Shown here one piece after another: positions 1-64,000 of a DNA stretch of 64,000 nt. A program made the translations under genes and the position numbers. Numbering within the stretch: position 1 is the stretch's first letter; each line of letters begins with the position of its first letter. Source of the stretch: Maricaulis maris. Lineage in GTDB: Bacteria; Pseudomonadota; Alphaproteobacteria; Caulobacterales; Maricaulaceae. Location: contig NZ_AP027270.1 in the NCBI RefSeq assembly GCF_036322705.1, positions 2,915,501 to 2,979,500 on the forward strand, read 5' to 3'. The notes under the pieces are model-generated. The model saw only the letters and a program-made list of their open reading frames with translations. It ran no database searches and had not been told where the DNA came from.

Positions 1-551
1 TCACGGGCGAGACCCGCATCGCGCCTTATCTGCACCTGTCCTTGCAGGCTGGCGATGACATGATCCTCAAGCGCATGAAGCGTCGGCATTTACGCGATGA
101 CGCCATCGCCCTGTGCGAACGGCTCAAGGCGGCGCGGCCCGAGATGGCCTTCGGGGCGGATATGATTGCCGGCTTCCCGACCGAGACCGAAGCAATGTTC
201 GAGAACTCGATCCGGCTCGTCGACGAGTGCCAGCTTGCCTATCTGCACGTCTTCCCATACTCGCCGCGTCCGGGTACCCCGGCCGCGCGCATGCCGCAGC
301 TAGACCGCGCCATCATCAAGGACCGCGCGACGCGTCTGCGGGCCAAGGCGGACGCGGCCCTGAGCCATCATCTCGACGGGATGATCGGTATCGAGAAGGC
401 CGCGCTGATCGAGAAGCCGGGCTTTGCCCGGGCCGGAAATTTTGCAGGCATCCGCATTGCCGAAGCCGACTTCCCCCGTCCCGGTGCGCTTGTCGATATC
501 GCGATATCCGGGCATGACGGGCGTGAATTGAAGGGGGTCATCACCGGATGA
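1..551 (+). CDS. mtaB: MtaB, tRNA t6A37 methylthiotransferase (C-terminal part)
   Basis: The reading frame is open from base 3 of the window, so the gene begins outside it and only the last ~183 residues are visible. The start of the visible part reads PYLHLSLQAGDDMILKRMKR, a segment typical of the radical-SAM half of MiaB/MtaB enzymes. The stretch MAFGADMIAGFPTET follows, then a TRAM-like C-terminal region. The N-terminal UPF0004 domain and the radical-SAM CxxxCxxC lie upstream and cannot be checked. The family adds a methylthio group to t6A37 of ANN-decoding tRNAs. MtaB is chosen over MiaB from the HLSLQAGDDMILKRMKR wording and the adjacency to ftsY, common in alphaproteobacteria. The stop overlaps the ftsY start in ATGA, so the two are translationally coupled. 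Confidence 0.88.
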   Translation, partial: TGETRIAPYLHLSLQAGDDMILKRMKRRHLRDDAIALCERLKAARPEMAFGADMIAGFPTETEAMFENSIRLVDECQLAYLHVFPYSPRPGTPAARMPQLDRAIIKDRATRLRAKADAALSHHLDGMIGIEKAALIEKPGFARAGNFAGIRIAEADFPRPGALVDIAISGHDGRELKGVITG

Positions 552-1477
552 GCGACAAGAAACCGGGCTTCTTTTCCCGTCTGGCGCAAGGCCTGAAACG
601 CTCCTCGTCCAAGCTGGGCGAGAGCGTCACCGCGATCTTCACCAAGCGCAAGCTGGACCGCGAGGCGCTCGACGAGCTGGAAGATGTTCTGATCGCGGCC
701 GATCTCGGTTCTGCCGCCGCCCTGCGCGTCACCGAACGACTGGCCCGCGACCGGTTCGACAAGGAAGTGTCGGACGAGGAGGTCCGCGAAGCCCTGGCCG
801 AGGTTGTCGCCGAAACCCTGCAGCCGCTGGAGCGTCCGCTCGACCTCTCGGGGCCAACGCCACAAGTGGTGCTTTTCGTGGGCGTCAACGGATCCGGCAA
901 GACCACCACGCTGGGCAAGATCGCCGTCAAGCTGAAGCGCGACGGCCGCAATCCGATCCTGGCCGCCGGCGATACCTTCCGGGCCGCCGCCATCGAGCAG
1001 GTCTCGATATGGGGCGAGCGCGCCAAGGCGCCGGTGATCAAGCGGGAGATCGGCGCCGACGCCGCCGGCCTGGCTTTCGATGCCATCGACCAAGCCGCCC
1101 GCGACGGCCATGACGTGGTCCTGATCGACACCGCCGGCCGACTGCAGAACAAAGCCGAACTGATGGACGAGCTGCGCAAGGTCGTGCGGGTCATCAAAAA
1201 ACGCATGCCGGATGCGCCGCATCACGTCGTCCTGGTTCTCGACGGGACCGTCGGTTCGAACGCCGTGTCCCAAGCCCAGGCGTTTCTGGAGTCCTCTGCG
1301 GTGACCGGGGTTGTCATGACCAAGCTGGACGGGACCGCCAAGGGCGGCGCCCTGGTCCAGGTCGCCGAGAAATTCCAGCTGCCGATCCACTATATCGGCA
1401 TTGGCGAAGGTGAGGCTGACCTCCAGCCCTTCTCGGCCCGTGACTTCTCGCGCGCACTTGCCGGGCTGGACAGCTAG
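548..1477 (+). CDS. ftsY: Signal recognition particle receptor FtsY
   Basis: SRP receptor GTPase that docks ribosome-nascent chain/SRP complexes at the inner membrane and works with the Ffh encoded at 37.9 kb. A short N-terminal amphipathic stretch (KKPGFFSRLAQGLKRSSSK) and a helical N domain precede the G domain. Its motifs are in order: GVNGSGKTTT (about residues 112-121), DTFRAAA, DTAGR, TKLDGTAKGG and the closing GIGE. At 309 residues it lacks the long acidic A domain of the E. coli protein, which is normal for alphaproteobacteria. The ATG overlaps the mtaB stop by four bases. The next gene follows after three bases, so mtaB-ftsY-EamA probably share a transcript. Confidence 0.97.
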   Translation: MSDKKPGFFSRLAQGLKRSSSKLGESVTAIFTKRKLDREALDELEDVLIAADLGSAAALRVTERLARDRFDKEVSDEEVREALAEVVAETLQPLERPLDLSGPTPQVVLFVGVNGSGKTTTLGKIAVKLKRDGRNPILAAGDTFRAAAIEQVSIWGERAKAPVIKREIGADAAGLAFDAIDQAARDGHDVVLIDTAGRLQNKAELMDELRKVVRVIKKRMPDAPHHVVLVLDGTVGSNAVSQAQAFLESSAVTGVVMTKLDGTAKGGALVQVAEKFQLPIHYIGIGEGEADLQPFSARDFSRALAGLDS

Positions 1478-1480
1478 CAC

Positions 1481-2329
1481 GTGGAGACGACGCTCGGCCT
1501 TGCCACGCTGGCCATGCTGGGCTCGGCCCTGGCGCATGCCATCATGACCCTCTTGACCAAGAAGGCCAACGACAAGCTGGTCTTCCGCGGTTTGACGCAA
1601 GGGTTTCTGGCCGTTCTGATCCTGCCCTGGCTGGCCTTCCAGCCCATCCCGCCCTGGGAGGTCTGGCGCTTCCTGCTGGCCGGCGCTGTGGTGATCTGGG
1701 CCTTCAACATGCTCTTGGTCGCCGCCTTCAACGAAGGCGAGATGAACCTGGCCTATCCGGTCATGCGCGGTGCCGCACCTGCGCTGGCAGCGATTGCGGC
1801 CTTTGTCTTCCTGCATGAGACCGTCTCGCTGGGGCAGATAGCCGGACTGGGTGTCGCCACGGCGGCGCTGATCGGATTCGCTTGGCCGGAGCGCGATGGT
1901 CGGCCCAAGCTCAAACTCATGCTGCTGGCCCTCGCCGCCGCCAGCATGACCGCCAGCTATACGGTGATCGACGCGGCCGGCGTCCGCACCTCGGGACAAC
2001 TTTTCATCTATCTCGGCTGGTTCTTCGTGCTTTCCGGCGTGACCATATTGCCAACGGCAATCCTTCGGCGCGGCAAGAAATTTATGGTGATCGCCCGCCA
2101 GGAAACACGCCCCGCCCTGATGTGTATGGGCTTCAATCTGACCACCTATGGCCTTGCCCTCTACGCCTACGCCAACGCACCGGTGGCACCGATGGCCGCC
2201 TTGCGGGAACTCTCCATCGTCCTCGGCGCCATCCTCGCCGCACTGGTTTTGAAAGAGCCGTTCGGAGCCCGCCGGACCGGGCTGGCAATCTGTCTTGCTG
2301 CCGGGCTCGTATTGCTTCAGGTGATGTAG
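1481..2329 (+). CDS. EamA/DMT-superfamily transporter
   Basis: A 282-residue membrane protein made of about ten hydrophobic segments in two similar halves, the usual EamA (drug/metabolite transporter) design. Visible signs are the early ALAHAIMTLLTKKANDK, the helix-3/4 stretch NLAYPVMRGAAPALAAIAAF and the C-terminal PVAPMAALRELSIVLGAILA, which repeats the proline-rich helix of the first half. The start is a GTG three bases after the ftsY stop. The substrate cannot be told from sequence: EamA members export amino acids, nucleosides or metabolites. It sits between ftsY and the septation-protein gene with spacing that suggests one operon. Confidence 0.85.
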   Translation: METTLGLATLAMLGSALAHAIMTLLTKKANDKLVFRGLTQGFLAVLILPWLAFQPIPPWEVWRFLLAGAVVIWAFNMLLVAAFNEGEMNLAYPVMRGAAPALAAIAAFVFLHETVSLGQIAGLGVATAALIGFAWPERDGRPKLKLMLLALAAASMTASYTVIDAAGVRTSGQLFIYLGWFFVLSGVTILPTAILRRGKKFMVIARQETRPALMCMGFNLTTYGLALYAYANAPVAPMAALRELSIVLGAILAALVLKEPFGARRTGLAICLAAGLVLLQVM

Positions 2330-2349
2330 ACCCAACCGAGGAGGCGCCC

Positions 2350-2997
2350 GTGGCCCAGACCCAGAACACGTCAGAGCAGAGCTCACGCCTTCTTATTGAT
2401 GCCGGCCCGATCGGCGTCTGGATCGTGGTCTACAATGTCGCGCGGATGTTTGCGGGTGATCAGGCCATCTATATCGGAACCGGCGCCTACATGCTCGCCG
2501 CAACGGTGGCGCTGGTCCTGTCGATCCGGATCGAGAAGCGCATCCCGCCGATGCTGGTCTTCACGACGATCATCGTGCTCGCCTTCGGCGCACTGGGGAT
2601 CTTTCTTCAGGATCCGATCTTCATCTACGCCAAGCCCACGATCATCAATCTCTTCCTGTCCTATCTGATCCTGGTCAGCCTCGCCCTTGGCCAGAATGTC
2701 TGGAAGGTCTTCTTCAGCCATATCTTCGAGCTGACGGACCGCGCCTGGACCTTGCTGGCCATTCGCTGGGCCCTGTGGTTCCAGTTCCTGGCCTTTCTCA
2801 ACGAGGTGATGTGGCGTCACATCACCGACAGCGTCGTGCCGGTGTCGGCGCGCTGGTTTGCGGAGCTGGAACTGAGCGAAGCCTTCTGGTCCAACGCCAA
2901 GCTCGGCGTGATGGTCTTGTCGGTTCTCTTCGCCGCTTCGCAAATGCCGCTTGTCCTGAAAAACCAGCCCAAGTCGCCGGACCCAGCGGACAGCTGA
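2350..2997 (+). CDS. ispZ: Inner membrane septation protein A (IspZ/YciB)
   Basis: Polytopic inner-membrane protein of 215 residues with about six hydrophobic segments. Family features include LLIDAGPIGVWIVVYNVARM near the N terminus, the central KPTIINLFLSYLIL, and WTLLAIRWALWFQFLAFLNE with the following conserved W. IspZ/YciB proteins are implicated in normal division and envelope synthesis, but their biochemical role is unsettled. A longer open frame extends upstream through the preceding gene. I chose GTG at 2350 because AGGAGG (2339-2344) sits five bases ahead of it and because it gives the usual family length. It follows the EamA gene by 20 bases and ends the ftsY operon. Confidence 0.9.
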   Translation: MAQTQNTSEQSSRLLIDAGPIGVWIVVYNVARMFAGDQAIYIGTGAYMLAATVALVLSIRIEKRIPPMLVFTTIIVLAFGALGIFLQDPIFIYAKPTIINLFLSYLILVSLALGQNVWKVFFSHIFELTDRAWTLLAIRWALWFQFLAFLNEVMWRHITDSVVPVSARWFAELELSEAFWSNAKLGVMVLSVLFAASQMPLVLKNQPKSPDPADS

Positions 2998-3082
2998 TCC
3001 CGGCATTCCGTGCTCGGACATTTGTCATTCTCGCGTTATAAATCCGCCCTAGGATGAATTCCCGAATGGGACGGGGGGCGTC

Positions 3083-3688
3083 ATGCCGCACGACAAGCAC
3101 GACACCAAGAACTTCCATCTGACGGAATCGCCCGGTCACCTCCTGCACAGGGCACAGCAGTTCGCGGCCGAGCGCTTCACCAAGGCGATGGCCGGCGCCA
3201 AGCTGACGCAGCGTCAGTTCGCCGTCCTGCATGCGACAGCCCAGGAAGAGGGGCTGACCCAGACCCAGCTCGTCAAGACAACCGGGATCGACCGTTCCAC
3301 GCTCGCCGAGCTGGTCGCCCGCATGGTCAAGAACGGGCTTCTGGAGCGCGAGAAGCTGGCCGACGACGCCCGCGCCAATGCGGTCAAGCTGACCGAGAGC
3401 GGTCGCGCCCTGCACGAAACCGCAACCCGCGGCGCCATGGATGCCGACAAGGCCATCCTGTCGGCCTTGCCGAAAAACAAACGCGCCAGCTTCATCGAAA
3501 CGCTCCGGCGCATCGCCGAGACGCTGGAAAAAGGTGAGGAAGCCGCCAAACAGGCCAAGCTGGTTGCCAAGGAGAAGAAGAAGAAGGCCAAGAAGAAGGC
3601 GAAGGACAAAGCCAAGGCGAAGGCCAAGAAGGGCGAGAAAAAGTCCAAGAAAGCCGGCAAGGACACCCGGGAAAACACGGCGGCCTAG
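3083..3688 (+). CDS. MarR-family regulator with a lysine/alanine-rich C-terminal tail
   Basis: Residues ~15-145 form a winged-helix MarR domain: AKLTQRQFAVLHATAQ (helix 2), LTQTQLVKTTGIDRSTLAELVARM (recognition helix) and NGLLEREKLADDARANAVKLTESG (the wing with its DxR). After about residue 150 the protein becomes an extremely basic low-complexity tail of roughly 50 residues, almost entirely Lys and Ala with some Asp, Glu and Gly, resembling the C-terminal domain of histone H1 or bacterial HU/AlgR3-like extensions. Usual MarR proteins end at ~145-150 residues. The tail probably adds sequence-independent DNA binding (inference). The stop overlaps the opposing ccmG stop in CTAG. Target genes and ligand are unknown. 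Confidence 0.85.
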   Translation: MPHDKHDTKNFHLTESPGHLLHRAQQFAAERFTKAMAGAKLTQRQFAVLHATAQEEGLTQTQLVKTTGIDRSTLAELVARMVKNGLLEREKLADDARANAVKLTESGRALHETATRGAMDADKAILSALPKNKRASFIETLRRIAETLEKGEEAAKQAKLVAKEKKKKAKKKAKDKAKAKAKKGEKKSKKAGKDTRENTAA

Positions 3689-4191
3689 CGGCGGTCGGCC
3701 CGCTCCAGCGCGGGATAGATGGTCTGACGCAAGACATCCACTGTCAGCGGACCCGGCCAGCGAGCCAGGATCTGCCCGTCGCTGACCACCAGCGTCTCCG
3801 GTGCCCCACTGATCCCCAGCGCCATCACGGACTGGTTGTCGACATCCTGCATGACCGCGACGAACGGGTCACCGAGCTCGTCAAGAAACTGCTCCGCATC
3901 CTCCGGCGTGTCGCGCCAGTTCAGGCCGTAGATCGCGATGCCTTCGCTGCGCAAGGCCATCAAGGTGGAATGCTCGGCATGACAGGGGGCACACCAGCTG
4001 CCCCAGACATTCAGCAGCCATGGACCCTCGATGGAGCCGGGATCGAAGCGATCGCGGTTTTCCAGTTCGGCCATGGTCAGGACAGGCAGCGGCTCGCGGA
4101 CTTCCACTGGCCGGTCTCCCGCGAAACGCACGGCCAACACGCCAGCCAGCCCGATAACGACCAGCCAGGCGGCAAGCCGGAGCCACCTCAT
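3685..4191 (-). CDS. ccmG: CcmG/DsbE thiol-disulfide oxidoreductase
   Basis: Membrane-anchored periplasmic thioredoxin-like protein of 168 residues that reduces apocytochrome c haem-binding cysteines for System I maturation. One N-terminal membrane anchor (residues ~5-22) is followed by the thioredoxin fold with active site WGSWCAPC (cysteines 67 and 70). The cis-proline region is ISGAPETLVV, and the acidic surroundings (GLNWRDTPEDAEQFL) are typical of CcmG. The preceding ccmD ends on the first base of this ATG, so the genes are translationally coupled. It is last in the ccm cluster. Its TAG stop is shared with the convergent MarR gene through CTAG. Confidence 0.94.
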   Translation of the reverse strand: MRWLRLAAWLVVIGLAGVLAVRFAGDRPVEVREPLPVLTMAELENRDRFDPGSIEGPWLLNVWGSWCAPCHAEHSTLMALRSEGIAIYGLNWRDTPEDAEQFLDELGDPFVAVMQDVDNQSVMALGISGAPETLVVSDGQILARWPGPLTVDVLRQTIYPALERADRR

Positions 4192-4346
4192 CAGGCCTCG
4201 TCCGTTTCAAGACGCCGCAGAGCCTCGCGAGCGGCGCGGCGCTCGAGCAGGGCATGGACGACCAGGGCAACCAGAACAGCCGCCGACACCGCCCAGGTTG
4301 GCCAGACATAGGCGGCATAGCCACCCATCGCGAAGAACTCGGTCAT
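4191..4346 (-). CDS. ccmD: CcmD haem exporter accessory protein
   Basis: A 51-residue protein beginning MTEFFAMGGYAAYVWPTWAV, followed by one membrane helix (VSAAVLVALVVHAL) and a basic cytoplasmic tail (LERRAAREALRRLE). The FxxMGGYAxYVWPAY-like start is the hallmark of CcmD, which helps release holo-CcmE from CcmABC. The ATG overlaps the ccmC stop in ATGA (4343-4346), and its TGA overlaps the first base of the ccmG ATG. It is read directly from the minus strand between ccmC and ccmG, and size and position both match the family. Confidence 0.93.
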   Translation of the reverse strand: MTEFFAMGGYAAYVWPTWAVSAAVLVALVVHALLERRAAREALRRLETDEA

Positions 4347-5092
4347 GAGACGGCATCCTCATTGCGGCGCGCCGCCTGTTCCCGCTGGCGCTGAAGCGTC
4401 CGGGCACGCCGTCGCAGCGCCTGGCTGCGCAAGCGGTACAGCACCAGCCAGCCGGCGAGGAAGGTGTAGGCCAGCGCCATGATGGCCAGCGGCCACAACT
4501 GGCTGGGGTGAATGGTCGGCCCGTCGAAGCGGATCACCGAGGCCGGCTGATGCAGGCTCGACCACCAGTCGACAGAAAATTTCACGATGACCAGATTGAT
4601 GATGCCGGCCATGCCGAGGATGGCCGCGGTCCGGGCCGCCTGCTGGGCATCCTCGATCGCCGCGCGCAGCGCCATATAGCCGAGATAGACCAGCAGCAGG
4701 ACGAGAACGGAGGTCATCCGCGCGTCCCATTCCCACCAGGTCCCCCACATCGGCTTGCCCCAGAGCGAACCGGTGAACAAGGCCAGCACGGTAAAGGCGG
4801 CGCCGATCGGCGCGATGACCTCGGCCGCGGTATCGGCCAGGGCATGCCGCCACACGAAATAGACAAAGCTCGCCACCGCCAGCGCCGCATACAGCGCCAT
4901 CGCCATGTATGCCGCAGGCACGTGGACATACATGATCCGGACCGTCTCACCCTGCTGGTAGTCCGGCGGAGACCCGAAGAAGGCCAGCCAAATTCCGACA
5001 GCCAGCAAGCCGAGCGTCAGCACACCAAAGATCGGGATCAAGGTGCGGGCCAGCTGGTCGAAGCGCTGCGGATTTGAAAAATAAGACAGCAT
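4343..5092 (-). CDS. ccmC: Haem transporter/handling protein CcmC
   Basis: Six-helix inner-membrane protein of 249 residues that presents haem to CcmE. The tryptophan-rich periplasmic signature WGTWWEWD lies at residues 116-123. The two conserved external histidines are in MYVHVP (H57) and SSLHQPAS (H181). Family members load haem onto CcmE together with CcmA, CcmB and CcmD. All four partners except CcmE are in this cluster; CcmE, CcmF and CcmH are not in the window. An ATGA overlap joins it to ccmD. The cupin gene upstream ends 55 bases before the start. Confidence 0.96.
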   Translation of the reverse strand: MLSYFSNPQRFDQLARTLIPIFGVLTLGLLAVGIWLAFFGSPPDYQQGETVRIMYVHVPAAYMAMALYAALAVASFVYFVWRHALADTAAEVIAPIGAAFTVLALFTGSLWGKPMWGTWWEWDARMTSVLVLLLVYLGYMALRAAIEDAQQAARTAAILGMAGIINLVIVKFSVDWWSSLHQPASVIRFDGPTIHPSQLWPLAIMALAYTFLAGWLVLYRLRSQALRRRARTLQRQREQAARRNEDAVS

Positions 5093-5147
5093 GGAAACGG
5101 GACTTAGCTTGATGGCTCGCGCCCCGCAACTGCCGGATAGTCGCAGC

Positions 5148-5837
5148 CTATTGCGGCAAATGCCCGGTCTTGACCCAGATCAGGCAGCCTTCGGTCGAAA
5201 ACGGCGTGTGCTGGCTCATGTGGGGGCTGCGGAGCCAGCTCCCGGCCGGATAGCGGCCATGCTCGTCCTCGAACACGCCTTCGATCACGAAGATCTCCTC
5301 ACCGCCCCAGTGGCGATGCCGGTTGAACCGGGTCCCCGGCTGCCAGCGGACCAGCGCCACATGCTCGGTTCCAGCTTCATGGAGCGGAAGCACCGATAGA
5401 CCGTCCACAAGGCCGGGCCGGAACGGGGCGGATCTCGTGTCGATGACTTTGCTGACCAGGTCCATCGGATCGAACTGCCGCAACTTGACCAGGATGGTGC
5501 AGCCCGGATCGGTATGCGGCTGGTGGCGGCTACCAGGCGGATTGCGGACATAGCTGCCGGCGGGATAGTCCCCGCTCTCATCCGAGAAGACCCCCTCCAG
5601 AACCAGAAACTCCTCGCCGAGCGGATGGTCGTGCGGGTCGAAGCGCGAGTTCGGGGCGAAACGCACGATGGTGGTGGCCCGGGCGACTTCACCGCCGATC
5701 CGATCCAGCATCATCCGCTCGACTCCGCTCGCGGGCGACCTCACCCACTCATAGTCTTCCGGGCGCACAACGGCGCGTTCGCTGAAATCGGCATTCAGGC
5801 GGATCTCGTTCGCAGGGTCAGTGGTTTGCAGCGCCAT
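5148..5837 (-). CDS. Double-cupin protein, ChrR-like
   Basis: A 229-residue soluble protein with two tandem cupin folds. The first has FDPHDHPLGEEFLVLEGVF with YPAGSYVRNPPGSRHQPHT. The second has FNRHRHWGGEEIFVIEGVF with YPAGSWLRSPHMSQHTP. Each half carries the H-x-H...E...H metal ligands, so two metal sites are expected. The spacing resembles the C-terminal cupin of ChrR anti-sigma factors, but the ChrR zinc-binding N-terminal domain is absent, so an anti-sigma role is not supported. I start at the ATG giving MALQTTDPANE; an upstream open extension starts at a non-cupin stretch. The gene lies between ccmB and ccmC on the same strand, with 74- and 55-base gaps, so it may be co-transcribed with cytochrome c maturation genes. 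Function is unknown. Confidence 0.82.
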   Translation of the reverse strand: MALQTTDPANEIRLNADFSERAVVRPEDYEWVRSPASGVERMMLDRIGGEVARATTIVRFAPNSRFDPHDHPLGEEFLVLEGVFSDESGDYPAGSYVRNPPGSRHQPHTDPGCTILVKLRQFDPMDLVSKVIDTRSAPFRPGLVDGLSVLPLHEAGTEHVALVRWQPGTRFNRHRHWGGEEIFVIEGVFEDEHGRYPAGSWLRSPHMSQHTPFSTEGCLIWVKTGHLPQ

Positions 5838-5911
5838 GGCTGGGTCTCTTCTGGTAACGGCAGTCCGGGCCCGGAGATAAGGCCGTGTCACGCGTGTTCA
5901 AGAAGGCAGGG

Positions 5912-6580
5912 TCACCCAAGCCGGCTGCGCAGGGCAGCAGCAATGCCAAACGGGGCCAGCGCCGTAGTTGCCAGTGAAACGGCCAGCGTCAGCAGAAGAT
6001 TGGCCAGCGCGCGCTCGTCACCCTCGAAGGCAGAACGCCCGGCGCCGGCGGCGAAGATCAGGACAGGCACCATCATCGGCGTCGCGATGAGCGCAATCAG
6101 AAGACCGCTGCGCCGAATGCCCGCCGCTAGGGCGCCCGCGAAACCGGCTATCAGGGACAGCGCCGGGATCGCGGCCAACAGCGCCAGAGCGCCGACCAGT
6201 GCGGGCAGGATTGTGACGCCGTACATCAGCGCTCCCAACAATCCGATCACGGGTAACGGCCAAAGGGTAGCAGCCGCTTGCCCCATCACCTTGGCCAGAA
6301 CCAGCCAGGACGGTGTCACGCCACTGAGCAGGTAAAGCTCGGCGGTGCCGTCACCATGATCATCGCCGAACAGACGATCAGCGGATTGCAACACCGAGAG
6401 CAGGGCCGCAAAGCCCATGATCCCCGGACCAACTGCCGCCAGAAGATCAGCCGCCGGCCCGATGGCGAGGGGGGCGAGGGTGATGGCTGCAAGGAAGAAG
6501 GCCGCCGGCCCGGCGGCGCCACCGCCGCCGGCCCAGGCCAGACGCGCTTCGCGGGCAAAAATGGCAGACAGCGCACTCAT
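5912..6580 (-). CDS. ccmB: Haem exporter permease CcmB
   Basis: A 222-residue inner-membrane protein with about six hydrophobic segments. The family start is ALSAIFAREARLAWAGGG, followed by PAAFFLAAITLAPLAIGP. The conserved cytoplasmic loop is LFGDDHGDGTAELYLLSG, the CcmB counterpart of the usual RLFxDDxxDGxLE motif. CcmB is the membrane partner of the CcmA ATPase. The ATG overlaps the ccmA stop (ATGA at 6577-6580), so the two are coupled. Downstream comes the cupin gene and not ccmC directly, which is an unusual interruption. Confidence 0.94.
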   Translation of the reverse strand: MSALSAIFAREARLAWAGGGGAAGPAAFFLAAITLAPLAIGPAADLLAAVGPGIMGFAALLSVLQSADRLFGDDHGDGTAELYLLSGVTPSWLVLAKVMGQAAATLWPLPVIGLLGALMYGVTILPALVGALALLAAIPALSLIAGFAGALAAGIRRSGLLIALIATPMMVPVLIFAAGAGRSAFEGDERALANLLLTLAVSLATTALAPFGIAAALRSRLG

Positions 6581-7230
6581 CGGTGGGCCCCCAGATCGAT
6601 CCGTCTGGCGTTGGGCCAGTCGAGGGTCTGGTGCGTCGCCGCTATAACACTGCCGCCGCGGGCGCGGTGCCAGGAAACGAGGTCGGCCAGCCGCGCCCGA
6701 CCGCCGCCATCAAGCGGACCGGCGGGCTCGTCCAGCAGCCAGATCGGCCGGTTGGACAAGGCAACCCGGACCAGGGCCGTCCGTCTTTGCTGGCCCCGGG
6801 AGAGGCGGCCCGCGGGTCGGTCGATCAGGCTTTCGATGGCCATCGCCCGCATCAGCGGCAGGATTGGCTGGCGGCCCTGCCCGGCCATGTCGGACCAGAA
6901 CCGCAAGGCCTGACGAGGCGTTTCACCCGGCTTGAGCCCGTCCGCATGCCCGAGCCAGCCGAGCGTGTCGGCGGCCGCGACGGCTGGCGCCTGGTCACCG
7001 ATGCGGATGTTTCCGGCGTCGGGCCGGATAAAACCGGCGATTGCTCGCATCAGCGTTGTCTTGCCGGTTCCGTTCGGACCACTCATCAGCACCGCGTCGC
7101 CCGGCACCAGATCGAGGCTGAAATCACGCACCAGCACCAGACCGCCGCGCGACAGCGTCAGCCCGGCAACAGCGAGCCGTTCCGGTGCAAAAGCGGGCAT
7201 GGCGGGGAATTTTGCGGCTTCAGTCGGCAT
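6577..7230 (-). CDS. ccmA: Haem exporter ATPase CcmA
   Basis: ABC ATPase of System I cytochrome c maturation; ATP hydrolysis releases holo-CcmE from CcmC. Motifs are Walker [11 protein letters not shown]-loop region [21 protein letters not shown], signature LSRGQQRR, Walker B WLLDEP, and the switch histidine in AATHQ. The Q-loop DGLKP segment and the degenerate signature are typical of CcmA. Length is 217 residues from the ATG at 7230. A second ATG at 7200 (MPAFAPERL) would give 207 and is equally possible, since neither has a good Shine-Dalgarno sequence. It is first in the ccm cluster and divergent from acnA, with about 160 bases between. Confidence 0.94.
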
Positions 7231-7391
7231 GGCTCAGCATGTCGCCCGACAGGGGCCTATCCGTCAACGCACGTAACGCCGCATTGCAGCAGACCGAATG
7301 TCCGGCTAAAACCCGCCAAAACATGTGGCCGCAAAACGTGGCCGACCTCCCCACCGGGTATTTTACCCCTGACCCCATGAGGACGACGCAT

Positions 7392-10067
7392 ATGGCCTCT
7401 CTCGACAGTTTTTCCTGTAAACGTACGCTCACCGCTGCCGGTGAAACGTATGCCTATTATGATCTGAAGGTCGCCGAGGCGAACGGGCTGGCCGGGGTTT
7501 CCCGGCTTCCGGGCTCGCTGAAAGTGCTGCTGGAAAACCTGCTGCGCTTTGAAGACGGCAAGACCGTCACCAAAGCCGACATCGAAGCGATGGCCGAATG
7601 GCTGACGACCCGCAAGTCGACCCACGAAATCGCCTATCGTCCGGCTCGTGTGGTCATGCAGGACTTTACCGGTGTGCCGGCCGTGGTCGACCTCGCTGCC
7701 ATGCGCGACGCCGCCACCAAGCTGGGCGCCGACCCGGATCGTATCAATCCGCAGGTCCCGGTCGATCTCGTGATCGACCACTCGGTGATGGTCGACAATT
7801 TCGGACACGCCGACAGCTTCGCCAAGAATGTCGAGCGCGAGTACGAGCGCAATGGCGAGCGCTACAAATTCCTGAAATGGGGCGCCAAGGCGTTTGACAA
7901 TTTCCGCGTGGTCCCGCCGGGCACCGGTATCATCCACCAGGTCAATCTGGAAAACCTCGCCCAGGCTGTTTGGACCAAGGAAGAAGACGGCGAGACCATC
8001 GCCTATCCGGACACCTGCGTGGGCACCGACAGCCACACCACCATGATCAACGGCCTCGCCGTTCTCGGCTGGGGCGTCGGCGGCATCGAGGCCGAAGCCG
8101 CCATGCTGGGCCAGCCGGTCTCCATGCTTATCCCGGAAGTCGTCGGCTTCGAGCTGACCGGCAAGATGCCCGAGGGCGCAACCGCAACCGACCTCGTGCT
8201 GAAAGTCGTGGAAATGCTCCGCAAGCGCGGCGTGGTCGGCAAGTTCGTGGAATTCTACGGCTCGGGCCTCGATCACCTGTCGCTCGAAGACGAAGCCACC
8301 ATCGCCAACATGGCACCGGAATACGGCGCCACCTGCGGCTTCTTCCCGGTCGACAACGAAACGCTCGCCTACCTCAAGGCCACCGGCCGCGACGACAAGC
8401 GCGTGGCTCTGGTTGAAGCCTATTCCAAGGCCCAGGGCATGTTCCGCCCGGACTACGATGCCGACCCGGTCTTCACCGACACGCTCCACCTCGACATGTC
8501 GGAAGTCGTTCCGGCCGTCTCGGGTCCGAAACGTCCGCAGGACTGGATCGAACTGTCCAACGCGGCTGCCGGTTTCGCCCGCATCATGGAAAGCGAATAC
8601 GGCAAGGGTGACGAGCTCAACAAGTCGGCGCCGGTCGCCGGTGAGGACTACGCTTTCACCAATGGTGACGTCGCCATCGCGGCCATCACCTCCTGCACCA
8701 ACACCTCCAACCCGTCAGTCATGCTCGGCGCCGGCCTGCTGGCCCGCAATGCCGTGGCCAAGGGCCTGAAGACCAAGCCCTGGGTGAAGACCTCGCTGGC
8801 CCCGGGCTCCCAGGTCGTGACCGATTACCTGCTGCGGGCCGGCCTGAACGACGATCTCGACGCCCTTGGCTTCGACCTGGTCGGCTATGGCTGCACCACC
8901 TGTATCGGCAATTCCGGTCCGCTGCCGCCGGCGATCTCGAAGACGATCAACGAAAACGACCTTGTCGCGACCTCGGTTCTGTCCGGCAACCGCAACTTTG
9001 AAGGCCGGATCTCGCCGGACGTGCGAGCCAACTATCTCGCCTCGCCGCCGCTGGTTGTCGCCTATGCGCTGGCCGGCTCGATGAAGGTCAATCTGGTCAC
9101 CGACCCGCTGGGCCAGGACCAGGACGGCAATGACGTCTACCTGAAGGACATCTGGCCGAGCTCGGCCGAGATCGCCGAAGTGGTTCGCACCTCGGTGACC
9201 CCGGACATGTTTGCCAAGCGCTATGCCAACGTCTTCAAGGGTGATGACGCCTGGGGTGGCATCGAAGTGCCGGGCGGCCTGACCTATGCCTGGGACCACA
9301 CCTCGACCTATGTCCAGAACCCGCCCTACTTCGAAGGCATGACCATGGACCCGGAAAGCCCGGGCGATGTCGTCAATGCCAAGATCATGGGCCTGTTCGG
9401 CGACTCGATCACCACCGACCACATCTCGCCGGCCGGTTCGATCAAGGCCGACAGCCCGGCCGGTCGCTACCTGCAGGAACGCCAGGTTCCGGTTCTGGAG
9501 TTCAACTCCTACGGTTCGCGGCGCGGCAATCACGAAGTGATGATGCGCGGCACGTTCGCCAATATCCGCATCAAGAACAAGATGCTCGATGGCGTCGAAG
9601 GCGGCTACACGCTGAAGGACGGCCAGCAGGTCGACATCTACGACGCCTGCATGGCGCACCAGGCCGAAGGCACCCCGCTCGTGGTGTTCGGTGGCAAGGA
9701 ATACGGCACAGGCTCCTCGCGCGACTGGGCCGCCAAGGGCACCCGTCTTCTGGGCGTCAAGGCGGTGATCGCCGAGAGCTTCGAGCGTATCCACCGCTCC
9801 AACCTGATCGGCATGGGCGTGCTGCCCCTGCAGTTCGAGGATGGTGGCAGCTGGGAAGCCCTGGGCATGACCGGCGACGAGATCGTCACCATTCGCGGCA
9901 TCGAAAGCCTCGAGCCGCGTGGCATGATGACGATCGAGATCGCCTTCCCGGACGGCACGGTCAAGACTGCTCCGGCCCGCGCCCGGATCGATACCGAGAA
10001 TGAGCTGGAATACTTCCGCCACGGCGGCATCCTGCACTACGTCCTGCGCAATCTCGCAGCGGCCTAG
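7392..10067 (+). CDS. acnA: Aconitate hydratase A
   Basis: TCA-cycle aconitase/IRP1-type enzyme of 891 residues that interconverts citrate and isocitrate through a [4Fe-4S] cluster. With the ATG at 7392 the cluster ligands fall at Cys435 ([11 protein letters not shown]), Cys501 and Cys504 ([12 protein letters not shown]), the same numbers as in E. coli AcnA, which supports this start. GAGGA at 7379-7383 lies eight bases ahead. The frame is open further upstream, and another ATG at 7377 is in frame but less well placed. Substrate segments such as [24 protein letters not shown] and the swivelling-domain [11 protein letters not shown] are intact. It is monocistronic by spacing and transcribed away from the ccm cluster. 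Confidence 0.97.
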
Positions 10068-10104
10068 TCAGCCAGCCTCAAGCTCCCGCCCGCGTCACGG
10101 CCAT

Positions 10105-10132
10105 TTGATTGGATGATGCGGGCGGGTATGCT
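10105..10132 (+). promoter_or_regulatory. Candidate sigma-70-type promoter of the DUF1223 gene
   Basis: TTGATT (10105-10110) and TATGCT (10127-10132) are separated by 16 bases. The expected transcription start is at ~10139, only about six bases before the ATG at 10145, so the message would be nearly leaderless. No Shine-Dalgarno sequence is seen, which fits. An 8-bp perfect inverted repeat, CCCGCCCG/CGGGCGGG (10085-10092 and 10119-10126), brackets the -35. Pattern match only. Confidence 0.35.
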
Positions 10133-10144
10133 TATCTGGACGCC

Positions 10145-10891
10145 ATGAAATGGCTCTCCCCCCTTCTGGCGCTGGCCTTCAGCGTGACCACCCTGCCGGC
10201 TGCCTCAGCCGGCGAAGCGTCGACCGGCGCGGACGAACGCCCGGTCCTGGTCGAGCTCTTCACCAGCCAGGGCTGCGGCCTGTGCCCGGAAGCCAATCGG
10301 TATCTGGGCGAACTGGACCAGCGCGAGAACGTCTTCGTGCTCGCCTATGCGGTGTCCTATTGGGACATGTATGGCTGGACCGACACCTATGCCCGGCCAG
10401 AATATGTCCAGCGCCAGCGCACTTATCTGCCGCGCCTCGGCGTGCCGCGTCTCTACACACCACATTTTGTCGTTGATGGCGTCACCGATGCGCCGGGTTG
10501 GGAGCAGGACGCAGTCGCCCATGCGGTCGAGGATCGCCTGACCGCGATGCCGGACAGCCCGGTCATTACCATCAGCGATGGTCCGTTCGGATCCTTCCGC
10601 GTCGGCCTCGATGGCGAAGCGCCGGAGGCCGAACTCGATGTCTGGCTGGTGGCCTATGCTCCGGGCTGGGCAACGGTCCAGGTCCGGGCCGGCGAGAATA
10701 GCGGCCTCGACATGCTCCAGTACAACATGGTCAAGAGCCTGACCTATCTCGGCAACTGGGCCGGCGGACCGGCCAGCTTCACCGGCGAGAGCTTCCGCCG
10801 ATACGCCACAGTCGCGATTGTTCAGGGCGCCAATGGCGGCCCGGTCTATGGCTATGCCCGTGTGGCCCCCAGCGAGACCCCCGGTCGCTAG
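10145..10891 (+). CDS. Secreted thioredoxin-like protein, DUF1223
   Basis: A 248-residue exported protein. A signal peptide (MKWLSPLLALAFSVTTLPAASAGEA) is followed by the DUF1223 opening VLVELFTSQGCGLCPEANRYLGEL, whose CGLC resembles a thioredoxin CxxC. The conserved stretches DMYGWTDTYARPEYVQRQRTY and RLYTPHFVVDG also match the family. The redox role of DUF1223 proteins is not established; periplasmic thiol chemistry is an inference from the motif. The start is the ATG at 10145 because the upstream extension does not resemble a signal peptide. The stop overlaps the convergent regA stop in CTAG. Confidence 0.87.
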   Translation: MKWLSPLLALAFSVTTLPAASAGEASTGADERPVLVELFTSQGCGLCPEANRYLGELDQRENVFVLAYAVSYWDMYGWTDTYARPEYVQRQRTYLPRLGVPRLYTPHFVVDGVTDAPGWEQDAVAHAVEDRLTAMPDSPVITISDGPFGSFRVGLDGEAPEAELDVWLVAYAPGWATVQVRAGENSGLDMLQYNMVKSLTYLGNWAGGPASFTGESFRRYATVAIVQGANGGPVYGYARVAPSETPGR

Positions 10892-11439
10892 CGCGGCGCG
10901 CGCTTGGCCAGAATGCGTTGCAGGGTACGGCGGTGCATGTTCAGCCGGCGCGCCGTCTCCGAGACATTGTGATCGCACAGCTCGAACACGCGCTGGATAT
11001 GCTCCCAGCGGACGCGATCTGCCGACATCGGGTTTTCCGGCGGTTCCGGCTTGTCCTCGGGATGGGCCAGCAAGGCCTTGATGATGTCGTCCGCGTCAGC
11101 AGGTTTGGACATGTAATCCACAGCCCCGGCCTTCACGGCGGCAACCGCTGTCGCGATGTTGCCATAGCCCGTCAGCATGACGACCCGGCAATCTGCGCGC
11201 GAGGCGTGCAGGGCCTTGACCACATCAAGCCCGTCACCGTCCTGCAGCCGAAGGTCAAGCACGGCAAAGGCCGGCGGATTGGCCTTGGCCACTTCCTTGG
11301 CCTCTTCAACGGTGGCCACTGCAGACACAATGAAACCCCGGCTGGTCATCGCCCGTCCGAGACGCGTCCGGAAGGGCGCATCATCGTCCAGGATGAGCAG
11401 CGACTTGTCCTCGGGAAGTTCGTATTCGATCTCACTCAC
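10888..11439 (-). CDS. regA: Redox response regulator RegA/PrrA/ActR
   Basis: A 183-residue two-domain regulator. The receiver domain has DDD at 18-20, phospho-acceptor Asp62 (AVLDLRLQDGDGL), the Thr of VVMLTGYG and the Lys of DYMSKPAD. A short proline-rich linker (KPEPPENPMSADRVRWEHIQRV) follows, and then a Fis-type helix-turn-helix, NVSETARRLNMHRRTLQRILAKR, which is nearly invariant in RegA orthologues. RegA controls respiration, electron-transfer and carbon/nitrogen metabolism genes in response to the quinone-pool redox state via RegB. The start is GTG, with AGGA eight bases upstream. regB lies directly upstream on the same strand, 37 bases away. Confidence 0.95.
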   Translation of the reverse strand: MSEIEYELPEDKSLLILDDDAPFRTRLGRAMTSRGFIVSAVATVEEAKEVAKANPPAFAVLDLRLQDGDGLDVVKALHASRADCRVVMLTGYGNIATAVAAVKAGAVDYMSKPADADDIIKALLAHPEDKPEPPENPMSADRVRWEHIQRVFELCDHNVSETARRLNMHRRTLQRILAKRAPR

Positions 11440-11476
11440 GCGTCGGTCCTCGCGAATTCTTGGTCTCGTTCAGTAT

Positions 11477-12799
11477 CTAGCTCACGGAGGGCGGGGCCTC
11501 CACCCGTTTGCGCGGCCAGCGGATCGACACGATCGCCCCACCCGGTGCCGGGGCATTGTCAAACCGGACCACGCCGCCGGTCTTCTCGATCATTGTCTTG
11601 GCGATAAAGACACCCAGCCCGAGCCCGCCCTGACCCGGCGTTCCCGACCGCGAGGTGACGTAGGGCTCGCCGATCTTCGAGAGGATGTCCGAGCTGAATC
11701 CCGGACCATCATCGATCACCCGGATATAGATATTGCTGCGATCCCATCGTCCTTCCACCACAACACGGGTGACCGCGAAATCGACGGAGTTCTCGACGAA
11801 ATTTCCGATCCCGTAGATCAGCTCCGGAATACGCCGAAGCACCGGCTGGTCATCGTCTGCCGGGTCGGCCAGTTCCACATTCACCAGCGGCCCCAAACCC
11901 CGCAGCGGCGCGCTCGCTTCCTCGAGGGCGGCCAGGAACTCGATCCGGTCGTGACGGACATCAGAGGCCTCCTGGACCTCACCCAGCCGCTTCAGTATGT
12001 CGCGGCACCGACGCGCCTGGGTCACCAGAAGTTCGGCATCCTCGCTCAGGGGCGTACCGGCCTCGATTTCGCGGAGCATTTCCTTGGCCGTGAGCTGGAT
12101 CGTCGCCAGCGGTGTTCCGAGCTCGTGGGCGGCGGCGGCCGACAAGGCGCCAAGAGCTGACAAGCGCTGCTCGCGCGACAGCACGCTCTGGGTCGCCGCC
12201 AGGGCCGTCGCCATCCGCTTGCCCTCTTGACTGACCCGCCAGGAATAGACGGCGGTGAAGGCGACAGCGATGAAGATCGCAACCAGCAGGCCGAAGACAT
12301 ACATGCCCGGCAGATCGAGTGTGACCCCGCCATACCAGGGCAGCGGCAGGCTCCATAGCCACATGGCACCGGTTCCGGCGATCGCAATGATCGCCACGCC
12401 TCCGGCCCAGCGCGGCGGCAGGGCGGCAACGGCGATAATGATCGGCGCCGCCAGCATCACCACGAACGGGTTCTGCAAGCCGCCGGTGAGCATCAGCAGG
12501 GCGCACATCTGCAGGACATCGAAGCCGAGCTGGGCAAACGCCTCCCAGTCCCTGGCAAATTTCTGCGGCGGCACCGCCAGGGTCAGCCAGGTATTCACCA
12601 GGGCGCTCATCGCGATCAGGCCGAGGCAGAATCCGATCGGCAGCTCGAAACCGGCGAGGAAGTGGACAATCAGAATGGTCACGGTCTGACCACCCACCGC
12701 CAGCCATCGCAGCATGACCAGCGTTCGCAAGCGCAAGCGTCCGAAAACCGGTGTCAGGTGCGCATCACCGCCATAAGGGTCCCATTCGCTTTCGCTCAT
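11477..12799 (-). CDS. regB: Redox sensor histidine kinase RegB/PrrB
   Basis: A 440-residue sensor kinase with six hydrophobic segments, including the quinone-sensing heptad GGLQNPF (106-112). A dimerisation/phosphotransfer domain has the phospho-accepting His225 (AAAAHELGTPLATI), and Cys265 lies in ARRCRDILKRL. A HATPase domain has NFVENSVDFA, DDGPGF and GGLGLGVFI. With the chosen ATG both His225 and Cys265 carry the same numbers as reported for Rhodobacter capsulatus RegB, which supports the start and predicts intact redox switching. A longer upstream frame is open but not conserved. It is divergent from the SCO1 gene across ~150 bases and upstream of regA. Confidence 0.96.
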   Translation of the reverse strand: MSESEWDPYGGDAHLTPVFGRLRLRTLVMLRWLAVGGQTVTILIVHFLAGFELPIGFCLGLIAMSALVNTWLTLAVPPQKFARDWEAFAQLGFDVLQMCALLMLTGGLQNPFVVMLAAPIIIAVAALPPRWAGGVAIIAIAGTGAMWLWSLPLPWYGGVTLDLPGMYVFGLLVAIFIAVAFTAVYSWRVSQEGKRMATALAATQSVLSREQRLSALGALSAAAAHELGTPLATIQLTAKEMLREIEAGTPLSEDAELLVTQARRCRDILKRLGEVQEASDVRHDRIEFLAALEEASAPLRGLGPLVNVELADPADDDQPVLRRIPELIYGIGNFVENSVDFAVTRVVVEGRWDRSNIYIRVIDDGPGFSSDILSKIGEPYVTSRSGTPGQGGLGLGVFIAKTMIEKTGGVVRFDNAPAPGGAIVSIRWPRKRVEAPPSVS

Positions 12800-12951
12800 T
12801 GAGATTTTGCCTTCTTCGAGCGTGACCGCGCCACGCGATGGACAGCACCGCTGCTTGGGCCTAACTTCGCACACGCAGCAATGAGAGGCGTTCTGGTTAG
12901 CACGCTTCGTCTGCGCCCGAACAGATCGGGCACCCCTGCCGAGGAGTCAAA

Positions 12952-13584
12952 ATGCCGCGTCCCGTGCTCTGGCTGCTGATCGCAGCGCCCACCGTTCTTC
13001 TGATCGCGTTCTTCACGCTGATGTTGACGGACAGCTCGCCATCGGTCGAGCGGCGTGCCGGTGTGCGGACGAGCGGGGAAGCCCTCGTCGGCGGTCCGTT
13101 CGAACTGGTCGACCAGACCGGTGCAACGGTCACCCAGGACACCTATGCCGGCAAGCTGATGCTGATCTATTTCGGCTACACCTACTGCCCCGACGTCTGC
13201 CCCTTCTCGCTCCAGATCATGGCCGCAGCCATGGATCAGCTCAGCGAGGACGAGCGCGCCCGGATCCAGCCGATGCTGATCACCATCGATCCCGAGCGTG
13301 ACACCGTCGAGCAGATGGCGAGCTATGTCAGCTCGCCCGCCTTTCCCGACGGGCTGGTCGGCCTGACCGGAACAGAGGAGCAGATCGCCTCTGTCGCGCG
13401 GGCCTATCGGGTCGTTTATCAACGCGCCGAGGATGCCGGCAGCGGCGACTATCTGATGGATCACACCTCCATCATCTATCTGATGGATGGCGAGGCGAAT
13501 TTCGTTGACGTCTTTACCTCTGGCGTTGACCCGCGCGATCTCGCGAGCCGCCTGCAAGACTTCCTTGAGGAAAACCCCGGATAA
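12952..13584 (+). CDS. SCO1/SenC/PrrC copper chaperone
   Basis: Membrane-anchored copper metallochaperone of 210 residues that helps assemble CuA of cytochrome oxidase and may act as a thiol reductase. One N-terminal anchor (LLIAAPTVLLIAFFTLML) is followed by a thioredoxin fold with the copper ligands in YCPDVCPFS (Cys79, Cys83) and His171 in LMDHTSII. Length and ligand spacing match the family. The ATG has GAGGAG about six bases upstream. In many alphaproteobacteria the SCO gene (senC/prrC) sits with regB/regA. Here it is divergent from regB, so the shared 150-base region may be controlled by phosphorylated RegA (inference). Confidence 0.94.
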   Translation: MPRPVLWLLIAAPTVLLIAFFTLMLTDSSPSVERRAGVRTSGEALVGGPFELVDQTGATVTQDTYAGKLMLIYFGYTYCPDVCPFSLQIMAAAMDQLSEDERARIQPMLITIDPERDTVEQMASYVSSPAFPDGLVGLTGTEEQIASVARAYRVVYQRAEDAGSGDYLMDHTSIIYLMDGEANFVDVFTSGVDPRDLASRLQDFLEENPG

Positions 13585-13630
13585 CTGTCCGGAACAGTGC
13601 CGGCGCCCGCCGCCGACGCGAGGAGAGCCC

Positions 13631-14896
13631 ATGCTTTACAGCGTCTATGAATTGAACCGCATGGCCATGACGCCATGGCGAGCCGCCGCAAATGCGACGC
13701 GCAAGATGATGCGCTCGCCGATGAATCCGATGGGTGAAACGATGGCTGGCCGGACCATGGCCGCCGCCGCCGAGCTCTTCGAGTCGGTCACCCGCCGCTA
13801 TGCCAAGCCGGAATGGATGATCGAGCATACCGAGATCAACGGACAGCCGGTCGGCATCAGCGAAGAGGTCATCTGGAGCAAGCCGTGGTGCTCGCTCCTG
13901 CACTTCCAGCGCGACCAGGACGCCCTCATCGCGGCACGCGGGACCGAAACCGCGGATCGCAAGGTGCTGTTCGTGGCCCCGATGTCGGGCCACTATGCGA
14001 CCCTCCTGCGCGGTACGGTCGAGGCCTTTCTGCCCGACAGCGAGGTCTACATCACCGACTGGCAGGATGCCCGGATGGTGCCGGTCACCGATGGCCGCTT
14101 CGATCTGGATGACTTCACCAGCTATATCCGCGAGATGATGACGCTGCTCGGCCCCGACCTGCACGTCGTGGCCGTGTGCCAGCCCGGACCGCCAACCCTC
14201 GCCGCCATCGCGCTGATGGCCGAGGATGACGATGCAAATCGTCCCGCCTCGATGACCTTCATGGGCTCGCCGATCGACACCCGCCTGTCACCGACCGTGC
14301 CGAACAAGCTGGCCGAGGAGAAGCCCTTCGAGTGGTTCTCCGGCAATCTCATTCATACCGTGCCGGCGCCCAATCCGGGTGCGTTCCGGCGGGTCTATCC
14401 GGGCTTCCTGCAGCTCGCGGGCTTCATGAACATGAATCTCGAGCGTCATGTCGACGCGCACTGGAACTTCTACACCCAGCTGGTTGAGGGTGACGGCGAC
14501 AGCGCTGACAAGCACCGGACCTTCTATGACGAGTATCTCGCCGTGATGGACCTGTCCGAAGAGTTCTACCTGCAGACCATCACCGACGTGTTCCAGGAGC
14601 ACAAGCTGGCCCGGGGTGAGCAGATGCATGGCGACCGCAAGGTTGACCCGTCTGCGATCAAGGATGTCGCCTTGCTGACCGTTGAAGGCGAGAAGGACGA
14701 TATCTCCGGCATCGGCCAAACCCAGGCCGCGCACACTTTGTGCAGCAACCTTCCGGAGACGCTGCGCCAGGACTATATCCAGCCGGGTGTCGGCCATTAT
14801 GGCGTCTTCAATGGTCGCCGCTTCCGCGAACAGATCGCACCGCGCATGAAGACATTCATGGACGAGGCCGGAGGCGCGGCGCTCAAGGCGCGCTAA
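13631..14896 (+). CDS. phaZ: Intracellular polyhydroxybutyrate depolymerase PhaZ
   Basis: A 421-residue cytoplasmic depolymerase that mobilises stored PHB. It is alpha/beta hydrolase-like with a cysteine nucleophile at Cys183 in VAVCQPGPP, the same position reported for the Ralstonia PhaZ1 type. The C-terminal segments GEKDDISGIGQT and QPGVGHYGVFNGRRFR supply the Asp and His of the triad. The N-terminal MLYSVYELNRMAMTPWRAAA is the conserved family start. The ATG at 13631 has AGGAGA just upstream; the open frame extending back to ~13487 lies inside the SCO1 gene and is not coding. It implies that the organism stores PHB; no synthase is in the window. A bidirectional hairpin terminator follows at 14.9 kb. 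Confidence 0.95.
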   Translation: MLYSVYELNRMAMTPWRAAANATRKMMRSPMNPMGETMAGRTMAAAAELFESVTRRYAKPEWMIEHTEINGQPVGISEEVIWSKPWCSLLHFQRDQDALIAARGTETADRKVLFVAPMSGHYATLLRGTVEAFLPDSEVYITDWQDARMVPVTDGRFDLDDFTSYIREMMTLLGPDLHVVAVCQPGPPTLAAIALMAEDDDANRPASMTFMGSPIDTRLSPTVPNKLAEEKPFEWFSGNLIHTVPAPNPGAFRRVYPGFLQLAGFMNMNLERHVDAHWNFYTQLVEGDGDSADKHRTFYDEYLAVMDLSEEFYLQTITDVFQEHKLARGEQMHGDRKVDPSAIKDVALLTVEGEKDDISGIGQTQAAHTLCSNLPETLRQDYIQPGVGHYGVFNGRRFREQIAPRMKTFMDEAGGAALKAR

Positions 14897-14911
14897 CCAG
14901 CCCTTGCGCGT

Positions 14912-14962
14912 GGTCAAAGAAAAAGGCGCCACCCGGACCCGGGCGGCGCCTTCTCTTTGACC
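14912..14962. terminator. Bidirectional hairpin terminator between phaZ and the 522-aa gene
   Basis: The outer arms GGTCAAAGA (14912-14920) and TCTTTGACC (14954-14962) are perfectly complementary. Inside them GGCGCCACCCG pairs with CGGGCGGCGCC with one mismatch. The runs of A and T at the flanks make it usable from both sides, fitting its place between two convergent genes. Confidence 0.85.
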
Positions 14963-14972
14963 GCAGTCAGGA

Positions 14973-16541
14973 TCAGGGGGCTTCAGACGAGAAGCTGAGG
15001 CCCAGATCGTTGTAATCGAAGGTGCCGGCCTCGATATCGAGGAGCATATCGCCAATGCTCAGCGGGGTCGGCGGCGTCATGTCGATGGTCAGGCTACCAC
15101 CCTGGTTGACGAAATTGGTCAGGGCGGTGGACAGCTGGGCGAGAACCGGGCGCGGGATTTCCGGCGGCGCCGCCATCAGTCCCATGCCCATCATGGCACC
15201 GGCCTGGACCCGCAGTTCTTCCTTGGTGATGCCCTGCGCCGCAGCGCCGGCGTCAAGGGCCCGGTCGAGGATGGAGAGATCAACGAGTCGCATCGACATA
15301 TTGTTGATGAGAAGGGGCCCCATCAACTGGGCCATGGCCGAGAGCTGGGCGCCATCACTGACATCGGCCGCTTCGGTCATGGCCATCATGGCGTCCGGCA
15401 TGTTGGCGATATACTCGTTGTATCCGGAGACATCCTGGGCCATCTCAAGACGCAGACCGTCCGTCAACTCGATGAAATTGTCGCCCGTGGTGTAGGCACG
15501 GCCCGTGTCTTCGTCATAGACAGAATTGGCCGCCATGCGGAGCTCGAGCTGCTCGTATCCGAGCATGCCAAGGCCCATGGCGAGCTGGGCACCAGCCGGC
15601 TTGGACGGATCCGGGATCAGCATGGCCGAGCCAAGCTCTGCGGTCGTCGTGATGCGCGAGCCGTAACGCTCCATCGCCGAAGTGAGATGGTCCATCGAGA
15701 AATGAACGCCCGATGCCTCGACGAGGATGTCGCGGATGGCGAAGCTGTCATAGACATCCATCGGCGAAATGAAGGCGCTCTGATAGTAGGCCTGCATCAT
15801 GCCGTCTTCATCGGCACCTGCAGCGACCGCATCCATCATCGCGGAATAGGCTTCGGTCTGGAAGCCGAGCAGCGAGATCTCGCCCATATTGACGGTGACC
15901 GCCTCACCGCTGTCGTCGACGCCGGAGAAGGCGAAGCCCAGAATGGCCATGCGGCCCAGTTCGACGCGGGTGTAATTCTCGACGACGAATTGTGCGAGGT
16001 TGAACTCGAAAGCCCCGGCCTCTTCCGAGCCGCTACCGGACAGACCCTCAAGGCTGAAGCCCTCGAACTCATAGGTGTTCCAGGCGGCTTGATAGTCCTC
16101 ATCGGTCTCGCCGGCGACAGCGCGACCAAAATCGGTCGTCATCGCGGCATTCGGACCATCAATGCTGACCCGGTCGAGACGGATGACGGTGCCGTCCGTG
16201 CTCGAGGTCGCGCTGATCCCCTCCAGCGCGAGGCCGTCAAACAGGACTTCGCCGTTGGCATCCAGGCGCAGGGTATCGAAGATCATCCGATCGGCGCGGA
16301 CCTCTTCCATGCTGCCGGTCTCGTCATCCTCGATATCGCTGAAGGTCACATCGTTCAGGATGTAGCGGCCGCCCCGGAAGTCGACACTGTCGTAGTTGAC
16401 GGATTGGTTGGTGCCATCAAGGCCCATGCGCGCCATGGCCGCCTCGGCCGCAGCGCGGCTTTGCGCCTCGACGCTACCGGCGGGCAACATGTAGGCAATG
16501 ACGCTGGCCGCGGCGGCGGCAGAAAGCAGGCTGTATCTCAT
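14973..16541 (-). CDS. Unknown exported protein, 522 aa
   Basis: I do not recognise the family. The ATG at 16541 gives a clear signal peptide (MRYSLLSAAAAASVIAYMLPAGSVEA) cleaved near residue 28. The mature part is acidic and rich in Ala, Met, Gly and Asp. It has many short amphipathic strands with recurring patterns of the type D-G-x-x-L-x-G-I and L-x-G-F: LFDGLALEGIS, FEGFSLEGLSGSG, AILGFAFSGVD, EISLLGFQTEAY. That suggests a repetitive beta-structure, possibly beneath the outer membrane. The C-terminal region, from NMSMRLVDLSILDRALD to GGSLTIDMTPPTPLSIGDML, looks like a second domain. Cysteines are absent. It is transcribed alone towards the shared terminator, and the upstream neighbour is the PBP gene, 106 bases away. 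No catalytic motif is seen. Confidence 0.72.
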   Translation of the reverse strand: MRYSLLSAAAAASVIAYMLPAGSVEAQSRAAAEAAMARMGLDGTNQSVNYDSVDFRGGRYILNDVTFSDIEDDETGSMEEVRADRMIFDTLRLDANGEVLFDGLALEGISATSSTDGTVIRLDRVSIDGPNAAMTTDFGRAVAGETDEDYQAAWNTYEFEGFSLEGLSGSGSEEAGAFEFNLAQFVVENYTRVELGRMAILGFAFSGVDDSGEAVTVNMGEISLLGFQTEAYSAMMDAVAAGADEDGMMQAYYQSAFISPMDVYDSFAIRDILVEASGVHFSMDHLTSAMERYGSRITTTAELGSAMLIPDPSKPAGAQLAMGLGMLGYEQLELRMAANSVYDEDTGRAYTTGDNFIELTDGLRLEMAQDVSGYNEYIANMPDAMMAMTEAADVSDGAQLSAMAQLMGPLLINNMSMRLVDLSILDRALDAGAAAQGITKEELRVQAGAMMGMGLMAAPPEIPRPVLAQLSTALTNFVNQGGSLTIDMTPPTPLSIGDMLLDIEAGTFDYNDLGLSFSSEAP

Positions 16542-16647
16542 AATGACCCCCTTTTGGATCGGTGTTTTAACGTCCCTCAACGACGAGTTTAACACCACGT
16601 TTGCGACACGTCCTTGAAACCTGTCACAAAATTGGGGGGATTCCGTG

Positions 16648-18672
16648 TCAGTCCCGTCCCCCCAGACCCGCGAGGAAAGCGCCGATCGGGTCTTCAGCCT
16701 GCCCGTCCCGGTCATCGGCGGCATCCGCGGCCCGTTGATCAGACAGGGGAAGGTTGGCGGTCTCGATCGCGAGCTGGCCCGCCATACCGGTCAGGGGTTG
16801 ATCCGGGCGGCTGCCAAGCCCGGTGCGGGGCGCCGCTTCGAGATACGCCTGGAAAATCCGCGCCGGCGGGCCGCCGCCAGTAGCGCGATCGGTCGGGGAA
16901 TTGTCATCATTGCCGGTCCACACGACCGTTACCAGCTCGCTGTTGAAGCCGGCAAACCAGGCGTCGCGGAACTCATTGGTCGTTCCGGTCTTGCCGCCAA
17001 TGACCAGACCGGGCACAGCCGCCCGGCGCCCGGTTCCCTCGCGGACATTGGTCAGGAAGAGATCGCGCATCCGGGCGCTCGTGCGGGCGTCCAGAACCAG
17101 TTCACCCGGCCGGGTTGGTGCGACATAGAGGGGTTCACCCTGCGCCGTCTCGATCCGCTCGATCCCGTAGGCACCAGCCCGAAGCCCGCCATTGGCAAAA
17201 GGCGTGTAGGCGGTTGCAAGTTCGAGTGGCGTGACCTCGAACACCCCCAGCGCCAGCGAGCGATCAACCCGCATCGGGCTCTCAATCCCCAGCCGTCGCG
17301 CCAGCCGGGCGACATGGCCGCGGCCGGTCTCCTCGGCAATCTGCACGGCGATCGAGTTGGAAGAACGGATGAAACCTTCGCGCAGGGTCATCTCGCCGCG
17401 GTATTCGTCATTGTAATTCTGTGGCGCCCAATCGCCGATCCGCACCGGCTCGTCCGTGCGGCGATCCTCCGGCGACAGACCCGCCTCGAACGCGGAGGCA
17501 TAGACAAACGGCTTGAACGCGGACCCGGGCTGGCGCTGGGCCAGCACCGCTCGGTTGAACTGGGACCGGGCATAGGATCGGCCACCGACCATGGCGCGAA
17601 CGCCACCATCATGCGCCAGCGATACCAGCGCGCCCTCGCCGGCACCCGACGCCAGCGTCTCGTCGTCCAGGATCAGGCTGACAGCGCGCTCGGCCGCGCG
17701 CTGGGCGTCGACATCCAGTGTCGTGTAGACAACCAGGTCGCCATGATCGAGGCCGGCGATCTGGCGCACCTGTTCAGCCGTCCAGTCGATGAAGTATTGC
17801 GCACCCTGGCTGGACGAGCCGCGCGAGACGCGGATCGGCGTCTGGGCGGCGGTCATCCGCTCTGCCTGTGTGATCCGGCCGGTCTGGGCCATCAGGTCGA
17901 GCACCACCGTTGCCCGCGCCGCGGCCCGCTGCGCATCATTGACCGGGCTGTAGCGCGAGGGGGCCTTGAGCAGCCCGGCCAGCAACGCAGCCTCGCCGAG
18001 ACCCAGCTCGCTGGCCGGGCGCGAGAAATAGCGCAGGGAAGCGGCTTCGACACCATAGGCACCACCGCCGAAATAGACGCGATTGAGGTAGAGCTCGAGA
18101 ATTTCGTCCTTGCTGAACCGGCTTTCGAGCCAGAAGGCGAGCATCATTTCCTGCACTTTGCGGCGTAGCGTGCGCTCGGGCGACAGAAACAGGTTCTTGG
18201 CCAGCTGCTGGGTCAGCGTCGAGCCCCCCTGCACGACGCGGCCGGCCCGCAGATTCGCGAACATGGCACGACCCAGACCGATGAAATCCACACCCGGGTG
18301 GCTGTAGAAGCGGCGATCCTCGACCGCCAGCACCGCATCAATCAGATAGTCCGGCAGCTCATCAATGGTGACCTCGTGCCCGTGCGCCGAGCCGCGTCGG
18401 GCGATCAGTGCGCCATTGTGGTCGAGAAAGGCGATTGTGGCGGTCCGCTCGATCGCCTGAAGCCCGTCCGTGTCAGGGAGATCGCGAGCGATCGAAACCA
18501 GCCAGCCGCCGAGGATAAGTGTGGCGATGATGGCCAGGCTAGCCGCCGTGCGGAACCAGGGAAAACCGCTTCCGCGCGCGCGCTTGCGACGCGCAGGACG
18601 TCGCTGTCCGCGCGAGGGTGCTGCCGAGCGGGCGCGCTGCGCCGCCTGAGATTTTCCGGGCCGGCGGGCCAT
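16648..18672 (-). CDS. Penicillin-binding protein 1A-type (class A PBP)
   Basis: Bifunctional peptidoglycan synthase of 674 residues. A basic cytoplasmic tail (RRPARRKRARG) precedes one membrane anchor. The glycosyltransferase domain has EDRRFYSHPGVD (catalytic Glu ~118) and GGSTLTQQLAKN. The transpeptidase domain has the active-site SAFK at ~384-387 (RQPGSAFKPF), the RSSNSIA motif (~436-442) and KTGTTN (GGKTGTTNEFRDAW). It resembles the PBP1A/PbpC-like enzymes of Caulobacterales. Two starts nine and eleven residues into the open frame are possible. I prefer the ATG at 18672, where GAGGA stands six bases ahead; the one at 18678 touches the GAGGA. The C-terminal tail is short and acidic. Confidence 0.93.
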   Translation of the reverse strand: MARRPGKSQAAQRARSAAPSRGQRRPARRKRARGSGFPWFRTAASLAIIATLILGGWLVSIARDLPDTDGLQAIERTATIAFLDHNGALIARRGSAHGHEVTIDELPDYLIDAVLAVEDRRFYSHPGVDFIGLGRAMFANLRAGRVVQGGSTLTQQLAKNLFLSPERTLRRKVQEMMLAFWLESRFSKDEILELYLNRVYFGGGAYGVEAASLRYFSRPASELGLGEAALLAGLLKAPSRYSPVNDAQRAAARATVVLDLMAQTGRITQAERMTAAQTPIRVSRGSSSQGAQYFIDWTAEQVRQIAGLDHGDLVVYTTLDVDAQRAAERAVSLILDDETLASGAGEGALVSLAHDGGVRAMVGGRSYARSQFNRAVLAQRQPGSAFKPFVYASAFEAGLSPEDRRTDEPVRIGDWAPQNYNDEYRGEMTLREGFIRSSNSIAVQIAEETGRGHVARLARRLGIESPMRVDRSLALGVFEVTPLELATAYTPFANGGLRAGAYGIERIETAQGEPLYVAPTRPGELVLDARTSARMRDLFLTNVREGTGRRAAVPGLVIGGKTGTTNEFRDAWFAGFNSELVTVVWTGNDDNSPTDRATGGGPPARIFQAYLEAAPRTGLGSRPDQPLTGMAGQLAIETANLPLSDQRAADAADDRDGQAEDPIGAFLAGLGGRD

Positions 18673-18803
18673 GCTCATTCCTCGTGACCAATCGTCAGGT
18701 TTCATCTGCGCGCAGCAGGGTTAATTCCCCATGAAGGCACGCGCTTGGGGGCTTGCGCTAAGCCCAAGCTGGCGGCACGATATGACCGAAGAGGGGCCTC
18801 ATC

Positions 18804-18983
18804 ATGTCAGTCAAGCGTTCACTTCTTGTCCTCGCCGTGCTCTTGGGCGCCGCCAGCCTGTCAGGCTGTATTGCGATCTATGACGGTACGGATGCCGTCT
18901 GCCCGCATGGCGACCCGAATGCGGATAACTGGCCCTATTGCGGTGGCGCCCCTCCGGGCGGGAACCAACCCTACGACAACTGA
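18804..18983 (+). CDS. Small lipoprotein, 59 aa
   Basis: A short reading frame with a textbook lipoprotein signal: MSVKRSLLVLAVLLGAASLSGC, lipobox LSGC with the lipidated Cys at residue 22. The mature peptide is only ~38 residues and rich in Pro, Gly, Asn and Asp, with two more cysteines (AVCPHGDPNADNWPYCGG) that could form a disulfide. GAGG lies about nine bases ahead of the ATG. The last 13 bases overlap the convergent antiporter gene. No homologous family is recognised; an envelope-associated small protein is all that can be said. Confidence 0.7.
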   Translation: MSVKRSLLVLAVLLGAASLSGCIAIYDGTDAVCPHGDPNADNWPYCGGAPPGGNQPYDN

Positions 18984-20842
18984 TCGGCCTCGCTGTCAGC
19001 CACGGCGAGCTCGGGCGGCGCGAAACAGATGATGATCGTGCCCGGCTGAGCCGGTGCGTCGCGCCCTGATCCCAGTAGGTGGAAACTGCCATTGGGCATA
19101 CGGGCGATCACCAGATCCGGCAGGTCGCCTACATCCTTGAGATAGGTCTCCAGCGGATAGGAGTCCGTCAGTTTCGTGTTGCGGAACCGCCAGCCCTGCC
19201 ACCAGTCGCGGGCCAGGCTGTCATAGCCACGGCCGCGCCGGATCAGGGTCCGGCCGCGGGCGGTGAAGGCGATGGCTCGCGGGTCATCCTCCACCTTCTC
19301 GGCATCAATGGGCCCGTCAAAGCCGGACAACTGGAAGACCCGGCTGCGCCCCAATTCCGGGCCGTAATCGATACAGACGAGCGCGTTGTAGGCGTCGTTC
19401 GGGGAGGCTGCGAGCAAGGCCGAGAAGCGGGCCGGTTCTAGCTGCCAGTCGGCCGCTTCCGACAGCACCTCGCCGTAATGAACCTCGTGACCGGCGAGGC
19501 GGGCCGCCCGCAGGCGGCGCCAGCTGGTATCAGCGATGGTGACGGGGACCTCGGCCTTCTTCAGCGCATCGGCCAGACCGAGGCTCCAGGGATTGGCGCC
19601 GACAATCAGGAGCCGTTCGGGACCGGACTGCGACAGGCCCAGGAGTTTGGCGAGGGGTGAAACCGCGAATCCACAGCCGAAGACGCTGATGAAAATGGTG
19701 ATGAAGACCAGCGGCGCGAGAATGGCCGCATCCTCGCGTCCGACCTCGATCAGGCTTGCTGCCAGATGCCCGGCGGCGGCGGCCGCGACAACCCCGCGCG
19801 GCCCGATCACCCCGACAAAGGCCGTCTCCTTGAGGTTCAGGCCCGAACCCAGGGTCGCCAGGGCAACGGTTACGGGCCGGACCACCAGGATGAACACCCC
19901 GACGAAAGCGAAATGCCAGGCATTGAGAGCCAGCAGATCGGCGGGGGCCAGATCCGCAGCCAGGACGACAAAGACACTGGCCACCAGGATGGAGGCGATC
20001 CCCTCCTTGAAGCGACGCATTTCCTCGATCGAGGCCAGGCGCGAATTCGCGACGACGAGGCCGAACAGGGTCACCGCGACAAGCCCGGTTTCATTGGCGA
20101 GCGCGTCGGCAACCGAGAAACAGACCAGAACCGACGCCAGCACCAGGGGGGCCTTCATCGGCTCGGGAACCCAGCCGCGCCGGAAGGCGCGCGACAGGCC
20201 TGCGCCGAAACCATAGCCCAGCGCGGCCCCGATCAGTGCCCCGAAGGCCAGCGCCATACCCGCTTGCACCCAATCCTGGCCAAGCGCGGTCTGGCGGATT
20301 GCCTCGAACACAAAGACCGCGGACAGGGCCCCGATCGGATCATTGACGATCCCCTCCCATTTGAGGACAGACGCGATCCGGCCCGGCAGCTTGGCCTGCC
20401 GCAGGAGCGGCAGGACCACGGTCGGCCCGGTCGTGGTCAGCAGCGCCCCGATCATGGCCGACAAGTCCCAGGCGAGGCCGGCAACATAGTGCAGGGCGAG
20501 CACCGCACCGGCCCACCCAAGCGGGTAACCGAGAAAAACCATCCGGCGCACCGGCCCCGAGGCATCACGCAGCTCGCGGAAATTCAGGGTGATCCCGCCC
20601 TCGAACAGGATGACCGCCACGGCGAGCGCGATCATCGGGCGCAGATAATCACCAAAGACCGCAGAGGGGTGAACGAGGGGCGTGCCGGCGACAAAGGCCC
20701 AGATCGGTCCAAGGATCAGGCCCGCGCCCATCATCAAGACGATGGACGGCCAGCGCAGGCGCCAGGCGAGCCATTGGGCGGCGACTCCTGAACCGGCGAT
20801 GAGCGCGATGGTCAGGGTGAGGTCAGGTCCGGTCTCTATCAT
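18971..20842 (-). CDS. CPA1-family Na+/H+ antiporter with C-terminal TrkA-N-like domain
   Basis: A 623-residue protein. The N-terminal ~400 residues have 12-13 hydrophobic segments with the CPA1 signatures LFEGGITLNFRELR, TTTGPTVVLPLL, WEGIVNDPIGALSAVF (the ND pair) and GPRGVVAAAAAGHLA. After the membrane part comes a Rossmann-like segment, ERLLIVGANPWSLGLADALKKAEVPVTIAD, typical of a nucleotide-binding RCK/TrkA-N domain, and then ~150 more cytosolic residues with a TrkA-C-like end. It probably exchanges Na+ or K+ for protons, gated by nucleotide (inference). The start is the ATG giving MIETGPDLTL; an upstream open stretch is arginine-rich and unlikely. It is divergent from a small membrane-protein gene. 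Confidence 0.92.
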   Translation of the reverse strand: MIETGPDLTLTIALIAGSGVAAQWLAWRLRWPSIVLMMGAGLILGPIWAFVAGTPLVHPSAVFGDYLRPMIALAVAVILFEGGITLNFRELRDASGPVRRMVFLGYPLGWAGAVLALHYVAGLAWDLSAMIGALLTTTGPTVVLPLLRQAKLPGRIASVLKWEGIVNDPIGALSAVFVFEAIRQTALGQDWVQAGMALAFGALIGAALGYGFGAGLSRAFRRGWVPEPMKAPLVLASVLVCFSVADALANETGLVAVTLFGLVVANSRLASIEEMRRFKEGIASILVASVFVVLAADLAPADLLALNAWHFAFVGVFILVVRPVTVALATLGSGLNLKETAFVGVIGPRGVVAAAAAGHLAASLIEVGREDAAILAPLVFITIFISVFGCGFAVSPLAKLLGLSQSGPERLLIVGANPWSLGLADALKKAEVPVTIADTSWRRLRAARLAGHEVHYGEVLSEAADWQLEPARFSALLAASPNDAYNALVCIDYGPELGRSRVFQLSGFDGPIDAEKVEDDPRAIAFTARGRTLIRRGRGYDSLARDWWQGWRFRNTKLTDSYPLETYLKDVGDLPDLVIARMPNGSFHLLGSGRDAPAQPGTIIICFAPPELAVADSEADQLS

Positions 20843-20908
20843 GGTGATCGTGTTAGCGCGTTTCGTTGCATTCGTCGCCCCGCGGGCGGCACACCCGGAG
20901 AGGCTGAA

Positions 20909-21166
20909 ATGGAAACCCTGCCGCACGAGGCCCAACTGGCCCTGACATCATTCCTCGCGGCCCTGGCCATCGGCGGCCCCGTGGCTGTCCTGGGGACCGA
21001 CAAGGCCGTCTCGCTCGCAGGCCTGGTGGCCCGCTTCGTGATCCGGCGCCGGCTCTTGACCAGCCTTTTGATCAGCCTGGTCGGCGGGGCCGGCATGATC
21101 GGCTCGGGCCTTTTAGGCCAGGGCGGCGCGCGAGTCGCGGGCCTTGTCAGCGGCTTCCTCGTCTAG
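20909..21166 (+). CDS. Small membrane protein, 85 aa
   Basis: An 85-residue reading frame with two hydrophobic segments, one after METLPHEAQ (ALTSFLAALAIGGPVAVLG) and one in the C-terminal half (LLTSLLISLVGGAGMIGSGLL), joined by a basic loop (RFVIRRR). GGAGAGG lies seven bases upstream of the ATG. It is divergent from the antiporter by ~66 bases. Its TAG stop is shared with the opposing 21163-21705 gene in a CTAG overlap, seen at other real gene ends here. No family recognised. Confidence 0.55.
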   Translation: METLPHEAQLALTSFLAALAIGGPVAVLGTDKAVSLAGLVARFVIRRRLLTSLLISLVGGAGMIGSGLLGQGGARVAGLVSGFLV

Positions 21167-21705
21167 CCCGCCCCTGGCCCGGCACCCGGCTCGGCATGCA
21201 CCAGTTCGAAGCCGATCATACGCCCGCCATAATCGCCATTCTCATACAGATCCGCCTGATCGCTGAACCAGGCGATCAGGTGGGTATGCAGACGCTCGAA
21301 CACGGTCGTGAGGTCGGCGTCCTCGACCGGCAGTTCGAGATCAAAGACCGGGCCGTTCATGATCGAAATCTCGACATGATGACCCTTCTTGGCGCAGCTC
21401 AGCACGAGGCGGGTCCAGTCGCCGGTTCGCGACACCTTTACCGCAAGCCCGAAGCCGATAGCCCCAAGCGGCAGAAAGCCGGCCCCGGAAACCGAGAAGG
21501 CTCCGGACTGGTAGGGCTGCGGCGTCCATTCCCCCTCGGGCGGCACCAGGTACACGCAGATACCGTCCTCGGCCCCGAGGAAGCGGCAAAACCCTGTGGA
21601 GATGTTCTCCGCCACGGAGCGGATCACCGCATAATTATCCAGGGAGCAAACGCCATAGCGCTCGGCCGCATCGGCCAACTCGTCAAACCGGGTCCTGTCG
21701 CGCAT
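21163..21705 (-). CDS. Hypothetical protein, 180 aa
   Basis: A soluble 180-residue protein not recognised from any family. It begins MRDRTRFDELADAAERYGVCSLDNYAVIRSVAENI. A central beta-rich part follows (ICVYLVPPEGEWTPQPYQSGAFSVSGAGFLPLGAIGFGLAVKV). The C-terminal segment TVFERLHTHLIAWFSDQADLYENGDYGGRMIGFELV could be a helix plus strand. There is no signal peptide or membrane segment. It ends in a proline/glycine tail. The ATG is 62 bases from the divergent glpQ-like gene. Coding is supported by normal composition and by the CTAG stop overlap with the convergent gene. Confidence 0.65.
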   Translation of the reverse strand: MRDRTRFDELADAAERYGVCSLDNYAVIRSVAENISTGFCRFLGAEDGICVYLVPPEGEWTPQPYQSGAFSVSGAGFLPLGAIGFGLAVKVSRTGDWTRLVLSCAKKGHHVEISIMNGPVFDLELPVEDADLTTVFERLHTHLIAWFSDQADLYENGDYGGRMIGFELVHAEPGAGPGAG

Positions 21706-21767
21706 TTGTCACTCCCGTGCGATACCGGCACAGGCTAGTGTATCAAAGCCGAAACCGGGAGGGGGCC

Positions 21768-22763
21768 ATGCGACAAATCTTTATGGGCATTGGGATTCTG
21801 GCGGGCCTAGCGGCCTGTACACCAGCCGAGGACGCGCAAATGCCACACGTCTGGACGACGTTGAACGGCCAAGCCCCGCTGGTGATCGCGCATCGTGGTG
21901 CCAGCGGTGAGCGCCCGGAACACACCCTTGAAGGCTACACGCTGGCGATCGAACAGGGCGCTGATGTGATCGAGCCCGATCTGGTCATGACGTCCGACGG
22001 CGTGCTCGTGGTCCGCCACGATCATTATCTCTCGACAACGACCGATGTCGCGGACCACCCCGAATTCGCCGACCGACGGCGCACCCAGGGCGATCAAACC
22101 GACTGGTGGGTGGAGGACTTCACCTTCGAGGAAATCCGCACCCTTCGCGCTCGCCAGCCCTGGCCGCAACGTGACCAGAGCTTCAATGATCAGTTCCTGA
22201 TTCCGACCTTTGAAGAGGTGCTGGACCTGGCCGCTGCCCACGGCGTGCGAACCGAACCGGAAGTCAAAGTGCCGGGTCATTTCGCCGCGATCGGCCTCGA
22301 CCCCCTGCCTGAACTCGTCCGCATCCTGCGCGAGCGTGATCTTGATGGCGCTGATGCCTCAACATCGATCCAGTGTTTCGAACCGGAATTTCTCGCCCGG
22401 CTGGATGGTGAGGTCGAGACCCCGCTGCTGATGCTGGTCTTCCCGATGATCGAGCTGGATCCGACCGCGGACCCGCTCACCCCCACCGTGGCGCTCGCCG
22501 ATGCGGCCGGGTTTGCCGACGGGGTCGGTCCGAGCAAGTCGCTGATCATCACCCCCGATGGCGGGGACACCGGCTTTGTCGCCGCGGCTCACGCCCTCGG
22601 CCTCGCCGTCCACCCCTGGACCTTCCGTGACGATGTCCCGGTCGCAGAGGGCGTCGATGTCGAGACCGAGCTGCGGCAGGTTTACGCCCTCGGTGTGGAT
22701 GGCGTGTTTGCCGACTTCCCGGCCACCGCCCTGCGGGTTCGCTCGGAGATGAGCGGGGACTAG
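21768..22763 (+). CDS. glpQ: Glycerophosphodiester phosphodiesterase, lipoprotein
   Basis: Periplasmic GlpQ-type enzyme hydrolysing glycerophosphodiesters to glycerol-3-phosphate and an alcohol. The ATG at 21768 gives a lipoprotein signal, MRQIFMGIGILAGLAAC (lipobox LAAC, Cys17). The TIM-barrel GDPD motifs follow: IAHRGASGERPEHTLEGY, GADVIEPDLVMTSDGVLVVRHDH (metal-binding Glu and Asp plus catalytic His), EPEVKVP and the closing GVDGVFADFP. An insert with TDVADHPEFADRRR is characteristic of the longer GlpQ form. Length is 331 residues. GGGAGG precedes the ATG. An 11-bp hairpin terminator lies downstream, shared with the cold-shock gene. Confidence 0.93.
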   Translation: MRQIFMGIGILAGLAACTPAEDAQMPHVWTTLNGQAPLVIAHRGASGERPEHTLEGYTLAIEQGADVIEPDLVMTSDGVLVVRHDHYLSTTTDVADHPEFADRRRTQGDQTDWWVEDFTFEEIRTLRARQPWPQRDQSFNDQFLIPTFEEVLDLAAAHGVRTEPEVKVPGHFAAIGLDPLPELVRILRERDLDGADASTSIQCFEPEFLARLDGEVETPLLMLVFPMIELDPTADPLTPTVALADAAGFADGVGPSKSLIITPDGGDTGFVAAAHALGLAVHPWTFRDDVPVAEGVDVETELRQVYALGVDGVFADFPATALRVRSEMSGD

Positions 22764-22816
22764 TGTGTCAAGCCTGACCGGCGCGAACAGACAGGGGCAA
22801 AAGGAAAGACGGCTGC

Positions 22817-22860
22817 CCAAAGAAAAACGGCGCGGAGCTTTCGCTCCGCGCCGCCTTCTA
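22817..22860. terminator. Bidirectional hairpin terminator between glpQ and the csp gene
   Basis: CGGCGCGGAGC (22828-22838) and GCTCCGCGCCG (22843-22853) form a perfect 11-bp stem with a four-base loop. On the minus strand it is followed by TTTTTCTTTGG, a good tract for the csp gene. On the plus strand only CCTTCT follows. Confidence 0.85.
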
Positions 22861-22883
22861 GATCTTGCGATCCCTGAACTGCC

Positions 22884-23096
22884 TTAGTCGGCAAGCTGCA
22901 GGTCAACCGCCTTCGGACCCTTGCCGCGACGATCCGGCTCGGTTTCGAAGGAGACTTTCTGGCCATCGCTCAGACCCGGCAGACCAGAGGCCTGGACGGC
23001 AGAGATGTGCACGAAGACGTCATCGCCGCCCTCGTCCGGGGTGATGAAGCCAAAGCCTTTGCTTTGGTTGAAGAATTTAACGACACCTGTAGCCAT
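22884..23096 (-). CDS. Cold-shock domain protein (CspA family)
   Basis: A 70-residue single cold-shock domain RNA chaperone. RNP1 is KGFGFITP and RNP2 is VFVHIS, inside the usual start [17 protein letters not shown]. The C-terminal part [23 protein letters not shown] is a typical strand 4/5 ending. The start at 23096 gives the normal family length; a longer open frame upstream is most likely untranslated leader. The ~130 bases upstream may hold a structured 5' leader as in other csp messages, but I could not identify a cold-box. Which family member it is cannot be told. Confidence 0.95.
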
Positions 23097-23395
23097 TAGA
23101 GGGAACCTTCCCAGTATGCATGCCCCGCGTCCGGACATAAAATTGAAGCCGTGCCAGCGTCCTGACACCGATATTACGGACGTAGAAAGTCGGGGAAGGC
23201 TGAAGTCTATGGGTCCGATGGGACCCTGTCATGGAAGACCATGAACAGGCATCGGGTAGGCGATCAGTATTCCGTCCGGCCAGTTCGGCCGCCCGTCCGG
23301 GGTTTTATGCGCACGAAATCGGGCTCAAGGCAAATGAAACTCCAGTGGCGCTTTCCAGTCGGGGCTGCATAATCAAGCGTGGGAGACCTTTGCAA
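23097..23395. other. Intergenic region upstream of csp and the 196-aa gene
   Basis: About 300 bases between divergently transcribed genes. It must hold both promoters and probably the csp leader. No strong -35/-10 pair, hairpin or small gene could be supported by eye. Confidence 0.4.
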
Positions 23396-23986
23396 ATGAC
23401 CGTTCATGACCGGAACCAGTACATCCTCTCTCTCGGCGCTGTTGCGATGTCGGCCATCGCACTGTTGTTTGCATTCCTGGAACTTCGGTCCTCTGATCGG
23501 CAGCTCGACACATCGGTCTGGCCCTATGTCGACACGTCTTTTTCGCTGAATGCCAATTCGGCCAGCCTGACGCTCGCCAACAAGGGGCTTGGCCCGGCGC
23601 TGATCCATGAATTCCGCGTCCTCCATAACGGAGTCGAAATCCGTCATCCGCTTGAGCTGCCGCAATTCGCTGATGGGCGGGGCGGCAATTACTCGGTGAC
23701 TACCGCGTCAGCGCCCGGCTCGGTGCTCGCGGTCGGTGAGGAGCTGACCTCCTTTGAGATTCGCGGCGAGAATGTCGGCCTCGGCATGGAGGCGGCTTTG
23801 CGGGATATTCAGATCGAGCTCTGCTATTGCTCCATCAACGGCGCCTGCTGGAGCAACCACTCGCAGGCCAATTTCCGCGAGCCGGTCGCCGCCTGTGCAG
23901 ACCAGGACGTCGACATCGGTGATGCCCTCGACATTTTTCGCGAAACCAATAGCGATGTCTCGCCACAGGCCGAGGACACACCATGA
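23396..23986 (+). CDS. Membrane-anchored hypothetical protein, 196 aa
   Basis: One N-terminal membrane segment (YILSLGAVAMSAIALLFAFLELRSS) is followed by ~160 residues predicted outside the cytoplasm. The segment DTSVWPYVDTSFSLNANSASLTLANKGLGPALIHEFRV looks like a beta-sandwich start. It occurs in unannotated proteins in which the phrase NKGLGPA and a W-P-Y-V/L motif follow a single helix, but I cannot name the family. Three cysteines lie close together (ELCYCSINGACWSN). The ATG at 23396 is chosen because GGGAG is 14-15 bases upstream and it places the helix at the N terminus; an in-frame upstream extension is basic and unlikely. The stop overlaps the next start in ATGA. Confidence 0.65.
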   Translation: MTVHDRNQYILSLGAVAMSAIALLFAFLELRSSDRQLDTSVWPYVDTSFSLNANSASLTLANKGLGPALIHEFRVLHNGVEIRHPLELPQFADGRGGNYSVTTASAPGSVLAVGEELTSFEIRGENVGLGMEAALRDIQIELCYCSINGACWSNHSQANFREPVAACADQDVDIGDALDIFRETNSDVSPQAEDTP

Positions 23987-24294
23987 CCCGCCGCCGCTTT
24001 CTTGAGCGCACCCGCCGCAACCGGGACCGCCAGGCCGAAGCCGGTCGCGGCTTCAATCCGGCCGGCATGATCCGGCTGGCCTTCTTCGGGGTGGCGCTGG
24101 TGGTCGCGGCAGCGGTCTATGTGGGTTTCTGGCGTCAGGGCGAGACGATCTATGACGGGCCGTGGGGCGTGATGCAGCGGCTGATCACCCCACTCTTCCT
24201 CGGTATCAACGCGCTGGACCTCATCGTGATCCTGACCGTCGGCCTGATCGCCTGGCGCATCTGGGCCCGCATGAAGCGACCGCCCCGCGACTGA
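23983..24294 (+). CDS. Small two-helix membrane protein, 103 aa
   Basis: A very basic N-terminal segment (MTRRRFLERTRRNRDRQAEAGRG) is followed by two hydrophobic helices (IRLAFFGVALVVAAAVYVGF and LGINALDLIVILTVGLIAWRI) and a basic end. Translation is coupled to the upstream 196-aa gene by an ATGA overlap, so the two products likely act together. No family recognised. Confidence 0.65.
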   Translation: MTRRRFLERTRRNRDRQAEAGRGFNPAGMIRLAFFGVALVVAAAVYVGFWRQGETIYDGPWGVMQRLITPLFLGINALDLIVILTVGLIAWRIWARMKRPPRD

Positions 24295-24459
24295 TCCAGC
24301 CGCCGGGGAAATGGCGCGGCTCAGGGCTGTTTTGACCCCATCCGCGGGCGTTCCGGCCGCCATACCGCAAAATCATCCTAGCCAGCCCCTGCATGCGGGT
24401 TTATGTGCTGCGACACTGAATGGGGGGCTTCTCCCGGGTCTTTGAAAGGTGAAGTGGCA

Positions 24460-25479
24460 ATGGGCGTCAAAGTTGCAGTGTTCGGAGCAACCGGAGCGGT
24501 GGGCAAGGAAATGCTCACCATTCTCGCGGAACGCCTCTTCCCGGCCGAGGAAGTCCATGCGCTTGCCAGCCGCAAGTCGATGGGCGTCGAACTGTCCTAT
24601 GGCGACACCACCTTGCGCTGCAAGAATGCCGAGACGTTCGACTTCTCCAGCGTCGATCTTGTGCTGATGTCCGCCGGGGGTGACGTGTCCAGGGAGTGGA
24701 CGCCGAAGATTACCAAGGCCGGCGCCATCGTCGTCGACAATTCCTCGGCCTGGCGTATGGATCCGGACGTCCCGCTGGTCGTGCCGGAGGTCAATCTCGA
24801 CGCGCTCGACGGCGTGAAGAAGAAGGGCATTGTCGCCAATCCGAATTGCTCGACCATCCAGCTGGTCGTGGCGCTCAAGCCGATCCATGACCGGGTCGGC
24901 ATCAAGCGTGTCAACTGCGCCACCTACCAGGCCGTGTCGGGTGCCGGTCAGGCCGCAATGGACGAACTCTGGGTCCAGACCAAGGGCATCTACGTCAATG
25001 ACTCGGTGAACCCCGAGGCCTTCACCAAGCAGATTGCCTTCAACGTCATTCCCCACATCGACGTCTTCATGGAAGACGGCTCCACCAAGGAAGAGTGGAA
25101 GATGATGATGGAGACGAAGAAGATCCTCGACTCCAAGATCAAGCTGTTCGCGACCTGTGTCCGCGTCCCGGTCTTTGTTGGCCACTCGATCGCCACGCAT
25201 CTCGAGCTGAACGCGCCGATGTCGGCCGATGAGGCCCGCAATCTCCTGCGCGAAAGCCCTGGCCTGATGGTCATCGACAAGCGCGAGGACGAGGGCTACG
25301 TGACCCCGGTCGAGTGCGTCGGCGAATTCGCCACCTTTGTCTCCCGCGTGCGCGAGGACCCGACCGTCGAGAATGGCCTGGCGATGTGGGTTGTCGCCGA
25401 CAATCTGCGCAAGGGCGCCGCCCTGAACGCCGTGCAGATCGCCGAAGGCCTGCTGAACAAGGGCCTCCTGAGCCATTGA
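24460..25479 (+). CDS. asd: Aspartate-semialdehyde dehydrogenase
   Basis: NADPH-dependent enzyme of the aspartate pathway to lysine/DAP, threonine and methionine. It is 339 residues long. Features are the N-terminal nucleotide site AVFGATGAVGKEML, catalytic Cys130 in NPNCSTIQ, the substrate region YQAVSGAGQAAMDEL, the HIDVFMEDGSTKEEWKMMMET segment and the C-terminal VVADNLRKGAALNAVQIAE. GGTGAAG stands upstream of the ATG at 24460. The frame is open a little further back, but MGVKVAVFGATGAVG is the conserved start. It appears to be monocistronic. Confidence 0.97.
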   Translation: MGVKVAVFGATGAVGKEMLTILAERLFPAEEVHALASRKSMGVELSYGDTTLRCKNAETFDFSSVDLVLMSAGGDVSREWTPKITKAGAIVVDNSSAWRMDPDVPLVVPEVNLDALDGVKKKGIVANPNCSTIQLVVALKPIHDRVGIKRVNCATYQAVSGAGQAAMDELWVQTKGIYVNDSVNPEAFTKQIAFNVIPHIDVFMEDGSTKEEWKMMMETKKILDSKIKLFATCVRVPVFVGHSIATHLELNAPMSADEARNLLRESPGLMVIDKREDEGYVTPVECVGEFATFVSRVREDPTVENGLAMWVVADNLRKGAALNAVQIAEGLLNKGLLSH

Positions 25480-25583
25480 TCCGGCTGCGCAGGGCGGCGC
25501 AAACCCGCCTTGCGCAAAATCCGGGTCGCCATTTTGTGACGGGCGACCTATGTGCGTCGGATCGCACTGCCCGAGGAGCCCGC

Positions 25584-26492
25584 ATGTCCACCGATACAAC
25601 GACCGATATGCGTCGGGCCCTCGCGGCGGGCATGACCGGCTATCTGATCTGGGGAATTTCGCCGCTCTATTTCCAGACCCTGGGCTTCGCCAGCGCGGTG
25701 GAGATCATTCTTCATCGGGTGATCTGGGCTGTGCCGCTGCTGATGGCGTCGCTCGCCCTGTCGGGCAAGTTGCGCGCGGCGCTCGGCGTGCTCGCCGACC
25801 GGCGCACCCTGCTGACCCTGCTCGCCACATCGGTTTTGATCTCGATCAACTGGTGGGGCTTCGTGTTCGCCGTGAATACCGGCCACGTGCTGCAAGCCTC
25901 GCTGGGCTATTACATCAACCCGCTGATGAGCGTTGCCGTCGGCGTGATCATCCTCCGCGAACCGCTAGGGCCGTGGCGGATCGCGGCGATCGCCCTGGCG
26001 GCGCTCGGCGTTGCCAACCAGATCATCACCGTCGGCCAGGTCCCGTGGATATCCCTGATGCTGGCGACAACCTTCACGGCCTATGGCTATCTGCGCAAAG
26101 TCGCCGCGGTTGATGGCCGCGTCGGCCTTTTGTGGGAGACGCTCTTCATCCTCCCCTTCGCAATCGTCGGGCTCGGCTGGTTGCAGGCCAGCGGCGGAGG
26201 TCACTTCTTCGAGACGCCTTTGCAGGCCGGCCTGCTGATGGCATCCGGACTGATCACCGTGGTGCCGTTGCTGCTCTACACCATCGGCGTGCGCGGCCTC
26301 CGCCTGTCGACCATGGGGCTGCTTCAGTTCACCGCGCCTTCAATCCAGTTCGCGATCGGCATCATGAGCGGCGAGACTTTCGAGACCGGCCATATGATCA
26401 CCTTCGCGCTGATCTGGTCCGGCGTGGCCTGTTTCGCCTGGAGCCAGATGCGTCGCGACCGCAAGCTGGCCGCTGTCGAGGACGCAGGCTGA
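25584..26492 (+). CDS. rarD: RarD-type EamA transporter
   Basis: A 302-residue, ten-helix EamA transporter of the RarD subfamily (linked by name to chloramphenicol sensitivity; substrate unproven). Typical RarD segments are AAGMTGYLIWGISPLYFQTLG, ILHRVIWAVPLLM, SINWWGFVFAVNTGHVLQASLGYYINPLMSV and the late LGLLQFTAPSIQFAIGI-like helix. The ATG at 25584 has GAGGAG nine bases upstream; the long open frame in front overlaps asd and is not coding. It stands ~100 bases after asd and may be read from its own promoter. Confidence 0.9.
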   Translation: MSTDTTTDMRRALAAGMTGYLIWGISPLYFQTLGFASAVEIILHRVIWAVPLLMASLALSGKLRAALGVLADRRTLLTLLATSVLISINWWGFVFAVNTGHVLQASLGYYINPLMSVAVGVIILREPLGPWRIAAIALAALGVANQIITVGQVPWISLMLATTFTAYGYLRKVAAVDGRVGLLWETLFILPFAIVGLGWLQASGGGHFFETPLQAGLLMASGLITVVPLLLYTIGVRGLRLSTMGLLQFTAPSIQFAIGIMSGETFETGHMITFALIWSGVACFAWSQMRRDRKLAAVEDAG

Positions 26493-26604
26493 GCCGCGCG
26501 GCATTGCGCGCGCGCCCTTGACCCGGCGGAGTGGCTACTCTCTCCTGCTGAAGAAACCCAATCGATTGATCCACAACCACGTTTCGGATCGAAAGGCCTG
26601 ACCC

Positions 26605-27564
26605 ATGACCGATTTTCCGGCTCCCCAGCGGATCGCCACCAATGGTATCGAGCTCTCCGTCCATCTCGCCGGACCTGACGATGGCCAGCCCCTGCTTCTG
26701 GTCCATGGCTGGCCCGAGCTGGCCTATTCCTGGAAGAATCAGATCGCGCTGCTCGCCGAAGCCGGCTATCGGGTGATCGCGCCCGACCTGCGCGGTTTCG
26801 GCGGGTCCGATTGCCCGACCGGCATCGACGCCTATGACATCGACACGATGATCGCCGACCTGACTGGTCTGCTCGACACGCTGGGCCACGACAAGGCGGT
26901 CTGGATCGGGCATGACTGGGGCGGGATCATTACGTGGCATGCAGCCATGCTGGCCGCTGACCGGTTCGATGGCGTGATCGGGGTCAATACCCCCCATCTG
27001 CCGCGCGGATCCCAAGCGCCGACCGAGGCCTTTCGCGAACTGGGTGGCGAGGATCACTACATCCTGCGCTTCCAGCAACCGGGCTACGCGGAGCAGCGCT
27101 TCGAGGGCAAGGAGGACGCCTTCTTCGCTTTCATTTTCGGGGCGCCGCCGCGCGAAGGCAGGCTGGACGACTATTTTCCGGAGATCACCCATATCCCGGC
27201 CCAGTTCGAGAAATTCGCGGGCCGTCCGGAAGAGCGGATTGTCGTCAGGCCGGAAGACCGCGCCGTCTATGCCGAGGCCTACCGCAAGACCGGTTTTGGC
27301 CCGGGCATCAACCTGTACCGGAATTTTGATGCCAACTGGCAGCGCATGGGCGGCGTCGACCATCGCATTTCGTTGCCCTGCCTGATGGTTTCAGCCGAGC
27401 TGGACTTCATGCTGCCCCCGAAGCTCACGGGCTGGATGCCGGCCCTGTGCAAGGATGTCGAGTTCGCCGTCATCGATGGCTGCGGCCACTGGACGATGTG
27501 GGAAGCACCGGCCGAGCTGAACGGATATCTGCTCGACTGGCTGCAGAGGCGGTTTCCGGCCTGA
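26605..27564 (+). CDS. Alpha/beta hydrolase, epoxide hydrolase-like
   Basis: Soluble 319-residue hydrolase. The oxyanion-hole motif is HGWPE (34-38), and nucleophile Asp104 lies in IGHDWGG. An alpha-helical cap follows (DHYILRFQQPGYAEQRFEG), and the catalytic His295 is in GCGHWTMWEAP. An Asp nucleophile and the HGWP motif are characteristic of microsomal-type/EphA epoxide hydrolases; a dehalogenase is less likely because of the cap. It probably opens an epoxide to a diol; the natural substrate is unknown. No operon partner is evident. Confidence 0.87.
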   Translation: MTDFPAPQRIATNGIELSVHLAGPDDGQPLLLVHGWPELAYSWKNQIALLAEAGYRVIAPDLRGFGGSDCPTGIDAYDIDTMIADLTGLLDTLGHDKAVWIGHDWGGIITWHAAMLAADRFDGVIGVNTPHLPRGSQAPTEAFRELGGEDHYILRFQQPGYAEQRFEGKEDAFFAFIFGAPPREGRLDDYFPEITHIPAQFEKFAGRPEERIVVRPEDRAVYAEAYRKTGFGPGINLYRNFDANWQRMGGVDHRISLPCLMVSAELDFMLPPKLTGWMPALCKDVEFAVIDGCGHWTMWEAPAELNGYLLDWLQRRFPA

Positions 27565-27641
27565 CAAGGGCGGCGACGAATTCAGTAGCGGATGACTACC
27601 TGAATATGATTATGCTTTGATCGTGTCTCCTGGAGGGCCGT

Positions 27642-28043
27642 ATGGGCAAGGCGAACTGGATTCTGCACAGCGCACTGAAGATTGCCGAGCTCGATTTCGG
27701 CTCGAATACGACCATGCTGAATTTGCGGCATGCGATTGCGGAGCTGCCGGGCATGCCGGGTTGGGCCGGCGATTTCGACATGCTGTTGGTCATCAGCGAG
27801 CAATCGTCCCTGGACACTTTCACCCCGGAGGCGATGCGCGCGCACCAGACCTTCATGCGGACGTGGAATGAGCGCTATCGCAAGGGCCACGCCCCCAAGA
27901 CCGCGCTGGTCTGCGCCAGTGATCTCAAGCGCATCATCCCGGAATTATGGGCCGCCATGACCCGGGAAGGCTGGAAAACGAAAATCCGCGTCTTCACCAA
28001 TCGCGAGGAAGCGCTGGCGTGGCTGGCAGACGATCAGGCCTGA
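27642..28043 (+). CDS. Hypothetical protein, possible STAS/SpoIIAA-like fold
   Basis: A 133-residue soluble protein. The pattern KTALVCASDLKRIIPELWAAM followed by KIRVFTNREEALAWLADD resembles the C-terminal half of SpoIIAA-like (STAS/Sec14-type) proteins, where a strand is followed by a helix and a closing FRVFxDxxEAxxWL. The match is suggestive only. TGGAGGG is seven to eight bases upstream of the ATG. Its stop is six bases before the opposing esterase stop. Function unknown. Confidence 0.6.
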   Translation: MGKANWILHSALKIAELDFGSNTTMLNLRHAIAELPGMPGWAGDFDMLLVISEQSSLDTFTPEAMRAHQTFMRTWNERYRKGHAPKTALVCASDLKRIIPELWAAMTREGWKTKIRVFTNREEALAWLADDQA

Positions 28044-28049
28044 CCCGAC

Positions 28050-29189
28050 TCAAAGACAGCCATAGACCGCGTCGATAATCCGGACCGGGCGTGGATCTCC
28101 TGCCAGATAATGGTGCTGGCGGTTCATCACATAAGCACCGGTCAGGCCGCGGACCGGGTCGGCAAAGGCGCAGGAGCCGCCCCAGCCGGAATGACCAACG
28201 GTCTCCGGCGTCGGACCATAAAAGCCCGGCTTCACATTGCGCATCACCCCCGCCCCCCAGGACAGATCGAACGGCAGCACCTTGTCCGGACCGCTGACGC
28301 GTTCCTTGACCAGCTCTGCCAGCGTCGCCTCGGAGATGAAGCGTTTGCCGTCAAGGCGGCCGTGGTCGGCATAAACGGTCATCAGACGGGCCAGGGCGCC
28401 CGCTGTCGCATGCGCATTGGCGGCGGGAAACTCAGCCTTGCGCCATTCGGTCGCGCCGCGACGTCCGGGCGACGACCACGGCTTGAGAAAGGCCAGCTCA
28501 CGCGGAAGGTTGGGTTCACCCAGATCGGGGACTTGTCTTGGCATGGCATGCTCGGCGGTGCGGGCATGCTCGCTTTCCGGCAAGCCGACATGAAAATCGA
28601 TCCCGCGCGGACCACAAATCTCCTCACGCAGGATGGCGCCGATCGACCGGCCATCGGTTCGTCGGGCCAGCGCATCGGCAATAAAGCCGAAGGTGACCGG
28701 GTGGTAGCCGGAACCGGTGCCGAGCTCCCAGAGCGGAACCTGTCGCGCCAGCCTGTCTTCGATCAGAGCCGCGTCGAACCAGTCACCGGCATCCATCGCC
28801 TCGGCGATGCCTGACAGTCCGGCCTGGTGCGACAGCGCCTGGGCAACGGTCACAGCGGATTTGCCGCCAGCGGCAAATTCAGGCCAGTAGTCGGCGACCG
28901 GTGCGTCATAAGCCAGCAGCCCCCGGTCGACGAGGCGGGCGATCACCAGCGCCGCGATGGCCTTGCCGGTGGAATAGACCGGCACCAGCGTGTTGGCCGC
29001 CCAGTCAATCGACTTCTTTCGATCGGCCCAGCCGGCATGGATTTCCACAACCATCTCACCCTCGTGACAGAGGGCAAAGCCGGCGCCGATCTCGTCCTGA
29101 TCGGTCCAATTCGCAAGAAAGGCCTCGGCAACCGGCTCGAAGCCGGGAGCGACATGACCGTGAAGGGCGGGCAGGGTAGCTGTGCTCAT
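28050..29189 (-). CDS. Serine beta-lactamase-fold esterase/hydrolase (class C family)
   Basis: A 379-residue protein of the beta-lactamase/EstB group. The SxxK nucleophile is in VYSTGKAIAAL (Ser73, Lys76). The Tyr motif is in GTGSGYHPVTFGF (Tyr162; the usual YxN is YHP here), and the third motif is HSGWGG near residue 345. There is no signal peptide, so a cytoplasmic esterase or peptidase-like role is more likely than resistance to penicillins. The start at 29189 is ATG; a TTG farther up would overlap the kinase gene. It lies 32 bases downstream of the pyridoxal kinase gene and could share its transcript. Confidence 0.86.
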   Translation of the reverse strand: MSTATLPALHGHVAPGFEPVAEAFLANWTDQDEIGAGFALCHEGEMVVEIHAGWADRKKSIDWAANTLVPVYSTGKAIAALVIARLVDRGLLAYDAPVADYWPEFAAGGKSAVTVAQALSHQAGLSGIAEAMDAGDWFDAALIEDRLARQVPLWELGTGSGYHPVTFGFIADALARRTDGRSIGAILREEICGPRGIDFHVGLPESEHARTAEHAMPRQVPDLGEPNLPRELAFLKPWSSPGRRGATEWRKAEFPAANAHATAGALARLMTVYADHGRLDGKRFISEATLAELVKERVSGPDKVLPFDLSWGAGVMRNVKPGFYGPTPETVGHSGWGGSCAFADPVRGLTGAYVMNRQHHYLAGDPRPVRIIDAVYGCL

Positions 29190-29221
29190 GACAGTCTGGC
29201 TAACGCGCGCCGCCTTGCCGA

Positions 29222-30097
29222 TCAAGCGAGCTGGACGGCCTCGGCTTCCAGCGTGACCAGCGGGGCCGTCAGAACCGCCGCCGCCGCAACCAGCGGCAGT
29301 TCAGGCGCAGACCATTCCGCGGCCCGCATCACGAGACTGACCGTTGCGGCAACAGACTGTTCCAGCGACGTTTTTGCGTCCTCCCCGGCCAGCAGGTGCG
29401 TGACGAAAGCGGCCGTCAGGGCATCGCCCGTCCCGTTAGGTGCCTTGGGGAAGCGATCATGAACCACCAGCCACGCCTCGTGCTCATCGACATAGAGCAC
29501 TCCGATCTGGCCATGCCGGGGAAGCGACGACACCAGAACCGGCCGCTCCATCGAGCGCGCCGCCCGGACGATTGAGGCCAGATCGGTCAGGGGCCGACCG
29601 GTGATATGGCCCAGCTCGAACAGATTGGGAGTCACCAGATGCGCGCGCGGGATCAACTGGTCCTTGATGGCAGCGGCGATCGCAGCGGACACGTAGAGGC
29701 CGCCCGGTGCATCCCCCATGATCGGATCAACCACAATAACGGGCTCCGGCGAGAAAGCCTTCACGCCCTTGTTGATGCGGCGCCCCTTGCGCACCACATC
29801 CATGACTGCGGCGCTATCAAAGACCTGGCCGACATCGGCGAAATACCCGGTCAGAACGACATCGGTTACGTCGAGCAGGCCCTGATCGGAAATACCCGAC
29901 AGGACGCTTTCAAAGAGGTCCTGCTCGACCGGCCCGCCGCCTGGCAGACCCCAGCCCGGGTGACGCCCGTAGAGCACCGTCGGCACGAGCATGGTGTCGA
30001 TCCCGGCAGCATTCATCACACGCTGCGAGACCCCGCCTCCGACCATGGAAGCGGCCACATGACTGGAAAGGATGAGGGCCATCGGCATGGAAAACAT
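29222..30097 (-). CDS. Pyridoxal kinase (PdxK/PdxY type)
   Basis: A 291-residue ribokinase-fold enzyme phosphorylating pyridoxal for PLP salvage. Visible signatures are LILSSHVAASMVGGG near the N terminus, VDPIMGD, TPNLFELGHITG and the anion-hole/catalytic APNGTGDALTAAF (Asp in GTGD). Within the family it resembles PdxY/PdxK kinases more than ThiD. A second ATG three codons in (MPMALILSS) is also possible. It is divergent from the CitE-like gene with 45 bases between starts. It is probably first in a two-gene unit with the esterase. Confidence 0.86.
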   Translation of the reverse strand: MFSMPMALILSSHVAASMVGGGVSQRVMNAAGIDTMLVPTVLYGRHPGWGLPGGGPVEQDLFESVLSGISDQGLLDVTDVVLTGYFADVGQVFDSAAVMDVVRKGRRINKGVKAFSPEPVIVVDPIMGDAPGGLYVSAAIAAAIKDQLIPRAHLVTPNLFELGHITGRPLTDLASIVRAARSMERPVLVSSLPRHGQIGVLYVDEHEAWLVVHDRFPKAPNGTGDALTAAFVTHLLAGEDAKTSLEQSVAATVSLVMRAAEWSAPELPLVAAAAVLTAPLVTLEAEAVQLA

Positions 30098-30142
30098 GCT
30101 ATATCCAAAACGTCACCGAGCAGAAGCCCCGGAAGCGACTTG

Positions 30143-30991
30143 ATGCGACGATTGATCCGTTCCGCCCTGTTTGTCCCGGCATCCAAACCGCGGGCGATCG
30201 AGAAGGCAGCCCATGTCGGCGCCGATCTGTTGATCCTCGATCTGGAGGATGCCGTCGGTCCGGACGAGAAGCCGGCCGCGCGTGACAGTGTCGATGAGGC
30301 GCTGCTTGCCTGGCAATCGTCGGGCGCCATCCGGGCTGTCCGGATCAATGCGCTCGACACCGAGTGGGGGGCGGCGGATATCCGCGCTGCCGCCCGGGCC
30401 GACGCGATCATCCTCCCGAAAGTTGAACAGGTCGGAGACCTGCATGCCGCGCGCTCGGCGCTCAGCTCCCATGGTTCGTCGATCCCGATCTGGGCGATGA
30501 TCGAAACCCCGCTGGCCCTGATGGCCCTCAACGCCATCTCCGGGGCGGTCGGGACGGGCCTGGCCGGACTGATCGCGGGCACCAATGATCTGTGCAAGGC
30601 ACTGCGCTGCTCCTCCGAACAGGGGCGGATCGCCCTGGTTCCCCATCTGGTCCACCTGGTCTGCGCGGCCCGCGCCCGCGGGCTTTATGTGCTGGACGGC
30701 GTCTACAACCAGTTCCGCGATCCGAAGGGTTTTCGCGCGGAAGCGGAACAGGGGCGGGCCCTCGGCTTTGACGGCAAGACACTGATCCATCCCGGTCAGG
30801 TGGACCTCGCTCACCTTTACTTTGGCCCGACATCGAGCGAGCTCGAGACCGCCGCTCGCATCGTTGCCGCCTTTGCCGACCCGGAAAACGCCGGAAAAGG
30901 CGTGATTTCGCTGGACGGCAACATGGTTGAGCGCCTTCACCTGGACGCCGCCCGCGCGCTGCTTTCGACAGCGAGCGGGAATGATTCCTGA
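30143..30991 (+). CDS. CitE/HpcH-family CoA-ester lyase
   Basis: A TIM-barrel protein of 282 residues in the HpcH/HpaI-CitE family. The start is RSALFVPASKPRAIEKA. The metal and substrate residues are in LILDLEDAVGPDEKPAARD, the conserved Arg/Glu positions in VRINALDTEW and WAMIETPLALM, and the late LGFDGKTLIHPGQV. Family members cleave or form malyl-, citramalyl- or citryl-CoA. No CitF, CitD or MclA partner is near, so a stand-alone malyl- or citramalyl-CoA lyase is more likely than citrate lyase. The ATG used is at 30143; the open frame upstream is antisense to the kinase. Confidence 0.85.
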   Translation: MRRLIRSALFVPASKPRAIEKAAHVGADLLILDLEDAVGPDEKPAARDSVDEALLAWQSSGAIRAVRINALDTEWGAADIRAAARADAIILPKVEQVGDLHAARSALSSHGSSIPIWAMIETPLALMALNAISGAVGTGLAGLIAGTNDLCKALRCSSEQGRIALVPHLVHLVCAARARGLYVLDGVYNQFRDPKGFRAEAEQGRALGFDGKTLIHPGQVDLAHLYFGPTSSELETAARIVAAFADPENAGKGVISLDGNMVERLHLDAARALLSTASGNDS

Positions 30992-31076
30992 GTCATGGAA
31001 TGCAGTTTAAACGCAGGCCAAGACTTGATGTTGCCACACAAGACCGGCTTTCATGGCTGCGCTTGAGGAACCTTAA

Positions 31077-31430
31077 ATGACCGATTCGACGATTATCTGG
31101 CACAACCCGCGCTGTTCAAAATCCCGCCAGACGCTGGCATTGCTCGAAGCCCGTGGCGGCGCGCTCGATGTGCGCGACTACATGGAAGACACGCCCAGCG
31201 TGGCGGAACTCAAGGCCGTCATGAAAATGCTGGGCTTCGCCTCCGCTCATGAATGGCTGCGCAAGGCCGAACCGGATTATCGTGAGCTGGGCCTGAAGGC
31301 TGTCGAGGATGAAGAGGCCCTCTTCAAGGCGATGACGAAGTTTCCCAAGCTGATCGAACGCCCGGTGGTGATCCACGGCGACAAGGCCATGATCGGTCGA
31401 CCGCCGGAGCAGGTGCTCGAGCTGTTCTAG
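31077..31430 (+). CDS. ArsC-like thioredoxin-fold reductase
   Basis: A 117-residue ArsC/Spx superfamily protein. The glutaredoxin-dependent arsenate-reductase layout is present: HNPRCSKSR with the single catalytic Cys, RDYMEDTPSVAELKAVMKMLG, and ERPVVIHGDKAMIGRPPEQV carrying the Arg residues that bind the oxyanion. An alternative is the related YfgD/YffB branch, so arsenate reduction is likely but not certain. It is alone on its strand and converges on the GbsR gene with 13 bases between stops. Confidence 0.83.
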   Translation: MTDSTIIWHNPRCSKSRQTLALLEARGGALDVRDYMEDTPSVAELKAVMKMLGFASAHEWLRKAEPDYRELGLKAVEDEEALFKAMTKFPKLIERPVVIHGDKAMIGRPPEQVLELF

Positions 31431-31443
31431 CCGCCTCGATTGT

Positions 31444-31968
31444 TCATCCGCCGACGAAGCGGGCGATCCGCGTTCCCATGTTCATCAGCTTGATCAAGGT
31501 GCCCTGGGGCAGCTTGCGGATCTGGGCGTACCAGCCGGTCAGGTTTGTGACGAAACCCTCCATGCGCCGCAGCCGTTCGATGGCCAGTTTCGGCGTGTCC
31601 GGATCGGCTTCAGCAGCGTCCGCGCATTCCCGCAGGATATCGATCATCGGATCGATCTCGCGCTGCTTTCTGGCCTCGGCGATTGCCATCAACATGTCCC
31701 ACGGCTCATGGGTGGCGGTGAAATGATCGCGTCGATCACCGAGCACATGCTCCCGCTTCACCAGTCCCAGTGTTTGCAGCTCCTTGAGCGAATTGGAGAC
31801 GTTGGATCGGGCGATCTGAAGCACGTCGGTGATCTCTTCGGCATGCAGGGGCCCTTCGGCGAGGTAGAGCAGGGCGTGGATCTGGGCAATGGACCGGTTC
31901 ACCCCCCAGCGTGCCCCCATTTCTCCCCAATGGACGACGAAGCGTTGCATGGGCGCTGAGAGTTTCAT
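31444..31968 (-). CDS. GbsR/MarR-type transcriptional regulator
   Basis: A 174-residue winged-helix regulator: QIHALLYLAEGPLHAEEI, then ITDVLQIARSNVSNSLKELQTLGLVKREHVLGDRRDHF, the helix-turn-helix and wing of the GbsR subgroup. GbsR members usually sense choline-type osmolytes or control membrane/cell-wall genes; the ligand here is unknown. A perfect CTGAA-T-TTCAG palindrome lies just upstream and may be its operator. It is divergent from the receiver gene. Confidence 0.82.
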   Translation of the reverse strand: MKLSAPMQRFVVHWGEMGARWGVNRSIAQIHALLYLAEGPLHAEEITDVLQIARSNVSNSLKELQTLGLVKREHVLGDRRDHFTATHEPWDMLMAIAEARKQREIDPMIDILRECADAAEADPDTPKLAIERLRRMEGFVTNLTGWYAQIRKLPQGTLIKLMNMGTRIARFVGG

Positions 31969-31982
31969 GGGTGACAGCTTTC

Positions 31983-31993
31983 CTGAATTTCAG
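31983..31993. promoter_or_regulatory. Candidate operator palindrome upstream of the GbsR gene
   Basis: CTGAATTTCAG, two perfect five-base arms around a single T, about 15 bases ahead of the regulator start. Position suits autorepression. It rests on one palindrome only. Confidence 0.25.
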
Positions 31994-32143
31994 TCCTTAC
32001 AGAAACTAACATTCTCTGCGCAGGGCCGTCACGTGTCCCGGTGCCGCACCGGGTCGAACGCCCATGGTTAATAACTTATCTATTTGAGATCCCGGCGAAT
32101 ACGGTGAAGCTCCAATTGGGCAAGACTGAAAAGAGAGACCGCC

Positions 32144-32497
32144 ATGGAGCTCGCCATCATCGATGATGACCCCGTGGAGCACCTGATCCTGCGAGAGCTC
32201 GCGACGGCCATTCGCCCCGGGGTCGAAGTCTCCGGCTTTGTCTCCATCGAGCACTTCCTCGACGCGAACCCGGATCGCTTTGACCTGGTGTTTCTGGATC
32301 GTCGGTTGCCGCCCATCGAAACCTATTCGGAAAGCCTGCCGCTGATTTCGGAAGCCGGCTACACCGGCCATATTGTCCTGATGACAGCCGACAACTCGGA
32401 GGTCCAGGATGATCGCTACACGTTCAGACTGTCCGGTCCGATCGACAAGATCGAGCTGATCCGCGGGCAAAAACTGGCCGCTCTCCTCGCTGCCTGA
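32144..32497 (+). CDS. Stand-alone receiver-domain protein (degenerate)
   Basis: A 117-residue CheY-like protein without an output domain. Acidic residues are at 7-9 (IIDDDP), the likely phosphoryl-acceptor Asp52 is in VFLDRRLPP, Thr81 is in VLMTAD, and Lys102 is in GPIDKIEL. The Lys-Pro after strand 5 is replaced by Lys-Ile, and the stretch before it is short and charged, so the switch may be altered. No kinase gene is adjacent. The stop TGA abuts the oxyR stop within an 18-bp palindrome. Its role is unknown. Confidence 0.78.
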   Translation: MELAIIDDDPVEHLILRELATAIRPGVEVSGFVSIEHFLDANPDRFDLVFLDRRLPPIETYSESLPLISEAGYTGHIVLMTADNSEVQDDRYTFRLSGPIDKIELIRGQKLAALLAA

Positions 32498-32506
32498 TCA
32501 GGCAGC
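32489..32506. repeat. 18-bp perfect palindrome spanning two convergent stop codons
   Basis: GCTGCCTGATCAGGCAGC reads identically on both strands. It codes the last two Ala codons plus TGA of the receiver gene on one strand and the same of oxyR on the other. It may act as a compact bidirectional terminator. Confidence 0.6.
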
Positions 32507-33409
32507 AACCGCCGGGCTCTCCAGAATATCCCGGATCGCATTGCCCAGCTGGATCGCCTCCTCAGCCCGCGCAGACCCCTTGCGCCAGGCGACACCGATC
32601 TCCCGACCTGCGACCGGCGGGGTAAAGGCCCGCACTTCCAGCCCCATCCGGTCGACCAGGCCCGCATCGACCGCCATCCGCGGCAGCAAGGTCGCACCAA
32701 GCCCTGACTTCACCATGTGAACGAGCGTGTGCAGGCTGGTCGCCGCAAAGTCCGATCGCGCCGAGCCCGTCGAGCAGGCCGCCAGGGCGTGATCACGCAG
32801 GCAGTGTCCGTCTTCCAGCAGCAGCAGCGGTTCCTCGGCGAGGTCCGCCGGAGCGAGCTTTTCGCGCGCCGCCAACGGATGATCGGGCGGTCCGGCGAAC
32901 AGGAATTCATCCGACCAGACCGCGTGGGTTTCGATCAGCGGCGCATCATAGGGAAGCGCGACCAGCGCCGCGTCGATGCGGCGCTCTCGCAAGGCGTCGA
33001 ACAGTCGGTCGGTCAGATCCTCACGCAGAAAGAGTTCGATGTCGGGAAAGCGGGTCCGCAGCGCCGGCAGGACCCGGGGCAGGAGGAAGGGGGCTATCGT
33101 CGGGATTACACCGAGCTTGAACGGACCGGACAGGGGCTCACCCGCAGCCTGCGCGGCAATCACCAGGTCTTCCGCCTCTGTCATCACACGCTGGGCCCGC
33201 TCCAATACCACCTCCCCGGCCGGGGTCAGCACGGCGCCGCGTGCTCCGCGTTCAACCAGCACGGTGCCGAGTATTGTCTCGAGCTCCTTGATCGCGGCGC
33301 TGAGCGTGGGCTGGGTCACATAGACAGCCTCCGCCGCGCGCGAGAAGCTGCCATGCTCGGCGAGCGCGATGATGAATTGGAGTTGTCGGAGTGTGGGAAG
33401 CTGAGTCAT
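32498..33409 (-). CDS. oxyR: Hydrogen peroxide-sensing regulator OxyR
   Basis: LysR-type regulator of 303 residues. The N-terminal HTH is SFSRAAEAVYVTQPTLSAAIKELE. The effector domain has the redox-active segment LLLLEDGHCLRDHALAACSTGS with Cys203 and Cys212, nine residues apart as in E. coli Cys199/Cys208, so this is a true peroxide sensor and not a generic LysR member. It is transcribed divergently from ahpC (124 bases between starts), the arrangement expected if it activates the peroxiredoxin. Downstream it meets the receiver gene end to end. Confidence 0.95.
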   Translation of the reverse strand: MTQLPTLRQLQFIIALAEHGSFSRAAEAVYVTQPTLSAAIKELETILGTVLVERGARGAVLTPAGEVVLERAQRVMTEAEDLVIAAQAAGEPLSGPFKLGVIPTIAPFLLPRVLPALRTRFPDIELFLREDLTDRLFDALRERRIDAALVALPYDAPLIETHAVWSDEFLFAGPPDHPLAAREKLAPADLAEEPLLLLEDGHCLRDHALAACSTGSARSDFAATSLHTLVHMVKSGLGATLLPRMAVDAGLVDRMGLEVRAFTPPVAGREIGVAWRKGSARAEEAIQLGNAIRDILESPAVAA

Positions 33410-33413
33410 GGGT

Positions 33414-33428
33414 ATTGATATTACCTAT
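33414..33428. promoter_or_regulatory. Candidate OxyR-binding half-site
   Basis: ATTG-N7-CTAT (33414-33428) lies in the oxyR/ahpC intergenic region and matches the ATAG-N7-CTAT half-site of OxyR in all but one position. A second weaker ATTG-N7-CGAT is at 33449-33463. The spacing between them (20 bases) is not the canonical 7, so the call is tentative. Confidence 0.3.
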
Positions 33429-33533
33429 GACTTACCCAAAAACAATCCATTGGATTTATCGATCTGGTGGCGGCATATCGGCGCCACCACAAACGCCGGC
33501 GTCAAGGCTGGCCCGACCAACTGGAGAGACATT

Positions 33534-34079
33534 ATGCTGGGTATCGGCGAAAAACTTCCCGATTTTGAAATTGTTGGCGTCAAGCCGGGCTTCAACGCAC
33601 ACGAAGAAAACGGCGAGTCGGCCTTCGAGCCGATCAACCAGGAGAGCTTCGACGGCAAGTGGAAGGTCATCTTCTTCTACCCGAAGGATTTCACCTTTGT
33701 CTGCCCGACCGAGATCGTCGCCTTCGCCAACCTGGCTGAAGAATTTGCCGATCGCGATGCGGTCGTCATGGGCGGTTCGTCCGACAATGAGTTCTGCAAG
33801 CTGGCCTGGCGCCGCGAGCATCCGGACCTCGACAAGCTGGGCATGTGGCAGTTCGCTGACACGACCGGTTCGCTGATCGACAGCCTCGGCATCCGCTCCG
33901 AGGAAGGCGTGGCCTACCGCGCCACCTTCATCGTCGATCCGCACAATGTCATCCAGCACGTCTATGTGACCAATCTCAATGTCGGTCGCAATCCGGAAGA
34001 CACGCTGCGCGTTCTCGACGCCCTTCAGACGGACGAGCTGTGCCCGTGCAACCGTCCGGTCGGCGGCGACACGCTCTAA
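33534..34079 (+). CDS. ahpC: Peroxiredoxin AhpC (three-cysteine type)
   Basis: A 181-residue 2-Cys peroxiredoxin. The peroxidatic Cys57 is in FTFVCPTE. Resolving cysteines 170 and 172 lie in DELCPCNRPVGGDTL near the C terminus. The CPC pair resembles mycobacterial AhpC, which is recycled by AhpD and not by AhpF, and ahpD lies directly downstream. The start at 33534 is the conserved MLGIGEKLPDF; a longer open frame upstream is the regulatory region. It lies under the divergent oxyR. Confidence 0.95.
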   Translation: MLGIGEKLPDFEIVGVKPGFNAHEENGESAFEPINQESFDGKWKVIFFYPKDFTFVCPTEIVAFANLAEEFADRDAVVMGGSSDNEFCKLAWRREHPDLDKLGMWQFADTTGSLIDSLGIRSEEGVAYRATFIVDPHNVIQHVYVTNLNVGRNPEDTLRVLDALQTDELCPCNRPVGGDTL

Positions 34080-34092
34080 CGATCTGATACTG

Positions 34093-34126
34093 GCTGGCGG
34101 ACCATCCCCTCCGAGGGTCCGCCAGC
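34093..34126 (+). terminator. Hairpin between ahpC and ahpD
   Basis: GCTGGCGGACC (34093-34103) and GGTCCGCCAGC (34116-34126) are an 11-bp perfect stem with a 12-base loop. No T-tract follows, so it may be a partial terminator or an mRNA-stability element that lowers ahpD relative to ahpC. Confidence 0.5.
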
Positions 34127-34231
34127 ACCCTCCCCCCGAACATCCCTGGACACTGTCTCTATCCGGCCGGGAGATGAAACGCCCCACGCTGCAAATGCGT
34201 CTCACAATCAAAGCAACAACAGGAGCGCGAC

Positions 34232-34753
34232 ATGTCGCTTGATGCACTGAAGAACGAGCTTCCCGAGTACGCCAAGGACCTGAAGCTCAACCTGTCCTCG
34301 CTGGCCCGCGAGACTGATCTCGATGATCAGAAGAAGTGGGGCACCTTCCTCGCCTCCGCGCACGCCATCGGCGAGCCGAAGACCCTGGCCGCCATCACGG
34401 CCGAAGCCGAAGCCCGTCTCAGCCCCGAGGCGATCAACGCCGCCAAGGCCGCATCCGCCATCATGGGCATGAACAATGTCTATTACCGCTTCGTCCACCT
34501 GGCGAAGAACAAGGAATACGGCACGCTGCCGGCCAAGCTGCGCATGAACATTCTCGCCAATCCGGGCGTCGACAAGGCCGATTTCGAACTCTGGTCCCTG
34601 GCCGTCTCGGCGATCAATGGCTGCGGCCTTTGCATCGACAGCCACGAAGTCGAACTGCGCAAGCACAGCCTGACCACGACCCAGATCCAGGCCGCGGTCC
34701 GGATCGGCGCCACCGTCAATGCCATCGCCGCTGTCATGGCCGCCGAGAGGTGA
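34232..34753 (+). CDS. ahpD: Alkylhydroperoxidase AhpD
   Basis: A 173-residue carboxymuconolactone-decarboxylase fold. The CxxC active site is in [11 protein letters not shown] (Cys131, Cys134) with His138, one residue shifted from the mycobacterial numbering (130, 133, 137). It reduces the disulfide of AhpC using lipoamide-type donors. It is ~150 bases behind ahpC with a hairpin in between, and probably belongs to the same OxyR-controlled unit. Start ATG with GGAGCG seven bases ahead. Confidence 0.95.
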
Positions 34754-34775
34754 GGTTATGCACTTGGTGCGCTGC

Positions 34776-34801
34776 GGGAGTGGGCCTGAAAACCCACTCC
34801 C
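34776..34801 (+). terminator. Hairpin after ahpD
   Basis: GGGAGTGGG (34776-34784) pairs perfectly with CCCACTCCC (34793-34801) over an eight-base loop. It is followed by AAAATG and not a T-run, so factor-independent termination is uncertain. Confidence 0.45.
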
Positions 34802-34846
34802 AAAATGTTGAAAAACGGCTTCTAAAGGGGGTTACTCACAGGCCCG

Positions 34847-34874
34847 TTGCATCTTTTAAATAAGTCCGTATAAT
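34847..34874 (+). promoter_or_regulatory. Strong sigma-70 promoter producing a leaderless message
   Basis: TTGCAT (34847-34852), 16-base spacer, and a perfect TATAAT (34869-34874). The start codon ATG is at 34881, six bases after the -10, so transcription would begin at or beside the A of ATG. Confidence 0.6.
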
Positions 34875-34880
34875 GAACGT

Positions 34881-35183
34881 ATGTCGATGATAGATCATAC
34901 GTTCGATCCGCTCCCGCGTCGCACCAGTCGCACGGACCATGATGTCCGCGGCGGACAAATCTGGTTTTCACGCGATACGATCAACAAGGCCCGCAGTTAT
35001 GACGATGTGTCGTGGCTGCAGGTGTCCCGCACGGCCCAGATCGGCGCCGGCCTGGCGCTGACCGGTCTGCTTCTGGGTAGCGGCCAGCTTGGCTCGCTGC
35101 TGATCCTCGCCGGAATCGCCGGGATCGCTGTCAACATGCCGGCCATGATCCTGAAGGCCGCCTACAGCGCGAAAGCCAGCTGA
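34881..35183 (+). CDS. Small membrane protein, 100 aa
   Basis: The N-terminal ~45 residues are polar (MSMIDHTFDPLPRRTSRTDH). Then come two hydrophobic stretches (AQIGAGLALTGLLLGSGQLGSLLILAGIAGIAV) and a short tail. No family recognised. A near-consensus promoter ends six bases before the ATG, so the message is probably leaderless; a second ATG at 34887 is in frame. The strong promoter makes an expressed gene likely. Confidence 0.6.
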   Translation: MSMIDHTFDPLPRRTSRTDHDVRGGQIWFSRDTINKARSYDDVSWLQVSRTAQIGAGLALTGLLLGSGQLGSLLILAGIAGIAVNMPAMILKAAYSAKAS

Positions 35184-35281
35184 GCCCCACCACCCCGAAA
35201 GATTGACCCCGTCCGCGCACCCTCTAGTGTGCGATGAAATCAGCGCGCCCGTGCGGCGCACCTGAATCGGGGAGAGACTTC

Positions 35282-36556
35282 ATGGGCTGGTGGTTCAAGA
35301 TCAAATTGTGGCAGCGCGTTCTGGCGGCCTTGGTGCTGGGTGTCGCCTTTGGCCTGATCGCCTCGAACACGATGGGCCAGGACGCTGCGACCGCCTTCAT
35401 TGATACATGGATCCGCCCGGTCGGCCTGCTCTTCATCAATCTGATCCGGATGCTGATCGTTCCGCTGATCTTCACCACGCTGGTCGCTGGTGTGATCGCG
35501 ATGGGCAAGCCATCAAAGCTCGGCTCCCTCGGGGTCAAGACCATCCTGCTGTATCTGGCCACGACCTTCTTCGCGAACGTGATAGGCCTGACCTTCGGTG
35601 CCATTTTCCGCCCGGGCGATGGCGTCGACCTGGCCGGCGTCGAGGCTGTCGCGGTCAATACGGACCCACCGTCGATTACCGACCGCCTGCTCGAGATTGT
35701 CCCGACCAATCCGATTGCCGCCCTCGCCGACGGCGATGTGCTGGCGATCATCTTCTTTTCGCTTTTCCTCGGCGTCGCCATCCTGTCTACCGGCGCCGCC
35801 GGCAAGCCGCTCGGCGACCTCTTCAATTCGGCCTCTGAAGTCGTGTTGAAGATCACCCACTATGTGATGGAAGTGGCCCCGTTCGGCGTTTTCGCGCTGG
35901 TCAGCTATACGGCTGCCAGCCAAGGCCTTGAGGCCCTTCAAGCCATCCTTGTCCTGATCGTCGCCGTTTACCTGGGACTGATCGCGCATGCGATCATCAC
36001 GTATGGCATTCTGATCCGCGTCATTCTCAACCTGCCTCTGGTGCGCTTCTTCCGCGGCATGACGGACCCGATCGCGGTGGCGTATTCGACGGCCTCGTCC
36101 TCGGCGACCCTGCCGGTCACGATCGCGGCGGCCTCGGACAATCTGGGAATCAAGAAGTCGGTCGCCGGTTCGGTCCTGCCCCTGGGCGCGACCATCAACA
36201 TGGACGGCACCGCGCTTTATCTTGGCATATTGGCGCTCTTCACAGCCCAGGCCTTTGGCTATGACCTGACCTTCCTGAACTATGTGATGATCGCCTTCAC
36301 GGCGGCCATTGTCTCGATCGGCGCGGCAGGTATTCCGTCCGCTTCGCTCTTCCTGCTCGCCATTGTTCTGGAAACCTTCGGCGTGACGCCGGAGCATACG
36401 GCGATTGTGGTCGGCTTCATCCTGCCGGTCGACCGGATCATGGACATGGCCCGCACGGCCGTGAATGTGACCGGTGATGCTGCTGTCGCGACGGCGGTCG
36501 CCAAGTGGGAAGGCGAGCTGGACGAGGAACGCTTCCGCGACCCGGCCGTGATCTAG
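35282..36556 (+). CDS. Dicarboxylate/amino acid:cation symporter (DAACS family)
   Basis: Sodium- or proton-coupled symporter of the DctA/GltP type, 424 residues with eight membrane segments and the two re-entrant loops. The diagnostic serine-rich STASSSATLPVT (HP1) and NMDGTALYLG (TM7, N-M-D-G-T) are intact, along with IPSASLFLLAIVLETFG (HP2) and LPVDRIMDMARTAVNVTGD (TM8, cation/substrate Asp and Arg). Whether it carries C4-dicarboxylates or glutamate/aspartate cannot be decided. The ATG at 35282 begins MGWWFKIKLWQRV with GGGGAGAG upstream; an upstream in-frame extension is not conserved. Confidence 0.93.
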   Translation: MGWWFKIKLWQRVLAALVLGVAFGLIASNTMGQDAATAFIDTWIRPVGLLFINLIRMLIVPLIFTTLVAGVIAMGKPSKLGSLGVKTILLYLATTFFANVIGLTFGAIFRPGDGVDLAGVEAVAVNTDPPSITDRLLEIVPTNPIAALADGDVLAIIFFSLFLGVAILSTGAAGKPLGDLFNSASEVVLKITHYVMEVAPFGVFALVSYTAASQGLEALQAILVLIVAVYLGLIAHAIITYGILIRVILNLPLVRFFRGMTDPIAVAYSTASSSATLPVTIAAASDNLGIKKSVAGSVLPLGATINMDGTALYLGILALFTAQAFGYDLTFLNYVMIAFTAAIVSIGAAGIPSASLFLLAIVLETFGVTPEHTAIVVGFILPVDRIMDMARTAVNVTGDAAVATAVAKWEGELDEERFRDPAVI

Positions 36557-36590
36557 TCAGGCAGCCGATGCCAACCTGACCGGAGACAAT

Positions 36591-36620
36591 ATCAGAGACC
36601 CGGCCCGCCCGGGCTCTGAT
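36591..36620 (+). terminator. Hairpin downstream of the DAACS gene
   Basis: ATCAGAG (36591-36597) and CTCTGAT (36614-36620) frame an inner CCCGG/CCGGG pair with a single bulged A. No T-run follows, so it may be a 3'-end stabiliser and not a strong terminator. Confidence 0.4.
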
Positions 36621-36745
36621 GCCGGGTGGCCCCGTCGTTAAAAGCTTGTCTCAGGGATGCGGCTGGAGCGATGTCCAGCGGACGGCGTTGATCCGCTGGC
36701 CTGCCGCAGCCGTAAAGCCTGCATCAGCAAGAGCGAGGCCGTCCC

Positions 36746-37108
36746 GTGAGCATTCTGATCCGACTTCTGTCCGCCATCGGCACCCTCGCCCTCGGCGCTC
36801 TCATCGTCTGGGCCGTACAGGCCGGCGATTTCGGCGCGGCAGGCGCCTGGCTGGTCGGGCACCCCTGGGGCATTGTCACCCTGACCGATCTCTATTTCGG
36901 CTTTCTGATCGCGGCCGTTTTCATCGCGCTCATCGAGGACGACTGGCGCTGGACTCTGTTCTGGATCCTGCCGATCCCGATACTCGGCAATGTCTGGACA
37001 GGTCTCTGGCTGTGCCTGCGCGCCGGCCGGCTCCTGTCGCGTCTGCGGCGCTCGAATGGCCGGACGGAGACTTTTTCGAATTCGGAGCCATCCAGTCCGG
37101 CGGACTGA
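36746..37108 (+). CDS. Small membrane protein, 120 aa
   Basis: Starts at GTG. Three hydrophobic segments cover most of the chain (LLSAIGTLALGALIVWAVQAG, VTLTDLYFGFLIAAVFIALIED and WTLFWILPIPILGNVWTGLWL), with a basic C-terminal stretch (RLLSRLRRSNG). The conserved-looking DLYFGF and IPILGNVWTGLWL recall small integral proteins of unknown function (DUF1475 type), but I cannot assign it. Confidence 0.6.
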   Translation: MSILIRLLSAIGTLALGALIVWAVQAGDFGAAGAWLVGHPWGIVTLTDLYFGFLIAAVFIALIEDDWRWTLFWILPIPILGNVWTGLWLCLRAGRLLSRLRRSNGRTETFSNSEPSSPAD

Positions 37109-37477
37109 CCGTATATGCTCGTGTCCCAGAGCGGATGCGGGCTTGCCCTCCAAACACCGCCTCCTCTCGTTCCGGCTCCGGCTCTGTCCCTTCGTCTGTC
37201 CCCGACGGGGCAGGCCGGCGCCACTTCCCCCGATAGAGAGACCGTGAATGCCGGCGCCGCGCCTGGGATTAGTTGATACCTGACAAGCCGTTGTATCCGG
37301 CGCGGCAAGTCCCATATTGGCGACACAATTCCACGCTAATCGATGAAAATTGGTTGGAGCGTGTTCCATCCTTCTTAACGATAAGCGCACGTGAAACCCG
37401 CCGGGTAGGGGTCCATTAAGGGACTCAGGTCTGAAATAACCAGCGTAAACAGGCGGGCACTGCGCCCCGAGGACATC
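37109..37477. other. Intergenic region, nothing assigned
   Basis: About 370 bases after the 120-aa gene. It contains repeated GCCGGCGCC blocks near 37.21 and 37.25 kb. I see no supported gene or promoter, and no 4.5S-RNA-like GGAAGCAGC signature, although ffh follows. Confidence 0.4.
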
Positions 37478-37663
37478 ATGGCCAAGGCACAATTCGCAAT
37501 CAGCATGCTCGCAAAGACAGCCCTTCTGTGGCTGACTGCGGCGCTGATCTTTGCGTCGCTTTTCGGCGCCATGCTGTCAGCCCGCCCGGATCGCCCGGGG
37601 CTGACCTTCTCGCAGGCCCAGCCGGCTCTGACGACGCATGATCGGAGCGCCGGCGCGCGCTAG
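37478..37663 (+). CDS. Possible small single-helix membrane protein, 61 aa
   Basis: An open frame with GAGGA four bases before an ATG. The product has one hydrophobic helix (LLWLTAALIFASLFGAML) and a polar tail. There is no homologue that I know of and no partner gene; it may be coding or chance. It lies in a sparsely coded stretch upstream of ffh. Confidence 0.4.
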   Translation: MAKAQFAISMLAKTALLWLTAALIFASLFGAMLSARPDRPGLTFSQAQPALTTHDRSAGAR

Positions 37664-37680
37664 CGTCAGTCAGGCCCGAC

Positions 37681-37696
37681 TGTCGGGAAACCGACA
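37681..37696 (+). repeat. Small perfect hairpin with a GAAA tetraloop
   Basis: TGTCGG-GAAA-CCGACA, a six-base stem capped by a stable GNRA loop, just upstream of the candidate ffh promoter and after the 61-aa frame. It could end the upstream transcript. Confidence 0.4.
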
Positions 37697-37701
37697 CCAG
37701 C

Positions 37702-37730
37702 TTGACTCTTTTCCACACGCCACGTACTAG
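37702..37730 (+). promoter_or_regulatory. Candidate promoter of the ffh-rplS operon
   Basis: TTGACT (37702-37707), a 17-base spacer and TACTAG (37725-37730). It would give a leader of ~140 bases before the ffh ATG at 37878. Pattern match only. Confidence 0.4.
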
Positions 37731-37877
37731 CCCCGCTTCATCATGCAAGCATCACGCTTGTCTTACCGGCACATCCGCCCCACGTGGCGAGGGAGGTCGG
37801 CGAGAACCCTGCTCGGCGAAGGTTTCGCTCAGCGGGGCCGCTTTGCTTTGCATTGATGGCGATGGATTGAGGTTTTG

Positions 37878-39443
37878 ATGTTCGACACACTCACAGAACG
37901 ACTTGGCGGCGTTTTCGACAAGCTCACCGGCCGTGGTGTGCTGTCCGAAAAGGATGTCGATGCGGCGCTGCGCGAAATCCGCGTCGCCCTGCTCGAGGCC
38001 GATGTCGCCCTGGACGTTGTGAAGGCGGCGACCAAGCAGATCCGTGAGCGCGCGGTTGGCGAGGACGTCATCCGCGCCGTCTCGCCGGGCCAGCAAGTCG
38101 TCAAGATCGTCCATGACGCCCTGGTCGACCTGCTCGGCGGCGAGGGTGAGCCGGTCGGCCTGTCGCTCGACGGCGAGCCGCCGATTGCCATCCTGATGGC
38201 CGGCCTGCAGGGCTCCGGTAAAACCACGACCTCGGCCAAGCTGGCCAAGCGCATCCAGGAAACCCGCAAGAAGAAAGTCCTGCTGGCTTCCCTCGACACC
38301 CGCCGCCCGGCGGCGATGGAGCAGCTGCAGCAGCTGGCCGGCCAGATCGACGTTGCCTTCCTGCCGATCGTCCCGAACCAGCGCGCCGTCGACATCGCGA
38401 AACGCGCCATGAGCGCGGGCAAGCTGCAGGGCTTTGACGTCGTCATCCTCGATACCGCCGGCCGCACCTCGATCGACGAGGACATGATGTCCGAGGTGAA
38501 CGAGATCGCCCGGATCACCCACCCGCACGAGACGCTGCTGGTCGCTGACGCCCTGACCGGTCAGGACGCCGTCGAGACCGCGCGCCGCTTCCATGAGCGC
38601 CTGCCGCTGACCGGCCTGGTGCTGACCCGTATGGATGGCGATGGCCGCGGCGGTGCGGCGCTGTCGATGCGCCATGTCACCGGCCTGCCGATCAAGTTTC
38701 TTGGTGTCTCGGAAAAGCCCGACGGGCTGGACGCCTTCGACGCCAAGCGCGTCGCCGGTCGCATACTCGGTCGCGGCGACATCATCTCGCTGGTCGAGAA
38801 AGCCGCCCAGAATGTCGACGAGGAAAAAGCCGCCCGCATGGCCAGGAAGATGGCCAAGGGCAAGTTCGACCTCGACGATCTGCGCGAGCAGTTTAGCCAG
38901 CTCAAGACCATGGGCGGGCTCGGAGGGATCATGGGCATGCTGCCGGGCATGAACAAGAAGATGCAGGCCCAGGCGGCCGCCGCCGGCATGGACGACAAGA
39001 TGCTGACCCGCCAGGAAGCCATCATCCAGTCGATGACGCGCCAGGAGCGCGCCAAGCCGGAAATTCTCAAGGCGAGCCGCAAGAAGCGCATCGCCGCTGG
39101 CTCCGGCGTTACCGTCGCCGACGTCAACAAGCTGATCAAGATGCACCGCCAGATGGCGGACATGATGAAGAAGGCCTCCAAAGGCGGTCGTGGCGGCCTC
39201 GCCGGCATGATGGGTGGTATGGGCGGCGGCATGCCACCGGGCATGGGCGGCCAGATGGGCGGCATGAACCCGGCCGATATGGGCCGCGCCACCCGGGACC
39301 TCCTCGGCGGCAAGGCGCCTTCGGGCAGCCAGCTGCCCGGCCTTGGCACCTCGAACAATACGAAATCGGGCAGCCTGCCCGGGCTGGGCGGCGGTGGACC
39401 GCTCGGACCGGATGGTCTGCCGCTGGGCTTGCCCAAGAAATAA
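37878..39443 (+). CDS. ffh: Signal recognition particle protein Ffh
   Basis: GTPase that binds 4.5S RNA and signal sequences and pairs with FtsY. It is 521 residues. The N domain is followed by a G domain with GLQGSGKTTT (from ~residue 109), DTRRPAA, DTAGR and TRMDGDGRGG. The M domain is methionine-rich (MGMLPGMNKKMQ, QSMTRQERAKPE, RKKRIAAGSGVTVADVNKLIKMHRQM). Beyond the normal end is a ~95-residue Gly/Met/Pro-rich tail with repeated MGGMGGGMPPGMGG-like units, longer than in E. coli. ATG at 37878 with GAGG five bases ahead; the TTG one codon earlier is unlikely. It is the first gene of an operon with rpsP, rimM, trmD and rplS. Confidence 0.97.
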   Translation: MFDTLTERLGGVFDKLTGRGVLSEKDVDAALREIRVALLEADVALDVVKAATKQIRERAVGEDVIRAVSPGQQVVKIVHDALVDLLGGEGEPVGLSLDGEPPIAILMAGLQGSGKTTTSAKLAKRIQETRKKKVLLASLDTRRPAAMEQLQQLAGQIDVAFLPIVPNQRAVDIAKRAMSAGKLQGFDVVILDTAGRTSIDEDMMSEVNEIARITHPHETLLVADALTGQDAVETARRFHERLPLTGLVLTRMDGDGRGGAALSMRHVTGLPIKFLGVSEKPDGLDAFDAKRVAGRILGRGDIISLVEKAAQNVDEEKAARMARKMAKGKFDLDDLREQFSQLKTMGGLGGIMGMLPGMNKKMQAQAAAAGMDDKMLTRQEAIIQSMTRQERAKPEILKASRKKRIAAGSGVTVADVNKLIKMHRQMADMMKKASKGGRGGLAGMMGGMGGGMPPGMGGQMGGMNPADMGRATRDLLGGKAPSGSQLPGLGTSNNTKSGSLPGLGGGGPLGPDGLPLGLPKK

Positions 39444-39479
39444 TCCCGTTATCCAAAGACCAAACTGAAGGAATACCCC

Positions 39480-39932
39480 ATGTCTCTGAAAATCCGTCTC
39501 GCCCGTGGTGGCGCCAAGAAGCGTCCCTACTACCGTATCGTCGTTGCTGACAGCCGTTCGCCGCGCGATGGCCGCTTCATCGAAAAGATCGGCTCCTACA
39601 ACCCGATGCTCCCGAAGGACGGCGAACGCGTCCAGCTGGACATGGAAAAAGTGAAGGCCTGGCTCGCCAAGGGCGCCAAGCCGACCGATCGCGTGGGCCG
39701 CTTCATCCACCAGATCGAAGCCGATGCGTGGGCCTGGGAAGCCGGCAACAACCCGAAGAAGGCCGAGCCGGGCCAGAAAGCCAAGGAACTCGCCGCCGAG
39801 AAGGCCGAGAAGGAAGCTGACCGCAAGGCTGCCGAAGAAGAAGCCAAGGCTGCTGCCGAAGCACCCGCCGAGGAAGCCGCTGCTGAAGCTCCGGCTGAAG
39901 AGGCTGCTGCCGAAGAAGAAAAGTCCGAATAG
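39480..39932 (+). CDS. rpsP: Ribosomal protein S16 with acidic tail
   Basis: A 150-residue small-subunit protein. Residues 1-~80 are the S16 core ([41 protein letters not shown]). The remaining ~70 residues form a low-complexity Ala/Glu/Lys tail (repeated AEEAAAE-type units). Such C-terminal extensions occur in alphaproteobacterial S16. AAGGAA is nine bases ahead of the ATG. It lies 36 bases after ffh and 60 bases before rimM, with a perfect palindromic hairpin in that gap. Confidence 0.97.
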
Positions 39933-39947
39933 GACTTTCCCGTGATT

Positions 39948-39971
39948 GGCCCCCTCCGCGCGGAGGGGGCC
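39948..39971 (+). terminator. 24-bp perfect palindrome between rpsP and rimM
   Basis: GGCCCCCTCCGC followed at once by its complement GCGGAGGGGGCC. As RNA it folds into a ten-base-pair GC stem with a four-base loop. There is no T-tract. It probably lowers expression of rimM-trmD relative to S16 or protects the rpsP 3' end (inference). Confidence 0.5.
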
Positions 39972-39992
39972 GCTCCGACCGGACATCGCCCC

Positions 39993-40547
39993 ATGATCAC
40001 GCCCGCCGACGATCTCGTCTTCATTGCCGCCCTCGCCGGGGCACACGGCGTGAAGGGCGAATGCAAGGCCAAGAGCTTTGCCGGCAATCCGGCCGACGCC
40101 TTTGCCTATGGCCCGTTTCTCGATGCCGACGGCAAGCCCTTCCTGACCCCGAAATCAGCGCGTCCGGTGAAGGACGGTTTCATCGTCCGCTTTGCCGAAC
40201 CGCTCGATCGCGACCAGGCTCATGCGCTCAAAGGCACGCGCCTCTACATCCCGCGTTCGGCCCTGCCGGCGCTCGAGGATGACGAATTCTACCACGCCGA
40301 CCTGCTCGGCCTGAAAGTCCAGAGCCTCGACGGTGCCCCCATGGGCACGCTGAAGGCCGTCCATGATTTCGGGTCCGGCGACCTGCTGGAAATCACCGGA
40401 ACGCCCGACCGAAACGGCAGCTGGATGCTCCCCTTCACCCGCGAATTCGTCCCGCATGTCTCGCTGAGTGAGGGTGTGGTGACGATCGACCCGCCGGAGG
40501 ATGTCGGCTCGAAGGCCGAGGAAGAGGCGGGCGACGGCGCGCCATGA
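39993..40547 (+). CDS. rimM: Ribosome maturation factor RimM
   Basis: A 184-residue 30S assembly factor that binds S19. The N-terminal barrel has [20 protein letters not shown] and the ribosome-contacting [23 protein letters not shown]. The C-terminal PRC barrel includes [32 protein letters not shown] and a short acidic tail. The start is the ATG giving [11 protein letters not shown]; an upstream in-frame stretch lies over the palindromic hairpin. The TGA overlaps the trmD ATG in ATGA. Confidence 0.96.
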
Positions 40548-41284
40548 CTGACGCCACCCGCCCTTCCCTGCCTTGGACCGCGACCGCGGTCACCCTGTTC
40601 CCGGATGCCTTTCCGGGCCCCTTGGGTGTTTCGCTGATTGCCACAGCTGCGAATCATGGGTTGTGGGCGCTTGAAACTGTGGACATCCGGGATTTTTCCC
40701 GTCATAAGCACCGCTCCGTGGACGACACCCCGGCCGGCGGTGGCGCTGGTATGGTGCTCAGGCCGGATGTCGCAACGGAGGCGATTGATGCGGTGCAGTC
40801 TCGCTGGCAAGGCGGGAAACGACCGTTGATCTACTTGACGCCGCGCGGAAAACCGCTTGCTCAGGCCCGGGTTCGGGAATGGGCGAAGGGTCCGGGCGTT
40901 GTCGTGTTTTGCGGACGCTTCGAAGGCCTCGACCAGAGGGTGATCGAAAGCCGCGAAATGGAAGAGGTCAGTGTTGGCGATGCCGTACTGGCCGGGGGCG
41001 AGGCGCCCGCGCAGGTTCTCATAGAGGCTTGTGTGCGATTGCTCCCCGGCGTGTTGGGCGACCCGATGTCGACCGAAGACGAGAGTTTCGAGGGTGATCT
41101 CCTCGAATATCCTCACTACACGCGACCGCGCGTGTTCGAGGATCAGGAGATCCCGGAAATTCTGCTGTCGGGGCACCATGGCCGTATCGAGGCTTGGCGC
41201 CGGGAGCAGGCGGAAAAAATTACGAAGGCGCGTCGCCCCGACCTCTGGACGAGGTACAAGGCCCGCAAGGAGAATGCACGATGA
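40544..41284 (+). CDS. trmD: tRNA (guanine-N1-)-methyltransferase TrmD
   Basis: A 246-residue SPOUT methyltransferase making m1G37. Motifs are [39 protein letters not shown] (knot region), the [14 protein letters not shown] loop, [12 protein letters not shown] and the C-terminal [16 protein letters not shown], all as expected. The start overlaps the rimM stop, and the stop region overlaps the rplS start by four bases, so rimM-trmD-rplS are coupled. Codon choice seems slightly less biased than that of the flanking ribosomal genes, as usual for low-level enzymes. Confidence 0.97.
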
Positions 41285-41679
41285 ACATGATCGAGCAGCT
41301 TGAAAAAGAAGAAGCCGCCCGCGTCCTGGGTGACAAGGAAATTCCGGATTTCAGCGCCGGCGATACGCTGCGCGTCCATGTTCGCATCAAGGAAGGCGAA
41401 CGTGAGCGGATCCAGGTTTTCGAAGGCGTCTGCATCGCCCGCAATGGCGGTGGCCTGAACGAGAGCTATACCGTCCGCAAGATCTCCTTCGGTGAAGGCG
41501 TCGAGCGCGTTTTCCCGCTCTACTCGCCGAATGTCGAGCAGATCGAGATCAAGCGTAAGGGCAAGGTCCGCCGCGCGAAGCTCTACTATCTGCGTGATCG
41601 TCGCGGCAAGTCGGCCCGTATCGCCGAGCGTGTCTCCGGTCGCGGCATCGTCAAGCGCGAGCCGAAGAAGAAGGACTAG
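41281..41679 (+). CDS. rplS: Ribosomal protein L19
   Basis: A 132-residue large-subunit protein at the subunit interface. The L19 signature is continuous: [77 protein letters not shown]. The tail KREPKKKD is slightly longer than in E. coli. The ATG at 41281 overlaps the trmD stop by four bases. It is the last gene of the operon and is followed by a strong terminator. Confidence 0.98.
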
Positions 41680-41708
41680 CTCCCTCCTCTTTCGCGACTG
41701 CGAACCCG

Positions 41709-41742
41709 AAAAACCCCGTCAGCTCGTCTGGCGGGGTTTTTT
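41709..41742 (+). terminator. Rho-independent terminator of the ffh-rplS operon
   Basis: AAAAACCCCGTCAG and CTGGCGGGGTTTTT pair across a five-base loop, with one G-U wobble, and end in a T-run. Textbook terminator. Confidence 0.92.
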
Positions 41743-41874
41743 CTTGGCTCGATATCGCGACACGCTCGCTCCTGCTGCCCTCGGGGTGTCGTGCCGACTG
41801 GTCCGGTACCGGTTTCTGTGGCGGAATGGCCGCCTTGATCCGATCGACCGCATGAACACAGGACCGCCACCGAG

Positions 41875-43491
41875 ATGTCGATGACGCCCCAAGAAGCCTT
41901 TACCCGCTCCCAGACCGGTTTTGCGGCCTATCGCGACCACCGCTTCGTGGATGCGGAGTCGGTCGCCGACGCCATTCTGGCCGCGCTCCCGCGGGATCCG
42001 AACGGGCTCTATTTGAAGGCTATCTGCCGCCGTGCCCGCCAGGACCCGACAGCGGCCCTGCTCTGGATCAAACAGGCCTGCGAGGCCGCTCCGGGGCAAA
42101 TGGGCTTCGAGCTCGCAGCGGCCCAGATCCTCGGTGACCTGCGTGAATATGAGAGCGCCCGCACCCGCTTTGCGGCGATCTGCGAGACTTTCCCGGCAGC
42201 ACCCGAGCCATACCTGCTGCGCGGACTCATGGAACGCCAGGCCGGTGATCTGGGCGCGGCACGAGCGGCCTATGAGGCCGCGCTTGAACGACGGGCCGGA
42301 GATCTGGACGCGCACCGCGGACTGGCTTGGGTCTGCGAGAACCAGCGCGACTGGCCCAGCGCCCGGCGCCATGGCGATGCCGTGCTCGCCCTTGATCCCG
42401 CCGATGCGGGGGCCCTCTCGGCCCGCGCTGGCGCAGACCTCGCGGATGGACAGCCTGCCGAAGCCCGGCAACTCATCGAAGCCCGGTTCGACGCCAGCCG
42501 CGCCAACCCGTCGGTCAACGCCTCGGTCTGGCGACGGCTTGGCGATGCCTGCGAGGCAATGGGAGACCACGCCGCGGCCCGTGCCGCCTGGGAAACCGGC
42601 TACCGGGCGCTGCGCGATCATCTCGCGCCGGCTGGCCAGTTCCTCGACGAGCTGAACGGGCTGGACAGCCTCAAACGCCTTGCCACCGCCTATGCGGCGG
42701 TCTCCCCGCCGCAATCCCCGAAAGACGAGGATCGGCGGGCCCCGGTCTTCCTGGTCGGCTTTCCCCGCTCCGGCACCACGCTGCTGGAGCAGATCCTGGC
42801 CAGCCATTCGGCCATTACCGCAAGTGATGAAGCGCCTCTGCTCCAGCCGATCCTGGAAGCGGCTGGCGACACGCCGGAGTCGATGCGCCGCTTCATGGCG
42901 GCCCTGCCGCATGAGCGCGCTCGCCTGCAGGCGGAGTACTGGCAGCGTGTCGGCGCGCTTGGCGCACCGGCGGACGGTGTCTTCATCGACAAATTGCCGC
43001 TCAATCTGGCCTGGCTCGGCGTGATCGGACAGGTTTTCCCCAATGCCCGCATCATCCTCGCCCTTCGTGATCCGCGTGACAGTGTGTTCTCCACCTTCAA
43101 GCGGCTTTTCCGGCTGAATACGGCGATGCTGCGAACCTACACGCTTGCTGACACGGTCGCGCTCTATGAGGCCGCCATGACTGCTGGCGAGGCCGGGCGC
43201 AGGATCGCACCGGACCTGCGCGTGATCGAAGTCCGCTACGAGGACGTCGTCACGGACATGAAGGAGGAGGTCGCCCGCGTCCTCGCCGCACTCGGCCTCG
43301 AATGGGAGAGCGAGATGTCCGATTACCGCGAGCGCTTGTCGCCGACCCTGTCCACACCCTCGGCGGCGCAGGTCGAGCACGCCATTCATGACCGGGCCGT
43401 TGGCCTGTGGCGTCATCATGCCGAGGCGCTCGAGCCTTACACCGCCCAGCTGGCGCCGTGGATCGAGCGCTGGGGCTACCCCGCACGCTAA
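41875..43491 (+). CDS. TPR-domain sulfotransferase
   Basis: A 538-residue protein. The N-terminal ~250 residues are tetratricopeptide-like repeats (TGFAAYRDHRFVDAESVADAIL, PYLLRGLMERQAGDLGAARAAYEAALERR). The C-terminal ~260 residues are a PAPS-dependent sulfotransferase with the 5'-phosphosulfate loop VGFPRSGTTLLEQILASH and the 3'-phosphate motif LRDPRDSVFSTFKRLF. This architecture is common in Caulobacterales and related orders; the acceptor is unknown (protein or surface glycan suspected). ATG at 41875, with a second ATG two codons in. There is no signal peptide, so action is cytoplasmic. It follows the L19 terminator and ends 60 bases before the DUF3857 gene. Confidence 0.88.
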   Translation: MSMTPQEAFTRSQTGFAAYRDHRFVDAESVADAILAALPRDPNGLYLKAICRRARQDPTAALLWIKQACEAAPGQMGFELAAAQILGDLREYESARTRFAAICETFPAAPEPYLLRGLMERQAGDLGAARAAYEAALERRAGDLDAHRGLAWVCENQRDWPSARRHGDAVLALDPADAGALSARAGADLADGQPAEARQLIEARFDASRANPSVNASVWRRLGDACEAMGDHAAARAAWETGYRALRDHLAPAGQFLDELNGLDSLKRLATAYAAVSPPQSPKDEDRRAPVFLVGFPRSGTTLLEQILASHSAITASDEAPLLQPILEAAGDTPESMRRFMAALPHERARLQAEYWQRVGALGAPADGVFIDKLPLNLAWLGVIGQVFPNARIILALRDPRDSVFSTFKRLFRLNTAMLRTYTLADTVALYEAAMTAGEAGRRIAPDLRVIEVRYEDVVTDMKEEVARVLAALGLEWESEMSDYRERLSPTLSTPSAAQVEHAIHDRAVGLWRHHAEALEPYTAQLAPWIERWGYPAR

Positions 43492-43551
43492 TGGTTTCCA
43501 TTTCCGCATGGGTTGCTATTCTGGTTTGAACAACCAGAAAGGCATCAAATC

Positions 43552-45606
43552 GTGAGCTCAGCAAACCTGCGCACCTTGACCCTGATGGCTGCACTGGCTG
43601 CCTCCTGGATTTATTTTGGCCTGCACTGGCGCGTCGATCATCCGGCGCCGAACGGAAACAGTCCGGAAGATACTGCGGCGACCTCCCGACCGCCCCTGCT
43701 GACAAGCCTGACAGCGATCGGTGAGCTGCCGGAAGAAGCGGTCTTCACCGAGACCCCGGATTTCGCAACCACCCTGACGATTCCGGAACGGGGCGGTGAG
43801 CGGTTCGAAGCCGAGGGTGGGGTTCGCTACTGGCTCTACCAGGTCGAGCATGACGATACCGGCGCGGACGCTCGGCAATATGTTCGCATGGTTTCCGAAC
43901 CCGTGAGCACGGCAGGCATCGACCAGGCTGCCAATATCACCATCGTCTTCAATCCCGCCTATGAGCGCCTGGAGTTTCACACCTTGCAGGTGGAACGCGA
44001 CGGCCTGATCGAGGATCGCTCCGACACCACCACAATCGAATTCGCCCGTCGGGAAACCCGCCTTGAACGACGGATGTTTGATGGTCGCGGCACGGCGATC
44101 GTACGCTTCAGTGATATCCGTCTCGGCGACCGTGTCGAGTATTCCTACACCATCACGGGACAAAATCCGGCCCTGCCGGATCATGAAAGCCGCGAGTTTC
44201 GCCTTGGTTTTGGGACCCCGGTTGAACAAGTTCTCGTTCGCTCCCGCTGGTCTGCACAAGACGAGCCCCGATACCGGCTCATTGGCCCGGAACCCACCGA
44301 AGCGCTTGAGACCGGAGCAGACGGGCAGGCTTATGTCGTGACGTTTGGACCTGTCGCCACGCCGCCTTTTGAGGGCGAACGGGGCGCGCCGGCCTGGGTC
44401 CGGCAGGCGCCTGTCCTGCAAACTTCCAATTTCGAGAACTGGGAAGCGGTCTCGCGCTGGTCCGCCCCCTTCTATGCCCCCGAAATCTCTGACCCGGTTG
44501 TCGAGATCGCGGACGCCATCCGGGCGGACCATGACACGCCGGAAGCTCAGCTGGTCGCAGCGCTCCGGTTCGTGCAGGACGAGATTCGCTATCTCGCGAT
44601 AAGCTTTGGCGCCGGCGGATATGTTCCGGCATCACCCTCTGAAACGCTCGACCGCCGCTATGGCGACTGCAAGGCCAAGACGGTGCTTTTGATGGCCGTG
44701 CTACAGGCCCTCGGGATCGAGGCAGAGGCCGCTCTAGTTCACACGACGCAGGGGTATGCACTCATGGATACACTGCCGCGATCGTCGGCTTTCAATCACG
44801 TCATCGTCCGTGCCGAGCTGGCAGGGACAACCTACTGGCTGGATGGCACACGGAGTGAGCAAGGCGGCCAGCTTGCGACATTGGCCCAACCGGATTTCGG
44901 CTGGGCCCTGCCAATCAGTCGGGACGGCCATGCGCCTGTCCTCATGCCGACCCGCGACACGACAGTCCCGAGCATGGAGACGCATGAAACGCTCACAGTG
45001 CTCGATAGCAGCGGAGCCGCCCAGGCTGACATCGAGATCCGGGCACGTGGCAGAGGCGCGGACCAGATGCGGGCCGGGATCGCCCGGGCCGGGCGCGCTG
45101 ACATGGAGACACGGGTCCTGAACGGCTATCAGGCCCGGTTCGGTGTTGTCGCGACGCGATCGGACCTGACCGTCGAGGATGATCGCGAGACAAACGAAAT
45201 CCGCCTGCACATGGCGATCGATATCGAGCGCGCGATCAGCGAGCACGAAGATGGGGAGCGTGAACAACTTGTCGGCCAGGTCCCGCTACGCAGCCCGGGG
45301 CGCGGGAATGTCGAACGGGACCGCGTGTTTCCGCTCAGCCTTGGAGAGCCCGGCCGCCAGATCGCGCGCGTCACCCTGAATCTTCCCGACGCCTTCTCTG
45401 ACTGGGAAATCTCGCCAGCCTCGCGGCAGCTGAATGTCGACGGGATAGAGTTTTCTCTGACACAGGCGAGAACCGGTAACCAGGTCACTCTCGGCTACGA
45501 TCTCCATGTGGACCGGCGGGCCGTACCGACAGAGCAGGCCGATGCGGCCAAAGACGCGTCGGACCAGATCGGACAACTCACACGCTGGTCCCTCGTCTCG
45601 CCCTGA
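43552..45606 (+). CDS. DUF3857/transglutaminase-like exported protein A
   Basis: A 684-residue membrane-anchored or secreted protein. A hydrophobic N terminus (LRTLTLMAALAASWIYFGL) is followed by a DUF3857 domain (TLQVERDGLIEDRSDTTTIEFARRE, VRFSDIRLGDRVEYSYTITGQNP). The transglutaminase-like domain has a complete triad: Cys373 in YGDCKAKT, His416 in FNHVIV and Asp431 in YWLDGTR. The C-terminal ~220 residues are another beta domain. It probably acts in the periplasm as a cysteine protease or peptide cross-linker; the substrate is unknown. The start is GTG at 43552, since the frame ahead of it is not signal-like. A paralogue lies at 46.1-48.1 kb. Confidence 0.85.
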   Translation: MSSANLRTLTLMAALAASWIYFGLHWRVDHPAPNGNSPEDTAATSRPPLLTSLTAIGELPEEAVFTETPDFATTLTIPERGGERFEAEGGVRYWLYQVEHDDTGADARQYVRMVSEPVSTAGIDQAANITIVFNPAYERLEFHTLQVERDGLIEDRSDTTTIEFARRETRLERRMFDGRGTAIVRFSDIRLGDRVEYSYTITGQNPALPDHESREFRLGFGTPVEQVLVRSRWSAQDEPRYRLIGPEPTEALETGADGQAYVVTFGPVATPPFEGERGAPAWVRQAPVLQTSNFENWEAVSRWSAPFYAPEISDPVVEIADAIRADHDTPEAQLVAALRFVQDEIRYLAISFGAGGYVPASPSETLDRRYGDCKAKTVLLMAVLQALGIEAEAALVHTTQGYALMDTLPRSSAFNHVIVRAELAGTTYWLDGTRSEQGGQLATLAQPDFGWALPISRDGHAPVLMPTRDTTVPSMETHETLTVLDSSGAAQADIEIRARGRGADQMRAGIARAGRADMETRVLNGYQARFGVVATRSDLTVEDDRETNEIRLHMAIDIERAISEHEDGEREQLVGQVPLRSPGRGNVERDRVFPLSLGEPGRQIARVTLNLPDAFSDWEISPASRQLNVDGIEFSLTQARTGNQVTLGYDLHVDRRAVPTEQADAAKDASDQIGQLTRWSLVSP

Positions 45607-45609
45607 CGG

Positions 45610-46008
45610 TCAGCCCTCATCCTCGATCCGGTGCATGTCCTCGTCGGACAGCCCGAAATGGTGACCGATCTCGTGCACAAGCACATGAGTGACCAGTTCG
45701 CCAAGTGTTATCGCCCCGTGGTCCGCCCATTCATCAAGGATCGGTCGGCGGAAGAGAATGACACGATCCGGCTCGGGTGACGGGTCGTAGACGGATTTCT
45801 GCGACAGGTCGACGCCAATATAGACACCGGTCAGCTCAAAGGGGTCGGACAGTCCGACCGCGGCGAGCGTCTCGGCATCCGCAAAATCAGCCACGAAGAT
45901 TTCCAGCCCCTCGCACAGGCGTCGCATCGGCGCCGGCAGGCTCTCATAAGCCGAGACGGCGAGGGTCTCGAAGTCTTCCAAGCTCGGCGGCAATCGGTCA
46001 GCGATCAT
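45610..46008 (-). CDS. Zincin-like metallopeptidase (DUF1025 type)
   Basis: A 132-residue small protein of the minimal-zincin group. The metal motif HEIGHHFGLSDEDMH (112-126) supplies His112, Glu113, His116 and a downstream Asp122, followed by an acidic end. There is no signal peptide. Start is the ATG giving MIADRLPPSLEDFE; an upstream open frame is not conserved. It is placed on the opposite strand between two DUF3857 paralogues, with stops only three bases from the first one. Proteolytic activity is predicted but the substrate is unknown. Confidence 0.85.
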   Translation of the reverse strand: MIADRLPPSLEDFETLAVSAYESLPAPMRRLCEGLEIFVADFADAETLAAVGLSDPFELTGVYIGVDLSQKSVYDPSPEPDRVILFRRPILDEWADHGAITLGELVTHVLVHEIGHHFGLSDEDMHRIEDEG

Positions 46009-46117
46009 CTCGGGGCCCTGCAATCTGCGAAAACATGAGTGTGAACGTCGGCTGGGCGCTTGCACAGGCTGGCTGTCACCCTAATCTGGCACAATCACAG
46101 GGGGCGTGGGGTTGACG

Positions 46118-48106
46118 ATGTTGCGTAGTATCTTGTTCGGGTGCGTTCTGGTTCTGACCGGTCCGTTGGTGGCCTGGTCACAAGCCGCGCCGCCCACAAT
46201 TGCAGCCCCGATTCCCGCCGCTGCGACCTTCGGCTCACCACCCGCCTTCGTCGAGGAGGTCGAGCCACAAGACCCCGAGCGCGCCGTTTTCGAGAGCTTC
46301 GGCGGTGTCCGTTATCTGCTGGTCGATGACCAGCATGATGCCCGGGGCGAGGACCCAGCCCTGTATATCCGTCGGGTCCGCGAGGCCGCGAACACATCAG
46401 GCATCGAAACCCTCGCCAGCTTCGAGGTCAGTTTCGATCCATCCTATGAGCGGGTTGTCTTTCACCATGTTCGCCTGACCCGGGACGGCGAGACCCTGGA
46501 CCGCCGGGATCGTACGCAGATCGAATTCGCGCGCCACGAATCCAATCGGGACCGCCAGATGCTGAACGGCGAAGTGACGGCACTGGCCCGGATCGATGAT
46601 GTCCGGGTCGGCGATATCGTCGACTTCGCCTACACTGTCTACGGATTGAACCCGACATACGGCGGCCGGGACTTTCGCCGCTTCAGCCTCAACTGGGGAA
46701 TCCCGGTGGAGCGACGGTCGATTCGCTCGATCTGGCCGCGGGGTGAGGCGCGCTATCATGACGTCGCCCCCGGCGAGGCTGAGATCGAGCACATCCGCCG
46801 GCGGGACTATGAAGAATTCCGCCTTGAGCCAACCCCGCGCGACGCGATCAATGCGGAACGCGGGACGCCCAATCGCGTGAGCCAATACCCGGTTTTGCGG
46901 ATATCAAGCTTTGCCGACTGGTCCGATGTGGCAGCCTGGGGCACACCTCTCTTCACCCTCGATCCGGCCGAGCCGGTGCAATCGCTGGCCGCCGAGATCG
47001 CCGCTGCCCACGACACGCCGGAAGCCCGGCTCATGGCGGCGCTTCGCTTCGTGCAGGACAATGTCCGATACCTGGCGCTGACCTATGGTGAGGGATCCTA
47101 TGTTCCGGCCTCGCCTGCCAGTACGCTGGAAACCCGCTATGGCGACTGCAAGGCGAAGACCGCACTCTTGCTGGAACTGGCCCGGGCGCTCGAGTTTGAA
47201 GCCGTCCCGGCCCTCGTCAATCTCGGAGCCGGCCGCGGCATTGATCACCGAGAGCCCTCACCGGGTGCTTTCAACCACGTCATCGTTCGCCTGAACCATG
47301 ATGGCGAGACCTATTGGCTCGACCCGACCCGCTCCTATCAGGGCGGAACGCTGGATGTTGTCTACCAGGCCGATTATGGCTTCGCGCTCCCGCTGAATGG
47401 CGGCGATGAGGGCCTTGTCAGCATGGCGCCGGTTGCCGCGCCGTCCGCCAGTACGGTCAATATTCACGAGACGCTCGACATTTCAGGGGGCCGCGACGCG
47501 CCGGCCATTCTGTTGGTCGAGACCGTGCTGACCGGCAATGACGCCGACCAGAGCCGGGCTCGGATCGCCCGTGACGGCCTGTCCGGTCTACAGCGGGACT
47601 ATCTGGACTTCTACAACCAGACCTTTGGTGCCGCCGATTTCGCGGAACCGATCCGGGTAGAGGATGATCTGGACGCCAACCGCCTGGTCATCCGTGAGCG
47701 GGTCGAGCTTTTGGACCCGTATGAGGACAGCGACACCTCTGAACTCTACACGATCCGCTATCGCGCCCATGGCATCGGCAACCTGATCGAAAACAATGCC
47801 GAACGGCGGCGCGAGACCCCGCTCAATATCTTCCATCCCACGCACACCCGCCATGTCGTGGACCTGGTCCTGACCAATGGCGGAACCGGCTGGACGCTGG
47901 CCGACGAACAGACCGAAATCGAAAATGCCGCTTTCCGCTTCAACTATGCCAGCACCCATATGGGTCCGGCCTACCGGATGGAATTCGAGATCGAGAGCCT
48001 TGCCCACGATGTCCCGCCCGAAGACGCCCTTGAGGTCTTGCAGGACCACCGGAGCATGATCAGCAATACCTATTACGGCTTCGATCTGAGCGATCCGGTG
48101 GAGTAG
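46118..48106 (+). CDS. DUF3857/transglutaminase-like exported protein B
   Basis: A 662-residue paralogue of protein A. The signal peptide is MLRSILFGCVLVLTGPLVAWSQA. The DUF3857 part is recognisable by VRLTRDGETLDRRDRTQIEFARHES and RIDDVRVGDIVDFAYTVYGLNP. The transglutaminase-like triad is Cys344 (YGDCKAKT), His387 (FNHVIV) and Asp402 (YWLDPTR). The C-terminal domain differs more from protein A than the core does. The two genes are in the same orientation, with the small zincin reversed between them; they probably arose by tandem duplication. ATG at 46118 is used for its good signal peptide. Confidence 0.86.
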   Translation: MLRSILFGCVLVLTGPLVAWSQAAPPTIAAPIPAAATFGSPPAFVEEVEPQDPERAVFESFGGVRYLLVDDQHDARGEDPALYIRRVREAANTSGIETLASFEVSFDPSYERVVFHHVRLTRDGETLDRRDRTQIEFARHESNRDRQMLNGEVTALARIDDVRVGDIVDFAYTVYGLNPTYGGRDFRRFSLNWGIPVERRSIRSIWPRGEARYHDVAPGEAEIEHIRRRDYEEFRLEPTPRDAINAERGTPNRVSQYPVLRISSFADWSDVAAWGTPLFTLDPAEPVQSLAAEIAAAHDTPEARLMAALRFVQDNVRYLALTYGEGSYVPASPASTLETRYGDCKAKTALLLELARALEFEAVPALVNLGAGRGIDHREPSPGAFNHVIVRLNHDGETYWLDPTRSYQGGTLDVVYQADYGFALPLNGGDEGLVSMAPVAAPSASTVNIHETLDISGGRDAPAILLVETVLTGNDADQSRARIARDGLSGLQRDYLDFYNQTFGAADFAEPIRVEDDLDANRLVIRERVELLDPYEDSDTSELYTIRYRAHGIGNLIENNAERRRETPLNIFHPTHTRHVVDLVLTNGGTGWTLADEQTEIENAAFRFNYASTHMGPAYRMEFEIESLAHDVPPEDALEVLQDHRSMISNTYYGFDLSDPVE

Positions 48107-48130
48107 GCGCCTCTTGTGGCGCGAACAAAT

Positions 48131-48628
48131 ATGGAACAGACTGGCCTCATGATTCTTGAGACGGTCGCCTCCAACGCCAATCCGGACATCGATGACGCCC
48201 GGGCGCTGATGCGCGGAGCGGCACGCCTGCTCTGGCATATGGGCTACAGCGCCATACCCGAATTCATCCTGCCGGATGGACGGCGCGCCGATATCGCGGC
48301 GCTCGGTCGCAAGGGTGAGATCACCATTATCGAGATCAAGTCCGGCATCGCCGATTTCCGGGCCGATACCAAATGGACCAATTATGCCGGCTATTGCGAC
48401 CGGCTCTACTTCGCCGTCTCACAGCGCTTTCCGCATGATGTCATCCCGGAGGATGCCGGCTTGATCATCGCGGACGGGTTTGGCGGTGCCATCGTGCGCG
48501 AGAGCCCGGCTCTCACCCTTGCGCCGGCCCGGCGCAAGGCCCTGACCCTGCGATTTGCCCGCGCCGCGGCCGACCGTCTGATGAGAACCGGCGTGGCGGG
48601 ACGCGAGAGCGGGACCGATCCGGGCTAG
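48131..48628 (+). CDS. mmcB: MmcB-like DNA repair protein
   Basis: A 165-residue nuclease-fold protein of the MmcB family (restriction endonuclease-like). Its family run is LLWHMGYSAIPEFILPDGRRADIAALGRKGEITIIEIKSG, with the catalytic-type Asp and E-x-K (EIKSG), then DTKWTNYAGYCDRLYFAV and AGLIIADGFGGAIVRESPA. In Caulobacter MmcB is SOS-linked with ImuA/ImuB/DnaE2 repair; those are not in this window. A GTG five codons upstream could also start it. It is 24 bases after DUF3857 protein B. The stop is shared with the DJ-1 gene through CTAG. Confidence 0.9.
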   Translation: MEQTGLMILETVASNANPDIDDARALMRGAARLLWHMGYSAIPEFILPDGRRADIAALGRKGEITIIEIKSGIADFRADTKWTNYAGYCDRLYFAVSQRFPHDVIPEDAGLIIADGFGGAIVRESPALTLAPARRKALTLRFARAAADRLMRTGVAGRESGTDPG

Positions 48629-49314
48629 GTATCCGAAGCTGCGGTAACCCGGTCGACCACATCGAGAAACGCCTCCCAGCGCGGCGCAAACCGGCTCTCC
48701 ACCGCGTCCAGAACCGTCGCCGACGCCTTGCCAGGAGATCCGCAATCAAAAGGCGGGGCGGGATCATATTCCAGCCCGAGCTGGATCGAGCGGGCCAGGT
48801 CATCGCCGTAGAGCTCGCGAACAATGGTCAGGGCGAAGTCGATCCCGGCAGTCACGCCGCCGCCGGTGAACAGCGAACCATCACGCACCACGCGGGCCTG
48901 AACCGCTTCAGCGCCAAAACGGGTCAGGGCGGCATGATAACGCCAATGCGTGGTCGCCTTGCGCCCTGCCAGGAGCCCGGCCGCGCCGAGGACAAAGGCG
49001 CCGGTACAGACCGAGGTGACGTACTGGGCTCCGGCCGCCTGTCGGCGCAGAAAATCCAGCGTCGGCGCATCTTCCATCGCCTGATCAACACCCCAGCCGC
49101 CCGGTACACAGATCAGATCCAGCTGCGGGCAGTCCTCAAAGGCGGTGTCCGCCAGGATAAAGGGACCGCAGTCGGTGCGGACCGGACCCGCGGCGCGGGC
49201 GACGAGATGGATCGAGATGCCCGGAAGCCGGTTAAGCACCTGGAGTGGACCGGTGAAATCGAGTTGGGTCACGTCATCAAACAACAGGAAGCCGATGCGG
49301 CGCAGTCGGGTCAT
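48625..49314 (-). CDS. DJ-1/PfpI-family protein (isocyanide hydratase-like)
   Basis: A 229-residue DJ-1 fold. Start MTRLRRIGFLLFDDVTQLDFTGPLQVLN, CVPGGWGVDQAMED, and the nucleophilic Cys of TSVCTGAFVLGAAGLL (~118), then TGGGVTAGIDFALTIV. The pattern matches the InhA/isocyanide-hydratase and AraC-effector-like branch, without a DNA-binding domain. GGAGGTGA is five bases ahead of the ATG at 49314. It is encoded just downstream of the ABC-gliding-type operon but separated by ~80 bases and its own Shine-Dalgarno, so co-transcription is uncertain. Confidence 0.85.
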   Translation of the reverse strand: MTRLRRIGFLLFDDVTQLDFTGPLQVLNRLPGISIHLVARAAGPVRTDCGPFILADTAFEDCPQLDLICVPGGWGVDQAMEDAPTLDFLRRQAAGAQYVTSVCTGAFVLGAAGLLAGRKATTHWRYHAALTRFGAEAVQARVVRDGSLFTGGGVTAGIDFALTIVRELYGDDLARSIQLGLEYDPAPPFDCGSPGKASATVLDAVESRFAPRWEAFLDVVDRVTAASDT

Positions 49315-49391
49315 GGTCACCTCCGATCCGGGTGTCGCGACACTAGACCGGGCACTACGCGGAAAACATGACAAAGTACGGGCATATGCGG

Positions 49392-49769
49392 TCAGGCGTC
49401 GGGCTTCACCCGCCAGGGTGGGTCGATCCGGTTCTCGCCGCCATGATAGACCTTGATCCGGTGACCATCCGGGTCGAGCAGACTGGCCTCACGCCACAGC
49501 CAGCGCTCGTCGCGCGGTTGCGTATCAAAGGCGTAGCCAGCCGCGGTGAGGCGCGCGACAACGGCGTCGACATCCTCGCACTCCAGATAGATGACGGCGC
49601 CGGGCCGGACCCTCTCCTCGACGTGAAGGGAGAACGTGGTGTCGCCCTCCGGCGCGAGAAAGCGGCAATAGTCCGGGCTGTCGACAAGCAGCCGGAATCC
49701 GAGGCCCTGGTAGAAGGCCTTTGATCGGGCGATCTCGCTGACCGGCAGGGTAACCTGGTTAAGGCGCAT
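49392..49769 (-). CDS. Glyoxalase/VOC-family protein
   Basis: A 125-residue single-domain VOC protein: MRLNQVTLPVSEIARSKAFYQGLGFRLLVD, FSLHVEERVRPGAVIYLECEDVDAVVARLTAAGY, LLDPDGHRIKVYH. It carries the usual beta-alpha-beta pattern with His and Glu metal ligands. The substrate is unknown. Its start lies inside the last 11 bases of the DUF4340 gene, so it is translationally coupled and probably the last gene of the ABC operon. Confidence 0.85.
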   Translation of the reverse strand: MRLNQVTLPVSEIARSKAFYQGLGFRLLVDSPDYCRFLAPEGDTTFSLHVEERVRPGAVIYLECEDVDAVVARLTAAGYAFDTQPRDERWLWREASLLDPDGHRIKVYHGGENRIDPPWRVKPDA

Positions 49770-50805
49770 CGGCTTCGGTCTCTCTTGGGTCGGCGATACG
49801 GTCGAGCGGCCGGATCAGGCGGTCAAGGGTCAGATCCGAAAGCAGGAAGGCCCAACCCTCGGCCGCTGCATTGAGGGCCGCCGCATCGGCGTCTGCCCCA
49901 TCCGTCACCGCCGTTGCCGTGATCAGGCCCCAGCGCGTTTCACCGAGAGCCTTCACATCGACGCGCACACGCAGACCGGAGAAGGTCTCGGCGGTATGGT
50001 GGGCAACGAACTCCCCGCCCAGCCGATCCGCCCGGCGGACGTCGCGAAAGCGGACGCGACCAAGAGCCGAGGCCGGCCCGTCGCCGGCCGCCGCCGTGAT
50101 CGGCAACCAGCCCGCGGGCTGCCGGAGGGAGAAGTTTCGCGCCGAGACACCAGCCCGGACCAATCGATAAGCGGGGCCGGATTCCGGCTGGATATCGGCC
50201 CGGGCAATATCATTCGTACCCAGCGCCAGAAAATCGAGATCAAGCCACGCATCGGCCGGCACCAGGTCCGGTCTCGCGACAGCACCATCGCCCAGCCGCG
50301 CGGCGAAAGCGCGGTTTCGCCCCGGTTGGCGGACATAGACCTGTTCACCGCGGGTATCGCCAAGGAGGATATCGGCCACGATGTCAGCCTCTCCATTGCT
50401 GACCGTGATCCGCGTGCCACCGCCGGCCTCGCCGGGCGGCGCCAGGCCGAGACGCGCCAGCCGGTCGGGACTGGCCGTGCGGGCACCGACATAGGTCAGC
50501 GCGGCAAGATAGGCATCCAGTTCGGCCAGCCGCTCAGGACGAACCGGGTAGAAGTCACGGCTGGGCATGCGCCAGACCCCGTCGACCTGCTCGAGCCGGA
50601 AGGTCTCGGAGCCGGATATCTCGATGACGCGGGCAGAGGCGACCGCTTGCGACCAGTCCGGCAGAACCGGGCCACTGACATCGGGGCGCCAGGTCTCTCG
50701 CGCATCCAGAAAGGCCGTGGTCACAGCTCCGGCCGTGAGAATCAGGGCCACGGAAGCGGCCATGATCAATTGAGTGCGGCGGCGCTGGTCTGGCACGCGG
50801 CTCAT
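49759..50805 (-). CDS. DUF4340 protein of the Gld-like ABC operon
   Basis: A 348-residue membrane-anchored protein. One helix (LIMAASVALILTAGAVTTAFL) is followed by a beta-rich region resembling DUF4340, including RVIEISGSETFRLEQVDGVWRMPSRDFYPVRPERLAELDAYLAALTYV and GDTRGEQVYVRQPGRNRAFAA. DUF4340 proteins are regularly encoded next to GldG-type subunits. The ATG is in an ATGA overlap with the GldG gene. No catalytic residues are visible; it is probably a periplasmic component of the system. Confidence 0.85.
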   Translation of the reverse strand: MSRVPDQRRRTQLIMAASVALILTAGAVTTAFLDARETWRPDVSGPVLPDWSQAVASARVIEISGSETFRLEQVDGVWRMPSRDFYPVRPERLAELDAYLAALTYVGARTASPDRLARLGLAPPGEAGGGTRITVSNGEADIVADILLGDTRGEQVYVRQPGRNRAFAARLGDGAVARPDLVPADAWLDLDFLALGTNDIARADIQPESGPAYRLVRAGVSARNFSLRQPAGWLPITAAAGDGPASALGRVRFRDVRRADRLGGEFVAHHTAETFSGLRVRVDVKALGETRWGLITATAVTDGADADAAALNAAAEGWAFLLSDLTLDRLIRPLDRIADPRETEADAP

Positions 50806-52646
50806 GTGCGCCTCCGTCGGCGTCGGACAATCGAGCCGGCGATGCCAAACAGGATGACAAGGGCTGGCGGGACCCCGATCGTCCAGAATTGGAGGTCGGC
50901 ATTCAGCGCATCGATATCGCGCCGGAAGTCACGTTCGATGCCGCGCAACTCACTCCGGCCCTGCAGGATCTGCTGGCGCAAGCGCATTGCTTCCTCGCGA
51001 TCACTGGCCCGGGAATCCGACAGCAAGGCCGAGGCTTGGCCACTGCCCAGGAGGGTCGCCAGACGGGCCTGTGCATCGGCAATTTCGGCCTCCAGCGTAT
51101 CTTGCGCCTCGATATAACGCGCCTCGGCGGCCGAGCGCAGGCCCTCAACCCGCGTCATCGGGCGCAGGGAGGGTGTTCGCGAGCGCAGCCCGACCAGGGC
51201 CGGGTCACCCGCCGCCATATCGATCAGATTCAGCGCGAGGGTCAGATTGTCGGCCACATAGGTGCTGCCGGTGCCCGGATCATTGCGGACATAGAAACTG
51301 TCATCGAGCCAGTCCGCATCGGCCACAATGGCGATATCGACCGGACCGCCGGCGAAGTCGCGGTGATTGTCCGGCACAAAGGCGATGTCGCCGGCCGGCG
51401 GGCCGTCGGGAAAGGCCGTCTCGATCATGCCCGTCACCCGGACTGCGATGACGGGTGGTTCAAGCGCCGGCTGATAATCCTGCAGCAGGGCATCAGGGCC
51501 TGGCGCCCCGGCGGCGATGTCGGCATCCAGCAGGGCGCCTTCCGGCGAGGTGGCCAGCAGCGGGGTGATCTCGACATCAGGCAGACTGCCGATCTCAAGC
51601 GCACCGGGTGATCCGAAATTGAGGCCGAGATCGAGGGTTGAGGTGGCCAGGTCCGACTGGCTGATCTGGCCTGCCCCGAGCGCAAACCAGAGCGGATAGG
51701 CGCGGCGGCGGGCGCGGCCATCAGCCTCCACGATCTCGACCGGAAGGCCGAGCTGGCGATCCATGCTGACCGTCTCCGGATCATAGCCGACACCCCAGCG
51801 CGCGAGCAGCGGGCCAAGGTCAGAGGCCCGGCGTGCATTGAGCGGCGGCAGCCCATCCGGCCCGGGGCGCAAGGCCATATGGGCAAGCGGATCAAGGAAA
51901 GCGACGATCCGCCCATAGCTGAGGGCGAACTGGTCGACCAGATAGGTCTGCCCCTCACTCAACACACCAGGGTGAAGGATGAGGAGGGCGCTGACATCGG
52001 GGATTTGATCGAAATCGCGCGACAGCCAGACCAGATCGTAAGCGGCGTTCAACTCGGCAATGAAGGTATTGGGCGCACCATCATCGGGACTTAGCGGCAA
52101 TCCGGTCAGCACAGCCAGACGGGGTCGGGCCGGACGCTCGATATCGACGATCAGACGGGTGAGCTCGTACTCGAGGCGGGCCTCGGCCTCTTCGCGGAAG
52201 AGCGGGATGATGGCCTGGTCATCGACCGAATTGCGGGCCACCAGACCAAAGAAGAGACGCTCACCGCCATCGGTCGGCATCGGCGTCAGGCCCGCGCCCA
52301 GCGCCGCATCCTCATCCGCCGAGAATGGCTCGGGATCGATCTCGGTGACGCGGACCCGCCCCCCGGACCGGTCGGCATAGGCCGCGAGAAACTCACGAAC
52401 CCGGGTCGCATAGGCCCGGATCGCCGGATATTGCGCGGCCTCGGCACGGGAATAGTAGAAGCGCCATTCCACCGGTTCCTCGAGGCGGTCCATGACCGCC
52501 ACAGATCCGTCAGACAACCGGTACAGACCGTCCTGGGTCAGATCGAGCCGGGCGCCGCCAAGCCAACGGCCCGCGAGATCGTTTCCGGCGAGGAATATCA
52601 GGAGCAGGCTGACCAGCATCAGCGGCAGGAAGAGGGTGCGCTTCAT
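50802..52646 (-). CDS. GldG-like ABC auxiliary subunit
   Basis: A 614-residue protein with one N-terminal helix, a large periplasmic region and a C-terminal helix (IGVPPALVILFGIAGSIVRRRRRRT). The periplasmic part begins ARLDLTQDGLYRLSDGSVAVMDRLEEPVEWRFYYSRAEAAQYP and includes LVWLSRDFDQIPDVSALLILHPGVLSEGQTYLVDQFALSYGRIVAFLDPLA, the ABC-type uncharacterised transport domain shared with GldG. A coiled-coil (AEIADAQARLATLL through REEAMRLRQQILQGRSELRGI) precedes the last helix. Genes on either side overlap by ATGA. In Bacteroidetes GldG acts with GldA/GldF in gliding; here the function is unknown. Confidence 0.87.
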   Translation of the reverse strand: MKRTLFLPLMLVSLLLIFLAGNDLAGRWLGGARLDLTQDGLYRLSDGSVAVMDRLEEPVEWRFYYSRAEAAQYPAIRAYATRVREFLAAYADRSGGRVRVTEIDPEPFSADEDAALGAGLTPMPTDGGERLFFGLVARNSVDDQAIIPLFREEAEARLEYELTRLIVDIERPARPRLAVLTGLPLSPDDGAPNTFIAELNAAYDLVWLSRDFDQIPDVSALLILHPGVLSEGQTYLVDQFALSYGRIVAFLDPLAHMALRPGPDGLPPLNARRASDLGPLLARWGVGYDPETVSMDRQLGLPVEIVEADGRARRRAYPLWFALGAGQISQSDLATSTLDLGLNFGSPGALEIGSLPDVEITPLLATSPEGALLDADIAAGAPGPDALLQDYQPALEPPVIAVRVTGMIETAFPDGPPAGDIAFVPDNHRDFAGGPVDIAIVADADWLDDSFYVRNDPGTGSTYVADNLTLALNLIDMAAGDPALVGLRSRTPSLRPMTRVEGLRSAAEARYIEAQDTLEAEIADAQARLATLLGSGQASALLSDSRASDREEAMRLRQQILQGRSELRGIERDFRRDIDALNADLQFWTIGVPPALVILFGIAGSIVRRRRRRT

Positions 52647-53386
52647 CGCCCGCCTCCACGCCGCTCGGCCACCAGGATGCCGGCGATTGTCAGGGCGACG
52701 AGGATCAGGCCGACAAAATAGAGCAGGTCCGCCAGACCGATCACGCCATGGCGGAAAGCATCATAATGCTCGAGCGCGCTCAGTCCGGCGACGAATTCAG
52801 ACACCACAGCCGGTGCACTCTCACCCAGGGCTGACAGCACGAAGGGCAGGCCGGCCATGGTCAGCAGGAAAGCCACGCCGGTACCCAGCACGAAAGCGAC
52901 CACCTGGTTGGATGTGGTCGCCGACAGGGCTTGTCCGACCGCCAGATAGCCGCCCGCCATCAACCAGGCACCGAGATAGCCGGTTGCGATCGCGGCATTG
53001 TCCGGAGCGCCGAGATAATTGACCGCAATCCACATCGGGAAGGTCAGCACGAGCGCAAAGGCGGCCATCGACCATGCCGCAAGGAATTTACCGCCGGTCG
53101 ACGCCCAGAGCGGGATCGGCAGCGCCATCAGGAATTCGAGCGTCCCGCGGTCGCGTTCCTCGGCCCAGGCCCGCATCGCCAAAGCGGGCATCAGGACGAC
53201 GAACAGCCACGGCAGATAATCGAACATCGGCGCGAGATCGGCGCGATTGGTGTCAAAGATGCGACCGATATGAAAGGCAAAGGCCGGCGCACAAAAGGCA
53301 AAGACCGCGAGGAAAACATAGGCCAGCGGGGTCTGGAAGTAGGCGGTGAGCTCGCGACGATAGACGGCATGGAGGGCGTGGATCAC
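52643..53386 (-). CDS. ABC-2-type permease (GldF-like)
   Basis: A 247-residue inner-membrane permease with six hydrophobic segments: IHALHAVYRRELTAYFQTPLAYVFLAVFAF at the N terminus, then MFDYLPWLFVVLMPALAMRAWAEERDRGTLEFLMALP, the ABC-2 motif. The following WASTGGKFLAAWSMAAFAL continues the pattern of GldF-type permeases. It is coupled by ATGA overlaps to the ATPase and to the GldG-like gene, so the three form one transporter. Confidence 0.92.
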   Translation of the reverse strand: MIHALHAVYRRELTAYFQTPLAYVFLAVFAFCAPAFAFHIGRIFDTNRADLAPMFDYLPWLFVVLMPALAMRAWAEERDRGTLEFLMALPIPLWASTGGKFLAAWSMAAFALVLTFPMWIAVNYLGAPDNAAIATGYLGAWLMAGGYLAVGQALSATTSNQVVAFVLGTGVAFLLTMAGLPFVLSALGESAPAVVSEFVAGLSALEHYDAFRHGVIGLADLLYFVGLILVALTIAGILVAERRGGGR

Positions 53387-54120
53387 GCGGCTGCCTCCCC
53401 GTCGGTGAGGCCCTGGGTCAGGCTGCGGAAAGCGGACTCAACCGTTTTTTCAGGGCCCGTCGCCGCAAAGGCATTCGGGGTGCCGTCAAACAGCAGCCGA
53501 CCCTTGTCGATAACGATGGTGCGCGAACAGACAGCGGGAACTTCCTCGAGGATGTGGGTGGAGATGATGATGGCCTTCTCCGGCGCCATGTCCCGGATCA
53601 GCTGGCGCACGCCATCTTTCTGGTTAGGGTCGAGCCCGTCGGTCGGCTCGTCGAGGATCAGGACAGCCGGATCGTGGGCGATCGCGGCCGCCAGGGCCGC
53701 GCGACGCTTATAGCCCTTGGACAGGGTCCCGATCGGTTGATCGGCCATTTCGCCCAAAGTCGCGCGTTCCAGCGCCAGCCCGGTCGCCCGGGTCAGCGCG
53801 CTGCCGGAGAAGCCGCGCGCGCGAAGTCCGAACCGGACAAAGCCACGGGGTGTCATGGCCGGGTAGGCCGGCGCGCCCTCCGGCAGATAACCAAGGCGCG
53901 ACTGGGCCTCGAGGCGCTGCGCGGTGCAATCATATCCGGCGATGGACGCCGTGCCGCCATCCGGCTCCAGCCCGCCTGCGAGCATGCGCATCGTGGTGGT
54001 CTTGCCAGCACCATTGGGACCGAGAAACCCGAGCACTTCACCGCGCTCGAGGGTGAAGCTGACACCATCGACTGCACGGAAGGATCCGAAATCCTTGATG
54101 AGATGATCGGCAACCAGCAT
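53383..54120 (-). CDS. ABC transporter ATPase (GldA-like)
   Basis: A 245-residue ATPase. Walker A GPNGAGKTTT, Q-loop region LGYLPEGAPAYPAMTPRGFVRF, signature LSKGYKRRAALAAAI, Walker B LILDEPTDGLDP and switch ISTHILEEV are all present. The degenerate signature LSKGYKRR is seen in GldA/CcmA-type exporters. It is the first gene of a five-gene unit: ATPase, permease, GldG-like, DUF4340 and VOC protein. The ~300-base region ahead, shared with DUF2794, must hold both promoters. Confidence 0.93.
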   Translation of the reverse strand: MLVADHLIKDFGSFRAVDGVSFTLERGEVLGFLGPNGAGKTTTMRMLAGGLEPDGGTASIAGYDCTAQRLEAQSRLGYLPEGAPAYPAMTPRGFVRFGLRARGFSGSALTRATGLALERATLGEMADQPIGTLSKGYKRRAALAAAIAHDPAVLILDEPTDGLDPNQKDGVRQLIRDMAPEKAIIISTHILEEVPAVCSRTIVIDKGRLLFDGTPNAFAATGPEKTVESAFRSLTQGLTDGEAAA

Positions 54121-54424
54121 GTTTCGCAGGGCTCATGATCTGACAGGACTAGCGTTAGCCCGACGCGGAGCGCTTGGCCAGAGGCAAGGCGCACTGTCAG
54201 TTTCAGGAGCGAAAACGGGGGGTGTCGACCGGATCGCAACCTCTTGACCCGGGGGGCTGGGGGGCTGTCTAAATCCAGGCTCGGAGGCGTTTTGCGCCCG
54301 GCCGACAGGTGAGACGGTGGTGGGGCGGTATGGCGGCATCGCGCCGAGAATGTGGCGACTTTGCGGCACCGCGTGAAATGTTTGTAAGCTGGGCAGGCCA
54401 ATTCAACTGGCAGGAGAATTTCGA
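54121..54424. other. Divergent intergenic region between the ABC operon and DUF2794
   Basis: About 300 bases with no supported gene. A plus-strand candidate, TTGACC (54244-54249), 18 bases, TCTAAA (54268-54273), has a very G-rich spacer. No clear promoter was found for the minus-strand operon. Confidence 0.35.
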
Positions 54425-54760
54425 GTGCATCCCATATCCACCGCCGCGAAACGCAAGCCGGAACCGATCATGTGGACCCGGCGAGAGCTCGACGCGATCC
54501 TTCGGGTCTATGGCCGCTTTGTCGCCCAGGGCGAATGGAAGGACTACGCGATTGACGGGCTGAAGTCCGAAGCCGTGTTCTCGATTTTCCGCCGCCACAG
54601 TGAGATGCCGATGTATTCGGTGATCAAGACGCCCGCCGATGCCAACCGCCAGGGCCAGTTCAAAGTGGTCGCGATGGGCGGACAGATCCTCAAGCGCGGG
54701 CACGACCTCGCCCAGGTAATGACCGTATTCGATAAGAAGAAATTCCAGGTCGTCGACTAG
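54425..54760 (+). CDS. DUF2794 protein
   Basis: A 111-residue protein of the alphaproteobacterial DUF2794 family. It contains TRRELDAILRVYGRFVAQGEWKDYAIDGLKSEAVFSIFRRHSEMPMYSVIKTP and KVVAMGGQILKRGHDLAQVMTVFDKK, a compact alpha/beta unit. There is no membrane segment. Function is unknown; it is widespread in the class. GTG start with AGGAG nine bases ahead. A strong hairpin terminator follows and is shared with the convergent BI-1 gene. Confidence 0.92.
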   Translation: MHPISTAAKRKPEPIMWTRRELDAILRVYGRFVAQGEWKDYAIDGLKSEAVFSIFRRHSEMPMYSVIKTPADANRQGQFKVVAMGGQILKRGHDLAQVMTVFDKKKFQVVD

Positions 54761-54792
54761 GGTCGAGACCCGGCAGTCCGCGATACGCCCAT

Positions 54793-54825
54793 AAAAAAAC
54801 CCCGGAGCGCAGGCCCCGGGGTTTT
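54793..54825. terminator. Bidirectional terminator between DUF2794 and the BI-1 gene
   Basis: AAAACCCCGG (54796-54805) and CCGGGGTTTT (54816-54825) form a ten-base stem flanked by seven A on one side and a T-run on the other, so it works in both directions. Confidence 0.9.
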
Positions 54826-54851
54826 GTGTTTCGGTCGCTGTGACAGTGGCG

Positions 54852-55616
54852 CTATTCGCGGCTGCCGAGCAGGGACAGGATGATCTGGAACATGTTCACG
54901 AAGGCGATGTAGAGGTTCAGCGCGCCCATATTGGTCATCACCGCCATCGAGCGCTGGTCACCGGCGATCTGGTAGTAGGTCACCTTCAGCGCTTGGGTCT
55001 GCCAAGCCACGACGCCCGCCATCAGCAGGAGCACCGCAAACTGCAGCAGCAGCTCGAGCATGCCGGACTGAAAAAAGAACATGTTCAGCAGGCCCAGCGC
55101 GATCGCACCGAAGACCGCCATGAACAGGAAGTTCTGCATCGGCATCAGATTGCGCTTCGTGGTGTAACCGAAGACCGACAGCGCCATGAAGGAGCCGGCC
55201 GTGATCACAAAGGCTTGCGCGATGGTTCCGAAATCAACCGAGAGGCTGCCGCCGCCAATGCGCTGAACAGCCTGGCCCGATGTCGCCATGACGACCCAGA
55301 AGCTCAGGCTCGCGCCGATCAGTGTCACGATTGCCCAGTACAGGATCGCACTGCCGGTCGGAGACGGATTGCGCATGAAGAACATGGAACCCATCAGCAG
55401 GGCCAGCGGGCCCCACTGAACGACGAAGAGCAGCGGCGTTCCGAAAACGAGCTGGGTCAGCGGCGGGTAGGTCCCGACCGCATAGGCGATCGCTGCGGAG
55501 AGCAGCAGACCCAGGCCCATCTTGTTGTAAACGCCAAGCATGAAATTGCGCAGGCCGGCATCGACCGACATGTCCATCGAGGCGCCGCCGGAATAGGTGC
55601 GGGAAAAATCATTCAT
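54852..55616 (-). CDS. Bax inhibitor-1 family membrane protein (YbhL/YccA-type)
   Basis: A 254-residue protein with seven hydrophobic segments, starting with a polar ~25-residue tail (MNDFSRTYSGGASMDMSVDAGLRNFM). Family features include NKMGLGLLLSAAIAYAVG, FGYTTKRNLMPMQNFLFMA and the last segment MTNMGALNLYIAFVNMFQIILSLLG. BI-1 proteins behave as leak channels or protease-associated membrane proteins; the role here is not known. Monocistronic by spacing. Confidence 0.92.
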   Translation of the reverse strand: MNDFSRTYSGGASMDMSVDAGLRNFMLGVYNKMGLGLLLSAAIAYAVGTYPPLTQLVFGTPLLFVVQWGPLALLMGSMFFMRNPSPTGSAILYWAIVTLIGASLSFWVVMATSGQAVQRIGGGSLSVDFGTIAQAFVITAGSFMALSVFGYTTKRNLMPMQNFLFMAVFGAIALGLLNMFFFQSGMLELLLQFAVLLLMAGVVAWQTQALKVTYYQIAGDQRSMAVMTNMGALNLYIAFVNMFQIILSLLGSRE

Positions 55617-55810
55617 TGTGGACGTCTCTCTTGTCTACGCGCGCCGCGAATGGCGCTTTGTACGTTGTATATCATGTTCTCCCGGCCATATGGCAAGTTT
55701 CCGGCATCACCGGATGGGGGGACTGGGAGGTTTCGAATCCCCCATAATGGGACCTGATTGCCTTGTCCGGGGAAATCGCCCTAGTTGAAAGCCTGTCCAG
55801 ACGGTGCCCC

Positions 55811-56350
55811 ATGACCCCACGCCTTTTCGCCGCCCTGCCGGTTCCTGAAATATTTCACAAGGAAATCCGCCGTTTGCAAAAAGGCGTGCCCGGCGCGCGC
55901 TGGCGTCCGAGCGCGAATTTTCACATCACCCTGCGCTTTTTCGGAACGATGGACGGCAAGCAGGCCGAGGACCTCGATGCCGAGCTGGCCAGTATTGCCA
56001 TGCCGCCCTTTGATCTCACGCTGCAAGGCTCGGGCTGGTTCGGCAAACTCGACCCGCACAGCCTCTGGCTGGGCCTGCGCCCGAGCGAGCCGTTGGCCGA
56101 GCTGAACGCCAAATGCGAACGGGCAGCGCGCCGCGCCGGACTGGAAGCCGACTCGCGCAAATTCCACCCGCACATGACGCTGGCCTATCTACAGGGCACC
56201 CCGATTGAAAAGCTGACGCGATTTGCCGAACGGACGGGCGGTTTCGTCACCGAGCCTTGGCGGGCCACCCATTTCACGCTCTATTCCAGTCAGTTGTCAC
56301 GTGGTGAGCGCAATATCTACGAACCCGAGGCGGACTATCCGCTGCTCTGA
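55811..56350 (+). CDS. thpR: RNA 2',3'-cyclic phosphodiesterase (LigT/ThpR)
   Basis: A 179-residue 2H phosphoesterase. Start MTPRLFAALPVPEIFHKEI, catalytic HITLRF (His38) and HMTLAY (His121). It hydrolyses 2',3'-cyclic phosphates or ligates RNA ends; its biological role in bacteria is uncertain. The ATG at 55811 has no strong Shine-Dalgarno sequence, but the frame before it is not conserved. The last 16 bases overlap the opposing phosphatase gene. Confidence 0.94.
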   Translation: MTPRLFAALPVPEIFHKEIRRLQKGVPGARWRPSANFHITLRFFGTMDGKQAEDLDAELASIAMPPFDLTLQGSGWFGKLDPHSLWLGLRPSEPLAELNAKCERAARRAGLEADSRKFHPHMTLAYLQGTPIEKLTRFAERTGGFVTEPWRATHFTLYSSQLSRGERNIYEPEADYPLL

Positions 56351-56802
56351 TCATCCTGCAGGCCTGCGATGAGCCCATCGACCGCGCGCTCGATCATGTC
56401 GAGCACCCGCTCAAACCCGTCATCGCCGCCATAATAGGGATCCGGCACATCAACCCCGGCCTCACCGGCCCAGTCCATCATCAGGCTGAGGCGGGCACCG
56501 CGCTCCGCTCCGGGCATCCTTCGGAGAAAACGCATGTGGCTACGGTCCATCGCGATGATCTGGTCAAAGCGGATGAAGTCCGCCGGATCGACCTCGCGCG
56601 CACTCAGCACAGAGAGATCATGGCCCCGCGCAGCAGCAGCCGCCGTCGCCCGCTCGTCCGGCGCTTCACCGGCATGCCATCCGCCAGTCCCGGCACTATC
56701 CACGATCCAGTCCAGGCCGGCCGCCGCCAGGCGCGATCGGGCCACGGCATCGGCGGTCGGTGAGCGACAGATATTCCCGGTGCAGACAAACAGCAGGCGC
56801 AT
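56335..56802 (-). CDS. Low-molecular-weight protein-tyrosine phosphatase
   Basis: A 155-residue phosphatase. The P-loop CTGNICRSP gives Cys7 and Arg13 at the N terminus, and the DPYYGGDD loop carries the general-acid Asp. It may act on tyrosine kinases for exopolysaccharide, but no such kinase is nearby. The ATG starts four bases after the histidine phosphatase gene, so the two are co-transcribed. It overlaps thpR by 16 bases tail to tail. Confidence 0.94.
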   Translation of the reverse strand: MRLLFVCTGNICRSPTADAVARSRLAAAGLDWIVDSAGTGGWHAGEAPDERATAAAAARGHDLSVLSAREVDPADFIRFDQIIAMDRSHMRFLRRMPGAERGARLSLMMDWAGEAGVDVPDPYYGGDDGFERVLDMIERAVDGLIAGLQDDQSSG

Positions 56803-56806
56803 GGGC

Positions 56807-57445
56807 TCAATCGGTGACGGAGAACGCGCCCGGCAGAACCGTCAACGACCAGTCCTCTCCGGAGGCATGGAGCCAGAAAATATCGCCATAGGCGTCTTCA
56901 GGAAGCCGACCTTCCTCGTCACAGCCGGCGCTATGGGCGGCCTCGGGTCCGGCAAAGGCCGACATCCACAGACAGGAGGTATTGGAATGCTCGCCGACCA
57001 GGGTCCAGCCGGTCGCGGCGGCATCCACCTCGCGATAGGCATCTCCGCGCTGGCGCTCCACCGTTTCGCCCTCTGTGCAGCCCACGGCATAGCCATCAGC
57101 CGCCTGGTGAGCCACAACGGCCACGCCCCCGGCAGCGGCGGTGAGCCGGGTTCGGCAGGCTGCACTGGCAAACGCCCGGTCAACCGGTACATCGCCGATC
57201 AGGCTGGCCAACCGCGCCACCATCGCCTCGCCTTCCGGGCTGAGCTGGCAGGACATGGCATTGCAGTCCGGGGCGACCTTGATCGCATGACGAACGACGA
57301 GCACATGGCGATCAGCAGCGGCGATCGTCGCCCGCTCGGCCTCGGGCACCAGCTCCAGCAGGGCCGGATGGTCAAAACCGGCAACGGGCGGCGAGCAGGC
57401 CGCCATGGTCAGAGCCGTGGCGGTCGCAGTCAGCAAATGATTCAT
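56807..57445 (-). CDS. Histidine-phosphatase-superfamily lipoprotein
   Basis: A 212-residue exported protein. The signal MNHLLTATATALTMAAC has lipidated Cys17. Then comes the branch-1 histidine phosphatase pattern: VVRHAIK with His53, QLSPEGEAMVARLASLI, ACRTRLTA with conserved Arg, and EHSNTSCLW with the second His (His153). The usual RHG is RHA. Seven or more cysteines in the mature part suggest disulfides, fitting periplasmic location. It is followed after four bases by the tyrosine phosphatase gene. The substrate is unknown. Confidence 0.85.
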   Translation of the reverse strand: MNHLLTATATALTMAACSPPVAGFDHPALLELVPEAERATIAAADRHVLVVRHAIKVAPDCNAMSCQLSPEGEAMVARLASLIGDVPVDRAFASAACRTRLTAAAGGVAVVAHQAADGYAVGCTEGETVERQRGDAYREVDAAATGWTLVGEHSNTSCLWMSAFAGPEAAHSAGCDEEGRLPEDAYGDIFWLHASGEDWSLTVLPGAFSVTD

Positions 57446-57525
57446 GTCAGTGTCCTCCCGCCCTCACACTAGTCCGTGTCCGGCCTTGTGTCTGCGGCCG
57501 CGCGAAGAGGGCATCCGTGAAGACG

Positions 57526-58659
57526 CTAGGACTGCTCGACGGGCTCGTCCTGGACCTGGATACGCACGGTCACCGTCGTCCCGGCTCCAGGCGTGCTCTC
57601 GATTGTCATATCGCCATCCATCAGTCGGGCGAGGCGGCGGCAAATCGACAATCCAAGTCCGGAATCGCCGCCGGCCGCGGTACCGGACTGGTTGGAAAGA
57701 CGGGACAACAAAGCCTCATCCATCCCGACCCCGGTATCAGCGACCTGGAACTCCACCCAGGATTTCGGGCCGCTCTCCTCACTGTGGCTGACCGTCAGCG
57801 TGACCGTACCCTGCGGTGTGAACTTCACCGCGTTGGAGACCAGATTGTTGAGGATTTGACGCACCCGAACCGGATCGCCCAACACCGGAACAGCCGCGCC
57901 CTCGGCAACTTCAAGCGCCAGCTTCACACCTTTCTCACCCGCCGGGGGCTGGAAAAGGCCAACAACTGTCCGCGCCAGCTCATCGGGCCGGAAAGCAACG
58001 CTGCGAAGCTCGACCCGGTTGTTCTCGAGCCTGGCCAGATCAAACACGTCAGAGACGCGTGACAGCATGGCATGGGCGGAGCGGTCAATGGTCGCCAATA
58101 ATTTGCGCTGGGAGGCATCGAGGTCGGTATTCGAGAGCAAGCTCGAAAGGCCCAATATGCCGTTCAGCGGCGTGCGCAATTCGTGACTCAGACCGAGCAC
58201 GAATTCCGATCGGGACTGGCTTTGCGCGCGTTCGGTATTCGCCCGCTCCTTGAGCTCGGCCTCACGCTCGCTACTATTGTCGAGCTCGGTCTCAAGCGCT
58301 TCGTGGGACAATTGCAAGCCACTCATGATCTCGATCATACGGCGGAACAGCCAGACAAAGCCGATGATCAGAAACACGGTGGTCAGGAATTCGACAGGCC
58401 AGCGCATGTCGATCCGAACGACTTGCGTGACCGAGGCCAGCTCGGCTTCATTGAGAAAAAACGGGCCGGCGAGCAGGGCGATGGCATCCAGCAGCTTGTA
58501 GACGGCCCAGATGATCAAACCGATCGAGAGGAACCGGACCGGAGGCATGGCCCCGGCCGCCCGCAGGATCGCAGCCTGGCGCCACATCATCGCAACCGCC
58601 GCGGTCGGAGCCGCAGCGAATGCCAAATCGATTAATACTGTCAACAGGATGGAGTGCAC
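57526..58659 (-). CDS. Orphan sensor histidine kinase
   Basis: A 377-residue kinase. Four hydrophobic segments make up the N-terminal ~115 residues. A coiled-coil linker follows (HEALETELDNSSEREAELKERANTERAQSQS), then HisKA with LSHELRTPLNGILG and HATPase_c with LNNLVSNAVKFTPQG, DTGVGM and GGDSGLGLSICRRLARL. No extracytoplasmic sensor or PAS domain is seen, so sensing is probably within the membrane. No response regulator is adjacent. GTG start with GGAGG upstream. Partner and signal are unknown. Confidence 0.9.
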   Translation of the reverse strand: MHSILLTVLIDLAFAAAPTAAVAMMWRQAAILRAAGAMPPVRFLSIGLIIWAVYKLLDAIALLAGPFFLNEAELASVTQVVRIDMRWPVEFLTTVFLIIGFVWLFRRMIEIMSGLQLSHEALETELDNSSEREAELKERANTERAQSQSRSEFVLGLSHELRTPLNGILGLSSLLSNTDLDASQRKLLATIDRSAHAMLSRVSDVFDLARLENNRVELRSVAFRPDELARTVVGLFQPPAGEKGVKLALEVAEGAAVPVLGDPVRVRQILNNLVSNAVKFTPQGTVTLTVSHSEESGPKSWVEFQVADTGVGMDEALLSRLSNQSGTAAGGDSGLGLSICRRLARLMDGDMTIESTPGAGTTVTVRIQVQDEPVEQS

Positions 58660-58832
58660 GCGCCCTCACCCTCCGCTCAGGCCTCCGGCACAGTGAGGCA
58701 CAAGCTCTTAAGACAAAATTAACCCGGAGCCGTCCCGGACGTGGAATCGTCTGCCCAACACAACCCCGAGTAAAGACGCGCCCGGACAAATGAATATTTC
58801 ATTCATCCGGTCGGGCTTGTCAGTCCGCACGA

Positions 58833-60065
58833 TCAGTCATTGTGGCCCAGGCGACGCTTGCGGCGCGCAAGCAGCTGCAGGCGCAAGGCATTGAGCCGGA
58901 TGAACCCCTCGGCGTCCTTCTGGTCGTAGACCACATCCTCTTCAAAGGTGACATGCTCGAGCGAGTAAAGGGAGTGCTCGGAAGACCGTCCGACGATACT
59001 GGCCGACCCCTTGTAGAGCTTGAGACGGACATCACCGCTGACATATTGCTGCGAGTGGTCGATTGCTGCCTGCAGCATTTCGCGCTCGGGCGAGAACCAG
59101 AAGCCCTCATAAAGCAGCTTGGCATAGCGCGGCATCAACTCGTCCTTGAGGTGGGCGGCTCCGCGATCGAGGGTGATTTGCTCGATCCCGCGATGCGCGG
59201 CCATCAGGATGGTGCCGCCCGGCGTCTCGTAGATGCCGCGGGACTTCATGCCGACAAAGCGGTTCTCGACCAGGTCAAGCCGGCCGATTCCGTGAACGCG
59301 CCCCAGCTCGTTCAGGGCGGTCAGGAGGGTGGCCGGACTCATGGCTTCGCCATTCAGCGCGACCGCGTCGCCCGCCTTGAAGGAGACCGTCACATATTCC
59401 GGCGTGTCCGGTGCCGCTTCCGGGGCATTGGTGCGCTGATAGACCAGCTCGGCGGCTTCCTCGGCCGGGTCTTCCAGCAACTTGCCCTCGGACGAGGTGT
59501 GCCAGAGATTGGCATCGACCGAGAAGGGCGCCTCGCCGCGCTTGTCCTTGGCGACCTGAATGCCGTGCTCCTCGGCATAGGCGATCAGCTTGGTCCGGGA
59601 ATTGAGATCCCACTCGCGCCACGGCGCAATAATCCGCAGGTCCGGGTCGAGGGCATAGACGCCCAGCTCGAAACGGACCTGGTCATTGCCCTTGCCGGTC
59701 GCGCCATGCGCCACGGCGTCAGCGCCGGTGGCGTGGGCAATCTCGACCAGCCGCTTGGCGATCAGCGGGCGGGCAATCGAGGTCCCGAGCAGATACTGCC
59801 CTTCATAGACAGCGTTGGCGCGCACCATGGGGAAAACGAAATCACGCACGAATTCCTCGCGCAGATCCTCGATGAAAATCTCCGAAACCCCGGCCGCTTC
59901 CGCCTTCTTGCGCGCCGGCTCAAGCTCCTCACCCTGGCCAAGGTCGGCGGTGAAGGTGACGACTTCGGCGTCATAGGCGTCCTGCAGCCATTTCAGGATG
60001 ACCGAAGTGTCGAGGCCACCGGAATAGGCAAGAACGACCTTTTTGACGGGCTTTTTCGCAGGCAT
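58833..60065 (-). CDS. argG: Argininosuccinate synthase
   Basis: Arginine-pathway ligase joining citrulline and aspartate. It is 410 residues with the PP-loop [18 protein letters not shown] (Ser15-Ser21), [34 protein letters not shown] and [18 protein letters not shown]. The start MPAKKPVKK at 60065 is used because AAGGA lies nine bases ahead. An in-frame run upstream is rich in Arg, Cys and His and is not conserved. The C-terminal half has [27 protein letters not shown], normal for the type-1 (human-like) subfamily. It is divergent from the glutaminase gene with 134 bases between. Confidence 0.97.
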
Positions 60066-60199
60066 GGGCAAATTCCTTCTCGAGATGCCCATGCGCGTAG
60101 CGCTGCTCTTGCTGACAGGCAAGTGTTTCACATCATATTCGGCATGACCGGAGCGCCAAGGCGACTGGACAGGGCAGCGATGCTGGCCATTCTGGCGGC

Positions 60200-61465
60200 A
60201 TGACGTCACATGCAAACGATCTCTTTGCCCGCTTCCTTGCCCGCCCTGCCCGCTATGAGCAGGATGAGGCCACGCCGGATGTGCGGACGGCGCTCGCTGA
60301 AGCGATCTGTGAGCGCGCCGGGAACCAAGGGTGCCGTACCGCCGCCGACCTGCTTGCCGTGCTGGAACGCGCCGGGCTGACCGCTGCCGGCATGTCGCGC
60401 CTGACCGCCCTGTCAGACCTGCCTGCTGGTGACCTCGACTCCGCCACCATGGCGGCTCAGCTCGGCTCCGATGCGCTCGAGCTTGTCCGACAAGCGCTGG
60501 ACGGTCACTTGGCGGTTTCGAATTTCGAAAATTTTTCCAGTCGCCTGGCCAATATTTTCGCCTATGCTCGTGATGTCACCGACGGCGTCCTGGCGGACTA
60601 CATCCCGGAGCTGGCAAAACAAGATCCCGCGGCCTATGGGCTGGCAGTCTGTTCGATCGACGGTCAGCAGACAGCGTTTGGCGAGGCCGATACCGCGTTC
60701 TGCCAGCAATCGGCGATCAAGCCGCTCATCTACGCGCTGTCCATGGGCCTGAATGGCGAGAACCAGGTCCATCGGCATGTCGGCCGCGAGCCATCGGGCC
60801 GACGCTTCAACGAGCTGGCGCTCGACCCCGACAACCGGCCGCACAATCCGATGATCAATTCCGGTGCCATCATGTGCAGTGCCATGATCCGCCCCGGACT
60901 GCCCGTCGCCGACCGGGCCAGCCTGTTGCAGCGATTTGTCGGATCAGCCGCCGGCGGCAGCAAGGTCGGCATCGACCAGGCGGTTTATGAAAGCGAGCGC
61001 GGGACAGCGAAGCGAAACCTGGCGCTGGTCAAGCTGATGGACGAACACGACGCCTTTCCCGAGGACGTCGACCCGGCCGCCGCGCTCGACCTCTACTTCC
61101 GGGCCTGCTCGATGACGATGGACTGTCGCCAAATGGCGGTTGTCGCGGCAACCCTCGCCAATGGCGGCGTGTGTCCGACGACAGGGCACCGGGTGATCGA
61201 CAGCCGGATCGTCCGCAACACCCTGTCCCTCATGCTGAGCTGCGGCATGTATGACTATTCCGGCGAATATGCCTTCACTGTCGGGCTACCCGCCAAGTCC
61301 GGGGTGTCTGGCGGTCTGATGATCGTTGTACCGGGCATTGGCGGGTTCGGACTCTGGAGCCCGCCGCTGGACCGGCAGGGCAATCCTGTACGCGGGATCG
61401 AGGTCTCGCGTCTGCTCGTCGAAAGCTTCCCCTTTCACCTGTTCGCCGGCGTCACGGGATCCTAG
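60200..61465 (+). CDS. glsA: Glutaminase with N-terminal extension
   Basis: A 421-residue enzyme converting glutamine to glutamate and ammonia. The serine beta-lactamase-like core has the catalytic motif QQSAIKPL (Ser171, Lys174), [12 protein letters not shown], the GVCPTTGH...[17 protein letters not shown] segment and the C-terminal [18 protein letters not shown]. About 105 residues precede the normal bacterial start; the segment [31 protein letters not shown] looks helical, as in eukaryotic and some bacterial glutaminases with an EF-hand-like extension, but no Ca2+ loop is seen. Its TAG is shared with the opposing sdpI stop in CTAG. Confidence 0.92.
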
Positions 61466-62172
61466 TCGGCGTCAGGGTCGGCATCCTCCGGGGTCGCGGT
61501 TTCGCGCGCCGGGTCCGAACGCCAGACGAGGTAGGAATAGACCATTCCGACGACCGCCGGCGCAAGGCTGGCGACCAGAACGAGAGCAAGCTGCTGTTCC
61601 GGCAGCAGAAACCAGACGCCCGACAGGATCGCCAATCCGACCAGAACCATCAGGCGGCCGGTCAGCCGGTGCGTTTTGTCCCAGGCGAGATCGGACGATA
61701 GCGTCCACGGTGTGCGGATGCCGACAAACCAGTTCGGACGCGCCTTGGCGAGGACGTTGCCGAGCAGTACCGACAAGGCGCCGACACCAGCAAGGACCAA
61801 CGTCGGAACCAGGCTGGTGTCGGCCGGATCGACCCAGCCCAGACCAATCGCAACGAGCCCGGCCTGGATGACCAGCAGCAGGCCGAGCGAGCCCATCCAA
61901 GCCGTCTGCAGCACAATCCGCGACCGTTCGAGATTGCGCCCGCGTGGATCGATGGACGGCAAAATGGCGAAGAGCACGCTCAATCCGGCCATCATCGCCG
62001 GCAGCAGGAAGAAGGCCTCCAACCGTCCGCCATAACGGTCCGGTTGTCCGTCCATTCCCCAGTGAACCGGAATTTGCGTCGTGCTGTCGGTCCCCAGCCA
62101 CCCCAGCGCCGCCAGGACGAGCGCGGGGACAATAAAGACGACCGAACGGATCAGTCCGCGTTTCATGCTCAT
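61462..62172 (-). CDS. sdpI: SdpI-type membrane protein (DUF1648 plus SdpI domains)
   Basis: A 236-residue, six-helix protein. The N-terminal DUF1648 segment is TTQIPVHWGMDGQPDRYGGR, with a hydrophobic segment before it. The SdpI domain in the C-terminal half has PNWFVGIRTPWTLSSDLAWDKTHRLTGRL. In Bacillus SdpI gives immunity to the SdpC toxin and controls SdpR. It is coupled by ATGA to the ArsR-family gene, the same order as sdpR-sdpI. No sdpC-like gene is in the window, so the role is uncertain. Confidence 0.88.
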   Translation of the reverse strand: MSMKRGLIRSVVFIVPALVLAALGWLGTDSTTQIPVHWGMDGQPDRYGGRLEAFFLLPAMMAGLSVLFAILPSIDPRGRNLERSRIVLQTAWMGSLGLLLVIQAGLVAIGLGWVDPADTSLVPTLVLAGVGALSVLLGNVLAKARPNWFVGIRTPWTLSSDLAWDKTHRLTGRLMVLVGLAILSGVWFLLPEQQLALVLVASLAPAVVGMVYSYLVWRSDPARETATPEDADPDAD

Positions 62173-62453
62173 TCCTCCTCGTCGCTGATTGGGGCCGTCC
62201 GGCCAACCAGTGCCATCAACCAGCCGATCGCCTCATCGGCCACGCTGGCGTTGAGGCGGTAGACAATCGTTGTCCCGTGGCGCTCGGCCACAATCAGGCC
62301 CGCTTCGCGAAGGATGTTGAAGTGGCCGGACATGGTCGGCTTCGAGACCGGAAACCGGCCGGCCAGAACACCCGCCGAGCTCGGCCCGTCGCGCAGCGCG
62401 CGCAGGACGTCGCGGCGAACCGGGTGGGCCAGGGCCTTGAACACATCACTCAT
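62169..62453 (-). CDS. sdpR: ArsR-family regulator (SdpR-like)
   Basis: A 94-residue winged-helix repressor: SDVFKALAHPVRRDVLRALRDGPSSAGVLAGRFPVSKPTMSGHFNILREAGLIVAERHG, then TTIVYRLNASVADEAIGWLMALVG. No metal-binding cysteines are present, so it is not a classical arsenic sensor. Its position as the overlapping upstream gene of sdpI identifies it as the SdpR type. ATG at 62453 with GGAGG about ten bases ahead; a GTG six codons upstream is possible. Confidence 0.87.
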   Translation of the reverse strand: MSDVFKALAHPVRRDVLRALRDGPSSAGVLAGRFPVSKPTMSGHFNILREAGLIVAERHGTTIVYRLNASVADEAIGWLMALVGRTAPISDEEE

Positions 62454-62601
62454 TGAAGCCGCATCCTCCACCGCTTGTAATAGTTTGGCATGTTCCTAAT
62501 CACAACATTGTTGCCGCGTGGCCGGCGCAGCGCCGTGGACAATTTGTCCGCCAATGGCATGGTTGGGCTCGACCGGAACCCTCCGGCGCGCGGAGGCGGC
62601 C

Positions 62602-63228
62602 ATGCTCGACCCGGACCTGTTCCCGATTTTCCTTGTCGGCGCCATTGCACTGGCTTTGACGCCCGGGCCTGACATGGCCTTTACGATCGCGACCGCTGCA
62701 TCACGCGGCCGGCGCGCCGGGCTGGCCGCCATGGCCGGCATCATCACCGGTGGCGCCATCTGGACGGTGCTGGCAGCTGCCGGCCTCGCGGCACTGCTGA
62801 CAACAGCCGAACAGGCGCTGACGGTCGTGCGATATCTGGGCGCTGGCTATCTGCTCTACCTCGCCTGGGTCACCTTGCGAAAACTCGACGCCCCGCTGGA
62901 AGCCCGCAGCGCGCAGACCGTCTCACGCGCCTTTCGGCGCGGGCTTGTGACCAATCTTCTCAATCCCAAGGTCGGCCTCTTCTTCCTCGCCTTCCTGCCC
63001 CAGTTCACCAATCCCGAGCTGTCGCCAGTCTGGCTGCAAATGCTGGTACTCGGTGGGATCTTCTTTGCGATCGGAACAGCGGTTCTGACCGCTGTCGCGC
63101 TCGCCGCCGGTCAGGCCCAGGCCTGGCTGGCCGATTCCCGCAACGCGCGACGTGTCCTCAATGGCCTGTCTGCGACCGCATTCGGCGGCCTCGGTCTGCG
63201 CTTGCTTCTGATCGACGACGCGGCTTAA
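62602..63228 (+). CDS. LysE/RhtB-family amino acid exporter
   Basis: A 208-residue six-helix exporter. Signature LALTPGPDMAFTIATAASRGRRAGLAAMAGIITGG at the N terminus, then YLGAGYLLYLAWVTLRK, and GLVTNLLNPKVGLFFLAFLPQF. RhtB members export homoserine, threonine or hydrophobic amino acids; the substrate is not predictable. GGAGG is five bases ahead of the ATG at 62602. Nine bases separate it from pyrF, so they may share a transcript. Confidence 0.92.
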   Translation: MLDPDLFPIFLVGAIALALTPGPDMAFTIATAASRGRRAGLAAMAGIITGGAIWTVLAAAGLAALLTTAEQALTVVRYLGAGYLLYLAWVTLRKLDAPLEARSAQTVSRAFRRGLVTNLLNPKVGLFFLAFLPQFTNPELSPVWLQMLVLGGIFFAIGTAVLTAVALAAGQAQAWLADSRNARRVLNGLSATAFGGLGLRLLLIDDAA

Positions 63229-63237
63229 AACCGCGGC

Positions 63238-63930
63238 ATGTCACACGCCGATTCCCGCCTCATCGTCGCGCTCGACCTGCCGACGACAGACGCCGCCTGG
63301 TCTCTCGTCGAGTCCGTCGGCGATACCGTCAGCTTCTACAAGATCGGGCTTCAGCTCTTTCCCGTTGGCGGAATGGATCTCTGCCACCGGATCAAGGCCG
63401 CCGGAAAACAGGTTTTCCTCGACTTCAAACTGCACGACATCCCGGCGACCGTGGAGAAAGCGACCCGTTCGATCACCACGGGCGGAGCAGACCTGCTCAC
63501 CATCCACGCCGAACCTGCCGTGATGCGCGCCGCCGTGGCGGGCCGCGAGGGCTCGGATCTGAAATTGCTCGGGGTCACGGTCATGACCTGCTATGACGAC
63601 GAGATGCTGGCCGAAATGGGCTATGCGTTCGGCGCTCGCGACCTCGTTCTTCGGCGTGTCGAGCAATCGCTGGAAGCCGGAGTCGACGGCGTTGTCGCCA
63701 GCGCCCATGAGGCGCGAGAGATCCGTCAGCGCTTCGGTGATGATCTGCTGATCGTCACGCCCGGCATTCGGCCCGCAGGCGCCGACATTGGCGATCAGAA
63801 GCGGGTTTCGACACCGGCCAGCGCCTTGGCCGACGGTGCCAGTCACCTGGTCGTTGGACGACCGGTCAACGCGGCCGCGGATCCCGAGGCAGCCGCCAGA
63901 GCCATCGTCGCGGAAATGGCGAACGTCTGA
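63238..63930 (+). CDS. pyrF: Orotidine 5'-phosphate decarboxylase
   Basis: The last step of UMP synthesis, 230 residues in a TIM barrel. Catalytic DFKLHDIPATV (Asp62, Lys64, Asp67), IVALDLPTTDAAW at the N terminus, VTPGIRPAGADIGDQKR and VVGRPV phosphate-binding loops are intact. The class fits the short bacterial type. ATG nine bases after the LysE-type gene. It is followed by ~70 bases to the window end without an identified gene. Confidence 0.97.
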   Translation: MSHADSRLIVALDLPTTDAAWSLVESVGDTVSFYKIGLQLFPVGGMDLCHRIKAAGKQVFLDFKLHDIPATVEKATRSITTGGADLLTIHAEPAVMRAAVAGREGSDLKLLGVTVMTCYDDEMLAEMGYAFGARDLVLRRVEQSLEAGVDGVVASAHEAREIRQRFGDDLLIVTPGIRPAGADIGDQKRVSTPASALADGASHLVVGRPVNAAADPEAAARAIVAEMANV

Positions 63931-64000
63931 TCCGGTCCCGGATTGCGGTCCCGCTATCGGGCGGTTTTATTGGCCAACCAGCTGCGTGCGGAGCGCACCG

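Follow-up and report, generated by a model that had tools for sequence, protein, structure and literature searches.

The locus examined here raises the question of what a long lysine-rich tail does at the end of a MarR-family regulator, how old such a tail is and whether it is maintained by selection. The gene lies in a window (the whole stretch of Maricaulis maris DNA that was analysed, 64,000 nucleotides in length) and is followed by a convergent gene with which it shares its last bases. The features of the locus are collected in Table 1.

Table 1. Coordinates of the features discussed in the text. Positions refer to the window, except in the last two rows, where they refer to loci of two other genomes.
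Feature	Position	Strand	Basis
MarR-family regulator gene, 201 aa plus stop	3083..3688	+	ORF translation, Pfam; orthologue starts and ends agree
MarR_2 match, residues 41-98	3203..3376	+	Pfam
Predicted recognition helix, residues 71-83	3293..3331	+	Predicted model; column counts
Basic tail, residues 151-201, net +15	3533..3685	+	Composition
Constrained tail core, residues 163-183, pN/pS 0.099 (19 Maricaulis sequences)	3569..3631	+	
ispZ-like septation gene, just upstream	2386..2997	+	Pfam match to stop; true start not settled
dsbE/ccmG-like gene, convergent	3685..4191	-	3' ends overlap by 4 bases
ccmC-like gene	4343..5092	-	Profile match and neighbourhood comparison
Palindrome-like box TCCGTGCTCGGA, candidate operator	3007..3018	.	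Kept in family
Giant-tail locus L196 (G581), tail of ~855 residues	1971-4997		
Giant-tail locus L197 (G679), tail of at least 386 residues	1941-3561		

The 201-residue product is assigned to the MarR family by the Pfam profile MarR_2 (E 2.5e-14; score 53.6 bits, cut-off 27) as well as by the MarR profile (43.6 bits against a cut-off of 24.6), and its nearest named relatives are found in Maricaulis MAGs at 90% and 81% identity. The structure was modelled as a monomer with AlphaFold from an input alignment of 34 orthologues. The predicted fold is that of a MarR protein, with a winged helix and end helices, and is matched to MarR structures by Foldseek; block-mean pLDDT values range from 72 to 94 across residues 11-140. 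The wing is predicted to end around residue 103 and the last helix is drawn as one piece from residue 131 to 193, with pLDDT values of about 71-73 at residues 151-180, 62 at 181-190 and 49 at 191-200. The original prediction had the winged-helix domain ending near residue 150; this position is located inside the last helix, near the usual limit of MarR domain coverage. Column counts over 116 rows indicate that residues 67-75 (TGIDRSTLA) are almost invariant, and tail-less homologues retain most of the recognition-helix residues as well. A second MarR-like match is present in the window at 31729-31890 on the reverse strand, in a 181-codon open frame devoid of a basic tail.

The last 51 residues (151-201) comprise 21 lysines, one arginine, 12 alanines and seven acidic residues, giving a net charge of +15, compared with +5 for the folded part; the pI of the complete protein is 10.1. 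Finding 21 lysines in 51 residues has a binomial probability of about 6e-18, taking as background the 3.4% lysine observed in 2,336 residues encoded by seven neighbouring genes. The protein therefore carries a long, basic, Lys/Ala-rich C-terminal tail, as do HupB and AlgP, and the description of the gene as a MarR regulator bearing an H1-like tail is confirmed; the statement that this tail is nearly all Lys and Ala was somewhat strong, as these two residues account for 33 of 51 positions. The PAKK and KAAK motifs are both absent from the tail encoded in the Maricaulis window and occur in tails of other families.

Comparison with other MarR proteins bears out the expectation that members of this family usually end around residue 150. 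A basic tail was found in none of the 14 other MarR-family matches examined out of 20 in the host genome (all 12 above the cut-off and two of the eight below it), and the last 45 residues of 13 of these controls have net charges of -7 to +2. When the tail itself was used as a query against the host genome, its own gene was the sole match in a loose first pass that may hide other low-complexity tails. Among 138 distinct homologues, a basic tail is present in 113 of 119 syntenic rows versus one of 19 non-syntenic rows, a row being called syntenic when at least one known neighbour is present, with rows that are related and flanks that differ in length, so that a Fisher test exaggerates the significance of this association. 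Nine further syntenic rows include seven with a basic tail and two without. The non-syntenic L222 carries 58 extra residues with a net charge of +11 that are not of the lysine-rich kind. A quick tree of the 138 domains implies six changes between basic tail and none, but its many weak forks and meeting long branches do not allow tail gains and losses to be read off.

The distribution of the tail was then considered by family, f1 being the host's own family, f2 to f5 four more families of the order, and higher numbers families read at the class level. A tail was called basic at 18 residues or more and net +6. All 19 Maricaulis genomes carry one, the weakest case (L033) having 33 residues, nine lysines and a net charge of +6, and the tail-less close relatives that would have contradicted the original prediction were accordingly not encountered in this genus. 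In f1, some match is found in 133 of 137 genomes at E 0.001 and a clear orthologue in 53 of 137 (E 4.9e-27 or better, counted manually). Many genomes of genera g2-g5, g7, g9, g12, g16 and others of f1 are without a clear orthologue, unlike most sampled genomes in the order's other families. The distinct f1 orthologues are basic-tailed in 51 of 52 cases, the exception being L067 (42% identity), as are all 42 distinct proteins of f2-f5. This amounts to 93 of 94 distinct orthologues in the five families, so that the original idea of a tail conserved in the order is supported, and its conservation extends beyond the order. Seven of seven further f2-f5 proteins, lower- or other-scoring, are basic-tailed as well; the f2-f5 set thus consists of 42 distinct, mostly high-scoring proteins and these seven, taken from several hundred genomes matched. 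Among the lower-scoring f2 members are AAKKAPAKK-type tails 94 and 98 residues long. The median tail charge is +14, and this charge is kept while the letters differ between families.

At E 1e-12, matches were obtained in 330 of 398 genomes of the order sample and in 93 of 385 genomes of the class sample. Class-level tails were read from 29 new loci and 20 more taken from the matches: lysine-rich tails occur in f8, f14, f95, f120, f125 and f127, short Arg-rich ones in f9, and the f97, f130, f170, f181 and f184 proteins examined are syntenic and tail-less, as is L067 in f1. In the phylum sample, 21 of 398 genomes matched at E 1e-18 and all 21 belong to the same class, the make-up of the sample beyond that class not being given in the part listed. 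In all tail counts, the identical pairs L036/L037 and L112/L149 were each counted once. L180, L186 and L068 (G107) were excluded for lack of a usable match, and L009-L013 were left out as repeat genomes or entries of the first tail table alone. The tails of L141 and L143 end at the locus ends in the tail table and fuller reads were made separately.

The longest tails were encountered in genus g63 of f8, in draft assemblies. One frame runs for 1,008 codons between stops and consists of a MarR part of about 145 residues and a tail of about 855 residues made of KRKTAKRK-type repeats, followed by a stop. In a second g63 genome the frame extends over at least 540 codons up to the contig end, with at least 386 basic tail residues, while the tail of a third is limited to 45 residues.

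Selection on the tail was estimated from the 19 Maricaulis sequences. The pN/pS ratio is 0.173 for the MarR domain (residues 13-150); the tail taken as a whole gives 0.355 and its distal end (184-201) 0.66. The tail core (Table 1) is therefore more constrained than the MarR domain within the genus. These ratios, together with the tails of the orthologues, rule out both a spurious reading frame and a peculiarity of a single genome. As related bacteria keep such tails at the same chromosomal place, the sequence comparisons indicate that the lysine-rich tail is probably a long-standing functional part of the protein.

The locus itself is old. It is preceded by ispZ/ftsY or by a Nudix gene in divergent orientation, and followed by convergent dsbE/ccmC. 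In Maricaulis the MarR gene starts 85 bases after ispZ. Neighbours were counted as totals per family within flanks of about 1.2-2 kb, which bound what is visible, the 53 loci of f1 including both L036 and L037. DsbE is located downstream on the opposite strand in 52/53 loci of f1, 8/17 of f3, 4/4 of f14, 3/3 of f120, 3/3 of f125 and 0/13 of f5, and CcmC is downstream in 50/53 loci of f1. On the other side, IspZ is found in f1 (29/53), f3 (14/17), f5 (12/13) and f8 (3/3), and FtsY in f3 (17/17), f5 (10/13), f9 (4/4) and f1 (5/53). A Nudix gene running away from the MarR gene, at a distance of 94-860 bases among the rows listed, is present upstream in f1 (24/53), f2 (6/6), f3 (1/17), f4 (6/7), f5 (9/13) and f14 (4/4), and in 3/3 loci each of f8, f97 and f125. 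No Nudix gene was seen within these flanks at the Maricaulis loci, and the three matches in the host genome are partial (the best with 41% identity over 58 residues), so that the divergent gene seems to be absent from this genome. The Nudix protein of the relatives reached no NCBIfam cut-off by which a subfamily could be named. Because the targets of MarR regulators usually lie in the divergent neighbour, the Nudix gene would be the likely target in these relatives. The view that no obvious target shares an operon with the gene stands for Maricaulis, but in many relatives the MarR gene has its upstream region in common with the Nudix gene. Further along the window, a two-cupin-like ORF (5148-5891, reverse strand) was recognised by eye between ccmC and the ccmB- and ccmA-like genes, themselves read by eye at 5912-6580 and 6577-7230.

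A candidate operator was found upstream of the gene. The Maricaulis sequences keep an upstream block containing TCCGTGCTCGGACA and GTTATAAATCCG, and TCCGTNNTCGGA is found there in 18 of 19 genomes. The looser pattern TCCGTN4GGA is present in 18/19 Maricaulis and 25/33 other members of the family, versus about 0.4/52 expected, and the palindrome occurs in one of 68 upstream stretches outside the host family. The host genome contains the strict form TCCGTRYTCGGA twice as an exact match, once at the promoter of the MarR gene itself and once within a coding region. Across the 19 Maricaulis genomes it has 46 sites, versus 14 for the reversed control pattern, and 17 of the 46 coincide by their coordinates with the promoter of the MarR gene. 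The 30 loci returned include 12 of this own-promoter group and four of another group within coding sequence, in a stretch that we take from its translation to be alanyl-tRNA synthetase. Allowing two mismatches, the 64-kb window contains 22 sites versus 21.9 in shuffles. No clear motif common to all families emerged: the top dyad, TCCG-N4-CGGA, is found in 6 of 43 genera, where shuffled sequences gave a maximum averaging 3.9 and never above 5. The low frequency of the palindrome outside the family and the lack of a clear shared motif do not support autoregulation of the whole orthologue group. Should the palindrome be the operator, few genes would seem to belong to the specific regulon. A many-site regulon acting through TCCGTRYTCGGA is unsupported, and the suggestion of a global regulator finds no support in the two host sites, at the own promoter and in the alanyl-tRNA synthetase-like stretch. 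The original interpretation of this gene as a whole is partly supported.

MarR proteins are dimers that bind palindromic operators and often regulate their own genes. The explanation that we find somewhat more convincing than not is that the Maricaulis protein belongs to an old alphaproteobacterial group of MarR orthologues and forms a self-regulating dimer whose tails add non-specific affinity for DNA. The usual form of the group would be a MarR dimer with one basic H1-like tail per subunit. The folded part would recognise a palindromic operator, most probably the one in front of its own gene, and act as a repressor; in the relatives, the operator would be placed between the MarR gene and the divergent Nudix gene. 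The two tails may provide sequence-independent contacts that prolong the time spent on DNA, thereby helping the dimer to find or hold its site. The association of tail and synteny, the constraint on the tail core, the kept charge, the invariant helix residues, the palindrome at the own promoter and the precedents of PgFur and HupB, as far as the excerpts cited below describe them, are all consistent with such a tailed dimer. The tail-less syntenic orthologues (6/119 and 2/9), the sharing of helix residues with tail-less homologues, the rarity of the palindrome outside the family and the promoter binding of tail-less PgFur in vitro argue against it. From these data we infer that the tail contacts DNA, that the protein represses and regulates its own gene, that the palindrome is its operator and that the tails improve affinity or search.

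The same evidence was weighed for other functions. The tail could bind all over the chromosome, with bridging or compaction and a dimer acting at many places, which would make the protein a nucleoid-associated protein or global regulator. The H1-like composition, the AAKKAPAKK-type tails of f5 and f2, the tail of about 855 residues in one f8 genome and the breadth of the matches in the order would suit this role, but it is rather unlikely in view of the two exact host sites, of the 17 of 46 Maricaulis sites that lie at the own promoter and of the position, within coding sequence, of the other recurring group among the 30 loci. A related proposal is that of a chromatin-like MarR lineage, in which the H1-like tail of an ancestral local repressor would allow it to coat or bridge the nucleoid as well, repeat expansion having adjusted the tail to lengths of about 20 to about 855 residues. 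We consider this proposal rather unlikely; if true, it would join specific regulation and DNA packing in one protein. The tail may also bind another polyanion, such as RNA or polyphosphate, or serve localisation rather than DNA search. The H1-like tail of AlgP, involved in the spacing of polyphosphate granules according to the excerpt of PMC9239181, offers a model for this function. The protein nevertheless has a domain for binding DNA whose recognition helix hardly varies, which makes DNA the nearest partner, and such a role appears quite improbable. A structural extension of the last helix, favouring dimer stability or solubility, or a weakly selected compositional drift, would explain the single modelled helix 131-193, the weak constraint on the distal tail and the existence of tail-less syntenic orthologues. 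It is hard to reconcile with a tail core more constrained than the domain, with the basic charge of 93/94 distinct orthologues of the order and with a tail helix predicted at just about 50-73 pLDDT, and is regarded as very improbable.

The preferred tailed dimer can be compared with several known systems. The best solved relatives are BpsR and PcaV by fold and PcaV by sequence. The Maricaulis protein has the MarR fold in common with the PcaV, BpsR and HosA group (PDB 4fht, 6pco, 6pcp and 8aga) and, in the alignment, shares recognition-helix residues with PcaV; the aligned chains of this group stop with the domain and have no lysine-rich tail in the alignments, unlike the Maricaulis protein. 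Four BpsR residues hold 6-hydroxynicotinic acid (Tyr15, His23, Arg26 and His32, in the excerpt of PMC6837509). Their counterparts are F11, H19, H22 and A28, of which H19 alone is kept, and a BpsR-type ligand binding was rejected on the residues named in that excerpt; f5 and class-level proteins additionally keep the BpsR-type Arg. The best NCBIfam match across the domain, the Saro_0803 family (NF053777), scored 64.4 bits, far under its cut-off of 200, and membership was likewise rejected.

Closer parallels to the tail are found outside the MarR family. PgFur of Porphyromonas gingivalis resembles the Maricaulis protein in that a winged-helix regulator ends in a lysine-rich C terminus. According to the excerpt of PMC6613475, removal of this C terminus abolishes function in vivo and the tail-less protein still binds its promoter in vitro, which implies that specific binding does not necessarily depend on such a tail. 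PgFur differs by its family (Fur) and by its much shorter tail, 13 residues being removed in the mutant described in that excerpt. By analogy, the Maricaulis protein may work in a similar manner. The H1-like tail of HupB, the mycobacterial HU, is needed for nucleoid binding in the excerpt of PMC5676037. Its PAKK and KAAK motifs also appear in f5 and class-level MarR tails, but HupB has the HU fold and binds non-specifically, and the Maricaulis tail contains neither motif. The KPAA-type H1-like tails of AlgP and PhaF from Pseudomonas bind DNA, and AlgP associates with polyphosphate granules whose spacing needs its tail, as presented in the excerpt of PMC9239181. These tails resemble two f2 tails (L220 and L221) in composition; AlgP and PhaF differ in having no MarR domain and in being tied to polyphosphate and PHA granules. 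Among the matches listed from openly licensed PMC papers, no lysine-tailed MarR protein was found, and the present protein represents a conserved MarR-family variant that did not appear among these matches. In the excerpts considered, bacterial H1-like tails are discussed for HU-type, granule-associated and Fur-type proteins. The present locus adds a MarR regulator, whose tail has long been kept in many alphaproteobacterial families at one old locus. As tail-less, short, medium and very long versions exist in nature, the role of a basic tail in search, residence or bridging becomes directly testable.
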